In this document: positions 1 through 64,000 of the stretch, piece by piece | How the letters are laid out: every line of letters begins with the position of its first letter | Numbering within the stretch: the stretch's first letter is position 1 | Assembly: GCA_017478185.1 (NCBI GenBank) | Contig: JAFVEA010000003.1 | Location: forward strand, 1 to 64,000 | Length of the DNA: 64,000 nucleotides | Direction of reading: 5' to 3' | From: Clostridia bacterium | Lineage (GTDB): Bacteria > Bacillota > Clostridia > Christensenellales > UBA1242 | The notes under the pieces: model-generated | What the model saw: the letters and a program-made list of their open reading frames with translations, nothing else | Database searches by the model: none | What the model was told of the DNA's origin: nothing | Position numbers and translations under genes: made by a program

Positions 1-3000
1 ACAACTTTTAAGTTTATTCCCTTAAACTCAGAATATAAATAAGCTTGTTTGCTGGCTGTATCGATGCCCAAAACTAGAGGAATGTTTAAGCTTAAGTTGT
101 TTAATTTTAAGTTTATGTTTCCAGAAATTTCAAAGCTAAAAGCATTTCCTAATTTGTTTGTGTTTAATGTGTTTAAAACGCTTTTATAAAGTTTTATTAA
201 ATCTGCTGTGTTTATATAGCTTTCTGGAGCGGTTATGTTTTCAAACTCAATAGCATTTAAGCTTATTTGTGTTATGTTATAGATATTTCCAAAATAACTT
301 ATGCTTTTTAGGCTGTTATTTTCAAACATAGCCTGTATGTTATGTTCATCATAACCAGCTACTAAATTTAATGAGTTTTTGTTTTCAATCAAAGCTAAAT
401 CAAAGTTAATATCTTTGTTTAAATAAGATAAAATCTGCTTAATATCAAAGGCAGGAAGGGTAACACTATCTAACTCTTCATTAAGTTTTTGTGTTGGAGC
501 AGTTAAATAACCACGATAGCTGTTTATTAAATCTAAGATATATTGTTTATCAAACTCAAAATATTCACTTGCAATATCTAAAATGCCTTGGATATCTTCT
601 AAACTTGATTTTAAAGAGTAGGCACTACCATTTTTTGAGATGGTTATATAAATATCTTCTCCAATTAAAACAAGGTTAATATTGATACCCTCATAAGTGG
701 TATTAATTTTAACTTTTGCTTCATTTTGAATGTCTAGCAAAACATCAGCGCTATAAACATCATCGTTATAAACAGCTGAAACATTAAATGCAAATTGTTT
801 GTTTAAAACATAGTTATAAACGCTGTTATAAACATTTTTAAGTGTTTCATAACTTACGCTATTTTCTGGAGAGGTTATGTTGGTTTCAAAGCTAATATCA
901 CTTAAAGCTATATTATAATCGTTATAGTCTAAAGAAATTCCAGCTACTGAACTGTTGCTATATGCAACATTCAAATTGCTGTTATTTAAAGCTAGCATAA
1001 CTCCATTTTCATCTAAGCTAAAGATGAAGTTATCAATGTTTTCATAAATTAAGTTGGCTATGCCAAACACCAAGTTTAGTGTTTTCTCATCCAAAACATT
1101 TTCAAGAGGTTTTAGCTCAGCAAAAGTTTTGTCTGTTGTTAAAATGCTAGTTAAATCACCAAAGCTTAACTTATCTTGCATTTCTTCAAAGCTTGAAGGG
1201 AGGCTGTTTTCAGTTAAAATATTCTGCAACTCATCTAAAGTTATGTTTAGAGATACGTCTTTGTATGTTAAATACAAAACTTTGTTTTTATACACAAGCT
1301 TTAGAGGCTTATTCAAAACATTTGTTTGAAGCATAAACTGGCTAGAGTATAAATCATCAGCATTTAATTTTGCTTGAATTTCTGCTTCTATTGAAATGTC
1401 TTCATAATCAAAGGTTAGAGCTAATGATATTTCTTTTTGCGTGTAGAGCTTTTCTAAAAATTCAAGGCTTGGCAAAATGTTTAACAAATCATCATAATTT
1501 GTTGGCGCTAAAATAGTTAAATCTTTGTCTATTTCTATTTTGGCATCTAGTTTTAAGTTGTTATAATTTACCAAAATATTGTTTGTTAACTCATCTTCAA
1601 AGACAATTGAAACAAAGTTGTTTTCAGATAAATTTAATGTTAAACCTTTTGAGTTTAAAGATAATTTATCAATATATGCAAAAACCGCATCCATATTAAC
1701 ATTTGGCATAGCTTGAACAACTTGTGAAGAAATTATGTTTAACAAACTTTCAACAAGCTGGTTTAACTCGGCGTTGTTTTTAACAAAATCACTTAAGTTG
1801 TTTGTGATGCTTTGGATATCACTAAGGCTGGTTCTTATTTTGATATCTTTATATTTCAAATAAATTGTGCTGTCTATATATGTTAACAAAAGTTCATTAT
1901 CTAAAAACTTTGTTGAAAGTTCTATTTTTAAGTCATCTGCAAAATCCACTTTTGCATCTATTTTATAACTTGTTCCAAAAATGTTGGCATCCAAATTTAA
2001 AATCGCTTTTTTTGTGTTTAAAAGTTCTTGGATAAAGTCAGCCTTTTCTGTAACCACAGAAGAGTTTGCATATTCATCTTGGTTTATTTCTAAAAACTCA
2101 AAATCATCCTCGGTTGTTTTTAATAACATAATAGGGGATGAGCTGTTTAAGCCGAATAGAGATATTGTTTCAATAGAATTGTTTTGTGATATTATTTCAA
2201 CACTAAATTCAGCTAAGTTTATTTTAAAAATATCATAATTTAATATTTCTGAGCCGTCTTCTGCAGTTTTTTCTTCTTGTGTTCTTTTTATGATATTAGT
2301 AATTTCTGATAAATCAAAGCTGTTTACTTTTTCAAGAATCTGCTCAAAAGCTAGGTTTGCGCCAGCAATAGAACTTACTTCAGTTGGGATTTCAATATTT
2401 TTTGAAGCGTATTTTGAAATTAAATCTTTAATTTCTTTTGTGCTTGCCTTAACTTTTATGCCAAGAGCGTCTAAAAACAAGGTGTTATCTTCAAAAACGA
2501 TGGTTACGTTGCTGTTTGAAAGGTTTAAATTTAATTGAGCTTTTAGTGGAGATAGCGTTATACCAGCACGAGAAGTTAGTTTTATGTCACTTGAATTTAG
2601 TTCAGCATCAAAAAACATTCCATTTTCTTTTATGCTGTTTAGTGCCAAGCTTAAAAGCTTTATGGCATCGCTCATATTTGTGTATGATTTTTGCTCTTCA
2701 TTCACTTCAATCTTTATTTCTTGAGGAGATAAATTTGTTGTTGCGTTAAACGAAAGGTTAAAGCGATTTGTTAAGTTTTCATCATGCATTAAATATATTT
2801 TTGTTGGTTCATAGTCAAGGTTTGCTTGAATAACGGCAGTTCCAAGTTCTGGAATGAGTTTATAGATTGGGAAATAAACTTCATAATAGTTGTCAAACTT
2901 TTTTTCTGTTGCTTCAGTTGCAAGGCCTTGAATTTTGTCCATTGATATTTGTGACACATCAAATGGAAGCTCTATTTCAGATAGGGCAGGCTCTATTAAA

Positions 3001-3404
3001 GCAAAAGAAGATTTTAAATCATCTAGCAAGTTTGTTGTTTCAAATCTTAGCTTTTGCTCATTAAACAAAACATAAGCATAATTATCTTTATATGTTATGT
3101 GAACTTTTGAAGGCGTGTTGTTTATGTTTAAATTTAAGTCAACATCAATTGAAATATTGCCAGTTTCTTCATCAAGGTCCATAACAAAATTTCCACTTGC
3201 ACTAATTTTTGTGTTATCTTTTTCAAAGTTTAAATCAAAGTCAACCTTTGCATCTCTTGCGTTCATTATGGATGAAACAACTTTTCCTGTTGCGCTTGTT
3301 TCCAAAATGTTATTCATAGGAGAAAATGTTAAAATTGTAAAACTAGCACCAGCAATAAGTGCTATTATAAACATTGTTAAATATTGCCACCAAACTTTAA
3401 CCAT
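1..3404 (-). CDS. membrane-anchored repeat protein, C-terminus off the window (partial)
   Basis: I do not recognise the family. The frame is open from an ATG at 3404 to the left edge, giving 1,134 complete codons and no stop. Residues 7-29 are a hydrophobic segment after a short basic N-terminus, so the rest is probably outside the membrane. At least six related segments begin near residues 52, 263, 466, 657, 868 and 1088 (spacing 190-220). Each has alternating polar/hydrophobic beta-like strands, then a pattern like 'YLxYKDxxxxxxLxEI' and a helical linker. The look is of a repeated beta-sandwich or LolA/LppX-like lipid-binding fold, but that is only an impression of shape. A GGAG Shine-Dalgarno lies at 3411-3416. 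The start is two bases after the stop of the upstream gene, so the two are almost certainly co-transcribed and may act together in the envelope. Confidence 0.8.
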   Translation of the reverse strand, partial: MVKVWWQYLTMFIIALIAGASFTILTFSPMNNILETSATGKVVSSIMNARDAKVDFDLNFEKDNTKISASGNFVMDLDEETGNISIDVDLNLNINNTPSKVHITYKDNYAYVLFNEQKLRFETTNLLDDLKSSFALIEPALSEIELPFDVSQISMDKIQGLATEATEKKFDNYYEVYFPIYKLIPELGTAVIQANLDYEPTKIYLMHDENLTNRFNLSFNATTNLSPQEIKIEVNEEQKSYTNMSDAIKLLSLALNSIKENGMFFDAELNSSDIKLTSRAGITLSPLKAQLNLNLSNSNVTIVFEDNTLFLDALGIKVKASTKEIKDLISKYASKNIEIPTEVSSIAGANLAFEQILEKVNSFDLSEITNIIKRTQEEKTAEDGSEILNYDIFKINLAEFSVEIISQNNSIETISLFGLNSSSPIMLLKTTEDDFEFLEINQDEYANSSVVTEKADFIQELLNTKKAILNLDANIFGTSYKIDAKVDFADDLKIELSTKFLDNELLLTYIDSTIYLKYKDIKIRTSLSDIQSITNNLSDFVKNNAELNQLVESLLNIISSQVVQAMPNVNMDAVFAYIDKLSLNSKGLTLNLSENNFVSIVFEDELTNNILVNYNNLKLDAKIEIDKDLTILAPTNYDDLLNILPSLEFLEKLYTQKEISLALTFDYEDISIEAEIQAKLNADDLYSSQFMLQTNVLNKPLKLVYKNKVLYLTYKDVSLNITLDELQNILTENSLPSSFEEMQDKLSFGDLTSILTTDKTFAELKPLENVLDEKTLNLVFGIANLIYENIDNFIFSLDENGVMLALNNSNLNVAYSNSSVAGISLDYNDYNIALSDISFETNITSPENSVSYETLKNVYNSVYNYVLNKQFAFNVSAVYNDDVYSADVLLDIQNEAKVKINTTYEGININLVLIGEDIYITISKNGSAYSLKSSLEDIQGILDIASEYFEFDKQYILDLINSYRGYLTAPTQKLNEELDSVTLPAFDIKQILSYLNKDINFDLALIENKNSLNLVAGYDEHNIQAMFENNSLKSISYFGNIYNITQISLNAIEFENITAPESYINTADLIKLYKSVLNTLNTNKLGNAFSFEISGNINLKLNNLSLNIPLVLGIDTASKQAYLYSEFKGINLKV

Positions 3405-3406
3405 AT

Positions 3407-5068
3407 TTAATCTCCTTTTATGTATGTGTAAATTTGATTTAATTTTGAAGGGCAGGTTACAGGAATCATACCATACCTAACGTTATAGGTTTCATCAATA
3501 GAAATTGTGCGCAAGTTATAGTCTTTGTCAATTGAAAATGTTATGTTGCAATATTCAAAATCAGTGACAGTAACTCCACTCATAGCCGAAATTTGTTTCA
3601 CATAATAAGTGTAGGCCATAAGAGAAAACTCATCTTTTGCGCTTGAATTATATTTTGTTTTAAGTTTTATTGTTGCTGTGTAAATGTCTTCACCATTTTC
3701 ATTTGTTGTGCGTGAAAAAGCTGAGCTTTCGGCAACTGTTTGTGAGCAAACAACATAAGGGCAAATCCAAGCGGGAACAACTCCCCATTCATCTCGATAT
3801 TCTTTAACTGTTAAGTTTTTAGGGCTTCCCCAATCAGTTCCAAACTCAGAGCCTTCTTCAGTGCTGTTTAAATCAGTTGGCTTGCCACTATATTGAGAAA
3901 CGCTTTCACTATCTCCATTTTTTTCATAAACAGTTTTTGTTGCAAGTGAAACAAGGCTTGAAATACTTGCCGCAATTTTTGTTCGTTTTGTTGGAGTTAT
4001 TGTTGTTAAGTTTGCAACCGTTTGGTTAACTCCCATAACTTGAAGAGCCCCACTTTCATTAACAACAAAAGATTTGTTTAAAGAATTTTGTTCGGCATAC
4101 ATAAAAACTATGGCTGAATTATAACTTGTTGGAGCTTTTGACTGGTCTATTTTTGATATGGCATCACTGTCTTGAGCCAAAGCCTTTGACACTTGCTCTT
4201 CCGAAAAATCAAAGCTCACAGCATTTGCAAAGTTGCTGTTATAAAAATCGCCAATAAGTGTTCCAACAAAAACCCCAGAACATGCCATTAAAATCATTGT
4301 TGTGAAATATATTTTTTTTGAAAGAACTTTAACCTTTCCTTTTTTTGTTACAAATTGACGTTTTCTCTTTTTTGCTTCCTTTGGCGTTTCTTCATCGTTT
4401 TTTGCTAATATTATTTGAAAGTTGTCACCATAAGTGTTGGGTGTTTTTGTGCTGTAATCTCTAAAAACATCAACAACTTTTAAGCCATTTTTTTTGGCTA
4501 TATTTAAAATTTTTTCAACGTCAAAAATTTTATATTTGTTTTTAAACTTAAATTGTTTGTCTTGAATTTTATATGTGTTTATAATCTTTATTTTTTCTTT
4601 CTTCTTTTTTATGATGCTGTTTTCAAGATTTTCTTCATTTTCTTCAATTTTTTGTGGCTTTGCTGTTTTTAATAATTGGAGTATTATTATGCCATTTTCA
4701 GCCAAACATTTGTTCATTTTGTTTAATGCTATATCAATGCCCAAATAATTTTTATATTTGTTGCAAGCGGAATAGAGCGAAGTTATTATTTCATATTTTT
4801 CTTTTGACTTAAATTTTAGGATTGATTTTTTATAAATAGGCAAATTTGTTTTTTCTTTTGCTTGAAGAGCTTGTTTCTTTTTTGGAGTTATTCCGCAAAC
4901 ATCAAATCCCTCTTTTTCAAGAAGAGATAATAAAGTCCCATCACTGCAGTTAACATCCAAAAGCTTTTTTCTATTTTCTGCGTGCTTTTTTATGAAGTCA
5001 ACACTGGCACTATAATTATAATTTTTGTATATTTCATTTGCTACATCTTTTTTGGTTAAAGTAGTCAA
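3407..5068 (-). CDS. methyltransferase-like domain fused to a transmembrane segment and exported domain
   Basis: 553 residues from a TTG start at 5068, supported by GGAG at 5077-5080 eight bases upstream. Residues ~15-225 resemble a class I SAM-dependent methyltransferase: a motif I-like 'LLDVNCSDGTLLSLL' at 37-51, a 'YEIITSLYSA' strand near 92, 'CLAENGIIILQLL' near 121, and a closing 'FQIILAK' near 217. The motif I glycines are partly replaced (DVNCSDG instead of DxGCGxG), so activity is uncertain. A lysine-rich stretch (229-252) precedes one membrane segment at about 253-274. Residues 275-553 form a Ser/Thr-rich, probably extracytoplasmic domain that I cannot assign. With positive charge before the segment, the methyltransferase-like part should face the cytoplasm. 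It is the first gene of a unit with the large repeat protein downstream. A degenerate, non-catalytic sensor or scaffold role is as plausible as catalysis. Confidence 0.8.
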   Translation of the reverse strand: MTTLTKKDVANEIYKNYNYSASVDFIKKHAENRKKLLDVNCSDGTLLSLLEKEGFDVCGITPKKKQALQAKEKTNLPIYKKSILKFKSKEKYEIITSLYSACNKYKNYLGIDIALNKMNKCLAENGIIILQLLKTAKPQKIEENEENLENSIIKKKKEKIKIINTYKIQDKQFKFKNKYKIFDVEKILNIAKKNGLKVVDVFRDYSTKTPNTYGDNFQIILAKNDEETPKEAKKRKRQFVTKKGKVKVLSKKIYFTTMILMACSGVFVGTLIGDFYNSNFANAVSFDFSEEQVSKALAQDSDAISKIDQSKAPTSYNSAIVFMYAEQNSLNKSFVVNESGALQVMGVNQTVANLTTITPTKRTKIAASISSLVSLATKTVYEKNGDSESVSQYSGKPTDLNSTEEGSEFGTDWGSPKNLTVKEYRDEWGVVPAWICPYVVCSQTVAESSAFSRTTNENGEDIYTATIKLKTKYNSSAKDEFSLMAYTYYVKQISAMSGVTVTDFEYCNITFSIDKDYNLRTISIDETYNVRYGMIPVTCPSKLNQIYTYIKGD

Positions 5069-5191
5069 AATTTTTTCTCCTAAATATATATAATATATTT
5101 AAAATGATAACACAATAAAACAAAAAGTGCAACAAAAATTTTAAAATTAGACCAATTTTTTAAATAAGCACACTGGTTTTTGTAAGAAATA

Positions 5192-5220
5192 TTGACAATA
5201 TTTTGTGTTTGTGATATATT
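5192..5220 (+). promoter_or_regulatory. strong sigma-A promoter for the 5269 gene
   Basis: TTGACA at 5192-5197 (perfect -35), a 17-base spacer, and TATATT at 5215-5220 (5 of 6), with TG at 5212-5213 forming an extended -10. Transcription should begin near 5227, giving a leader of about 40 bases before the AAGGAG Shine-Dalgarno of the next gene. Confidence 0.8.
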
Positions 5221-5268
5221 TTTTATGAGATCAAATTTCTATTTTGCTTTATTTTTAAGGAGTGAGAT

Positions 5269-5598
5269 ATGGCAGAAGAAAAAAGACATAATGATTATGA
5301 TATAACATCTTATTTTAGGCAATGCTTTGGAGAAATTGAAATAGCTGTGAAAGCCTATAAACTTCATAGCCCACACACAGAACAAAATATGGTTGGAAGA
5401 ATGGAGTGTCATGCCATTGAAATTAGGGGGGTTATGGTGGTTTTGAATACATCGGTTGAAGTTAGAAGAGCTTTAAAAACAGTGGAAAAGACCAAAATTA
5501 TGTATGAGCTAAGCGAAGCAATTAATAAAAAAATATATTCTTGTGAGTTTGTTGATATAGTTAATTTAGCAGAGATAAAACCAGGAATGAGAAGATAA
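5269..5598 (+). CDS. small conserved-looking protein of unknown function
   Basis: 109 residues, not recognised. The start is well fixed: AAGGAG lies just upstream and a near-consensus sigma-A promoter (5192-5220) precedes it. There is no signal peptide or membrane segment, so it is probably cytoplasmic. The N-terminus is polar, with 'YDITSYFRQCFGE' near 10-22. The middle has 'ECHAIEIRGVMVVLNT' at 46-61, which looks like two beta strands. The C-terminal half is probably alpha-helical (about 63-88), followed by 'CEFVDIVNLAEIKPG'. It contains three cysteines but no paired metal-binding pattern. It is divergent from the minus-strand envelope genes and stands alone, so context gives no function. 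The promoter strength suggests constitutive, fairly high expression. Confidence 0.75.
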   Translation: MAEEKRHNDYDITSYFRQCFGEIEIAVKAYKLHSPHTEQNMVGRMECHAIEIRGVMVVLNTSVEVRRALKTVEKTKIMYELSEAINKKIYSCEFVDIVNLAEIKPGMRR

Positions 5599-5994
5599 TT
5601 ATAAAATGTTTTTTGTTATTCTAATTTCTTTATTTGGTGATGCTGTGAAAAGTATGATTTTTAAATAGAAGCTTTTTGAGATTTTAACTCATTGCAAGCA
5701 ATGCGTTAAAATGACATGGTGGTTTAAAAACTTTTTATGCCTCAGAATAACACTTTGCCTGTTTTTGAGAGGGCTTTGGTTTATTTTTTGTTTGGTGCTT
5801 TAAAAAGGTAGTTCAAAGCAGGTGATAGAGAGCCAAGCTTTTGGCTAACGCCTCAAGGCATTGCAAGCGAAGTGTGGCAATCTCTATTTTATTTGTTTCA
5901 TATAATTTATAACACCACTCTCTATTTTTTAAAATACAAATATGTGTGTTACTTTTCTTATGGCAATTTAAAAACAAAAATTAAGCTTAAAGTT
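5599..5994. other. non-coding spacer with palindromes, possible dispersed intergenic repeat
   Basis: I see no gene here. It holds a near-perfect 14-base inverted repeat (5682-5695 with 5698-5711, one mismatch). Further right are a 6-base palindrome (AGCCAA/TTGGCT) near 5831-5846 and short GCCT/AGGC arms just after it. Between 5855 and 5885 'CATTGCAAGCGAAGTG' is followed by a GGCAATCTC end, and 5690-5705 shares 'ATTGCAAGC'. Short palindromic elements of this look recur in intergenic regions of gut Firmicutes. One copy in one window cannot prove a repeat family. Confidence 0.4.
5682..5711. repeat. 14-base imperfect inverted repeat
   Basis: TTTTAACTCATTGC (5682-5695) pairs with GCAATGCGTTAAAA (5698-5711), with one mismatch and a two-base centre. 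No T-run follows on the plus strand, so it is a poor intrinsic terminator for the 5269 gene. It looks more like a palindromic intergenic element. Confidence 0.55.
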
Positions 5995-6024
5995 AAAAAA
6001 GTTGATTTTTCAATCAACTTTTTT
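5995..6024 (-). terminator. intrinsic terminator after dapA
   Basis: A perfect 13-base stem (5995-6007 with 6012-6024), four-base loop, with A/T runs at both outer ends. It lies 15 bases past the dapA stop and should end the dpaA-dpaB-dapA transcript. Its symmetry means it could act from both sides. Confidence 0.8.
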
Positions 6025-6039
6025 GTTATAGAATAAAGT

Positions 6040-6912
6040 CTATTTTAAATTTTTTAATATATTTTTAAGTTTTATATAGTTTTTTCTTTGAATGTTTACA
6101 AGTGGAAGTCTAACTTTTCCAACATTTTTGTTCATTATGTTTAACGCTGTTTTAACTGGAATTGGGTTAACCTCACAAAACAAAGTGCTAAACAAATTTA
6201 AAAATTTATAGTGAATCTTTTTGGAAGACAAAATATCTCCATCAAAAAAACTTTCACACAAACAAGACATTTCTTTTGGGAACAAATTGCTGGCAACACT
6301 AAAAACCCCACAAGCTCCTAAAGATAGCATTGGCAGAGCTAATGAATCATCACCAGAATAAACGGCAAAATCTTTTGGGCAAATTTTTATAATTTCACTC
6401 ACTTGATTTAAGTTTCCACTGGCTTCTTTTATGCCCACAATGTTATAAATTTTGCTTAATTTAAAAACAGTTTCAGGCAAAATATTTAGTCCTGTTCTTG
6501 ATGGAACATTATAAAGTATTATGGGAATATTAACACTTTTAGCTATTTTTGAAAAATGCTCATAAAGTCCAGCTTGAGTTGTTTTGTTATAATATGGCGA
6601 AATCTCCAATAAAGCGTTAACACCCAATCTTTCATAAAGCCGAGCTGTTTGTATGGCTGTTTTTGTGTTGTTGCTTCCAGCTCCAGCAATCACTGGAACT
6701 TTGCCATTCACAACTTTTAACGTAAATTTTATGATATCAATTTTTTCGTTTTCACTAAGGGTGGTGGCTTCTCCTGTTGTTCCTAAAATCAAAATTGCTT
6801 TGGCATTCCCCGAAATTTGTTCATTTAAAAGATTTTTAAGTGCTTTAAAATTTATCTTGTTATTTTTTGAAAAAGGTGTTACGAGTGCGGGGCAGTTTCC
6901 TTGAAATATCAT
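6040..6912 (-). CDS. dapA: 4-hydroxy-tetrahydrodipicolinate synthase
   Basis: 290 residues, the usual length. DapA condenses pyruvate with aspartate semialdehyde to 4-hydroxy-tetrahydrodipicolinate, the branch point to lysine/diaminopimelate and, in spore formers, to dipicolinate. The TIM-barrel landmarks are all present: 'GTTGEAT' at 44-50 with the catalytic Thr45, 'SPYYNK' with Tyr108, 'YNVPSRTG' at 134-141 with Tyr134 and the substrate-binding Arg139, and 'KEASG' at 162-166 with Lys162 as the Schiff-base lysine. Thr45, Tyr108, Tyr134, Arg139 and Lys162 match Thr44, Tyr107, Tyr133, Arg138 and Lys161 of E. coli. It starts 12 bases after dpaB, so it is translated from the same transcript, and a strong terminator follows it. 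This placement suggests that this copy, at least, feeds spore dipicolinate synthesis. Confidence 0.97.
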   Translation of the reverse strand: MIFQGNCPALVTPFSKNNKINFKALKNLLNEQISGNAKAILILGTTGEATTLSENEKIDIIKFTLKVVNGKVPVIAGAGSNNTKTAIQTARLYERLGVNALLEISPYYNKTTQAGLYEHFSKIAKSVNIPIILYNVPSRTGLNILPETVFKLSKIYNIVGIKEASGNLNQVSEIIKICPKDFAVYSGDDSLALPMLSLGACGVFSVASNLFPKEMSCLCESFFDGDILSSKKIHYKFLNLFSTLFCEVNPIPVKTALNIMNKNVGKVRLPLVNIQRKNYIKLKNILKNLK

Positions 6913-6924
6913 TTGTGTTTCTCC

Positions 6925-7488
6925 TTATTTTATGATTGGTTGTGTTTGAACTCCTAAAAAAGCATCTTCTATTGTTTGCTTTGTTAAATCAAAATCTGAT
7001 TTAAGTGATTTGGGTTTGTTTTTTATATCATCTTGATAAAATGGAATAAAATAATAATTTTTGCTATTTAAAAGAGATGATATATTTTTTAAACTTATTC
7101 CTAAACCATCGTTTGTTGAAATTCCAACAACAACGGGTTTGTTGTTTCTTAAAACAGACTTTGCGGTCATTAAAACTGCATTATCTGTTATTCCATAGCT
7201 AAGTTTTGCCAAAGTGTTTCCTGTGCAAGGAGCAATAACCAAAAGGTCGATTAAATTTTTTGGCCCCATTGGTTCGGCTTCTTGCAAAGTTTTTATTGTT
7301 TTGTTTTTGCAAATTTTTTCAACATTTATCAAAAAATCTTTAGCTTTTCCAAAGCGTGTGTTATTTTTTAGAACGCTTTCACTAAAAATTGGAATAATGT
7401 TGTAATCTTTTTTTAAATCTTTTAAAACTTCCAAAATTTTGTTGTGCGTGCAAAAAGAACCAGTTATTGCAAATCCTATGTTTTTCAT
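6925..7488 (-). CDS. dpaB: dipicolinate synthase subunit B (SpoVFB type)
   Basis: 187 residues, a flavoprotein-fold protein of the DpaB/SpoVFB family. With DpaA it makes dipicolinic acid, stored as the calcium salt in the spore core; in B. subtilis this occurs in the mother cell. Visible features are an N-terminal nucleotide-type start 'IGFAITGSFC' at 4-13, 'EAEPMGPK' at 70-77 (highly characteristic of DpaB), 'IAPCTGNTLAKL' at 85-96 and 'TDNAV' at 101-105, which belong to the Rossmann-like flavoprotein fold. The start codon overlaps the dpaA stop by four bases (ATGA), indicating translational coupling of the two subunits. The gene is intact and close to normal length (~190-200 residues). Confidence 0.95.
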   Translation of the reverse strand: MKNIGFAITGSFCTHNKILEVLKDLKKDYNIIPIFSESVLKNNTRFGKAKDFLINVEKICKNKTIKTLQEAEPMGPKNLIDLLVIAPCTGNTLAKLSYGITDNAVLMTAKSVLRNNKPVVVGISTNDGLGISLKNISSLLNSKNYYFIPFYQDDIKNKPKSLKSDFDLTKQTIEDAFLGVQTQPIIK

Positions 7489-8237
7489 TTTATTTCTCCT
7501 AAAATTTGTTCTAATAATAATTTTGATGCGCTAACGCTTGAATATTTTTTGGGAAGTGCTGGCGCAAAATAATAATTAAAGTGTTTTGCTTTAGTTTCAT
7601 CCAAACATTTTGTTGAAGCAGTTTCAATAAATAAGCAATTTTTTGGAATTTGTTTTGTTTTTTGTTCATCAAAATATTTTTCAGGGCGAGTGTTTATGAT
7701 GCAATCAAAATTTTTTATATCTTTTAAAAAATCATATTCAAAATAATTGTTATTGCTTAGAAGATAGCTTTGTGAAAATGAATTTTTATTAAAAGTTGCA
7801 ATGCTAAATTTTGCTCCAAGCTTTGATAGAATAAGGCAAAGCGATTTTGTTATTCTGCCATATCCTAAAACCAAAATATTAAGCTCAAAAAGTGATTTGT
7901 TTGTGTTTGATATTATTATAGACAAAACCCCTTCAGCGGTTAGATTTGCGTTTTTTATAGCAAAAGTTTCATCGCTTAAAAAGTTTTTGTGTTTTATGTT
8001 TTTTTCTGTTAAAACAGAATGAAAACAGTTATCCACTTTTCCACAAAAAAGCGTTATGTTGTTTGGCAAAGTTTTAAGCTCTTCTTCACTCCATTTTTTG
8101 TTTGGCGGATAAACAAAAAAATCATTGTTTTCAGCAAGTTTTAGATTGTTTTTGTTTATTTCAAAAGTTTTAAATTTTTTTAAATAATTTTTTAAGTTTT
8201 TTGTTCGTTCATCAGAAAAATCTAAAAATATTTTCAT
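7485..8237 (-). CDS. dpaA: dipicolinate synthase subunit A (SpoVFA type)
   Basis: 250 residues from the ATG at 8237. The frame extends upstream to 8333, but that extension would overlap the divergent gene at 8303 and lacks a ribosome site. ATG 8237 has GGAG at 8247-8250, nine bases away. DpaA is the dehydrogenase-like subunit: a substrate-binding N-domain, then a Rossmann NAD(P)-binding domain with 'VLGYGRIT' at 123-130. Just before it, 'LTAEGVLSIII' matches the DpaA linker helix, and the C-terminal 'ALPKKYSSVSASKLL' is typical of the family. It is shorter than B. subtilis SpoVFA (about 297 residues), mainly in the N-terminal half, which fits a streamlined sequence rather than a broken gene. 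It is first in the dpaA-dpaB-dapA operon, and a possible sporulation promoter lies just upstream. Confidence 0.92.
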   Translation of the reverse strand: MKIFLDFSDERTKNLKNYLKKFKTFEINKNNLKLAENNDFFVYPPNKKWSEEELKTLPNNITLFCGKVDNCFHSVLTEKNIKHKNFLSDETFAIKNANLTAEGVLSIIISNTNKSLFELNILVLGYGRITKSLCLILSKLGAKFSIATFNKNSFSQSYLLSNNNYFEYDFLKDIKNFDCIINTRPEKYFDEQKTKQIPKNCLFIETASTKCLDETKAKHFNYYFAPALPKKYSSVSASKLLLEQILGEIK

Positions 8238-8255
8238 AAAAATTGTCTCCATATT

Positions 8256-8284
8256 CAGTGTATGTTGCATATAAAATAATTGTG
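8256..8284 (-). promoter_or_regulatory. possible mother-cell (sigma-K/E-like) promoter for dpaA
   Basis: On the minus strand, CACA (8284-8281) is followed after 16 bases by CATACACTG (8264-8256). The B. subtilis sigma-K consensus as I recall it is mACm, 16-17 bases, CATAnnnTA; one base differs in the -10 element. CATACACT also fits the sigma-E -10 pattern. Transcription would begin only about 13 bases before the ATG, so the leader would barely contain the ribosome site. spoVFA is sigma-K-dependent in B. subtilis, which makes the match meaningful but not proven. Confidence 0.4.
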
Positions 8285-8302
8285 AGAAAAGGAGTTTAAA
8301 AA

Positions 8303-9304
8303 ATGCAAACAAAACATTTATTTGCAAGTGCAAACACGGGAATTGGCTTTGTTAAAAATTTTGACCAAATAGGGGTCACAAACAATTCTTTTATGTTCAT
8401 CATAAAAGGAGGCTCTGGAACTGGAAAAAGTTCTATGATGAAAAAAATTGCAAAATATTTTTTAGAAAAAGGCGAAAAAATAGAGTATTTTTATTGTTCA
8501 ACTGATTATAAAAGCTTGGATGGCATAAGAATTTGTGATAGTGATATTATAATTGTTGACGGAACAAGCCCACACATAACTGAAACAAATATGCTTAACA
8601 TTGACAGCAAAATAATTGATGTTGGGCAATTTGTTAAAGATGGAATAAGAGAGCATAAAAAGCAAATTGAAAAAATTATGATAGAAAAAACTAATTTATT
8701 TAAAAATTTATATTTATATTTAGAAAGTGCCAAAAAAATTTTTGATATAAACAAAAACATTCACAAAACAGAAGAAAGCGTTATTATAGAAAAATCACAA
8801 GAAATATTAAATATTTTTAAACCAGAAAATCAAAATAGAAAAAGCTTCTATAGAGAACTATTTTTAAGTGCTGTTCAAGATGATGGAATGATAAATTTAA
8901 TAAAAGAAAACAATTTTAAAAATTGTTATAAAATTAAAAGTGATATTTTTTGCTCTAATGAAATTTTAAAAATTGTTAAAGATAAGCTCAGCATTTTGGG
9001 TTATGATATTATTGGAATAAAAAATGTTATAGACCCAAGCATTTTTGATGCAATAATTATTCCAGAGAGTGAAAGCATAATTTATTCAGAAAATTTAGAT
9101 TGCGAAAATGAAGGATACAAACAAAATAGCATTTTAATAAAAGAGATTTTAAAACTTTGCGGACAAACTTTGGGTAAGGCAAAATCATTGCATAAAAAGT
9201 TGGAAGAATTTTATATTCAAAATATGAACTTTAAAGAAGTTGACAAATTAACCAAAAAAATCATTGCTGAAATTTTAAAATTAATAAAACAAAAATCAAA
9301 TTAA
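8303..9304 (+). CDS. P-loop ATPase of the PRK06851-like family with a degenerate second domain
   Basis: 333 residues, starting after AAGGAG. Residues 1-~150 form a P-loop NTPase: Walker A 'GGSGTGKSS' at 36-44, then 'YFYCSTDYKSLDGI' (62-75) and 'IIIVDGTSPH' at 82-91, a Walker B-like strand. I recall this pattern from an uncharacterised clostridial/bacillar ATPase family (PRK06851) that usually has two homologous P-loop domains and ~360 residues. Here the second half restarts with 'LFLSAVQDDGMINLI' near 208 and ends its core with 'AIIIPESESII'. Where a second Walker A should be it has no GxxxxGKS, so the second site has probably lost nucleotide binding. It is the only plus-strand gene in the block and is divergent from dpaA and convergent with asd. 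A spore-related role is suggested only by location. A rho-independent terminator follows. Confidence 0.8.
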   Translation: MQTKHLFASANTGIGFVKNFDQIGVTNNSFMFIIKGGSGTGKSSMMKKIAKYFLEKGEKIEYFYCSTDYKSLDGIRICDSDIIIVDGTSPHITETNMLNIDSKIIDVGQFVKDGIREHKKQIEKIMIEKTNLFKNLYLYLESAKKIFDINKNIHKTEESVIIEKSQEILNIFKPENQNRKSFYRELFLSAVQDDGMINLIKENNFKNCYKIKSDIFCSNEILKIVKDKLSILGYDIIGIKNVIDPSIFDAIIIPESESIIYSENLDCENEGYKQNSILIKEILKLCGQTLGKAKSLHKKLEEFYIQNMNFKEVDKLTKKIIAEILKLIKQKSN

Positions 9305-9307
9305 AAC

Positions 9308-9342
9308 AAAAAGGCAGTTTATGTGATAAAACCTGCCTTTTT
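9308..9342 (+). terminator. intrinsic terminator after the ATPase gene
   Basis: AAAAAGGCAG (9308-9317) pairs with CTGCCTTTTT (9333-9342), extendable by a few A-T pairs, ending in a T-run. It lies four bases past the stop codon. Confidence 0.85.
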
Positions 9343-9370
9343 GTTGTTTATAAAACAAAAAATTTAATTT

Positions 9371-9428
9371 TGCAAAAATTTTTATGAAAAAATCGTAAAA
9401 AATAGTGTAAAACTATAAAATTTTTGCA
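9371..9428. repeat. 12-base perfect inverted repeat in the asd/ATPase convergent spacer
   Basis: TGCAAAAATTTT (9371-9382) and AAAATTTTTGCA (9417-9428) are exact reverse complements separated by 34 bases. The spacer 9343-9472 otherwise shows only A/T-rich sequence. It could help end the asd transcript, but the stem is almost pure A-T, so the evidence for termination is weak. Confidence 0.5.
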
Positions 9429-9472
9429 TAAAATGCCAAAAATTTAACAGAAAGTGATGTTTTTTGTGATTT

Positions 9473-10465
9473 TTATTTGTTTTTATGGTTTAAAATATAT
9501 TCCATAATTTCAACAGCGTTGCTGGCTGCTCCTTTTCGAATGTTGTCAGCAACAACAAAAAAGTTTATTGCCTTTTTGTTAAACAAATCTTTTCTAATTC
9601 TTCCAACAAAAATGTTGTCTGTTCCTTTTGCTAAAATTGGCATAGGGTAGGAATTTGAATTTGAGTCATTTAAAATTTTTATATTTTTAAATTGTTTAAA
9701 GCTTGATATAGCTTTTTGTAAATCAACTTCTTTTTTAAATTCTGCCCAAATGCTAACAGCGTGGCAAAATGAAATTGGAACTCTAACACAAGTGGAAGAA
9801 ATTTTTAAACTTTTTTTGTTTAAAATTTTTCTGGTTTCATTAACCATTTTCATCTCTTCTTTTGTGTAGCCATTGTTTAAGAATGAATCTATATGAGGAA
9901 TTAGGTTGTCATAAATTTGATAAGGATAAAATTGGCTTTTTCTTCCATTTTTGTTATTATCTAAATCATTTAAGCCTTTTTGTCCACTGCCACTAACTGC
10001 TTGATAAGTTGAAAATATAACTTTAGTTAAATTAAATTTTTTATCAAGAGCTTTTAATGGCGCCATACATTGAATGGTTGAACAGTTTGGGTTTGCAATA
10101 ATTTTTTTGTTTAAAATTTTTTCTGCATTAACTTCAGGAACCACAAGTGGAACATATTTTTCCATTCTAAAAGCTGAGGAGTTGTCAATAACGATTGCTC
10201 CAGAGTTTTTAAAGATAGGAGCAAATTTTTTGGATACTTCACTTCCGGCTGAAAATAATGCAAAGTCGATTTTTTTGTCTATTATGTTTTCTTCTTTAAG
10301 AACTATAACTTTGTGGGGTTTGTTTTTAAAAAATATGATTTTCCCCTCACTTTTTTGTGATGCGTATAAATATAAATTTTCAATCTTTATATAATCTTTT
10401 TCTTCCAAAACTTTTAAAAAGGTGGAGCCAACAAGCCCTGTTGCTCCAACAATTGCAACATTCAT
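9473..10465 (-). CDS. asd: aspartate-semialdehyde dehydrogenase
   Basis: 330 residues, normal length. It reduces aspartyl phosphate to aspartate semialdehyde with NADPH, the second step of the aspartate pathway, supplying DapA. The Rossmann start 'VGATGLVGSTFL' is at 6-17. The active-site Cys is in 'NPNCST' (125-130, Cys128), 'SGSGQKG' follows at 158-164, and 'RVPISFCHAVS' (228-238) contains the catalytic His235. The ATG overlaps the lysC stop by four bases (ATGA, 10462-10465), so the two enzymes of consecutive steps are translationally coupled. No convincing GC-rich terminator is visible after the stop; an A-T inverted repeat at 9371-9428 is the only candidate. Confidence 0.97.
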   Translation of the reverse strand: MNVAIVGATGLVGSTFLKVLEEKDYIKIENLYLYASQKSEGKIIFFKNKPHKVIVLKEENIIDKKIDFALFSAGSEVSKKFAPIFKNSGAIVIDNSSAFRMEKYVPLVVPEVNAEKILNKKIIANPNCSTIQCMAPLKALDKKFNLTKVIFSTYQAVSGSGQKGLNDLDNNKNGRKSQFYPYQIYDNLIPHIDSFLNNGYTKEEMKMVNETRKILNKKSLKISSTCVRVPISFCHAVSIWAEFKKEVDLQKAISSFKQFKNIKILNDSNSNSYPMPILAKGTDNIFVGRIRKDLFNKKAINFFVVADNIRKGAASNAVEIMEYILNHKNK

Positions 10466-11625
10466 AATTTAAACAGCTTTGTTAAAAGTGAAATTGCTTT
10501 TAACTTTTCATCCTCTTTAATTAAAAAAGAAATTGTCGTTTCGGTTATATAAAGACTGATTAAATCTATATTGTTTTTTTGCATTAAATTTGTTAAGTTT
10601 TCGGTTATTTTTGGGTGGGTTACAAACCCAAAACCAACCAATGTGAATTTGCATAAATTTTCAAAAAATTTTAACTTTGTGTTATTTTTTTGCTGTTTTA
10701 ATGCATTTTTTATGATTTTTTGTTCACTTTTTTTGCAAATAAAAGAAATTTTATTGTTTTGATAACAAAACATTTCTAAATTTAAATTTATATTTTTTAA
10801 ATTTTTTACAACTTGTGAGATGAAATTTGCTTTTATTTCTGCTTTTGTTATATTATCTCTAATAGACATATTTAAAACAGAAACCTCTTCAATAAAATTT
10901 TTTTCCATAATATAAGTTCCTTTGCTGTGGTCATTTTCTAGGCTTTTTCCTAGATATATTTTAACATTATATTTTTTGGCAATTTCAACACAGCGTGCGT
11001 CTAAAACTTTTGCGCCATTTGATGCCATTTCAAGCATTTGGTCATAACTTAAAACTTTTAGTTTTTTGGCTTTTTTGAAAAGCTCTGGATTAACGCTATA
11101 AACGCTTTCAACATCACTAAAAATCTCGCAATCACAGTTTAAAACTGAGGCGATTGCAACCGCTGTGGTGTCGGACCCTCCACGGCCAAGAGTTGTTAGG
11201 TTGTTCTTGCTGTCTGTTCCTTGAAATCCAGTTATAACCAAAACATCAAAATCTTTAAAATAAGACAAAAGTTTTTGCTTATTGATAGTTTTTACTAAAG
11301 CTTTGTTAAAATCGCCTGTGGTGTTTATTTGAGCTTGAAAAGCGTTTAGTGAAATTGCTTTAACTTTGTTGTTGTTTAACGCTATTGCAAGCAAGCTTGA
11401 GCTAATTTGCTCCCCAGAAGAGAGTAAGGCATCAAGCTCTCTTTTTTGTGGTGAATTTGTGATTTTTTCACAAAGAGTTATTAAATTGTTGGTGGTTTTG
11501 CCCATTGCACTAACAACAACCAAAATTTTGCCTTCAGTTTCAAGCCTTCTTTTTATGTTTTTGGCAATCTTTATAATTTTTTGGGTTGTTGCAACGCTTG
11601 AGCCTCCATATTTTTGAACTAACAT
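10462..11625 (-). CDS. lysC: aspartate kinase
   Basis: 387 residues. It phosphorylates aspartate at the entry to lysine, threonine, methionine and diaminopimelate/dipicolinate synthesis. The catalytic domain has 'KYGGSSV' at 5-11, 'SSGEQ' at 69-73, 'TTLGRGGSDTTA' at 144-155 and 'FSDVESVYSVNP' at 169-180. Residues ~255-387 are the regulatory ACT tandem, divergent in sequence, where feedback inhibitors bind. Length and layout match the monofunctional kinases (LysC/DapG/ThrD types). Which isozyme it is cannot be read from sequence; the position beside asd and the dpa genes is reminiscent of dapG in the B. subtilis spoVF cluster. It starts after AGGAA and its stop overlaps asd. No lysine riboswitch is visible in the leader, only two small hairpins. 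Confidence 0.95.
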   Translation of the reverse strand: MLVQKYGGSSVATTQKIIKIAKNIKRRLETEGKILVVVSAMGKTTNNLITLCEKITNSPQKRELDALLSSGEQISSSLLAIALNNNKVKAISLNAFQAQINTTGDFNKALVKTINKQKLLSYFKDFDVLVITGFQGTDSKNNLTTLGRGGSDTTAVAIASVLNCDCEIFSDVESVYSVNPELFKKAKKLKVLSYDQMLEMASNGAKVLDARCVEIAKKYNVKIYLGKSLENDHSKGTYIMEKNFIEEVSVLNMSIRDNITKAEIKANFISQVVKNLKNINLNLEMFCYQNNKISFICKKSEQKIIKNALKQQKNNTKLKFFENLCKFTLVGFGFVTHPKITENLTNLMQKNNIDLISLYITETTISFLIKEDEKLKAISLLTKLFKL

Positions 11626-11647
11626 AATTTTATTCCTTTGCTGAATG

Positions 11648-11678
11648 TGAGAGATAAACTCTCATAGCATTTTATGCT
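11648..11678 (-). promoter_or_regulatory. two adjacent hairpins in the lysC leader
   Basis: TGAGAG/CTCTCA (11648-11653 with 11659-11664, five-base loop) and AGCAT/ATGCT (11666-11670 with 11674-11678, three-base loop) stand side by side, about 12-40 bases upstream of the lysC ribosome site. They could stabilise the transcript or tune translation. They are too small and lack the conserved core for a lysine riboswitch. Confidence 0.4.
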
Positions 11679-11700
11679 AAAGTGGGTAAATTTGTTTAAA

Positions 11701-11706
11701 ATTATA
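11701..11706 (-). promoter_or_regulatory. candidate -10 box for lysC-asd
   Basis: A perfect TATAAT on the minus strand, about 75 bases before the lysC start, putting transcription start near 11694, just ahead of the two leader hairpins. No good TTGACA-like -35 is found at 16-18 bases; the upstream region is T-rich with repeated TTTTTGC steps, which may act as an UP-like or protein-bound region. Confidence 0.35.
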
Positions 11707-11765
11707 TTTGCAAAAAATTCGTCTAAAAAATTGAGAAAAAAGTGAAAATTTGTGTTCAAAACGCC

Positions 11766-11815
11766 ATTTTTGCAAAAAAAATTAGCAAAATTTAAGCAAA
11801 AATGAGCAAAAATCA
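11766..11815. repeat. short iterated GCAAAAAT-type motifs upstream of lysC
   Basis: The sequence reads GCAAAAAAAAT, AGCAAAATTT, AGCAAAAATG, AGCAAAAATC, AGCTAAAAAT in quick succession, with steps of roughly 10-13 bases (about one helical turn). Phased A-tracts bend DNA. This patch lies between the proS terminator and the lysC -10 box. It may be bias in an AT-rich spacer or a bent upstream promoter region. Confidence 0.4.
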
Positions 11816-11837
11816 GCTAAAAATTTTGAAAAATAAA

Positions 11838-11867
11838 AAAGAATGCTTTTAAATTAAAGCACTCTTT
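11838..11867 (-). terminator. intrinsic terminator after proS
   Basis: A 12-base stem (11838-11849 with 11856-11867) containing one G-U pair on the minus-strand RNA, a six-base loop and a following U-rich tail. It lies five bases past the proS stop, separating proS from lysC-asd. Confidence 0.8.
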
Positions 11868-11872
11868 TTGTT

Positions 11873-13300
11873 TTAATATTGAATTCCCCAAACAACCATA
11901 TGCTTAGCTTTTTTGCCACAACAAGCGCATTTTTCATCTAACTGTTCTTGCTTAAATGGAATACATCTAGATTTAATGCCGTTTATTTTCTTTATTTTTT
12001 CTTCGCAATTTATATCTCCACACCACATAGCTTTTATAAAACCTGGGTGAGAAGAGATAATTTCTTCAAAATCCTTTAAGCTTTTTGCGGTGTAGGTCAT
12101 TTTTTCGCATCTTTGTGTGGCACGCTCAAGCATATCTTTTTGAATTGTTTTAAGCGTGGTTTCAACAGCTTTTAAAATGTCTTCATCAAGGTTTATTTGC
12201 ATACCCTCTTGGGTATCACGCCTAACAAGTGTTATTTTGCCATTTTCATAATCTCGTTTTCCAAGCTCAATTCTTAGTGGAACGCCTTCCATTTCATATT
12301 GTGAGAACTTAAATCCTGGAGATTTGTCAGAATCGTCTAAAATGCAAGAAATGTTGTTATCCTCAAGTTTTTTGCATACATTCTTGCAAATTTTTGCGAT
12401 ATTCTCATCTTTTCCAATTGGAATTATAACAACTTTTGTTGGAGCAATCATTGGAGGAAGAACGAGCCCGTTGTCATCTCCGTGAACCATAATTGTAGCT
12501 GCTAGTGCTCTTGTTGTTATGCCCCAAGAGGTTTGATAAACATATTTTAACTTGTTGTCTTTGTCTAAAAATTTCATATCAAATGCTTTTGCAAATTTTT
12601 GTCCAAAATAATGTGATGTTGCAGACTGCAAGCAAACTCCATTATACATTAATGCCTCACAAGTGTAAGTGTTTTCAGCTCCTGCAAACTTTTCTTTTTC
12701 GGTTTTTTGCCCAACAAGAACTGGAATTGCCAAATAGTTTACGAAGAAATCTCGATAAACATTAAGCATTCTTAAGGTTTCTTCTTTGGCCTCTTGTTCG
12801 GTTGCGTGGATTGTGTGGCCTTCTTGCCATAAAAACTCTCTTCCCCTAAGAAGTGGCCTTGTTTCTTTTTCCCATCTCACAACACTGCACCATTGGTTAT
12901 AAAGCTTTGGCAAATCTCTATAGCTTTTAACGATTTTTGAGTAATAATCGCAAAAAAGGGTTTCACTGGTTGGCCTTATGCATAATTTTTCTTCTAATTT
13001 GTTTGCACCGCCTTGGGTTACCCACGCAACTTCTGGAGCAAAGCCCTCAATGTGTTCCTTTTCTTTTAAAAGAAGGCTTTCAGGGATGAGCATTGGCATA
13101 TAAATGTTTTTGTGTCCGGTTTTTTTGAACATATCATCCAAAACCTTTTGCATATTCTCCCAAATTGCATAGCCGTTTGGAGCCATAATATAAAATCCTT
13201 TAACGCTGGTGTAGTCCACAACGCCTGCCTTTTGAACTATGTTTGTAAACCACTCAGCAAAGTTTTCATCTCGTGAAGTTATTTCTTTATTCTTAATCAT
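11873..13300 (-). CDS. proS: prolyl-tRNA synthetase, archaeal/eukaryal-type with C-terminal zinc-binding domain
   Basis: 475 residues. Charges tRNA-Pro with proline. This is the short class II form found in archaea, eukaryotes and some bacteria, lacking the editing insertion of the long (~570-residue) bacterial form. Seen: 'RPTSE' at 109-113 (TxE loop), motif 2 'RWEKETRPLLRGREF' at 142-156 with 'WQEGHT', motif 3 region 'GITTRALAATIMVHGDD' at 260-276, an anticodon-binding domain from ~288, and a C-terminal domain with several Cys (in 'WCGDINC' near 430 and 'CACC' at 458-461) ending in a terminal Tyr, as is usual in this type. Start ATG 13300 has AGGAAAA upstream. It has its own sigma-A promoter and a ~120-base leader with a possible leader peptide. 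Confidence 0.96.
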   Translation of the reverse strand: MIKNKEITSRDENFAEWFTNIVQKAGVVDYTSVKGFYIMAPNGYAIWENMQKVLDDMFKKTGHKNIYMPMLIPESLLLKEKEHIEGFAPEVAWVTQGGANKLEEKLCIRPTSETLFCDYYSKIVKSYRDLPKLYNQWCSVVRWEKETRPLLRGREFLWQEGHTIHATEQEAKEETLRMLNVYRDFFVNYLAIPVLVGQKTEKEKFAGAENTYTCEALMYNGVCLQSATSHYFGQKFAKAFDMKFLDKDNKLKYVYQTSWGITTRALAATIMVHGDDNGLVLPPMIAPTKVVIIPIGKDENIAKICKNVCKKLEDNNISCILDDSDKSPGFKFSQYEMEGVPLRIELGKRDYENGKITLVRRDTQEGMQINLDEDILKAVETTLKTIQKDMLERATQRCEKMTYTAKSLKDFEEIISSHPGFIKAMWCGDINCEEKIKKINGIKSRCIPFKQEQLDEKCACCGKKAKHMVVWGIQY

Positions 13301-13365
13301 TTTTAATTTTCCTTTTAATTTTTGTAATATAAAAATTTATGAAGAATTTTCTCCATATCAAAATT

Positions 13366-13398
13366 TCACGGGACAAGGATTTTTCTGTGACCAAACAT
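13366..13398 (-). CDS. possible 10-residue leader peptide in the proS 5' leader
   Basis: ATG at 13398 with AAGGAG (13414-13409) ten bases upstream, reading MFGHRKILVP then TGA. It starts about 24 bases after the predicted proS transcription start and ends 65 bases before the proS ATG. The last sense codon is CCG, a proline codon that looks rare here (CCA and CCT dominate), placed directly before the stop. Slow decoding or termination at Pro-stop could report proline charging, as in known leader-peptide attenuators. After the stop comes an imperfect hairpin and then a 7-base A-T hairpin (AATTTTT/AAAAATT) just before the proS ribosome site. It could be chance; no comparison was possible. Confidence 0.4.
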   Translation of the reverse strand: MFGHRKILVP

Positions 13399-13428
13399 TT
13401 TTCAAATGCTCCTTTTTGTTTTAGGGTT

Positions 13429-13457
13429 ATTATACCACATTCACGATTTTTTTGCAA
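13429..13457 (-). promoter_or_regulatory. sigma-A promoter for proS
   Basis: On the minus strand TTGCAA (13457-13452), a 17-base spacer, and TATAAT (13434-13429), preceded by TGG, giving an extended -10. Start is expected near 13422. The spacing and exact -10 make this one of the clearest promoters in the window. Confidence 0.8.
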
Positions 13458-13822
13458 GCAAAGTAGAATTAAAAAATTTGTAGAAACTTGGCTGATTTGC
13501 TATACTTTTTTTTGAAAATAGGGTATAATATACTTGTGCAAAAAAGGCGACATAGTTACAAAAAACAAACACATAATTAGTTTTTTTAATCCAACTAGTG
13601 TAATTTTTTTGTAAAAATTGATTTTGTAACACTTTTTTAATGTTTTTTGTGATTTTTTTGTCAATTTTTTTGCAAATAAACAAAATTATTTACAAATTTT
13701 GGTTAAATTAAATTTAAGCTTGTGAACAAAAATTATGCATTCACATCCTTTTTGCTTTTTATGTGTGAGCGTGTGCGTGTGCGTGTTTTTAACATAAGCT
13801 AACAAAACGGGGGAAATAAAAA
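13458..13822 (+). promoter_or_regulatory. long leader region of the giant gene
   Basis: I see no gene in this stretch. A candidate promoter is TTGTAG (13478-13483), 17 bases, TATACT (13501-13506); a perfect TATAAT also lies at 13524-13529 but lacks a good -35. Either would give a leader of roughly 290-310 bases. The leader is T-rich with several TTTTTTGT runs and weak short palindromes, and it contains no riboswitch core I recognise. It ends with a GC-rich hexanucleotide patch (13769-13786) and the ribosome site GGGGGA (13809-13814), nine bases before the ATG at 13823. Confidence 0.4.
13769..13786 (+). repeat. (GCGTGT)x3 simple sequence repeat before the giant gene
   Basis: Three exact GCGTGT units, preceded by a related GTGTGA step, 37 bases upstream of the start codon. 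It is alternating purine-pyrimidine throughout and clearly more GC-rich than its surroundings. Such hexamers can gain or lose units by slippage; here that would change leader length, not the reading frame. Confidence 0.7.
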
Positions 13823-13921
13823 ATGTTATTTAGCAGAAAAAATTTAAAAACCTTGCTGGGCATTCCAATATTTTTAATGGTTACAATTTTTTCACTCTTT
13901 GGAATTTGGTCAGGAACAGGC
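13823..13921 (+). other. signal peptide / N-terminal membrane anchor of the giant protein
   Basis: Residues 1-33: basic N-region (R5, K6, K9), a hydrophobic core 'LLGIPIFLMVTIFSLFGIW' at 11-29, then small/polar 'SGTGKG'. This is enough for Sec export. Whether it is cleaved cannot be decided; there is no lipobox Cys. Confidence 0.8.
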
Positions 13922-16900
13922 AAGGGTCAGAAAAATGATTTAAAGGTCGAAACAGAAAGCGCTAGTGTGTCTAGTGCTAATTTTGCGTTGGGTGATGAAA
14001 CTGCGGTGGCGTTCCCAACGCTTGAAAAAGTTGTTAAACATACTGGCTCAAAAGTTTCTCCAGAGATGAGCTATGATTCATCCAAGTTGCAAGTTTCTGG
14101 AACTTTAGAGGCAGCCAATGTTGGAAGGTATGAAACAAGCTTCACACCAAAAGAGGGTTATGCTTGGGGAGCGGATGAAAGTTATCAAGACTTTTATGGC
14201 ACCCAAAAAACTCTAACTCTTGTTTGGGAAGTTCACACCATAAACGAAAACGGTGAGGGCGTGTTTGTTCCAAGCATCATTTCTTCAAACTTTTCTGCTG
14301 GTGATGAAGAAGTTGATGTTCCAACATTTGCATACACTGGCTCAGCGGTTACCCCCGCACTCGAAAATTTTGATTCAACCAAAATGAATATATCAGGCAC
14401 CCAATCCGCCACAGAGGTTGGAACTTACTCATTCAGTGTTCAGCCAAAACAAGGCTATTTTTGGGAAAATGAATTCTCAAACGAAGCTTTAACCTTTAGC
14501 TGGAAAATTTCCACAAGCACCTACGCCATAAACATTGAGCAAAGTGATATTTTCTATAGCGGAGATGCTCAAAGTGTTTTTGTTGAAGTTGTTTGTGAAA
14601 ACAAAATCTTATCAAGCGGAACAGATTATTCCACAGTCATAACTCAATCACCAAAAGAGCCACTTGCGGGCGAACAAAGTGTTGAGGTTAAGGATGCAGG
14701 AACATATTATGTTCATGTTGTTGGGCAAGGTGATTATGAAGGTCACGCCTACAAAACTTTTGCAATCGAAAAAGGCATTGCCATAGAGCCAACCCTAAAG
14801 CTTAACCCAATTGAAGGCTCTGGGCACAACGTGCTAACTTGTGAAGAAGATAATGACGGCAACCCATACAACAACATAGGTTTATACCTAAACAATTATT
14901 ACAGTGGTTATTCAGACCCAGCGTCACTTGTTGGTGATTATACATATCGTTATGCCATAACTGGTGGCGACAGAACAAATGCCGGCAAAACCAATGTTAC
15001 ATTCACTCTAGACACAGAAAACTGGCAATGGTCCAATCCAGAAACTCCAACTGTTCTCACCATAGAGTGGTATGTTTTGCCAAAATCTGAAGAAGGTTCT
15101 TCAGCAGTTTATCCCCAAGATTTACCAGATAACATACCAGCATTGGGTGGTGGTTCAGGAACATCAGAAGAACCATTTTTGGTTGCAACTAAAGAACACT
15201 TAAATGCTATAAGCACGGCCGCAAACGCTGGTTATTATAAAACTTATTTTGGAGATACTGGTGTTTATTTTAAACAAACTGCAAACATAACTTTAAGTGG
15301 TACATTCACTCCAATTTTCACAACAGCAGCAAATGCTTGTAAAGTGAATTATACTGGTTATCACATAGTGGGTTCTGGAACGGCAGCTCAACCAGGGAGA
15401 TATGATATTAGCGGTCTAAGGATAACAAACTATACAAACAATTATGCCGGGCTATTTGGCTATTTGGTTAGTGGGTCAGAGATATACGATTTGGATGTGA
15501 GTTGTAATATAACATCAACTGCAAATTATGTTGGTGGAATTGCTGGTTATGTGGAATCTGATGTTTCTATTGCAGACTGTTATATTTCTGGAACGGTTAG
15601 CGGAAAATCTTACGTCGGTGGAATTGTTGGTTTGAGTCAAGGAGTTCTTCCGATTCATTTTTCTGGTACCGTTTCTGGGACTGATTCTTATGTTGGTGGG
15701 CTGGTCGGTTATTTACAACATTCTAATAGTGGTTATGCAGCGTTAAACTACAATAATACCGCTACGATTTCTGGTGGTGCTTATGTTGGTGGACTGGTCG
15801 GTTATTTGGAAAATTCCACAGCAACATTATCATTAAATAGATTTTATAACACGGGTAGAGTTTCAGGGACTCATTCAGTTGGTGGAATTGTTGGGTGTAT
15901 TGCTAATAGTGCTTCTGCTTCAGCAACAATTCAAAATTCTTATAACACTGGTAGTATTGAAGGAAATTATGCGGTTGGTGGAATTGTTGGTTTTACAGAT
16001 AATGGTATAACAACTATAACCAGTTGTTATAACGCAGGTAGCATAACCTCAACAAATTCTTCTGGAACCATTGGGTATTCAACAGGTGGAATTATTGGTT
16101 ATTGTAACAAGGGAATAATAACTAACTGTTATAACACAGGAGCGATTGATTCAGCCAATTACTACACCGGTGGAATTGTTGGTTATATAACTGGTTCTGG
16201 TTCTGGCGTGGAATATTGTTATAACATTGGTTCAATGAATTGTTCACACGCTTCTGCTATTAAAGGTGGAGTTGTGGGGTATAGGTATACAGCAACAGCC
16301 AATGGAACATTTTCTGGATTATATTACAATTCTGAAACAATTGGTTCAACAAATGCTCCAACAGCTGTGTTTGGTTCGGGAGCAACAGGTTCAAATTATA
16401 GTTCTTTAACAACTGCACAAATGACGGTAGAATCTCCAAACACTGCGCCAAGTGGTATGAGTAATTTTGCAAAGCCAACATGGTATTTTTATACTGATGA
16501 ATATCCGCTTTTAAGAATGAATAAAGTTAATATGCTTTCTGCGAGCATAGCATTAACATCAGATGGAACTGCTGTGGGGAATATAGAAACTGGCGACAGT
16601 ATTCCAGATATTTATGTTAACAGAACAAAAGTAAGTTCCACAAATGTTAATTTCTATTATTATAGAGTTAGTGGCAACACTGAAACGCCTGTTTCAGAAA
16701 CAGATGTAACAAGCACTGCAGGTGTTTATCGTATTTATGTTGAAGGGAAGCCTTCAAGCAACTATGCTGGGAAATCGGAAAGCTATGTGGAAATAACAGT
16801 TAAAATCAACATCACCAACGCCACAGTAACTCCAACCGATGGCGTTATGGAAGCTAGTGGAACATTTCCAAAAATTTATATAACAAATAATGGAACAACT

Positions 16901-19900
16901 GTTGAAACAACCTCAACAGATTTTGACTATCATTATTATAGATACTACGAAGGAAACGAAATAAGCATTGACTATAATAAAATGATAGCGCGTGTTGGTG
17001 TTTATCGTGTTTATGTTGAAGGAAAGTCAAGCAGCAACTATACAGGAACAACAACAAATTTTGCAACAATAACAGTTAAGAAAAATTTGAGCACAAACGA
17101 AAACATTGGGCATGTTATTCACACAACAAGTGCAACGGGAACTGGAGCGTTCACTTATGACGGTGATGCAAAAACTTTGAATGAATATTTCTTGTATGAC
17201 AAAGGGATTTATGCCACAGCGCTTACAAAAGTTGAGGGAGTGGACCACTTGGTTGTTGATGGCATAGACTATGGAACAAATTATTATTATTATGAAAGCG
17301 GTTCAACTTATTATTATAAACTTCAACAAGGCACTGACTATACTTTTGTTTATGTTTCAAGCACAGATGTTTCTGCCCCAAGCGAGCTTACTTCTGTTAC
17401 GCCAAGAACTCCGGGCAGATATTATGTTAGAGTTCAAGGGCTGGGCTTATACACAGATTATTATGACACCGACAAAAACACCACAGGCTATCAATTTTCA
17501 AGCCTTGTCATAAACCAACGAGCTATAACAGACTCAAAAGTTGGGGTTATACTTGCAGAGGGAAGCTATGAGTATGACGGCTTGGCTCATTACCCAAGCG
17601 GAGATGAGATAACAGTTTATTACACTACAATTTCAGCCACAGCGCTTGAAACTGTGACTTTAGCTAATAACGAAGAGGAAGACCACTTGGTTGTTGACGG
17701 CATAGACTACGGCACAAATTATTATAAACTAACATCAACCTATTATTATAGGCTTGTGGAGAACACTGATTATACTGTTAGCTATCAACAAGACGGACAA
17801 ACAATTGATAAAGACGACATAATTAACGGTGGAGTTTATCAAGTTGTTTTAACTGGAATGGGGAACTTCAGCTCAGCAAGAGGGGCAAACTTTGAAATAA
17901 CTGTTCCAGCTTTGGAAGTTGATGGCATTAAGTTTGATTTTGAAGAAGTTAATGGAGTTCTTCAAACAACATATAATGGACGTGAACAACGCCCAACAGT
18001 TTTGCGTGTTTATGTAACTGTTAACGGCACAGAATATGACCTTGCCACAACAGACTATGTTGTGTCTTACAGCGGAAATTTTACAGATGTTCAATATAAT
18101 AACAATGAGGTTGTTGCTGGCGGAAAGGTTGTGATAATTCCAACCAATGATGCCTACACTGGCTTAATTTCAAGAGATGTTAAAATTTTGCCTTACAACT
18201 TAAGTGATGCCACAATCGAGCTTGATTATGACACCCACGAGTTTGCGGGCAAACAACTCACCCCAGATGCCACAGTTTATTTTGGGGTAAGTGAGTGGGA
18301 CGGAGTTTCATCTCAAGCTCCAACAAGCGGAAGCGGAACTGAAGCAGACCCATACATAATAGACAGCGCCGCAAAACTTGCGTATTTATCAAAAAACCCA
18401 ACAAGCGCAAATGTTGTTGGCAAATATTTCTTGCAAACTGTTGATATAAATTTAAATAACTATAAGTGGACACCAATCAACAACTCAACCAGTTTAACAA
18501 CAAAAATTAACGGAGAAACTGTTTCAATAGATTATTATTATGATGGTGGAAATCACACAATCCATAACTTATATATAAACAGCATTGCAGGAGGCACTCG
18601 TAGAACAGGGCTTTTTGGAACAGTTTCAAATGGATATATAAAAAACTTGAGCATAGAAAATGCCGATATTTATGCTGAGTGCACAAACACAACTGGTGTT
18701 GAAGTCGTTATTGGAACATTTGCAAGTTATCAAGTTACTGACAGTTCTTTTGAATTTTTAAACCTAAAAGCCAAAAATGTTAAGATAAGTGGGCACGTCA
18801 GTGGAACTGGTGCTTTTAGGGTTGGTGGAATTGTTGGTTATATGAATGACGCAACAATAGATGGTTGTGAGTTTGAAGGAAGCATAACAACAACAAAAGA
18901 AGAAGCAACAGCAAACCTTATGGGATTTGGTGGAATTGTTGGTGTTGTGGGCTCTGCTGCGACCAATGTTGTGATTTCAAACAACATAAACAAAGCAAAT
19001 ATAGAAGCAAAAGAATCAGTGCCTATAAATGCATATTTTGGTGGAATTGTTGGTTATATTGCTACAGCAGAAGGCGTTAAAATTTTAAAAAATAAAAACT
19101 ACGGCAACATTTCAGCAGTTTATTGCAATAAAAATATAAAATATTTTGGTGGAATTGTTGGTTCTTGCAATTGTGATAATGTTAATGCCGTTATAGTGGC
19201 TGATTGTGAAAACTATGGAAATATAACAGCTATAGCTGAAACATTCACAAAGCCAGATACAGGCTCTCACCGTACATATGTTGGTGGAATTGTTGGATGT
19301 CAAACTGGGGCTTATACATATGCAATAACAATAACTCGCTCAGCAAACCATGGTAAAATTTATATAAACAACACTCAGAGTGCGCAAGTGTCATATGGGG
19401 CTGGTGGCATTGCGGGGCTTTGTTATGGCATTGATATTCAAAATTGTTATAATGATGGAACTATTTGCGGGACTGGAACTGAAGAAAGCACACTTGTATT
19501 GGGGGGATTGGTTTCATATCAAGGAAATCCTTCATATTTGCAACTTAAAAATTGTTATAACGCTAGTGCTGTTTTAAGTGGCATAAACAGCCGAAACCGT
19601 ATAGGTGGAATTTTGGGTGGAGCAACTAGCAACAGTGTTACTGCAACAAGGCAAAACATTGTTAATTGTTATTATGACACTGATGTTGTTGATGACGGAA
19701 TAGCGCCATTTAGTCCAGTTTATACTCCAGACAACGTAAAAGGAGGTATGATAAGTTCTTTATACGGTTCAAACTGCTTGGGGCTTTTGTCTTCGCAAAT
19801 GAAGTCACAATATAGTGGAGTGGCTCCAAGTGGAATGTTTGGCTTTGCAAAAGATGATTGGGAGTTTGTTTCAGGGTCCTACCCAAGGTTTAAAACAGCT

Positions 19901-22900
19901 CAAGATGTTTATGGTGCCAGCCTTTGGGACGGCACAAACGAAGCTCCAACTCTTCAAAACACAAGTGCATCAAACAGCGCCACAAACCCATTTATTATCG
20001 ACACCGCCGCAAAACTTGCTTGGCTTTCAGCAAATGAAGACACTGCCAAAGGCAAATATTATTTGCAAACTGTTGACATCAACTTAGCTGGGCGCAATTG
20101 GACGCCAATAAACCCAACTGCAACTGGCAGAGCTTATTATTATGACGGAAATGGCCACACAATTTATAACATGAACATAAATTTTGCAAAGGTTACAAAC
20201 ACAAATTCAACTAACCATGCCTATGTTGGACTTTTTGGAAAAACAGCTGGTTATGTTAAAAACTTAACCATTAATGGCGGAAAGATGAATGTTTCACAAA
20301 GTGTTTATGGGGGCTACATTTTGGCGGGAGTTATTGCTGGAGAAGCAGCTGGTAACTCAAAAACAATTGAAAACTGCCATGTTCTTAATTATGAAATTGT
20401 AGCGTCAAAAACATCAATTGGGCAAGATGCCAAAGCTGGTGGAATTGTTGGAAACATTGCTGCTGATGATGTGACAATAACAAACTGTTCATCAGAGTGT
20501 AACATAAGCATGATGTCTTCTTCAACAACAACATCTGTTGGTGGAATTGTTGGTTCTGGTTACAGGAATTTAACAGTAACAAACTGTTCAAATTTTGGAA
20601 AAATAAATGTGATTTCAGGAAACACCGCTCGTGTTGGTGGAACCATTGGTTTTGCAACTTATAACTCAACAAGCACAACTCACACAACAATAAGTGAGTG
20701 TTCAAACTACGGAGATATTTATGCCAAAGCATCTCAAAACAATTCTTGTGTTGGTGGAATCGTTGGATATGAAAACAGTCAACAGGCGGGTTCAAGCAGT
20801 TATGTTTCTGATTGTTTTAATGCTGGAAACTTGCTCGCAGAAGTTGCAATAACAACAACCGGCAGCGCTAGGCCTTGTGTTGGTGGAATTGTTGGTTTTG
20901 TTTATGGAAAAAACAACGCAAATGACATTCAAATTTTAAGGTGTTTGAGTGTTGGCTCAGTTGGAGCTATTAGCGGAAACAATGTTGACTATATAGGTGG
21001 AGTTGTTGGAGGAATTCAAAACAACTATTTTAGCATAACAAATTGTTATTATAACTATGAAACAGTGGCAAGCGGAAACTGGGAGCAAAGCGTAACTTAT
21101 TTGGGAAACACAAACACCCTAAATCTTTTGTGGGGGAATGGCAGCTCTCGTGCAACAATAACAAACTCTTTGCCACTTTCAACCGCACAAATTCAATCAA
21201 CAACAGACAACATTGCAAACTTGGGTTCAAACTGGACTTTTGAGGCAGGTAAATACCCAACATTAAACACCGCAGTTTTGCCACTTAAGGCAACTGGGTG
21301 GGATGGAGCTTCTTCAGAGCAGCCAACATTGTTGAACTCAAACTTGGCAAACAGTGAGGCAAACCCATACATCATAGACACCGCCGCAAAACTTGCTTGG
21401 CTTTCAGCAAATCCAAACACTGCCTCAGGCAAATATTATTTGCAAACTGTTGACATCAACCTAAACAACAAATTATGGACGCCAATAAACAACTTAAACG
21501 CATCTGGCAATCAAAAAATTTATTATTATGACGGCGGAAATCACACAATTTATAATTTGTATGTTAACAAAACATCGAGCACTTCAAATAACAGATTTGT
21601 TGGGCTTTTTGGTTATGTTTCAAGTGGATACCTTAAAAACTTAACCTTAAATGGCGGAAGTGTTTCTGTTGAAAAAACAAATTCAGGAACAGCTAGAGCA
21701 GCAGCTTTTGTTGGAGTCCAAGTTGGAACAGATGAATTTGTGTTTGAAAATTTGCACAACATTGGTGTTAACGTAACAGTTTCAATAACTTACGCTTCAA
21801 GCGCATCTGAGTGTAGCGTTGGTGGAATTGTGGGTTATGTTGGAACAGCAAAAATAATAAATTGTTCAAACACAGGAACAATATCTTTTGGTAGTATCAC
21901 AACCACTAAGGATGTTATGCTTGGTGGAATTGTTGCGCAGAGTGCTCAAGAAAATTCAATTGTAATTATAAAAGATTGTGTTAACTATGGTTTAATCACA
22001 AGTGTGGCAACAGCAAACAACACAACATGTCATGTTGGTGGAATTGCTGCAGCTTTAGGACACGCAACAGCAAATTACTCAATGACAAACTGCTTAAACT
22101 ATGGTGAAATAAATCTTAACTCAAATATTTCTTTTGAAGTTGGTGGAATTGTTGGAAGGTCAACTCAATATGGCTCTTTCACCGATTGTTTTAACTATGC
22201 TAATATAACAGTGGAGTCAAACACAACTGGCACATCAACTCAAGCCGTTGGTGGAATTGTTGGAAGATTTAAAGATGCATACACAACCAATCAGCTCATA
22301 AGGTGTGGAAACTATGGAGATATATATGCAAAAATGGCCCAAAATGTTTCTGTATCAAACATTATTGGTGGACTTATTGGAATAAGTTATGGCGGAGTTT
22401 TTGAAAACTGCTTTAACCAAGGAAATCTTGTTTCAGAATATTATGGAACAAAAAACGAAGAAGTTGGTGGATTTATTGGAAACACTTATGGTGGAGCTGG
22501 AGACACATTCACAAATTGTTATTCAACAGGTTATATTACTTATACAAACAGCGCAGATTATATTGGTGCTTTGATTGGTATGAAACAAAACAACGCCAAT
22601 GTAACATTAACAAATTGTTATTATAATTCAGACAATTTAACTCCAACAGTTGCTCCATTTTCTGGAGCTAAGTATGCAACCACTGGATTTGGATATAAGT
22701 ATGCCACAACCCCAACAACAAAAATTGATGATTTGCCACAAGTTTCATTAACAAATGTTTCAGGCCTTGAAACTTCAGCAATGCAAAGCTCAGCAAACGG
22801 AACAGCCCCAAGCGGAATGACAAACTTTGATTCATCAGTTTGGGCATTTTCAAGCGGGGAATACCCAAGGCTAAAAACAAGTGTTAAAGGCCTAAAAATT

Positions 22901-25900
22901 GAATCTGGCTATGAGACTACATATGGGGCTAACTTTGATGTTTCAGATGGCGGAAGTGTTACAATCAAGGCAATAGAAAATTCAAACTTCACATACCCTA
23001 GCTCTAAATCAAAAACTTTTACAATAACCCAAAGGGCAATGATTGAAGAGGGTGAATCAGGGAATGTTGTTAACGCAGTTATGACTTTGGAAGATAGCTC
23101 AAAAGACTATCGCAACAAAGCTTTCACAGTTGGTGACGGAATCACTTTAACTGTTGCCGACAACAATTTGGACGGAGTGAGTTACACATTAGAAAAAGGC
23201 ACTGACTATGATGTTGTTTATAGAACAACAAATGTTTACACTGAAGGTATGACAAGTGAAACTATTAAAGACGCAGGAACATATTATGTGTTTATTGTTG
23301 GAAGGGCAGGCGGAAACTATTCTGGCTATAACTTCGCCCAATTCACAGTTAACAAAATAAGCTTATATAATGCTGATGACATAACATTGCCAACAAGTTT
23401 AGATTTTGATTATGATTATAACAACACAGAAAAAACGCCAACAGCAACATTAACATACACTGGCTCTGGCACCGTCATACAGCTTTTTAGTGGCACAACA
23501 AATACAACAGATTATACAATAACTTACTCAGACAACATAGATGCAGGAACAGCCACAATAACAATAACAGTCACAAGCGACAACACAAATTTCGAAAATG
23601 GCTCATATAAAACAAAAACATTCACAATAAACAAGCGTAATATAGCTAACACAACGATGACGCTTGCGTATAGCACAAAACCATACACAGGTGCAGAACT
23701 AAAACCAGGGGTTACACTAAAAGACTTTGTAGGAGCAACGAATGAAATAACACTTTTGAGCAACAGGGTAAAAAGTTTGACGGGTTATACAATAACTTAT
23801 TCAAACGATTGCACAAATATTGGAGAAAAAACAGTAACAGTGCTCGCAACGAGTTCTAACAAAAATTATACAGGCTCAATTTCATCTTCTTACACAATCA
23901 CACAAAGAAGTTTAAACGATGTTACAGTTGTTTTATCATCAAATAGCTTTGTGTTTAATGGAACATCTCAAGTTCCAACCATTGGTTCAAATTCAGTTTC
24001 TTATAACACTCAAAGTTTAACAGAAGGCACGCATTATACAGTTAGCTATAAAAACTCATCAGGCGCAACAGTAACGGCAAACAATATTATAGCAGCTGGA
24101 ACATATTATGTTGTTTTAACTGCAAAATCTGGCACAAACAACTATAGCGGAACAAAAGAAGTTGAGTTCACAATAGCAAAAGCCACTACATCAAACGCAA
24201 CTATAACAGTAACTGTTGCAAGTGTTGCTGATCAGCAATGGACTGGTTTAGCCATAAAGCCAACTCCAGGAGTTGTGTCAGTTGTGATAAATGGAGAAAC
24301 TGTTGATTCAAGTTATTATGGTTCATCAATTTCATATAGCACGGCAAACCCAACAGATATTGGAACATACACAATAACAAGAACCATAACTGGAGATAAC
24401 GTTAACGCAACAGGCACAACAACATTTGCAATCATTCAAAGAGATATGACAGATGCCACAATAACTTTGGAATATTCAGAAACCCCTTATGTTGCATATA
24501 AGCGTGAACCAGCAGTGACAAACATAACACTATTAGGTTATAGCGGAGTGCTTCCAAGCGCAAGTGATTATACGGTTACGTATAGCGATAATAAAGACGC
24601 AGGAACAGCAAGAGCTACATTAACATTTACAAACAATTTTAGTGGAACAGCTTTTAAAGACTTCACAATTTCAAAAGTTTTGTTAACTGATTTATCAAGA
24701 ATAACAACAACATTTAAAGATGGCTCAAAAGTCATAACAAATGGTGATGAAATCACTTACAACAAAGCAAATCACAAGATAAGCGTAACTGTTAAAGACA
24801 GCGGGCGTTTAGACTCCAATGGAGACCCAGCAGGTGATGTAACCTTGTCAGGTGTAAAAGCTTATGAGGTTAAATATTATTATAAACAAACCTCATCCAG
24901 CTCATATAGCACTATTGACCCAGACACCCAAATGACAAATATTGGGTTCTATAAAGTTGAAGTTGTGGGGATGAATGCAAATTATAGCAATACTCCAACA
25001 GTTTCTATGGAATTTAAAATCGTCGCCGCAGACCTTCCTAGTGGCGTAATAACATTTACGTCAAGGGATTTTGCTTCAAACAGTTTGGATTCAAACGGTG
25101 TTCCAAATGCAATAAGTTTGCCAACTCCAACAATTCAAGATGGTGTATTAACTGTTGGAACAGATTTCACCTATGCAATAACCGATGGGCCAACTGGGCT
25201 AACTGACTGGAACGCAACTTCTGCTGTTCAAGCTGGAGAATACACCGTTACAATCACAGGTCAAAACAACTATGCTAACTCAACAACAACAGCAAAATGG
25301 GTAATAAACAAAATAGATGCTAAAAACTTGTTGTTCACAATTACTGGTGCACCTTTCACATATAATGGGTCAAATCAAAAGCCAACAGTGTCTGATATCG
25401 TGGTTAAAGTAAACACAAGCGCCACGGTTTTGAATAGCAATTATTACACCACCACAATAACAAACAATGGTGGAACAGATGCAGGAGAATATTCTGTTAC
25501 AGTGACCGTTGCTGGGAATAACATTAACACGGAAGAACTAACAAAATATTATAGCATAGACAAATTAAACATAACTGGCGCAACGGTAACAGTTGATAGC
25601 GCAACATTCTCGATGACGGACATAGATCCAAACAACCAAACAAGAAGTGTTCAAAAAGGCTCATTAACTGTGCCAACAAAAGACTACACACTTTCAATAA
25701 CTGGTAGGACAGATGGGCTAACTGGGTCAACTGCCTATACATCATCAACAGGAAAAAGAGCAGGAACTTATAACATAACAGCCACAGTAAACAATGACTC
25801 AACAAACTTTACGGGAACCGCAACAGGAACTTGGGTCATTAATCCCGCAACACTTCAAAGCATGAACCTAACTCTAAACCCAACAAGTTATAGTTACACC

Positions 25901-28900
25901 GGCTCAGCCATAGAGCCAACAGTTGGGAATGGAATAAGCTTACATGGCGTTAAAGTTGCGGGCAACTCAAACTTTATTGATTCGAGTTATTATGGAAATT
26001 ACACTTATTCTTACTCTAACAACATTGCAGTTGGGGCAGCGGATGGAGCAACCCCACCAACAGTTACTGTAACTTTGGGGTCAGATAGCTATGGATGCCA
26101 AAACATAACTGGTTCAAAGTCTGCTAAGTTCTCAATAACTGGAGTTGATATTTCAACAGACTCCACCATAAAAGTTACATTAACATACGGCGGCAATGAT
26201 TATGTTGTTTATCAAAGCGGGGCAAACATAAATGCTTTAACAATTCCTTATAACAACGCAACCATTAAACCAACAGTGAAAGTGGAGGACGCAAACAGAA
26301 CTTTAACTTTAAACACTGATTATACGGTTAACTTTCCAAGTGATGTTAAAGCTGCAGGGCAAAAAACAATAACAATCACAGGGAAAGACGGCAGTGCATA
26401 TTCTGGAACAATCACTCCATACTACACAATTTCAAAACGTAGTTTAGAAGATACAGAAATAACACTTGAATTTGACACACACGCTTACACTGGTTCAGCA
26501 TTAAAGCCAACAATAACATTAAGCTATACTGGCGCTGGAACTAAATATAATATTTTTACAAATAAAACGGCAGATATTGGTAATTACAAAATACAATATT
26601 TTAGCAACATAGACGCAGGAACCGCCACAGCAAGGGTTACAGCAAAAGACGAGAGTGTAAACTTTGTGGGAGGCACATATAAAGAGGCAACTTTCACAAT
26701 CACGAAGCTTTCAATGGCTGATGCAACCATTACAAACTTGACTATAACAAAAGTTTATAATGGAACAGCTCAAGGCGTAAGTTCAAGTGATTTGGGAATA
26801 ATTAAAATAGATGACTACGAACTTGTCTATGGAACAGACTATACAATTGCTTCAACAACACGAATAAATGTTGGAAGCGTGTCAGTTACATTAACAGGAA
26901 GTGGCGCAAACATTGACACCACAACAAAAAATGTAACGCTTGAAATCACGCCAGCAATCATAAGCTCAATAACAATCAGTGGAAGTAACATAACTTATGA
27001 CGGCCAAGTTCACAAACACACAATAACAGGGGTTACAACCCAAAATGGCTTAAACATTACAACAGGCTCGCTTAATAATGAAACTTTAAATGACATTTTA
27101 ACAACTTCTTACACCTATAATGGAGAAACAATCACATCTGGCTTTAAAGATGTTGGAACATATCGTGTTACTGGAACTCACAAGAGCGCAAACTATGACG
27201 GTTCAGCTTATGTTGAATACGAAATCACAAAACGTCCTTTAAGTGATGCCACAATTGTTTATCACCTAAATTCAGCAGAAGGAGAGGTTGTTAACAACAA
27301 CTATAGCGCTCAATTTGACAACACAGCCAAAAAAGTTGTGCCAGTGATAACTTACAACAACACTCCTCTTTTAGAGCTTGAAAGCACAGCATATGAGTTA
27401 AGCTATTCAGCTGAAGAATTTGTTAACAGCGGAAGTTATTCACTTACAATAAATTCAGAAAATAGCAAAAACTTTAGCGGAAGTGTAACATTTAATTGGA
27501 CAATCACACCGCTAACGTTTGACTCAACAAACTTTACAATCACAATTGCAAACAACTTAACATACAACGGTTTGGTTCAAATTCCAGCGGCAAGTGATGT
27601 AACAATTTCATATAATGCAGTCACCGGATTAAGTGGCAATATTGCAACGGACAAAATCACTGTTGCAAAGGTTTCTAGTGACGCGAGCTCTAGCGCTGGC
27701 ACTCACAACGTTAATGTGAGTGTGTCTGGGGTTGCCAATGTGACAAATGGAACACGAACAGTTCAATACACCATCAACAAGCGCTCAATTGCAGAAGATG
27801 ACGCATTAAATGTGTTCACATTTATTCTTGATGGAACAGATTTTGCCTACACTGGTTCAGAAATTAAGCCAACATTAACAACGGCAACATATAAATATAA
27901 CAACGGGTCAGCTATAACTGTTCCTTGCTCGCTTAGTTACAGAAACAACATTAGCGCTGGGACTGCAACAGCAATTGTAACAGCAGATAATTCATCAAAC
28001 TTTAAGGACTCAAGAGAGCTTCAGTTCACAATCAGTTCAACCACTTTGCCAAGCCTAGACCCAATTGCTGATGTAACCTACAACGGCTATGACCAAACAC
28101 CAAACATTATTTTGATTCACAATGGCAAAACGCTTGTTCAAAATGTTGACTATGTTGTTAAGTTCTATCGTGATGAGGTTCCTTTAGCTGACCTCACAAA
28201 TAATGAACTAACTAACCTCACAGATGATGAACTTACAACTGACCTCACAAATGTTGGAGAGATAACAGTTAAAGTTTCGGGCATCTCAAGTTTTAGTGGC
28301 TCCAAAACACAAACATTTAACATTTTGCCAAAAAGCATCAACTTGCCATATGTTGAAAAGATTTCCGACATTGTTTATGACACACAAAGCCACGCAGTTA
28401 ACCCCAAAATAATTGACCGTGACATATTAAATCGTTCTGTTTGGAGTGGAAGTTTGGCGACCGCTGTTGCGCCAAGCCTTAAAGATACAACACAAGCAAA
28501 CAGCGCTTCAAACCCATTTATTATCGACACTGCCGACAAGCTTGCATACTTAAGCAAAGAAGGAACTTGGGGGCATAACAAATTCTTCTTGCAAACTGCC
28601 GATATTGATTTGGGTGGATTTGAATGGACGCCAATAAACAAAACAAGCGCAGATTTATCTTTGGTTTATGACGGCGGAAACCACACAATTTACAACTTGA
28701 GCATAACAAACGCTAATTCAGCTTATGTTGGATTGTTTGGAAGGCTTTCAGGAAGCGCAAGCATCAAAAACTTAACTATAAACGGCGCAACAATAAGTTA
28801 CACAAATTCAGGCTTATTTTATGTTGGAGCTTTTGTTGCTCAAAGCGTTGCAAGCGATAGCCTCACTTCAAAATATGAAAACTTAAAAACAATTAACGCA

Positions 28901-31900
28901 ACCATAAGCGCCACTCAAACAAGCGGAAGTAGTAGTGTATTTATTGCTGGAATTGTTGGTTGTGCTGAGTTTGGCGTGTTTGAAAATTGTTATTCTTCAG
29001 CAAACATTTCTGCTCAAGCAACGGGTTATATTAATGCTGGTGGAATTGTTGGGCGTTGCGTAAACACTTATCTAATTTCAAACTGTGAAAATGCAGGAGC
29101 AATTTCAGGTCAAGCAACAGAAAACTTGTATGTTGGTGGAATTGTTGGGTATGCACTTTCTCCAAACACAGAAACAACACCAAACGCAACAAAATCATAT
29201 GTTAAAAATTGTTTAAACACAGGAGCAATTTCAGGTCAAGCAACATCCAACGTAGCTAGTGTTGGTGGAGTTGCTGGAGTTTTGGGCTATGCCGACATCT
29301 CAAACCTCAAAAACACAGGAAATATTGTTGGAACAACAGAAGGCTCAACCTCGCAATGTTGCACCGGTGGAGTTGTTGGAAATGTTAGCGTGGCTTCAAC
29401 AAACAAAACTCATGTTGAGTATTACATAAAATGTTTGGTTAACACCGGAAATGTTTATGGAAGCTCACCAAAGCAACAACAAGTTGGTGGAATTTGGGGA
29501 AGAATGCACGCAAGATATAACATTACATACAATGTTACAGAAGTTTATAACATTGGTTATGTAAGATATGGAGTGGAGGCCACCCCAGGCACAGTATCAG
29601 ACAGAAACTATGGAATTGGATTTACTTATTCTTACAATCAAGCAGGTGACACAAACTCTATTCAAGTAAGCAACCGCTATTGCAACTCCGACACAATTGG
29701 TTTGGGCGCAGAAGATTGGCCAAATTCTTATGTGGCACAAGCAAACAACTCGTTAACAACAGCTCAAATGAGGTCACAAAGTGACGGCGTTGCGCCATCT
29801 GGAATGGTTGGCTTCACAACAGAAAACTGGATTTTTGAAGCTGGAAAATACCCAGAGCTTAAAGAGGCTGTTGGGGCAAGCGCAAAATCAGTTTGGGATG
29901 GAACTTCTTCAGAGCAGCCAACCCTTTTGGACCCAACAAACGACACAAACAGCGAATCAAACCCTTATGTAATCGACAGCGCAGACAAACTTGCTTGGCT
30001 TTCACAAAATCCAGGCACTGCCTCAGGCAAATATTATATTCAAACTGTTGACATTGATTTGGCAAATCACTCTTGGAGGCCTATTGGAAGCAACACAAGC
30101 CATTATTATTTCTATAACGGACAAAACCACACAGTTTATAACCTTAATGTTGATGGAACATATCGCTGGGCAGGACTTTTTGGCTTGATTGGTGGAAATG
30201 GTGAGGCTGTTGTTGGTTCAAAAATTGAAAACTTAAACTTAAATGGTGGTTATGTTCAGGCAGTTCATACAAGCTCTTCTTGGGCTGGTGGACTTGTTGG
30301 AGATTTCTATCACACAGATTCATCATATATGCAAACAATTGAAAACTGCCACGTTGTTGGAGTTACAGTTACAGCAAAAACCACAGGAACAAGCACTCAA
30401 ATAACCTATATTGGTGGACTTGTTGGACAGGCAAGATATGCAAATATTTCAAACTGTTCATCTTCAGCTATAATCACACTTGCAACAGAAGAATCAGTTC
30501 GAAACTTTGCTGGTGGACTTGTTGGACAATTAACAAATTCAACCATTTCAAACTGTGAAAATTATGCTGATTTAACATTTGACGCAATTGAAGACACCAT
30601 TGTTGATGGAGAGTCAATTGCTAGTGAACAACGCTTTGGTGGAATTGCTGGGGGTATGGCTGTTTCAACCATTGAAAACAGTGCAAACTATGGGAACATA
30701 ACAGCAAGCGTTAAAATTAGTGTGCAAATAAATGTTGGTGGAATTGTTGGTTATGTTGATAACAATGTAAACACAATTTCTGATAGCGCAAACTACGGAA
30801 ACATAACTGCTTTAAGAACAGAGGGTAGTGGCACCGTGGGTGTTGGTGGACTTATTGGGCGCATTCATAGGTCTGGAAACAAAGATGTTATCGTTACAAA
30901 ATGCACAAACTTTGGAGATGTTTATGGAAATTCTGCCTCTTCTGCAATTTGTGTTGGTGGACTTTCTGGAGTTGTTCGTGGAGCCACAATAACATACTCA
31001 GCAAACCACGGAAATATTTTTGGGTTTAGATTGACAAATACTGATATAGAAGTTGGTGGGCTTGTTGGCTCACTTCCTTCAGACAACACATCAAGATATA
31101 ACCAAGTTTCATATTGTTATTCAACAGGAACAGTTAAATCAAACAACAATTCATCTCTTATGGGTGGACTTTTTGGATCAATTGGAACAATTTCAGTTGA
31201 TCAAGAGATGCTCTTAAGAAATATAATAACAAACTGTTATTATAACACTGAAAACATATCAACTGCCACAGCTCCTTGGAGCGGAACAACATATTCTCCA
31301 ACAGCTTATGTTGGTTCAACTTTTGCCTCAGCTCTTACTGGCTCAGAATATGCATCAAACTTTGTTTCAAATGGTGGCCTCACAACAGTTCAAATGCAAA
31401 GTTTGAGCAACGGAACAGCCCCAAGCGCAATGGAAGGATTTAGCGCACCATGGATATTCACACAAGGCGAATACCCAAGCTTGTCTAGTGCCTCAAATGC
31501 GTCTAACTATGGGTTGATTTATGGCAAAGATTACACTCTTTCTTATAAAAAATCAACAGATAACGGCGCAACTTGGTTAGATGTGGTTAACCCAACTTCA
31601 AACATCACAGATGTTGGATTATACAAAATTTTGATAAACGCTCAAGGCAACTACATTGGCTCTCGTGAAGTTATGTTTAAAATTGTTCCAAAAGATATTA
31701 GCGATAGCGCTGAGTTTGTGATAACTTCAGCATCAAACCTTGTTTATAACAACACAAGCCAAACTTCAAACGCTATCAGTAATATTTTGTGGAAAGATTT
31801 GGAAACAGACGGAACCATTTTGGCAACCGTTCCAACAAGTGGATATTCAGTTACAGCCAGCGGAGATAACAAAAACGCTGGAACAAGAACAGTTGTGGTT

Positions 31901-34900
31901 CAAGGAACTGGCAACTACACTGGCTCGCAAACAGTTAACTTTATAATAGCTCAGCGTAATATTTCAAACGCTAGCATAACCTTTGGCAAAAATAGTTACA
32001 AATTTAGCGAAACCCCAACATTTACAGTTAAAGACAAAGCAATTTTTGATGAAACTCCTCTTCAAGAAAACACACACTTTAACAATGTTAAATATCTTTA
32101 CAGTTCAACACAAAATGGAACATATAGTGAAATTTCAAGTGTTTCTCAAGTTGGATTCTATAAAGTTCAAATTTCTGGTATGGACAACTATACTGGAACA
32201 TTAACAAGTGCAGGTTACTTTGAAGTTGCCCAAAAATCTATTAACGACTTGGCTGACGGCTTCTCGCTCACTGGCGTTAATGCTTCTTACACATTCACTG
32301 GCTCACAAATAACGCCAGCAATAACATTAACAGACGGCGGAAATGTGATTTTAACAACCAACGCAAATGGTGAAATAACATATGGCGCAAGTGATTTTAG
32401 CGTAAGTTATCAAGATAACATCAATGTTGCCTACAACGGCACAAATGTTATTGCAAACGCAAAAATTAAGATAACAGCTTTAGGCACAGGAAACTATTCA
32501 GGAAATTACACAAAAACCTTTGCTATCACGCGAAAATCAATTTTAGACAACACTAATCCAACAAATTTAGCCACTGGCTTCACTCTTAGTGGCGTTGATG
32601 CTTCTTACACATTCACTGGCTCACAAATAAAGCCAGCAATAACATTAAAAGACGGCACAAGAACAATATTGGTGGTAAATTCAAGTGGAACAATCACAAC
32701 TGGCGCAAGTGACTTTAGCGTAAGTTATGGCGCAAACACCAATGTTTCAACAGGCGGAAGCGTTACAATAAGTTCAAAGTCAACAGGAAACTATTCAGGA
32801 AATTACACACAAACCTTTGCTATCACGCCAAAAGCACTAGCTGCTAGCCAGTTCACATTTTACCTAGATGCAGTAACTTATGACAATACTGACAAAGTTA
32901 CATCAAAGCAACCAACACTTGTTGGTGGAACTGGAAACCCAACAGCAAATGATATAACAATAACATATTCTCGTGACGGCACAAACTTCTATAGTTTAGA
33001 TGATGAAGGTTTAGATAAGAAGAGCGCCGGAACAGTTTACATCAAAATTGACGGTAAACGAAACTTCACAGGAACAATAAACGACATACAATTCACAATA
33101 GGCAAAGCCACAATCACTGGCATTGCTTATGGTGGAGAAAACACGGCAATAACAAGCAAATCAGTTTATTATAGCGGGGCATCACAAGGAAGTTTAAACA
33201 AAGTTACAGAAGTTTTTGCTAACGACATCGGTTTTGAAGATTTAACTCAATTTACAATTAAATACACAAGAAATGGTGTGACATCAGAAAACTGGGAAGA
33301 AATTAACTGGACAGATTCTGACGCTGTTGCTGGAAAAAGCGCAATAACCATAACAGTTTCTGCTACAAAAAACAATAAAAATTTTGATGACACAATAAGC
33401 CTTACAGCAACATTCTCAATTATGCAAGCAAACTTTAAAACAGTTGAAATAAACCCAGCAACATCAGTTTATGACGGCACAAACAAATTATCTTCACTTT
33501 CAATTAAGCTAAAAAGCTTTACAACTGATGCAAGCTTAACAACAGATAGATATAATCAAGTTATTTCAAGCGGAAAGGGCACTGATTATGAACTTGAGTT
33601 CTATAAAGGCGGGTCAAAAGTAGAAAGTGTTATAGATGTTGGAGAATATGATGTTAGAGTTATTGGAAAAGGCAACTTTATTGGCTATACAAACACTTCA
33701 ACCAATGCAACAACAACATTTACAGTAACCGCACAAACACTAAGCGGAAATGCAACTGTTAACTATTATTACTGGAAAGATGGCAACAGCAACAACAAGT
33801 GGGATTCAGGCGAATTTGTTAACGAAAAAGGCGAGTCAGTTGCTGACGCAAACAAAGTTGAGCTTAAAGCAACCAACTACTATAAAGGTCAAAGAGTATG
33901 GCCAGTTGTAATATACGAAGGAACAACCTTAACTTATGGCACAGACTATGAAATTATTGAGGAATATAAAGCTAGCTCAAGTGGAACTTATAGCGCAGCA
34001 GAATCTTGGGAAGCAGTTGGCTATTATAACCTCATTGTTCGAGGAAAAGGCAACTTCTCAACCGATCAAAGCGGAGATATTACAAAAGAATATCAAGTTG
34101 AAGCCTTGCCATTCACATCAAAATACTTTAGTGTTGAGATGAAAACGGGTGAAACAGTAACATACACTGGCGGTTTGGTTGCACCAACAAACTCACAAAT
34201 AATTGTTACAGACACATATAACAACATAACAATTGCTGAAGCAAACTACACTGTTTCTGCCAAATCAGGAACAGAAGTAGGTGGTGGAACAGCAGATGTT
34301 CAGCTTACAGGGCTCTCTCAATACGGCTCACAAACTATGACCGTAAACTTTACTATTGCCCCAAGGTCTATAGAAAGCACAACTGAATTTAACTTTGAGT
34401 GCAGTTCAGAAATCATTCCATACACAGGAAACGCAATCACTCCAAATCTAACAGAAGCAACCTACACATATAATGGAACAACAACAGACCTTATAGCTGG
34501 GACTCATTATCGTTTAAGTTATGTTAACAACATTGAAGCAGGTTTGGCAACAATAATCATAACAGGAATAGACAACTTTAAAGACACAAGGGAAGTTCAT
34601 TTCACAATTGGCGTAAAAACATTTGATAGCAATATGGAATTAACCATGCCAACAGGAACAACCTACACTGGCTATGACCAAACACCGCTTATCATCCTTA
34701 CTGACGGCAACTCAAGGGCGCTCAGAGCTGGAGAGGATTATGAGATAACATTCTACCGCACAGTGAATGAACAGTTGGTTGAAACAGCAGACCTCACAAA
34801 TGTTGGCGAGATAACAGTTAAAATAACAGGAATAAACAACTATTCAGGCGAGTTTAAAGTTACTGCTCTAAACAACTTATCTTACGCTCAAAACGGAATT

Positions 34901-37900
34901 TACCCAGTGTTCAAAATTACTCAAAGAAGCATAGAATTTGCTCAAGTTGGAACAATTGCAAACATTGTTTATGACACTCAAAACCACGCAGTAACTCCAA
35001 GCGTAAAAGATTTGGGCGCAACAAATTCCAGCGTTTGGAGCGGTGACCTTGAAAAAGTTGTGGCTCCAAGCTTGTTAGACTCCACAAAAGCTAACAGTGA
35101 ATCTAACCCATACATCATCAACAGCGCAGAAAAATTGGCATACTTAAGCAAAAACTTCAGCTCAAGTGCTGTTTATGGCAAATATTACTTGCAAACTGTT
35201 GATATTGATTTAGACAACAAGCCTTGGAGACCGATTGTTTATAATAGCTCAAATAACTATCCATTCTATTATGACGGTGGAAACCACACAATAAGAAATC
35301 TTTATGTTAATGTTACTCAAAATGATAATTCAGGTGGCAGTTTGTATGCAGGCCTTTTTGGAAAACTTGGAAATGGCAGTTACCTTAAAAACTTAACCCT
35401 TGAAAATGGGCAAGTTGGAATGGAAAACCAAAACACTTCAGGAAGCATGGTGGCATGTGCTGGAGCATTTGCGGCACAACCTTACGCAAGAGGAGTTACA
35501 TTAGAAAACTTAACCAACAAAAGTGTTAATGTTTGGGCAAAATCAACAGGAGGAGTTGTTTATGCTGGAGGAATTACAGGACTCGCTTATAACGCAACAG
35601 TCACAAATTGTGTGAACTACGCAAGCGTTGTAACTAAATCAGCAACAGGTGCTTATGCTGGAGGAATTGCAGGTAGGGCAATGGGATATTCATCTAATGT
35701 GGACTCAGAAGACATTGTTGCCACATTTAGAAACTGCACCAACTATGGTTCAATCACAAACACAGAAAGCGTTTCAAACGAGTATTGTGTTGGTGGAATT
35801 TTGGGCGCTGTTGGAACGTATGGCAATACAAGCTATCCTATTACCACACTAGACAATTGTGTTAACTATGGTGATATCACTTTGTCTGGCTTTGTAACAG
35901 GTCGGGTTGGTGGAATTGCTGGATATTTGATTTCAAGAAACAACACTCAATTAAGCTATTTAAAGAATACAGGAACCATTAATTTATCTGACACAACTTC
36001 AACATCAGCCATAAACTTGTTTGTTGGTGGAATTGTTGGAGACTCCACTGTAAACCTCACCCACTGTCCAATAGAAGATTATCCATATTTAAGTCAAAGC
36101 ATTGGCTTAGAAAATGAAGGGAACATCTTTGTTTCTAAAAGCTCTACACAAAACACAAATGCAGCCATTGTTGGAGGAATTTTTGGAAGAGTTTTGGGTG
36201 GAACTCATCAAATACTCGCAAACCGTGGAAACATTTATGCTTATCATCACGAAGGGCGTTTGAGAGTTGGTGGAATTGCTGGAATTTTAAATTACCCAGC
36301 AGTAACTATTCAAAATGCCTACCAAAGCGGAGCAATTTTCACAAATCAAGGCTCCGATTATAAAGTTGGAACAATAATAGGAAACATTGAGGGCACATCA
36401 AGCGCAAACCGTGACAGTTTGATAAATTGTTATTGGGATACTGAAAAGTTGGGAGCAACGCCAATAATCACTCCAGCTTGGGCGAACCAAACAACTGTTG
36501 TTCCAACGGGGGTTAAAGGGCAAAACACAGCGGCTTTAGGCGCTTCAACAAACAGCACAGCTCTTCAAACAGCACAAATGCAGTCTCAATCTAACGGCGT
36601 TGCGCCAGCAGGAATGGTTGGATTCACAACCACAAATTGGACTTTTGAAGTTGGAAAATACCCACAAGTGAGCGGAATTTTGGGTGCAACTCAAACAAAC
36701 ACCCCAACCCGTGATGTGTGGAATGGAGAATTATCACAAGCTCCAACAAACGGAAACGGAACGCAAGAAAGCCCATATCAAATTAGCTCAGCAGCCAACT
36801 TAAAATGGCTTTCTGATGTGTTTAACTCAGGCAGTTCATATTCAGGCAAATATTTTGTTCAAACTGTTGATATTGACCTAAATAGCCACGAGTGGGTGCC
36901 AATAAACAACACATCAACCAATAACAAAATTTATTATGACGGGCAAAACCACACGGTTTATAACCTAAAAATAACACAAAACCACACAGTTACATCAACC
37001 ATCACAGCTAGGGCAGGACTTTTTGGAAAATTGTATGGTGGATACTTAAAGAACTTAACTGTTAATGGCGGAGAAGTTAAAGTAACACTTCAATATGCCG
37101 AAAACACTGAAGAAAACAGAAAAGCATATAACACAACAGTTTATGTTGGAGCAATTGTTGGAGTTGTTACATCAAACAATAATGAAAACCGCGTAACACT
37201 TGAAAACTTGCATAATGTTGGGGTTAACGTTAATGTTGATTATCTTTGCCCAAACATTCAAAATGGAAGTTTAGGTCGTGGATATGGCTCTATGGGGGCA
37301 GTCATTGGAGTTGTTGGCTATGCAGACGCCTCAAACATTTCAAACAGCGGAGAATTAAACATTAAAAGTGCCACAAATGAATGGAATGGCCAAGGTGGAG
37401 TTTTTGGGCAACTTAGATATGGCTCAACGGCAACTGGACTTTATAACAGCGGAAACATAACAGTTGAAAAAGTGACTCAATCAGGCATTGCATATTTGGG
37501 TGGAGTTGTTGGAGAGGTTCAAGAAGACTCAACTCTTTCAAACTCAGTTAACGATGGCATAATCACAGGAAAGTGTTTTGACCACAACGGCGCTATGACA
37601 ATTGGTGGAATTGCTGGATTTTTGCTTAGTGGAGGAGTTATTGAAAACTGTTTAAACAGAGGAACAGTTCAAGCAGTTAGAACAGACGGCGCAAACACCA
37701 CAACAGGAGTGGACGCAGTTGCTGGACTTGTTGGCAACATTTACACCACATCAAGTGGGCATAACCCTCAAGAACTTAGAAACAGCTATAACATTGGAAC
37801 AGTTATTGGCGGAGCAAGAAGAGCAGGAATTTGTGCTTCTGTTGCTGCAAACCAAAAAATCACAAATTGTTATTATAACACAGACACAATAGACTTAGGA

Positions 37901-40900
37901 ACAACTCAAACAGCAACTCCAGCATTAACTGGACAAGATGCAAGCGGAGTTTACACCAATGTTTTGGGCCTCACAACATCTCAAATGAAAAGCACAAGTG
38001 ACGGAGACGCTCCAAGCGCAATGACTGACTTTAGCACACCATGGATATTCACACAAGGCGAATACCCAAGCCTCTCTGTTTCAGAAAATGCAACAAGCCA
38101 CGATTTGATTAAAGATAAAGACTATACTTTAAGTTATGCCAAATCAACAGATAACGGAGAAACTTGGGATGATATAGTTGACACTGAAAAAGGCATCACA
38201 AATGTTGGATTATATAAAGTTACCGTAACAGGTCAGGGCAATTATACAGGCACAAGTTCAGTAACCTTTAGGATTGTTCCAAAAGATATTAGCGATAGCG
38301 CTGAGTTTGTGATAACTCCAGCATCAAACATTGTTTATAACAACACAACCCAAACTTCAAACGCTATCAGTAAAATTGAATGGAAAGATTTAGAAACAAA
38401 TGAAACCATTTTGGAAACTGTTCCAGCAACTGGAGAAACTGGGGGCTATTCAGTTACAGCCAGCGGAGATAACATTAATGCTGGAACAAGAACAGTTGTG
38501 GTTCAAGGAACTGGCAACTACACTGGCTCGCAAACAGTTAACTTTATAATCGCTCAGCGTAATATTTCAAATGCCACAATAACCTTTGGCGAAAATAGTT
38601 ACAAATTTAGCGAAACCCCAACATTCACAGTTCAAGATAAGGGAATTTCAGGCACACCAACACTTTATGAAAACACAGACTTCAATAGTGTTAAATATCT
38701 TTACAGTTCAACAAAGAATGGAACATATAGTGAAATTTCAAGTGTTTCTCAAGTTGGATTCTATAAAGTTCAAATTTCTGGTATGGACAACTATACTGGA
38801 ACATTAACAAGTGCAGGTTACTTTGAAGTTGTCAAAAAATCTATTGGCTCAGACGACGACTTGGCTGACGGCTTCTCGCTCACTGGCGTTGATGTTTCTT
38901 ACACATTCACTGGCTCACAAATAACGCCAGCAATAACACTAAAAGATGGCGAAAATGTGATTTTAACAACCAACGCAAATGGCGTAATCACATATGGCGC
39001 AAGTGATTTTAGCGTAAGTTATGACGCAAACACCAATGTTTCAACAGGCGGAAGTGTTACAATAACAGCTTTAGGCACAGGAAACTATTCAGGAGATTAC
39101 ACAAAAACCTTTGCTATCACGCAAAAATCAATTTTAGACAACACTAATCCAACAAATTTAGCCACTGGCTTCACTCTTAGTGGTGTTAATGCTTCTTACA
39201 CATTCACTGGCTCACAAATAAAGCCAGCAATAACACTAAAAGACGGCACAAGAACAATATTAGAGGTAAATTCAAGTGGAACAATCACAACTGGCGCAAG
39301 TGACTTTAGCGTAAGTTATGGCGCAAACACCAATGTTTCAACAGGCGGAAGCTTTACAATAAGTTCAAAGTCAACAGGAAACTATTCAGGAAACTACACA
39401 CAAGCCTTTACTATCACGCCAAAAACACTAGCTGAAACTGACTTTACATATAACTTGCCAAGCAATGCGGTTTATGATAACACCAACAAAATCACAGCAA
39501 ACCTAATAACCTTGAAAAGTGGAAATGCTTATCCAACAGCAAATGATATAACAATAACATATTCTCGTGACGGCACAACATATAAGGCACTTTCAAGCTT
39601 AACTGACGCTGAAAAGAAAGACGCCGGAACAGTTTATATCAAAATTGAAGGTAAACGAAACTTCGCAGGAACAATCGACGACATACAATTCACAATAGCC
39701 AAAGCCACAATCACAGAATTTTCACTTAATGATGCTGACGCTTGGGTGGCATACACTGGAGCATCACTTCAAAATGAAGGTTCAGTTAAAGCAAAATCAG
39801 TTAAAGCAGGAAGTTTAACTGTTCCAGAAGCAAATTATGAAGTTTGGTATAAGCAAGGAGAAGGCTCATACAGCCAAGACGCAGAAACAATTGATTGGAT
39901 AGATTCATATACAATTTCAGGATTAATAACCATAAAAGTTAAAGGAAAAGGAAACTTTATGGGAGAACTCACTCAAGACTTTACAATTGCTCAAGCAGAA
40001 ATAACAGGCTTTACATTAACAAACTCTTCAAAAACATACACAGGAAGCAGCTTGAAAGACCAAATAACAATTTCAAACATTACAACACAGTATGCTTTAA
40101 ACTCTTCAAGAGTGATAACTGAAGGAAGCGAAAAAGATTACACAGTTAGATATTTAAGAGATGGCTCAGTTACAACTGATTTCACAAGCAAAGGCATAAT
40201 AACAGTTGAAATAACAGGTGTGAACAACTTTATGGGAATAGTAACAACAACCTTTGAAATCACCGCTCAATCACTAAGTGGTTTTGAAACACATTTCTAT
40301 TATTGGAATGATAACGGCGATGGCCAGTTTGATTCAAATGAATATGTTGATAAAGCTGGAAAACCAGTAGCAACAAAAGAACTATTCAAAAACTTGACAA
40401 ACAACGCCAGCACCTCAGACCCACAACTTAAGTATTATATAGGGGTTAGAGTATGGCCAGAAGTGCTAAATAATAACGAACCTCTTGAAAAAGGCACAGA
40501 CTACACAGTTTCTGAAACATACTCAAGCACACAAAATGGAAATTATACACAAACAAATGATTGGACAAAAATTGGCTTCTATAAAATAACCATACAAGGA
40601 ATAAACAACTTTGGTGGAACAATAACAAGAACTTATCGTGTTGCGGCACTTCCTTTTACAACCAGCTATATAACAATTTCAGATATACAAAATGTTGTTT
40701 ATGATGGCGTTTCAATAAAACCAGCAAACAATCAAATAACAGTTACAGATACATATAATAAGCGCATACTAGACCCTAGTGAATATGTGATAACAACAGA
40801 CTCTAACAACGGAGTTAATGTTGGAACTTACACTGCAACAGTTAAATTTAACTCAACCCACGCAAATGCATCACATTATGGAACTCAAAGTGTTTCATTT

Positions 40901-43900
40901 AACTTTAACATTATTCCAAAATCAATTTCTGATTGCACCTTAACAGTTGGTAATTTAACATACACAGGTGCTAGCCAAACACCAACCATAAGTGTTGTTG
41001 ACTCAGACATTTCAAGCGACCCAATAGCTGCAACAAATTATGCTGTTGTTGAATATTACAAAGAATCTTCGGGCGAGTATGGGCCTATCTCAGCAAATAA
41101 TATAATAGGAGTTGGAAACTATAAAGTTAAGATTCAAGGTCAAGGAAATTATAACAGCTTAACATATTTAGAGGCAACATTCACTGTTGGAGTGGCAAGT
41201 ATAGCAAACGCTCAGTTCACAATTTCAAACAATTCAGTGCCTTATAATGGTTTAAGCCAGACCCCAACCATAAGTGGAACATTTAACGGCAAACCTATAA
41301 CGGCAGGCACAGACTATGTTGTTAAATACTATACAAACAGTGCTTACACAACAGCAACAGAAGTAACTGAAGAGAATGTTAAGGATGTAAGAACTTATTA
41401 CATCAAAATTTATGGTGCTGGCACAAACTTTGATAGTGCTAGTTCAACAACAAAAGACGCAAGCAATAACACACTCACTCACACAATTTCAGGTTTGGCA
41501 ATAGATAACAGTTTGGTTAAACTTAAACCTGTTGCTGATTTAACATATAACACCCAAATTCAAAAACCAAGTGTAGAATTAACGTTTGACGATGGAAGTT
41601 TAAACGGCAAGCCTTTAACTGAAGGCACAGATTACACTGTTTCATACACATCTGAAAAAGGAAACTTTGTTGATGTTCAACAAATAACAATAACAATAAG
41701 AGGAAAAGGCAACTTTGATGAGGGCACAACAAGAACAACAACTTATAACATAACTCCAAAGAGCATATCTTCTAAAACTGAGTTTAAGGCAGAATACAGC
41801 CAAAGCGTTGAATATAAAAACGCCCCTTATGAGTTAACACTTTCTTCATTTAAGTGGGTGGACGAAAACGATGGAACAACTGTTATTGCATCACTTACAC
41901 AAAAAACAGACACAAACTCTAATGGGGACTACATATTAGGCTGGTCAAACAATGAAAATGTTGGAACAGGGAGCATAACAATAACAGGTCAGGGCAACTA
42001 TACTGGCTCACAAGATGTAACATTCACAATAACACAAAGAAGCATCACAAACGCCACAATAACCTTTGGCGAAGACAGTTACACCTTTGACGGAAACAAC
42101 AAAACAGTAACATTCACAGTAACCGACTTTAATGGAGCAAAAATATTAACAACAGATGACTATACTGACATTACATACCTCTACAGCACAACACAAAATG
42201 GAACATACAGCGAAGCAGAGAACAACGAGGTTAAAAAAGCTGGATTCTATAAAGTTCAAATCAGTGGTCAAGGCAATTATAAAGACGCAACAGAAAGTGA
42301 GCCTTTTGAAGTTGGGCAAAAATCTATTGCGGGAGTTAGAATTGCTTCTCTTCCAAATTGGACATACACAGGTTCAGCTCAAACAATAACAAATAGTGAT
42401 ATTTTAGTTTATGATGATGCAGTTAGCACCACCAATCCTTTGGTGTTGGGAGAAGACTTTGTTGTTGCAGACTTTTTGCAGAAAAACGCACCAGATACGT
42501 TTGTTTCAACAGGCTCAACAAGCATTGTTAACGCTGGAACATATAAAGTTGTTTTAAAAGGAATGGGCAACTATTCAAGCTCAAGCTCAATAACAAGTAG
42601 TGATACCTTTAAAATCAACCCAAAAACACTAGATGATAGCGACTTTATATTCAACTTGCCAAATGACGCAGTTTATGACAACACCAACAAAATCACAGCA
42701 AACCTAATAACCTTGAAAAGTGGAAATGCTTATCCAACAGCAAATGATGTTGTGATAACATATTCTCGTGATAACACAACATATTTAAGCTTAGATGATG
42801 TTGAAAAGAAGAACGCCGGAAAAGTTTATATCAAAATTGAAGGTAAAAACAACTTCACAGGAACAATTAAAAATGACTTTACAATAGGCAAGCGTAATAT
42901 TAAAAATGCAACTGCAACATTAACAGTTAGTGATGACACCTACACTGGTCAAGACTTATATTCAAGCTTTGTTGTTACGGATTTTGGCAATGTGTTAACT
43001 CATCAAAAAGATTATGTTTATGGATTCTATTATAGAGCAAATAGCGAAGACGAATGGACAAAATTAAAAGCAAACACAATTATAGCTATGAAAAATGCAG
43101 GGCAATATCAAGTTAGAATCAGGGGTTCAAGTGCCTCAGGTAGCAACTATTTGTATGGAACTCCAGGTGAGCCAACTGACGATTACTATGTTTTATATAG
43201 CAACCTTGTAACCATTCAAAAAGCCACAATAACAGAATTTTCACTTAATGATGCTAATGCTTGGATGCCATACACTGGAGCATCACTTCAAAATGGAGGT
43301 TCAGTTAAAACAGTTAAAGCAGGAAGTTTAACTGTTCCAGGGTCAGATTATCAAGTTTTGTATAAGCAAGGAACTGGCTCATACAGCCAAGACGCAACAA
43401 CAATTGATTGGATAAATTCAACCGCTGTTTCAGGACAAATAACCATAAAAGTTGTTGCATCAGGGAACTTTACGGGAGAACTTACAAAAAACTTCACAAT
43501 AAGTCAAGCAGAAATAACAGGCTTTACATTAACGAGCGATCAAGCAACATACAATAAAACAAGCTTGAAAAATGAAATTATTGTTAATAATGCTTCAGTG
43601 ACAACAGAAGTTGGATTATCATCAAGGCAAGATGTTGCTGAAAACACTGGTTACACACTTAAATATTACAGAAATTATGGAACAGCAGATGCAGAAGAAA
43701 TAACAGATTTCAGTGACTTCATCGATGTTGGCATAATAACTGTTGAAATGACAGGTATAAACAACTTTAGGAGAACAGCAACAACAACCTTCACAATTAA
43801 CCCAAAACCATTAAATGGTGAAGGCATAAGTGTTACATATTATTATTATAATGACAGCAACACAAACGGAAAGTTCGATTTGGGCGAATATTATGTTGAC

Positions 43901-46900
43901 GCAAACGGAAACAGAGTGGATGACAAAAACGATGCAGTGTTCACAGGCGAAACTCAAACCTACAAAGGCTGGCCAATTACAGCTGAAGTTGTTTACACAT
44001 ATCAAACCAACAGCACCTACACACTTGTTGAAGGAACAGATTATTTGGCTTCATACACATATTCAGACACTCAAGACGGGGCATATTCAGCCACAACAAA
44101 CTTTGCTCCAATTGGATTCTATAACTATACCATAACTGGAACAAACAACTATGACCCTAATGTTTCAATAACAAAAGCTTATGAAGTTAATGCTTTTGTT
44201 ATTAGCCTTGATGAAAATGTTTTAGCAAGAGTTGAAGGAAACGAATCAAGAGAATATACAGGTCAAAATATAACATTAAACACTTCAGAAATCACAATAA
44301 CAGACACGGTTAATAACTACATCTTTAACTCAAATGAAATTGAAATTGTTTCATATAACAACAACATTGTTGCAGGAACAAATTCAGCAAGCGTTATTGT
44401 TAGAGTTAACAAAGCAGGTTATTCAACCGACACAATTCAACTTAACTTTACAATTCACCCAAGAAATATTGCAGATCACTCAAGTGAATTCAACTTTGTT
44501 GCAAATTCTGGTGGAACTTATGACGGAACGCCAAAAACTCCAACACTTGCAACAGCAACATACACTTATGGTGGAACAGCAACAAACTTAAGAATTAAAA
44601 CTGATGGAACTGGTGATTATATAATTTCTCACAAAAACAACACAAATGCTGGAACAACTGCTGAAATTATAGTTGAAGGACAAAGCAACTTCACAGGAAC
44701 AGTTACGGTTTACTTTACCATTGAAAAAGCAAGCTTAAGCTCAGCAACAATAACAATGACAGAAAGCGTAACTTACAACGGAGTTAGCCAAGCCCCAACT
44801 CCAGCAACAGTGACATACAACGGAAATATCACAGTTGCAGCATCAAACTATGATATAACTTATTACACAGATTCTGAATTAACACAATTAGTTGAGGCAA
44901 AAGACGTTAAAAATGCAAGAGATTATTGGGTTAAAGTTACCGCAAAAGATGAGTCAAAAAACTTTAAAGATTCTAACAGCAAAAAATTCACAATAACAGC
45001 AAAACCTTTAGATGTAAAACCTTTTGATGATTATTTCACTTTAAGCACATTCAACTCAATTGATTATGATAGGGATGAACACAAACTCATTCCAACCATA
45101 ACAGACAAAACTTTGGCAACAAACACAGATTATGCTTTAGCTCAAAAAACCACCCAAAACCCAAGTGGTGATTTTGAAGTCACTGGTTATCAAAAACAAA
45201 ATGGCGCAAGTTGGAGCGGCGATGTGGCAAATGTTGCAAATGTTGTTGATGCTGGAATTTATAGAGCAGTAATAGAGGGACGAAACAACTATTCTGGCAC
45301 AATTTATTCTAAAAATATTGTTATAAATCAAAGAAGCATTTCAAGTGGATTTGTTTTGAATATGTCACACGAGAGCACAGTGTTCACAAAATCTCCAATA
45401 AATATTTTAAGTTACATTCAAAATGTTCACTGGACGGACGAAAATTATGATTTAAAATCATCAGAACCAACAGAATATAGCGTTTCATACTTAAGAAATG
45501 GCGAACCAACAGATGATTTAACAAGTGCAGGAACAGTAACTATAAAAATTAGCGGTGAGGGCAACTATAAAGAATATTTCACCAAAGATTTTGTTATCGA
45601 GCAATACAGCTTGTCTGTAACTGCAACAATAGCCAACATTGAAGTGGTAACCTACACTGGAAGCGAACGAGAGCCAACTTTTGACCTTTATGAAACATCA
45701 GATACAACAGAAACAGGCACAAAGTTAAAATTAGGAACTGATTATAGAATTTTGGGCTATTCAAACAACATAGAAGCAAGAAATGCAAATGCAGAAAATG
45801 CCCCTACGGTAACAATTGAAGGAATAAACAACTATAAAGGCACAAAATCATTTAACTTCACAATTTTGGGTAAATCAATAAACAGCGCCAATGTTTCTGG
45901 AATAAACAGCACCTACACATTCACGGGAGCTGAAATCACTCCACAGCCAGTTGTAACTGACCCAGACATTCAAGTTAACGGAAATGACAAAGTTTTAACT
46001 TTAAACACAGACTACACTCTTAAATATTACAGAAATTATGGAACAGAAGATGAAGAAGAAACAACTGATTTTACAAATGTTGGAACCATTATAATTGTGA
46101 TAGAAGGAATAAACAACTATTCTGAAACCTACACAAAGAGCACAATAAGTTATGAAATAACTCCAAAGTCACTCACAGACAGCAATGTTGCTGTTCACGC
46201 AAACACTTACTTTAATCACTCAACCATTGTTTATGCGCCAACAGTTTATGACAACGATAGAGCAGACCTCACATCAACAGACGGCAAAAAACGTTTGGAA
46301 AGCACAAACTATAGCGTTCTATATTCTAGAGATAATGGAGCAACTTATAAGGCATTTAACAGTTTAACTGCTGATGAACTTGTAAGACCAGGAAAGGTTT
46401 ACATAAAAGTTAGTGGAGCAAACAACTATACTGGCGATGTTATTAAATCATACGATGTTGCAAAAAGAGATATGAGCAACACAACAGTTGCTGCATCAAT
46501 CGAAAGCCCTAACATTTATAAAAATGCGGCATTCACAATAAGTTTAACAGTAACTGAAACAACAATAACTCCAAACATTCCTTTAACTGCTGGAACATAT
46601 TATAAAACGGCATATAAGATTTATTATAGCACAACAGAAACAGTTGCTGCAGACATTGTTGCAGAAAATAACACCGTGCTTGAAATTAAGAATGCGGGCT
46701 ATTATGTAATAGAAGTTGAAGGTGATGGAAAATATTATGAAAACACTCAAATAAGCAATGTTATAACCGTTGAAAAAGCCACAATAACAGAATTTTTACT
46801 TAATGATGCTGATGCTTGTGTGCCATACACTGGAGCATCACTTCAAACTGAAGGTTCAGTTAATACGGTTAAAGCAGGAAGTTTAACTGTTCCAGTGGCA

Positions 46901-49900
46901 GATTATGAAGTTTGGTATAAGCAAGGAACTGGCTCATACAGCCAAGACGCAACAACAATTGATTGGATAAATTCAACCGCTGTTTCAGGACAAATAACCA
47001 TAAAAGTTGTTGGAATAAATAACTTTAAAGATGAGCTTACTCAAGACTTTACAATCAGCAAAGCAGAAATAACAAGCTTTACATTAACGAGCAATCAAGC
47101 AACATACATAAAAGGCAGTTTGCAAAGTCAAATAACAATTTCTAGCATTACAACAAAATATGCTTTAAATTCCTCAAAAGTTATAACTGAAGGCACTGAT
47201 TATACGCTTAGATATTTAAGAAATGGTTCAGTTACAAACAACTTTACAGATGTTGGCACGATAACTGTTGAAATGACAGGTATAAACAACTTTATGGGGA
47301 TACCAACAAAAAGCTATGTTATAAATCCAAAATCAATTGATGATTTAACTCAAATTGAATATAAGTTCTACACAATTAACACGTCTGATATAAGTGTTTA
47401 TAAACCAACATTTATTGAAGAATTAACAGAAGACCAAGAATATGCAGGGCAATTTGTTGTTGCAGAAATTAAGTATAAAAATGGTAACACCGTTTTAGAA
47501 ACTTTAACAGAACAAACAAGGACAGTAACTTATTCTGGTTCAAGCAACACATACACATTTACGGGAACTGATTATACATATTCATTCACAAAACAAACTT
47601 CTTATGAATCTGTTGGAAGCGCAACGCTAACATTTAACGGGCAGGGCAATTACGCCGGAACTTACACAAAAACATATAGTGTTGCTCCAAAAGAATTTAC
47701 TCCAGCCACAGTTGGTTCTATTGTTAACACAACAAAAACCTACACAAGCGCTGAAATAACATTAAATTTAAACACAGATATAACTTTGTATGATAAAGAG
47801 TATTACAACACAACATTAACAAATGGTGAACTTATTTGTATAAAAGATAGTTTTAATGCTGGAACAAATTATGTTGAGGTTGATGTTGAAGGAACCACTT
47901 ATTATTACAAAAAGCTTGTGCTTGGCACAGACTTTGAGCTTTGGACAAATGTAACTTATGAAAACATAACATATGCAAGTGGTTATACCAACAACATAAA
48001 TGTAACAGACAAGGCATCAGTGTTCTTGCATGGAATTGGCAACTATCAAAATGATGTTACCCCTTATGTGTTACACTTCACAATTGACCCACTTAGCATA
48101 ACAGGCAACAATAGCTTTAATTTTGGACTTGATAGCGCAAGCATAACATACACCGCTGGAAACATAAACCCAACAGTTACAACAGCAACCTACACTTATA
48201 ATTCAAATGACATAGGTTTAACCAAAGGAACAGACTTTAGCGTTGTTTATAGTGACGTAAGCACTTATAGTTCATCATTAGAAAGTCAAGAAACAGAAAA
48301 TGTTGGCTCATATTATGCTTATGTTGTGGGTATGGGCAACTTCACAGGTTATCAAACAATTCCATATAGCATAACCAAAAAAGATATAAGTGATAGTGAT
48401 GTTTTGTTAAAATCTCCAACATTGCCACTTGAATATAAGTTTAATGGAACAGAGCAAAAACCAACAATAAGCTTAGAATATAACGAAAAGAGTTTGAAAG
48501 AAAATATTGATTACACAGTTTCATACACGACACCTGCAGGAAACTTTGTTGATGACCAAACAATAACAATAACCATAAGTGGAATGGGCAACTTTGATGA
48601 GAACACATCAAGAACAATAACTTACACCATAACTCCATTAAGTATTAAAGAAGTAACTTATCTTGTTGATAATGAGAGTTCAAAAACTTACAGCACATCA
48701 ACATTCACTCCAACTTTAACAATTCGTGATGAAAACAACAATGAATTAGATCAATCACAAAATGGAACAAGATTTAACATAACTTATAGTTATTTTGACA
48801 TAAATGGCACAGCAAGAGCACAAAACTTTGTTGATGTTGGAAGCATAACAGTTACTGTTTCTGCAATCAGCGGAAAAGGTTACACAGGAACACAATCTGC
48901 AACATTCACAATCAACCGTAAACCAATTGACGAAAATATGATTAAATCAACAATTGCAAACAAAACATACAACGGGACAGAGCAAAAAGTTGATGGTGAA
49001 CTTGTGTTAGTTTACAATAATGACGATCCTCTTCACATAACAACCGATGGCTCAAACGGTGACTATAGCCTAGCTTACACAGATGCCACAAATGCTGGTG
49101 AGGTTACAGTAACTATAACTGGTTTAGGAAATTATTCAGGAACTCAAACAACAACTTACATAATTGAACAAGAATCGATTGAAAATGTACAATTAGACTC
49201 AGTAGCAGTTAAATCAAAAACTTATGACGGAGATGATTGGACTCCAAGGTTAGCTGGAACTGATTTTGTTGGCGTGTTTAAGATGAACAACCAAAACTTA
49301 ACGTTTGGAACAGATTACACATTAGACGGAATTTCAAGAATTGATGCGAAGGACGATTATAAAATAACCATTACTGGTGCTGGCAAAAACTTTAAAGGAA
49401 CAACAACCGTAGATTTTGCTATTGACCAAAGAGACATTAACACAAACGATGTCACTGTTGCTGGAGTGGAAGCTAGTTATGTTTACACCGGTTCTCCTAT
49501 AGAGCCACAAGTTACATCAGTAACAGATAGCAGCATTCAAGCTCAAAACAAACAAAAGTTGCAAAGTTCTGATTATAGCGTTGACTATTCAAACAACACA
49601 AACAAAGGAACTGCAAGCGTGTTAATTGTTGCAAAACAAAATGGAAATTACACTGGAACAAAAATTGTTAACTTTAACATCACAGAAGCAAGCTTAACAA
49701 AAGCCACAGTTGAAATTAACGCAAACAAAGTTTATAACGGCTCAGCTCAAACACTTTCAACAAAAACATCAGAAGATGACAATTCAGCAAAAGAATTAAC
49801 AGTAACATACAACGGCCAAACTTTAATTGACGGTTATGACTATGAAGTTATTTATGTAGCTAATTCAAACATCAATGCTGGAACAGTTCAAATAACAATT

Positions 49901-52900
49901 AGCGCTTTAAGTGGCAACGGATCTTCAAACAACTATTCTGGATCTGTTACTGCAGAGTTTACTATTGCTCCAAAACCAATTGGTGATGCTTTAAATGATG
50001 GCATAAACATAGCAAGTGTTTCATCTCAAACATTCACAGGAGCGCAAATCACACCAACCACAACAGTAACTGACACAACATTAAATGATGAGCTCTCAGA
50101 AGAACAAAATTCAGCAGGCGACTTCTATTACACATATGGTGAAAACACAAATGTGGGCGTTGGAACAATAACAATTAATGGTATAAACAACTACACCGGC
50201 AGTAAGAGCATAACATTTACAATCAATCCAAGGAATATTTCAACTGATTCTGGATTCACATTCACTTTAGATGATGATGAATTTGATTACACAAGAGGTC
50301 AAATTACGCCAGAATTTACCGCAAGTTACACATACAACAGCCAAAATATTGAGTTAACTTATGGTGTTGGCTACTTAAACAACACAAACGCAAGAAGAAG
50401 TGATGCCGAAAATCCTCCTCAAGTTGTGATAACAGGAAACGGAAACTACACAGGAGAGGTTAGATTAAACTTCACCATAAACCCTAAAGCGCTCACTGGA
50501 GTTACTCCACAAACTCAAACAAGTGTTTATAACAGGCAGCCAAAAACTGTTGGAATTAACACTGTTATTGCAGGCGACTTAACATTAAATCAACAAGATG
50601 AATATCAAGTTAAATATTATAGAAATTATGTTTTAGGTGGAACAAACACTGAAACAGATGACTTTACAAATGTTGGAGTTATCACAATTGAAGTTACCCC
50701 AACAAGCACAAACTTTAGTGGCTCAGCAACTGCAACTTATACAATAACTCCAAAGCCAATAACAGATAATGATGTTGTTATAAATTACTACACATTAAAT
50801 GGTGAAAACAGAGTTCCAATAAACAATATCAATTCATATTCACAAACATATAAAGGTGAAAAAGTTTATGCAGAAGTGGTTTACACATATGACGGAACAC
50901 ACACACACACATTAACAGAAAATAACCCAATTGAAGTTATAATAACTTATAACTATAAAAAGCTTGAAACATCTGCTTATGAAAGTTATTCAGGCAACTT
51001 TGAAAATGCAGGTCAATATCAAGTTGTTGTAACTGGAAGCGGAAACTATTATAATAGCATCACAAAGGAATACACAGTAACAGCACTTAACTTTAGCTCA
51101 AATGATATAGTGGTTACAATAAACCCTAAAGTTTACACTGGAGAAGAAATAACATTAACGAGCAGTGATATAACCGTAACAGACACAAGAAATGGTTATC
51201 CTTTTAACTTTAGTGACTTAACAATAACATATCAAAACAACACAAATGTAAGTGATTCGGCAAAGGCTGTGATAACTGTAAATCACTTAAACGATAACAC
51301 AAACAATATTTTACAAAACTATGACTCAAACCCAAAAACAGTTGAATTTAGAATAACTCCAAGAAGTTTGGATACATTTAAAAATGAATTTATTTTTGAT
51401 ATTGTAAGGCCAACAAGAGTTTATAAGATGTCAGCTTATGAGCCAGAAATAACAACAGCAACTTACACATACAATGGCAAAACACGCAACTTTATTAACG
51501 ATGGAGATTTTGAAAACGAATTTGATGTTAGTTATTCAGACAACCTCAATGCAGGGACCGCAACAATAACAATAACTGGTATAAGAAACTTCTGTGACAC
51601 TTACACATTAAATTTCACAATAACTAAAAAAGCATTAGGCAAGATATTAAATGGTGAAATTGTTTGGGCAGACGGAATAACTGTTTCTAACTATGAAACT
51701 CGAATTGAGTATGACGGCGAAAGCCACAACCAAGCTCCAACAATAACCTACGCAGTTGGGCAAAAGAGTGAAAATTTGGTGGCAAACAATGCTGAATCTG
51801 GTTACACTTTAAGTTATGAAATGTATGATGAAGAAGATGAAGAGTGGGAAGTTATAGCTGACCCAACAACTATTAAAAATGTTGGAACTTACAGAGTAAA
51901 AATAACAGCAACAGGAACAAACTATAGTGGAACAATTTATGCTGAATACGTAATTTATGAAAGAACAATAAATAGCGTTTCATTAAGCGTAAATGGGCTT
52001 CCTTATACTGAGGCTATACCTTATGATAGAGCAACACACACACCAACTTTAACAGTTTTAGACACCTATAATGTTGTTGTTCCACAAGCTGGTTACACAA
52101 TAGAATATAAAGTTCTAAGTGTAAAGGGAACAGCTGTTGCCGTGGCTGACCAAGTTTGGACTTCAGAGGCACCAGAGTGGACAGATGTTAAACAAGTTCT
52201 AATAAAGATTGAAGGAATAGGCAACTATTACACAACCACTCCTCTTGAAGTAACCTTTGAGATAACTCAAAGAGAATTAACGCAAGGTATGGTTGACGTT
52301 CACGCAAACAAAACATACAACGGGCAAGATCAACCACTTAGTGTTAGTGGAGAAAATCCAGAATTAACAATAACATTTGATTCACAACCACTTGTTTATG
52401 GAGAAAATAAAGAGTTTGTTATAACAGGTTATAAAAAATATGACGGCTCAGATTGGGAAAACACTTTAAGCGTTGAAGATGCTGGAACATATAGAGCGGT
52501 AATACAAGGATTAGGCAATTACACAGGTTCGGTAACTGCAGAGTTTGATATTGACCAAAAAGCAATAAACACAACATCAATAACCGAAATTGATGACCAA
52601 ACCTACACAGGAAGCGCAATAGAACCAACTCTCACAATCACAGACTTTACAAACGTTCCAGTTGTTTTGGGAACAGACTATGAAGTTGTATCATACAGCG
52701 ATAACATAAATGTATATAGAGAAAATGGTGAGATAAAAGCACACGCAGTTATAACAATAAGAGGATTGGGTAACTATACAGGAACAACAACAGTAAACTT
52801 TAAGATAATCCCACAAAGCATAACAAACAGCACAAATGTTGCAATACAAAATATAGATGACCAAGCCTACACCGGCTTAGAAATTGAGCCAGAATTTACT

Positions 52901-55900
52901 GTTTATGACAACGTAAGAAGAGAATATTTAACAATAGCAAATAATGACTACACCCTAGAAGGGAGCTTAAACGGCTATCATGAAAACATCAATGTTTATT
53001 GGGAAAATGGAGTGGTTGTGGCTAACGCTTATGTAACAATAGAAGGGCAAGGCAACTACACAGGGTCGCTTACAAAATACTTTAAGATAACCCCAATAGA
53101 TTTAAGCGGTGCAACATTAGATAAAACTAATATAGAAGTTCACACCTACAATGGTTCAGAGCAAACATTGTTAGCAACAGAATTGGTTGTTAAATATTTA
53201 AGCAACATCCTTGAAAGAGGAACAGATTATAGCATTAGTTATAGTGATAATATAAATGCAGGCGTTGCAACAGTAACAGTTAGTGCAATCAATGGAACAA
53301 ATGTTTCAGGAACTGGATATTTAGGCAACTATACAGGATTTAACAGCACAACATTTACAATAGCACCAAAAAGCATAAGTTTGGCAACAATACAAGATAT
53401 AGCTGATCAAACCTATGCAAGGCAAGAAATAACACCAAGCATAGTTGTTAAAGATACTGAAATAATCGTTAATGGTGAAGCAAAAGTTTTGGTTTTGGGC
53501 ACAGATTATGAAATTGTTTCATACACAAACAACACAAACGCAAGAGATAAAGATGCACAAAATGCCCCTATGGTAACAATAAGAGGAAAAGGCAACTATG
53601 CCGTAAACACACAAAACACCAAAACATTTACCATTAAGCCAAAGAGCATTGAAGACAACGTTGAAGGCGTTTATGACATCACAATAACTTTGGAATATAC
53701 TGAAGTTGTTTATGATGGAGCAGCAAAAACCCCAACAGTTAGTGTTAACTGGGAAGCTAAGAACCACACATTAACAACTCAAGGAGAAAACACTCCAGCA
53801 GAATATAGCGTTGATTATGACAAAAACACTGCAAAAGGCACAGCAGATGTTATTGTTAGAGGTGAGGGGAACTACACAGGAACAATCACAAAACACTTTG
53901 AGATAACAGCAAGGCCATTAACACAAGTTTTGTTGCAAAGCTACACAAATGTTTATAACACTGAGCCTCAAAGCATTATAATAAGTTCTGTTGATGCAAG
54001 TGGTGTGCCAGTAAATTCAAGTGAATATCAAGTTAAATATTATAGAAATTATGGAACAGAAGATGAAGAAGAAACAACTGATTTTATAAATGTTGGAATA
54101 ATCACAGTTGAAGTGACCCCAATAAGCACAAACTTTAGTGGCTCAGCAACTGCAACTTATGAAATCACTCAAAAATCAATAGAGGGCAGTAATATTGCTA
54201 TAAATTACTACACATTAAATGGTGGAAACAGAGTTTCAATAAACAATATCAATTCATATTCACAAACATATAAAGGTGAAAAAGTTTATGCAGAAGTGGT
54301 TTACACATATGACGGAACAAACACATACATATTAACAGCATCAGAAGCAGTTGTCACATATAAACATGCTCAAACAAACAGTTCGGATGAATCGCAATAT
54401 TCAAACATTTCAGAGTTTGAAAGTGTTGGTTCATATATGATAATTATCACAGCAGATAATAACAATTATTCTGGCTCAATTAGTGCAAAATATATGGTTA
54501 ACCCACTAGCCTTTATAAGCGATAACATACAAATTGATATAAAAACAACAGAGTTTACCTACACTGGTGAATATATAACATTAACTGACAGTGACATAAC
54601 CGTAGAAGATATCAAAAATAATGTTCCATTCACAATAGATAAGTTAGACATAACCTACACAGGCAATAGAGAGGTAACTTATGAAAACGGTGAAGTTGTT
54701 AGTGGCGTTACAATGCTAATTAAATTAAATTCAGATTATCTTGCTGGTTACACACAAGACACAATAACAATAAACAATGCCTTCACAATAACTCCAAGAA
54801 GTTTGGGTTTAGCTAATGGAGGATTTACATTCACATTTAACAGTACTCAAACAAGAATTTATAACATCACAGGTTATAACCTAGACACTGAAATTCAAGT
54901 TGATTATGAAAATAACAATTACTCAAAAACTTTAGAGCAAGGATTAAACAAAGATTATATCATAACTTATGAAAAATATGACGGTTCAGTTTGGAGAAGC
55001 ACTTCAAGCGTTAAAGATGCTGGAACATATAGGGCAGTTTTAAGCGGAAAAGGCAACTTTGGCGGAACAAAAACCTTAGATGAGTTTGTTATATCGCAAA
55101 AGAGCATTGCTGATACCACCGATAAAAGCATTGTTGTTGCTATATCAGACATTCAATATAATAACGGCAATGTTTTAGAGCAAAAACCGAAATTAACATA
55201 CACTTTATCATCAACAATCAATGAACAGCTAGAAGAAGGCGTTCACTATGAAATTTTGCGTTATGAAGATGCATCACAAAACACAGTTTCTCCAACAGAT
55301 GTTGGAACATATTATGTTGTTGTTTCTGCAAAAGCTAACACAAACTATAGTGGAACAAGAAAGATAGCATATGAAATTTATGGAAGAGAAATAACATCCT
55401 TAAGTTTAACTGTTGATGAAAGAGAATATGACGGCACTCCATTTGACCCAACAACTCAAAGCAATATGATTGTTTTGGATGCACTTAGAGATGTTGTTCC
55501 ACAAGCTGGCTACACAATAGAATATAAAGTTTTAAGCGTAAAGGGAACAGCTGTTGATAATCCAGTTTGGACTTCAGAGGCACCAGATTGGACAGATGTT
55601 AAAAAAGTTCAAATAAAGATTGTTGGAACAGGCAATTACTTCACAGAATCTCCTCTTGAAGTAACCTTTGAGATAACTCAAAAACCAATCAGCGAAACTT
55701 ATCAAGTAGGGCAAAATCTCAGCAACAAAACCTACACAGCAAGTGACATAACTTTGACAGCAGACGATTTTGCAGGATTATTTAAGTTAGGAAATGATAA
55801 CTTAGCATTTAACACAGATTACACCTATAGTTGTTCAACAGTGCTAAAGAATGCGGGAGAATACACCATTATAGTTAGCGGTCAAGGCAACTACACAGGA

Positions 55901-58900
55901 GAACAAGAGTTAACATTCACAATTAACAAAGCATCAATTGAAAGCGCAAAACAATCAACTCCAGAAGAAGTTAAATCAAAAACTTATGACGGAAGCGATT
56001 GGACTTCAAGGTTAACTAAAACTGACTTTGAGACTATAGATGAGACCACAAATAAGACTTTAAGTATGTTTATGATGAATAACAAAAACTTAACCTTTGG
56101 AACAGATTACACAGTGGACGAAACTCAAAGAATCAATGTTGGAACTTATGAAATAACTATTTCTGGTGCTGGCACAAACTTTGACGGAACAACAAAAGTA
56201 ACCTTTAAGATAACCCAACAAGACATAACAAACAGCACAACTGTTAAAATATTAGATATAGCTGACCAACCATACACAGGTGTAGCGTTAACTCCAGCTA
56301 TAACAGTTAGGGATAGCAACAGGCAAAATATCGATCTAACACCAACCAATGATTACATAATAACTGGCTATCATGAAAACACCGATGTTTATTGGGATAA
56401 TGGAGAAGTTGTGGCTAACGCTTATGTAACAATAGAAGGGCAAGGCAACTACACTGGAAGTTTAACAAAATACTTTAAGATAACCCCAATAGCTTTAAGT
56501 GACTTAAAATTAGTTTCAGTTGTAATTAACACAAACAAAGTTTATAACGGCTCAGCTCAAACACTTTCAACAAAAACATCAGCAGATGACAATTCAGCAA
56601 AAGAGTTAACAGTAACATATAATGACATAACATTAATTGACAGTTATGACTATGAAGTTATTTACATAAATGACGCCACCTCTAGCAACATCAATGCTGG
56701 AACTGCTAAAATAACAATCAGCGCATTAAATGGCAACTATATAGGAACTAGAAGCGCATTCTTTACAATAGCTCCAAAAAGCATAAGTTTGGCAACAATA
56801 CAAGATATAGCTGCTCAAACCTATACAAGTCAAGAAATAACACCAAGCATAGTTGTTAAAGATACTGAAATAATCGTTGATGGTGAAGCAAAAGTTTTGG
56901 TTTTGGGCACAGATTATGAAATTGTTTCATACACAAACAACACAAACGCAAGAGATAAAGATGCACAAGATGCCCCTATAGTAACAATAAAAGGAAAAGG
57001 CAACTATGCCGTAAACACACAAAATACCAAAACATTCACAATCAATCCAAAGAGCATTGATGGTTTTGAATTGGCGTTGAGTTATGACGAAAACAAAACC
57101 CCATTTAATGGAAAAGAGCAAAAGCCAGGCATTTCACTTAAATGGACTGAAAAAGATTATGTCTTAAGAAATAATAACCCAACAGAATATTCATATATCA
57201 TAAACACTGACGAATATGATTTAGTGAGTGATATTAGTCCAGTTAATGTTGGAACATATTATGTTCACGTGTTTGGTCAAGGAAACTATGCAGACCACAA
57301 AGTTATAAGTTATCAAATCACAGCAATTAAATTAACAGATGCTGTTTATGATGATATAAGCAACATAGTTTATTCAAGAAAAGCAAATCCACTAAACATA
57401 ACAGCAGTTCATGCAGGGACTCAAAATGTTGCTCTAAACACAATTGAGGTTAAATATTATAGAAATTATGTTGAGGGTGAAGAAAACACTGAAACAGCCG
57501 ACTTAATAAGTGCAGGAAACATAATTGCAATCATAACCACAACCGACACAAACTTTAGCGGAAGCTTAAGAGTTAACTACACCATTTTAAAGAGAAGTTT
57601 GTTGGATGAGGCAGTTAGAATAACATACTACACACTAAATAACGAAGTTGAAACAACAATTGCATACACAAAGCTTGTTGATAATAGTGTTGTCTTGGTT
57701 AAACTTGATGAAAATGGAAAAGAAGTTAGTGTAACACAAGCTGACCTAAATCAAATCTTTAAAGGAAAGCAAGTTTTTGCAAGAGTTAGTTATGACAACG
57801 GAACAGAAACTTATGTTTTGAACACAACAGAAAATGTGACTGATTATAACTTAACTTATAAGTATGCACAAACAGGCTCAGAAAGTTATAATTTAGCAAA
57901 CAGTTATATTGAAGTTGGTTCATATAAAATTGAGATAGAGGCAGAAAATAGTGGAAACTATAAAGATTCTTACACATTAACTTATATGGTTAACCCACTA
58001 GCCTTTACAAGCGATAACATACAAATTACAATAAAACCAAACCTTGAAAAGACCTACACTGGTGAAGATATAATATTAACTGACAGTGACATAACCGTAA
58101 AAGACACAAGAAATGGTTATGAATTTGAATTTGCTGACTTAACAATAACATATCAAAACAACATAAATGTAACTTATGAAAACGGTGAAGTTGTTAGTGG
58201 TGTTATAATGGAAATTAAAGCAAACATTGCTGGCTACACAGATGCCGTAATAACAATAAACAATGCTTTCAAAATAACCCCAAGAAGTTTGAACACAACT
58301 GAATTTAACTTTGCAATTGAAAATGAAACAAGAGTTTATAAGATAACAGCTTATGAGCCAGCAATAACAACAGCAACATATGATTATCTTGATGATGAAG
58401 AAAATATTGTTAACTTAACATTAAATGAAGATTATAAGGTTTCATATACTAACAACCTCAATGCAGGGACTGCAACAATCACAATAACTGGTATTAAGAA
58501 CTTTAAAGACACTTACACATTCACATTCAACATATCTCCAAAACAATTGGATGATGAAAATAGAGAAAACGGCTATGCAGAAGGTATAAATGTTGACTAC
58601 ACCAAATCAATTGAGTATGACGGCAACAGCCACAACCAAGCTCCAACAATAACCTACACAGTTGGACAAAAGAGTGAAATTTTGGTGGCAAACAATGCTA
58701 AATCTGGTTACACCTTAAGTTATGAAGTTTATAATACAGAAAATGAAGAATGGCAAGTTATAGCTGACCCAACAACTATTAAAAATGTTGGAATTTACAG
58801 AATTGAGATAACAGCAACAGGAACAAACTATAGTGGAACAATTTATGCTGAATACACAATTTATGGAAGAACAATAGATAGAGTTTCATTAGATAAAAAC

Positions 58901-61900
58901 AACCTTACTTATAATGGTTTAGAACAAGAACCAACATTAACAGTTTATGACAATCAGGGTGACGAGGTAAATTCAGAATACTATGATGTAAGCTATTTAA
59001 TAACAAGCCTAAAAGGTGAAACAGAAAACTCAACAGAAGTTCCAAACTGGACAGATGTTCAAGTTGTTACAATCACCGTAACAGGAAATATCAACTATAA
59101 TTCGAGTTCAGCAAGCATCACATTCACCATAAACCCTAAACCAATTAGCGAAACTTATCAAGTAGGGCAAAATCTCAGCAACAAGACCTACACAGGCAGT
59201 GATATAACCTTAAATAAAGATGACTTTGATGAATTGTTTAAGCTTTTGGATAAAGACTTAGAATTTAACATAGATTACACTTATAGTCCAGAAGCGTTTG
59301 TGGATGCTGGAACTTACACCGTTACAGTAACAGGTCAAGGAAACTACACAGGAGAACAAGAGTTAACATTCACGGTTGATCCTAAACCAATCAGCGAAAC
59401 TTATCAAGTAGGGCAAAATCTCAGCAACAAGACCTACACAGGAAGTGATATAACCTTAAATGCAACTGACTTTGCTGGATTGTTTAAGTTAGGAGAGGAT
59501 GACTTAGAATTTGACACAGATTACACTTATAGCCCACAAGCGTTTGTGGATGCTAGAACTTACACTGTTACAGTAACAGGTAAGAACAACTACACAGGAG
59601 AACAAGAGTTAACATTCACAGTTGACCCAAAACCAATTGATAGTAGCGATATTAAAATTATATTTAAAGACAACAAATATGAGTATGCTTACACCGGCTT
59701 AGAAATTGAGCCAGAATTTACTGTTAGTGATGAGACAAGAGGAGAAAATTTAACAATAGATAACAATGACTACACACTAATAGGTGATAATTTAGGTTAT
59801 TATGAGAACATCAAGGTTTATTGGGAGAATGGAGTGGTTAAGGCTAACGCTTATGTAACAATAGAAGGGCGAGGCAACTACACAGGGTTGCTTACAAAAT
59901 ACTTTACAATAACTCCAATAGATTTTAGTGACTCAAAATTAGTTTCAGTTGTGATTAATGCAGACAAAGTTTATGATGGCTCAGCTCAAACACTTTCAAC
60001 AAAAACATCAGCAGATGATAATTTGGCAAAAGAGTTAACAGTAACATATAATGGCATAACATTAATTAATAACACTAACAAAGATTATAGCGTAAGTTAT
60101 GAAAACAACATCAATGCGAGCGATAACAAGGCAGAAGTGATTATTAGCGCAATCGATGGAACAACAGGTGAAAATAGTTTACGAACAGGATATTTGGGCA
60201 ACTATACAGGAAGTAGAAGCGCATTCTTTACAATAGGGCAAAGAAGCTTAGAGGCAGAAGAAATCAGCATAGAAGAAGTTTTGCCTATAGACTACACAAG
60301 ATTGCCAATCACACCAACTCCAAGTGTAACTGACAGCATAAGAGCAAGCGAAGAGCAAACTTTGGTTAAAGGAACAGAAAATGACACTTTGGGTGACTTC
60401 TATTACACATATAGTGAAAACACAAATGTTGCAAGAGATGGAAGTGGAAATGTTATTGCAAAAGCAACAATAACAATTGTTGGAAGAAATAACTACACTG
60501 GTAGCAAGAGCATAACATTTAAAATCAATCCAAAGAGCATATTAAGTGATGGCTTTAGTTGGAAATTAGCGCAATATAGATTCACTTACAATGGCGAAGA
60601 ACACAAGCCACAAGCAATTGTTATGTGGGATAGTTTTGGGCTAACTGAAGGTGAAGACTTTGATGTTCAATACTTTAACAACATAAGTGCAGGAGAGGCA
60701 ACAGCCAAAATTATAGGTAAAAACAACTATACTGAAAACAAAGAGTTAACATTCACAATTGATCCATTAGCTCTTCATAGCGTTGAACTTGACTCCTATA
60801 ATGGAACATACAACCTAAAATGCCAGATAACTGATGATAACATCACAAAAATCTATGCAAAAGTTGGAGAAAAACTTATTGAAGTTGATAAAGGCATGGT
60901 TCAAATTTTCTACACAAGAGGGCAAGCTCATGACGAATTTGGCAATGAAACCGAAAACTTTGGCAACGCAAACGATAAAAATCAACGAATTGACGCAGGA
61001 ACAATAACAGTAACTGTTAAAGCAAAGGGCACAAGTGACTTCTCAGGCTATATTGATGTAACCTACACAATTGAGCAAAAAGACATATCAAAAGAAGATA
61101 TAATTATAACATATTATATTGACTCATTAGACAGCATAGATAATATTGTGGCTTACTCAAAATATATAAATGGCGCAAGAGTTTTGCGTGACAAAAACAA
61201 CAACATAACAACAGAATCAGCTTTGGCACAAAAATATAAGGGTAAGAAGATTTTAGTAAAAATTGATTATATCTATGACAGAGAAGAACGCACTGAAAGC
61301 ATTTTGGATGAAGAAGGAAGTGTTGTTGGAACAGAAACTTATTATGAAGATATTATTCAAACATTAACAACCCCTCTTGAATATAACATTGTTTATGCCT
61401 ACAGCACAGACGGCGGAAGCACTTATGACGAAAGCAACACTCAAGCTCAAAAAGTGGGAAAATATCAACTTAGACTTGAGGGTTCAGGAAACTACACTAG
61501 TTCAGTTTACTTAAATTATGACGTTCAACAACTTGAGTTTACAACAGCCAACATAACAATAAGCTTTAAAGAAGGCAAGAGGTTTATCTACACTGGAAAT
61601 ACTTTAAGTGTTTTGGAAGGCGACATCATTGTTTATGACAAAATTAATGGCGATTACCTAACATTTGATAACTTAGAGTTAACTTATGAGGGAGATTGGA
61701 AAAATGCAGGAACTGCAAAACTAAAAGTTAGCGTTAAACAAAGCGCTTATGACGGCGGTTATGACACACAACCAATTGACATTGATGTTCAAATAGAGCA
61801 AAGAAGTTTGGTTGAATTTGAAAAAGAATTTAACTTTAATGTGGCAGACACAAAAAGAATTTATAATAGAAGTGAATACACTCCAGAAATAACAACAAAA

Positions 61901-64000: not shown

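Follow-up and report, generated by a model that had tools for sequence, protein, structure and literature searches.

We describe a gene close to one end of a 64,000-nucleotide stretch of Clostridia DNA (the window) that joins a methyltransferase-like domain, through a single membrane segment, to an exported domain that we call EX. Comparisons across related genomes indicate that the core of the system is the pairing of EX with the product of the next gene, an exported repeat protein (PAR), and not the methyltransferase. We tentatively favour a model in which EX and PAR form an amphiphile-binding pair at the cell surface, to which a pseudo-methyltransferase would have been added for docking or output in the cytoplasm. 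The sequence-only reading with which the analysis began had placed the gene correctly at 3407-5068 and did not state its strand, which is the minus strand. The features of the two genes are as follows:

3407..5068, minus strand: fusion gene, consisting of the methyltransferase-like domain, the membrane segment and EX (553 aa, TTG start)
4403..5041, minus strand: methyltransferase-like domain, residues ~10-222 (Pfam Methyltransf_23 above cut-off)
4928..4963, minus strand: degenerate SAM motif I, LLDVNCSDGTLL, residues 36-47 (alignments)
4871..4906, minus strand: end of strand 2, residues 55-66, FDVCGITPKKKQ, lacking the acidic SAM-ribose residue (alignments)
4325..4387, minus strand: basic juxtamembrane segment with VTKxGKxK, residues 228-248 (alignment)
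4250..4312, minus strand: single membrane segment, residues ~253-273 (by eye)
3410..4231, minus strand: EX, the exported domain, residues 280-553, possibly LolA/LppX-like (alignment, model and VIA-align matches)
3..3404, minus strand: PAR, an N-terminal membrane segment followed by tandem ~200-residue repeats (open at the contig end)
1425..3332, minus strand: PAR residues 25-660, repeats with a predicted LolA/LprG/RseB fold (model, Foldseek and VIA-align)

In the window sequence the fusion reading frame is uninterrupted, with no stop inside it and an AGGAG ahead of the TTG start. A single membrane segment followed by about 280 exported residues had been claimed for the protein, and this is the arrangement that we find, with the segment placed by eye at residues ~253-273. 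A hydropathy scan puts a membrane segment at the equivalent position in relatives such as L032, and the VTKxGKxK motif that precedes it is kept in all nine fusions aligned. Because a very basic stretch comes before the single hydrophobic segment, we infer from the positive-inside rule that the N-terminus lies inside and the C-terminus outside. The large exported repeat partner that had been noticed next to the fusion is PAR, which starts 2 bp past the fusion stop codon and within which the repeats recur, for the most part, at offsets of 190-212 residues or multiples of these. This copy of PAR is truncated, because the first position of the window coincides with the end of contig C5 in its 1.1 Mb genome (G000).

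The sequence-only reading had proposed a search of homologues for the same fusion and for the same neighbour, and both were found. A whole-protein search gave some match to the fusion protein in 47 of 197 genomes of the family, and in nine of these, the window's own included, both halves lie within one gene. Eight of the nine are from the genus of the window (G000, G001, G002, G003, G004, G005, G007 and G008, out of nine genus genomes in all) and one, G033, is from another, neighbouring genus; the ninth genome of the genus, which gave no fusion match, is 66% complete. The remaining 38 matching genomes carry one half only, or the halves as separate genes (G046, G069). A weak whole-protein match in G101 was read and carries no EX. 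The two halves in G001 lie on two contig pieces and were counted as one gene; the pieces share an overlap of ~100 residues in which they are not identical, and they may derive from two strains. An alignment-based scan of genome contigs additionally recovered five relatives with named records, all of them uncultured Clostridia assemblies and one labelled Christensenella sp.; the same kind of scan with a single protein as query found no relatives. The possibility that a frameshift or an assembly error had artificially fused two genes is ruled out, because nine genomes have the fusion (G001 in two contig pieces), with the linker and the membrane segment conserved, and we regard the chance of such an artefact as negligible. 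In the EX tree, the eight complete EX domains of fusion proteins all lie to one side of a single, moderately supported branch (80/94), and the simplest account is that EX probably gained the methyltransferase-like half once.

The two halves differ in their distribution. A profile built from 27 EX domains found EX in 173 of 309 family genomes, representing 33 of 42 genera, and in 117 of 396 genomes drawn from the order, a sample that takes in the family; there it often lies inside open frames of more than 1,000 residues. We judge the outside half to be older and wider in distribution than the inside half. To read the EX neighbourhoods we used 60 fetched stretches and the window, picked non-randomly from the best or longest matches. 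These gave 52 rows, from which four ~1,550-residue proteins (L055, L057, L061, L062) were left out; the remaining 48 represent 46 EX genes, since G167 was listed twice and the two G001 pieces were counted once. PAR lies directly downstream in 40 of these 46 genes (39 called by profile and one, L040, by BLAST) and is absent next to EX in six (L051, L053, L054, L058, L060 and L121). The methyltransferase half is present in nine. A profile of this half had no match in the other 37, and because most of those still have PAR adjacent, the conserved function of the system probably lies outside the cell; the methyltransferase-like half was probably acquired later, in this genus and one neighbour. Inspected by eye, most fusion-free EX proteins have either a short basic tail inside or low-complexity sequence that can reach ~200 residues. 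The exceptions are L051 and L054, with an inside part of ~145 residues that is possibly folded (also by eye), and L060, with a second hydrophobic segment.

The inside half resembles the class I SAM methyltransferases, with a profile match that spans nearly the full domain: Pfam Methyltransf_23 matches residues 19-200 at 33.2 bits (cut-off 27), over profile positions 9-163 of 164. It is the only family above cut-off in this half, and the Pfam scan gave no anti-sigma family. The fusion differs from the class I enzymes in having lost the SAM-binding residues and in its attachment to a membrane segment and an exported domain. The same profile recovers seven of the eight genus fusions, missing G008 and scoring G004 and G005 under the curated cut-off. 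A methyltransferase fold with a weakened SAM motif had been described, and the profile match and our alignments bear this description out. The usual SAM loop has the consensus DxGxGxG, from which LLDVNCSDG in the window departs. In the alignment the motif I loop varies by species (NCSDG, NCRNG, NCHDG, NSENG, NSNNP, NTGTG, GANSD), and none of the nine fusions has a complete glycine-rich motif, with G005 retaining two of the three loop glycines. The acidic residue that closes strand 2 normally holds the SAM ribose. It is found in 0 of 9 fusions versus 11 of 11 other Methyltransf_23 matches in the genus, each of which was read as a control. Nine of these eleven controls also have a complete motif I, the other two lacking the first glycine (L140) or the middle one (L143). 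Among eight standalone relatives compared from other genera, the closest are L043, L044 and L045, all three fully canonical, with Methyltransf_23 scores of 57-59 bits as opposed to 33 for the window protein; a more distant one, L067, has a degenerate loop and retains the acid. Loop changes alone are thus not unique to the fusions as judged from these alignments; loss of the acid is unique among the proteins read.

We asked how the coding sequence has been evolving in these genomes from dN/dS ratios, which are unreliable for most pairs because synonymous sites are saturated. Only the closest pair, G003-G008, is well below saturation (pS 0.32 and 0.45), and here the ratio is 0.10 for the methyltransferase-like domain and 0.13 for the exported part. 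The values for G001-G002, a borderline pair near saturation (pS 0.63 and 0.55), are 0.10 and 0.16. The comparison thus shows, for one well-measured pair, an inside domain under purifying selection. The SAM residues are lost yet the domain is not decaying (dN/dS 0.10), and together these observations give the picture of a pseudo-enzyme retained for its shape or surface. Judged by sequence, SAM binding by the inside half is unlikely, and as a methyltransferase the domain is probably dead. The sequence-only reading had offered either a SAM-binding or a scaffolding domain on the inside: scaffolding, rather than catalysis, fits the loss of the SAM residues, and the SAM-binding option is the one that the sequence makes unlikely. 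The further suggestion that an event outside the cell is linked to the inside domain is possible.

For the outside domains we turned to structure prediction, with modest confidence for both models. The model of PAR residues 25-660 (pLDDT 69, pTM 0.50, five sequences) shows a helix and a strand meander in each repeat. Searched against the PDB with Foldseek, it matched 16 chains at E<=0.001, the lowest at 2.8e-5. Fifteen of these are RseB or LprG, and the sixteenth is a low-probability match to neurexin. The RseB alignments exceed one repeat, with an rmsd near 20 A; those to LprG cover a single repeat and have target TM-scores of 0.47-0.51. With VIA-align the match to LolA has a Z of 11.4 over 138 residues at 3.1 A, and 64 chains reach Z>=8. 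The PAR repeats are therefore predicted, by modelling only, to adopt the LolA/LprG/RseB fold, a half-barrel of 11 strands with helices. At the sequence level, the repeats of the PARs scanned gave no Pfam or NCBIfam match over cut-off, and the best match of the PAR profile to PDB sequences had E=0.16. PAR is of low identity and variable length across relatives, and in other genomes it can end in a further kind of repeat: Flg_new (InlB-type) repeats over cut-off are found at the end of all three of the PARs in L076, L047 and L042, and are absent from the L073 PAR, which is cut by the end of its stretch, and from the truncated PAR of the window.

EX is less readily placed. It belongs to no known Pfam family as judged from 27 members scanned, for which the best E-value was 0.029, and the EX profile had no match among PDB sequences up to E=5. 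The EX model (pLDDT 60, pTM 0.65) gave no Foldseek match in the PDB at E<=0.001. Its best VIA-align match has a Z of 7.2 over 124 residues at 3.4 A, which is a level that chance can reach. Eleven of the 12 best VIA-align rows are LppX, LolA, LprG or LprF, at Z 5.9-7.2 and so possibly by chance. We take a LolA-type fold for EX as a lead from this model. A comparison of the EX and PAR profiles found no sequence relation between them.

Small carriers of this fold are well known. LolA, LprG and LppX carry lipids or lipoproteins, and each is a single small domain. The PAR repeats, by prediction, and possibly EX have this fold in common with them; PAR differs in having several such domains on one membrane-anchored chain. 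A second comparison comes from Clostridia themselves. The report on GerS of C. difficile describes a LolA-like fold in an envelope protein that activates the CwlD amidase, and its authors raise lipid binding too (PMC8496864). GerS is a small lipoprotein acting on an amidase; we noticed no amidase beside EX-PAR when neighbours were read by eye. A LolA fold by itself is no proof of lipid binding, since in GerS it serves to activate an amidase. Our search of the literature, limited to the terms tried in one library, found no report of the system described here.

Under the model that we tentatively favour, EX and PAR would be two single-pass membrane proteins that form an assembly at the cell surface. 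PAR would set a row of LolA/LprG/RseB-like half-barrels outside the membrane, with InlB-type repeats at the end in some relatives, and EX would contribute one further, possibly similar, domain beside it. The assembly would most likely bind an amphiphile, whether lipid, lipoprotein or lipoglycan, or a surface displaying one. In the genus of the window and in a neighbouring one, the inside tail of EX would have become, probably once, the methyltransferase-like domain, which lacks the SAM-binding residues and may serve in the cytoplasm for docking or output. Contact between EX and PAR, the binding of an amphiphile and the docking of another protein by the inside domain are all parts that we infer. 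A stronger version, in which the half-barrels of EX and PAR link into a continuous chain, a bridge of LolA-type modules along which lipids or lipoglycans travel from the membrane to the surface, with the dead methyltransferase as its control or docking domain, we consider very improbable.

Three other accounts of the same genes were weighed. One is signalling of the RseA/RseB or MucA/MucB type, in which PAR, as a LolA-fold sensor, would hold EX until a lipid signal frees it and the inside domain would relay the signal. MucA and RseA are single-pass proteins with the N-terminus inside. EX has the same predicted topology and stands beside a partner of predicted LolA fold, and the top Foldseek matches of PAR are RseB. 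The MucB half-barrel is reported to sense lipid A (PMC7400510). The system departs from these pairs in that PAR is itself membrane-anchored and repeated, and in that the inside part of EX is either methyltransferase-like or a tail: Methyltransf_23 is the sole family over cut-off in the fusion, no anti-sigma family was found in it, and the short basic or low-complexity tail that is all that many EX proteins have inside would make a poor output domain. We therefore think signalling of this type unlikely. A structural fibre or adhesin has a similarly small chance of being the right description. PAR would then be a stalk with InlB-type tips, EX a membrane clamp and the inside domain a mere anchor, and the Flg_new/InlB repeats that end three of three PARs, as well as the low identity and variable length of PAR, are in keeping with this. 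A stalk would, however, have little need of a repeated fold of ligand-binding type and a separate conserved EX, and in the closest pair the inside domain is as strongly conserved as the outside (91% and 84% identity, respectively).

In the third account the inside half would remain an active enzyme whose SAM site is unusual, and its substrate would be a membrane or envelope component close to the complex. It would explain why the Methyltransf_23 score is above the Pfam cut-off, why the closest pair is under purifying selection, and why all nine fusions retain both the motif I Asp/Glu and the acidic position of a later K-[YF]-[DE] stretch. Against this, the motif I loop differs between species, and the strand-2 acid is gone from every fusion and kept in all 11 other methyltransferases of the genus. 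We hold continued catalysis to be improbable, more so than either the signalling or the fibre account.

If the amphiphile-binding model is true, this order of uncultured Clostridia, about which little is known, would gain a surface system that is widespread and has no name, and LolA-type domains would be seen to form tandem arrays in a surface protein anchored to the membrane. It would also be a clear example of a methyltransferase that has become a non-catalytic component of a membrane protein resembling a receptor. Because relatives without the fusion exist, what the inside domain does can be tested directly by comparison.

Upstream of the fusion gene we noted one further feature:

5081..5101, no strand assigned: perfect inverted repeat TAAATATAT-TAT-ATATATTTA, AT-rich, located after a -10-like box (by eye) and ahead of the ribosome site

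A repeat with this arm occurs in one place in the G000 genome (both strands searched), and no second copy was found in the window with up to 3 mismatches. Six of the nine fusions have an inverted repeat with arms of 9-11 bp at an equal distance from the start; in the three more distant fusions there is a 9-bp repeat elsewhere (G005) or there are shorter repeats (G004, G033). Shuffled sequences match the arm length in 0-14 of 300 cases for the six, so that a single case carries modest weight. What points to a function is a position held in common by repeats whose arms and spacers differ, and the repeat at 5081-5101 looks like a putative dedicated operator. The start codon at 5066-5068 is TTG at the aligned position in the six close fusions, and G004 and G005 have a probable TTG start further in (by eye); the starts of the six were chosen mechanically as the first start codon, and an AGGAG- or GAGG-like site precedes them.

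Several observations were made on the surroundings of EX in other genomes. Among the EX genes without PAR are L051, L054, L058 and L060; a multi-pass membrane gene adjoins EX in L054, L058 and L060, and a small lipoprotein-like gene lies near EX in L051, L054 and L058. The four ~1,550-residue proteins set aside above (L055:6552-11195, L057:8754-13397, L061:4168-8823 and L062:3925-8538) have an EX-like domain close to their end and a lipoprotein-like N-terminus. PAR adjoins none of the four, and after each comes another giant protein, which has a membrane segment at its C-terminus. At L035:7237-8682 and L036:9436-10855 there are three tandem paralogues of ~145 residues, starting MLxTKxGxPFYL and divergent from the fusion gene. 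Finally, a gene of ~250 residues stands immediately ahead of EX in L042, L048, L050, L052, L056, L119 and L120. A Pfam scan called no transposase family in it, and one of the six scanned gave a weak match to NF047646 (E=0.005). Its product has a helix-turn-helix-like stretch at the C-terminus, and we take it to resemble the REP-associated tyrosine transposases, without their usual histidine motif. It is perhaps a domesticated transposase that regulates the EX-PAR operon in other genera.
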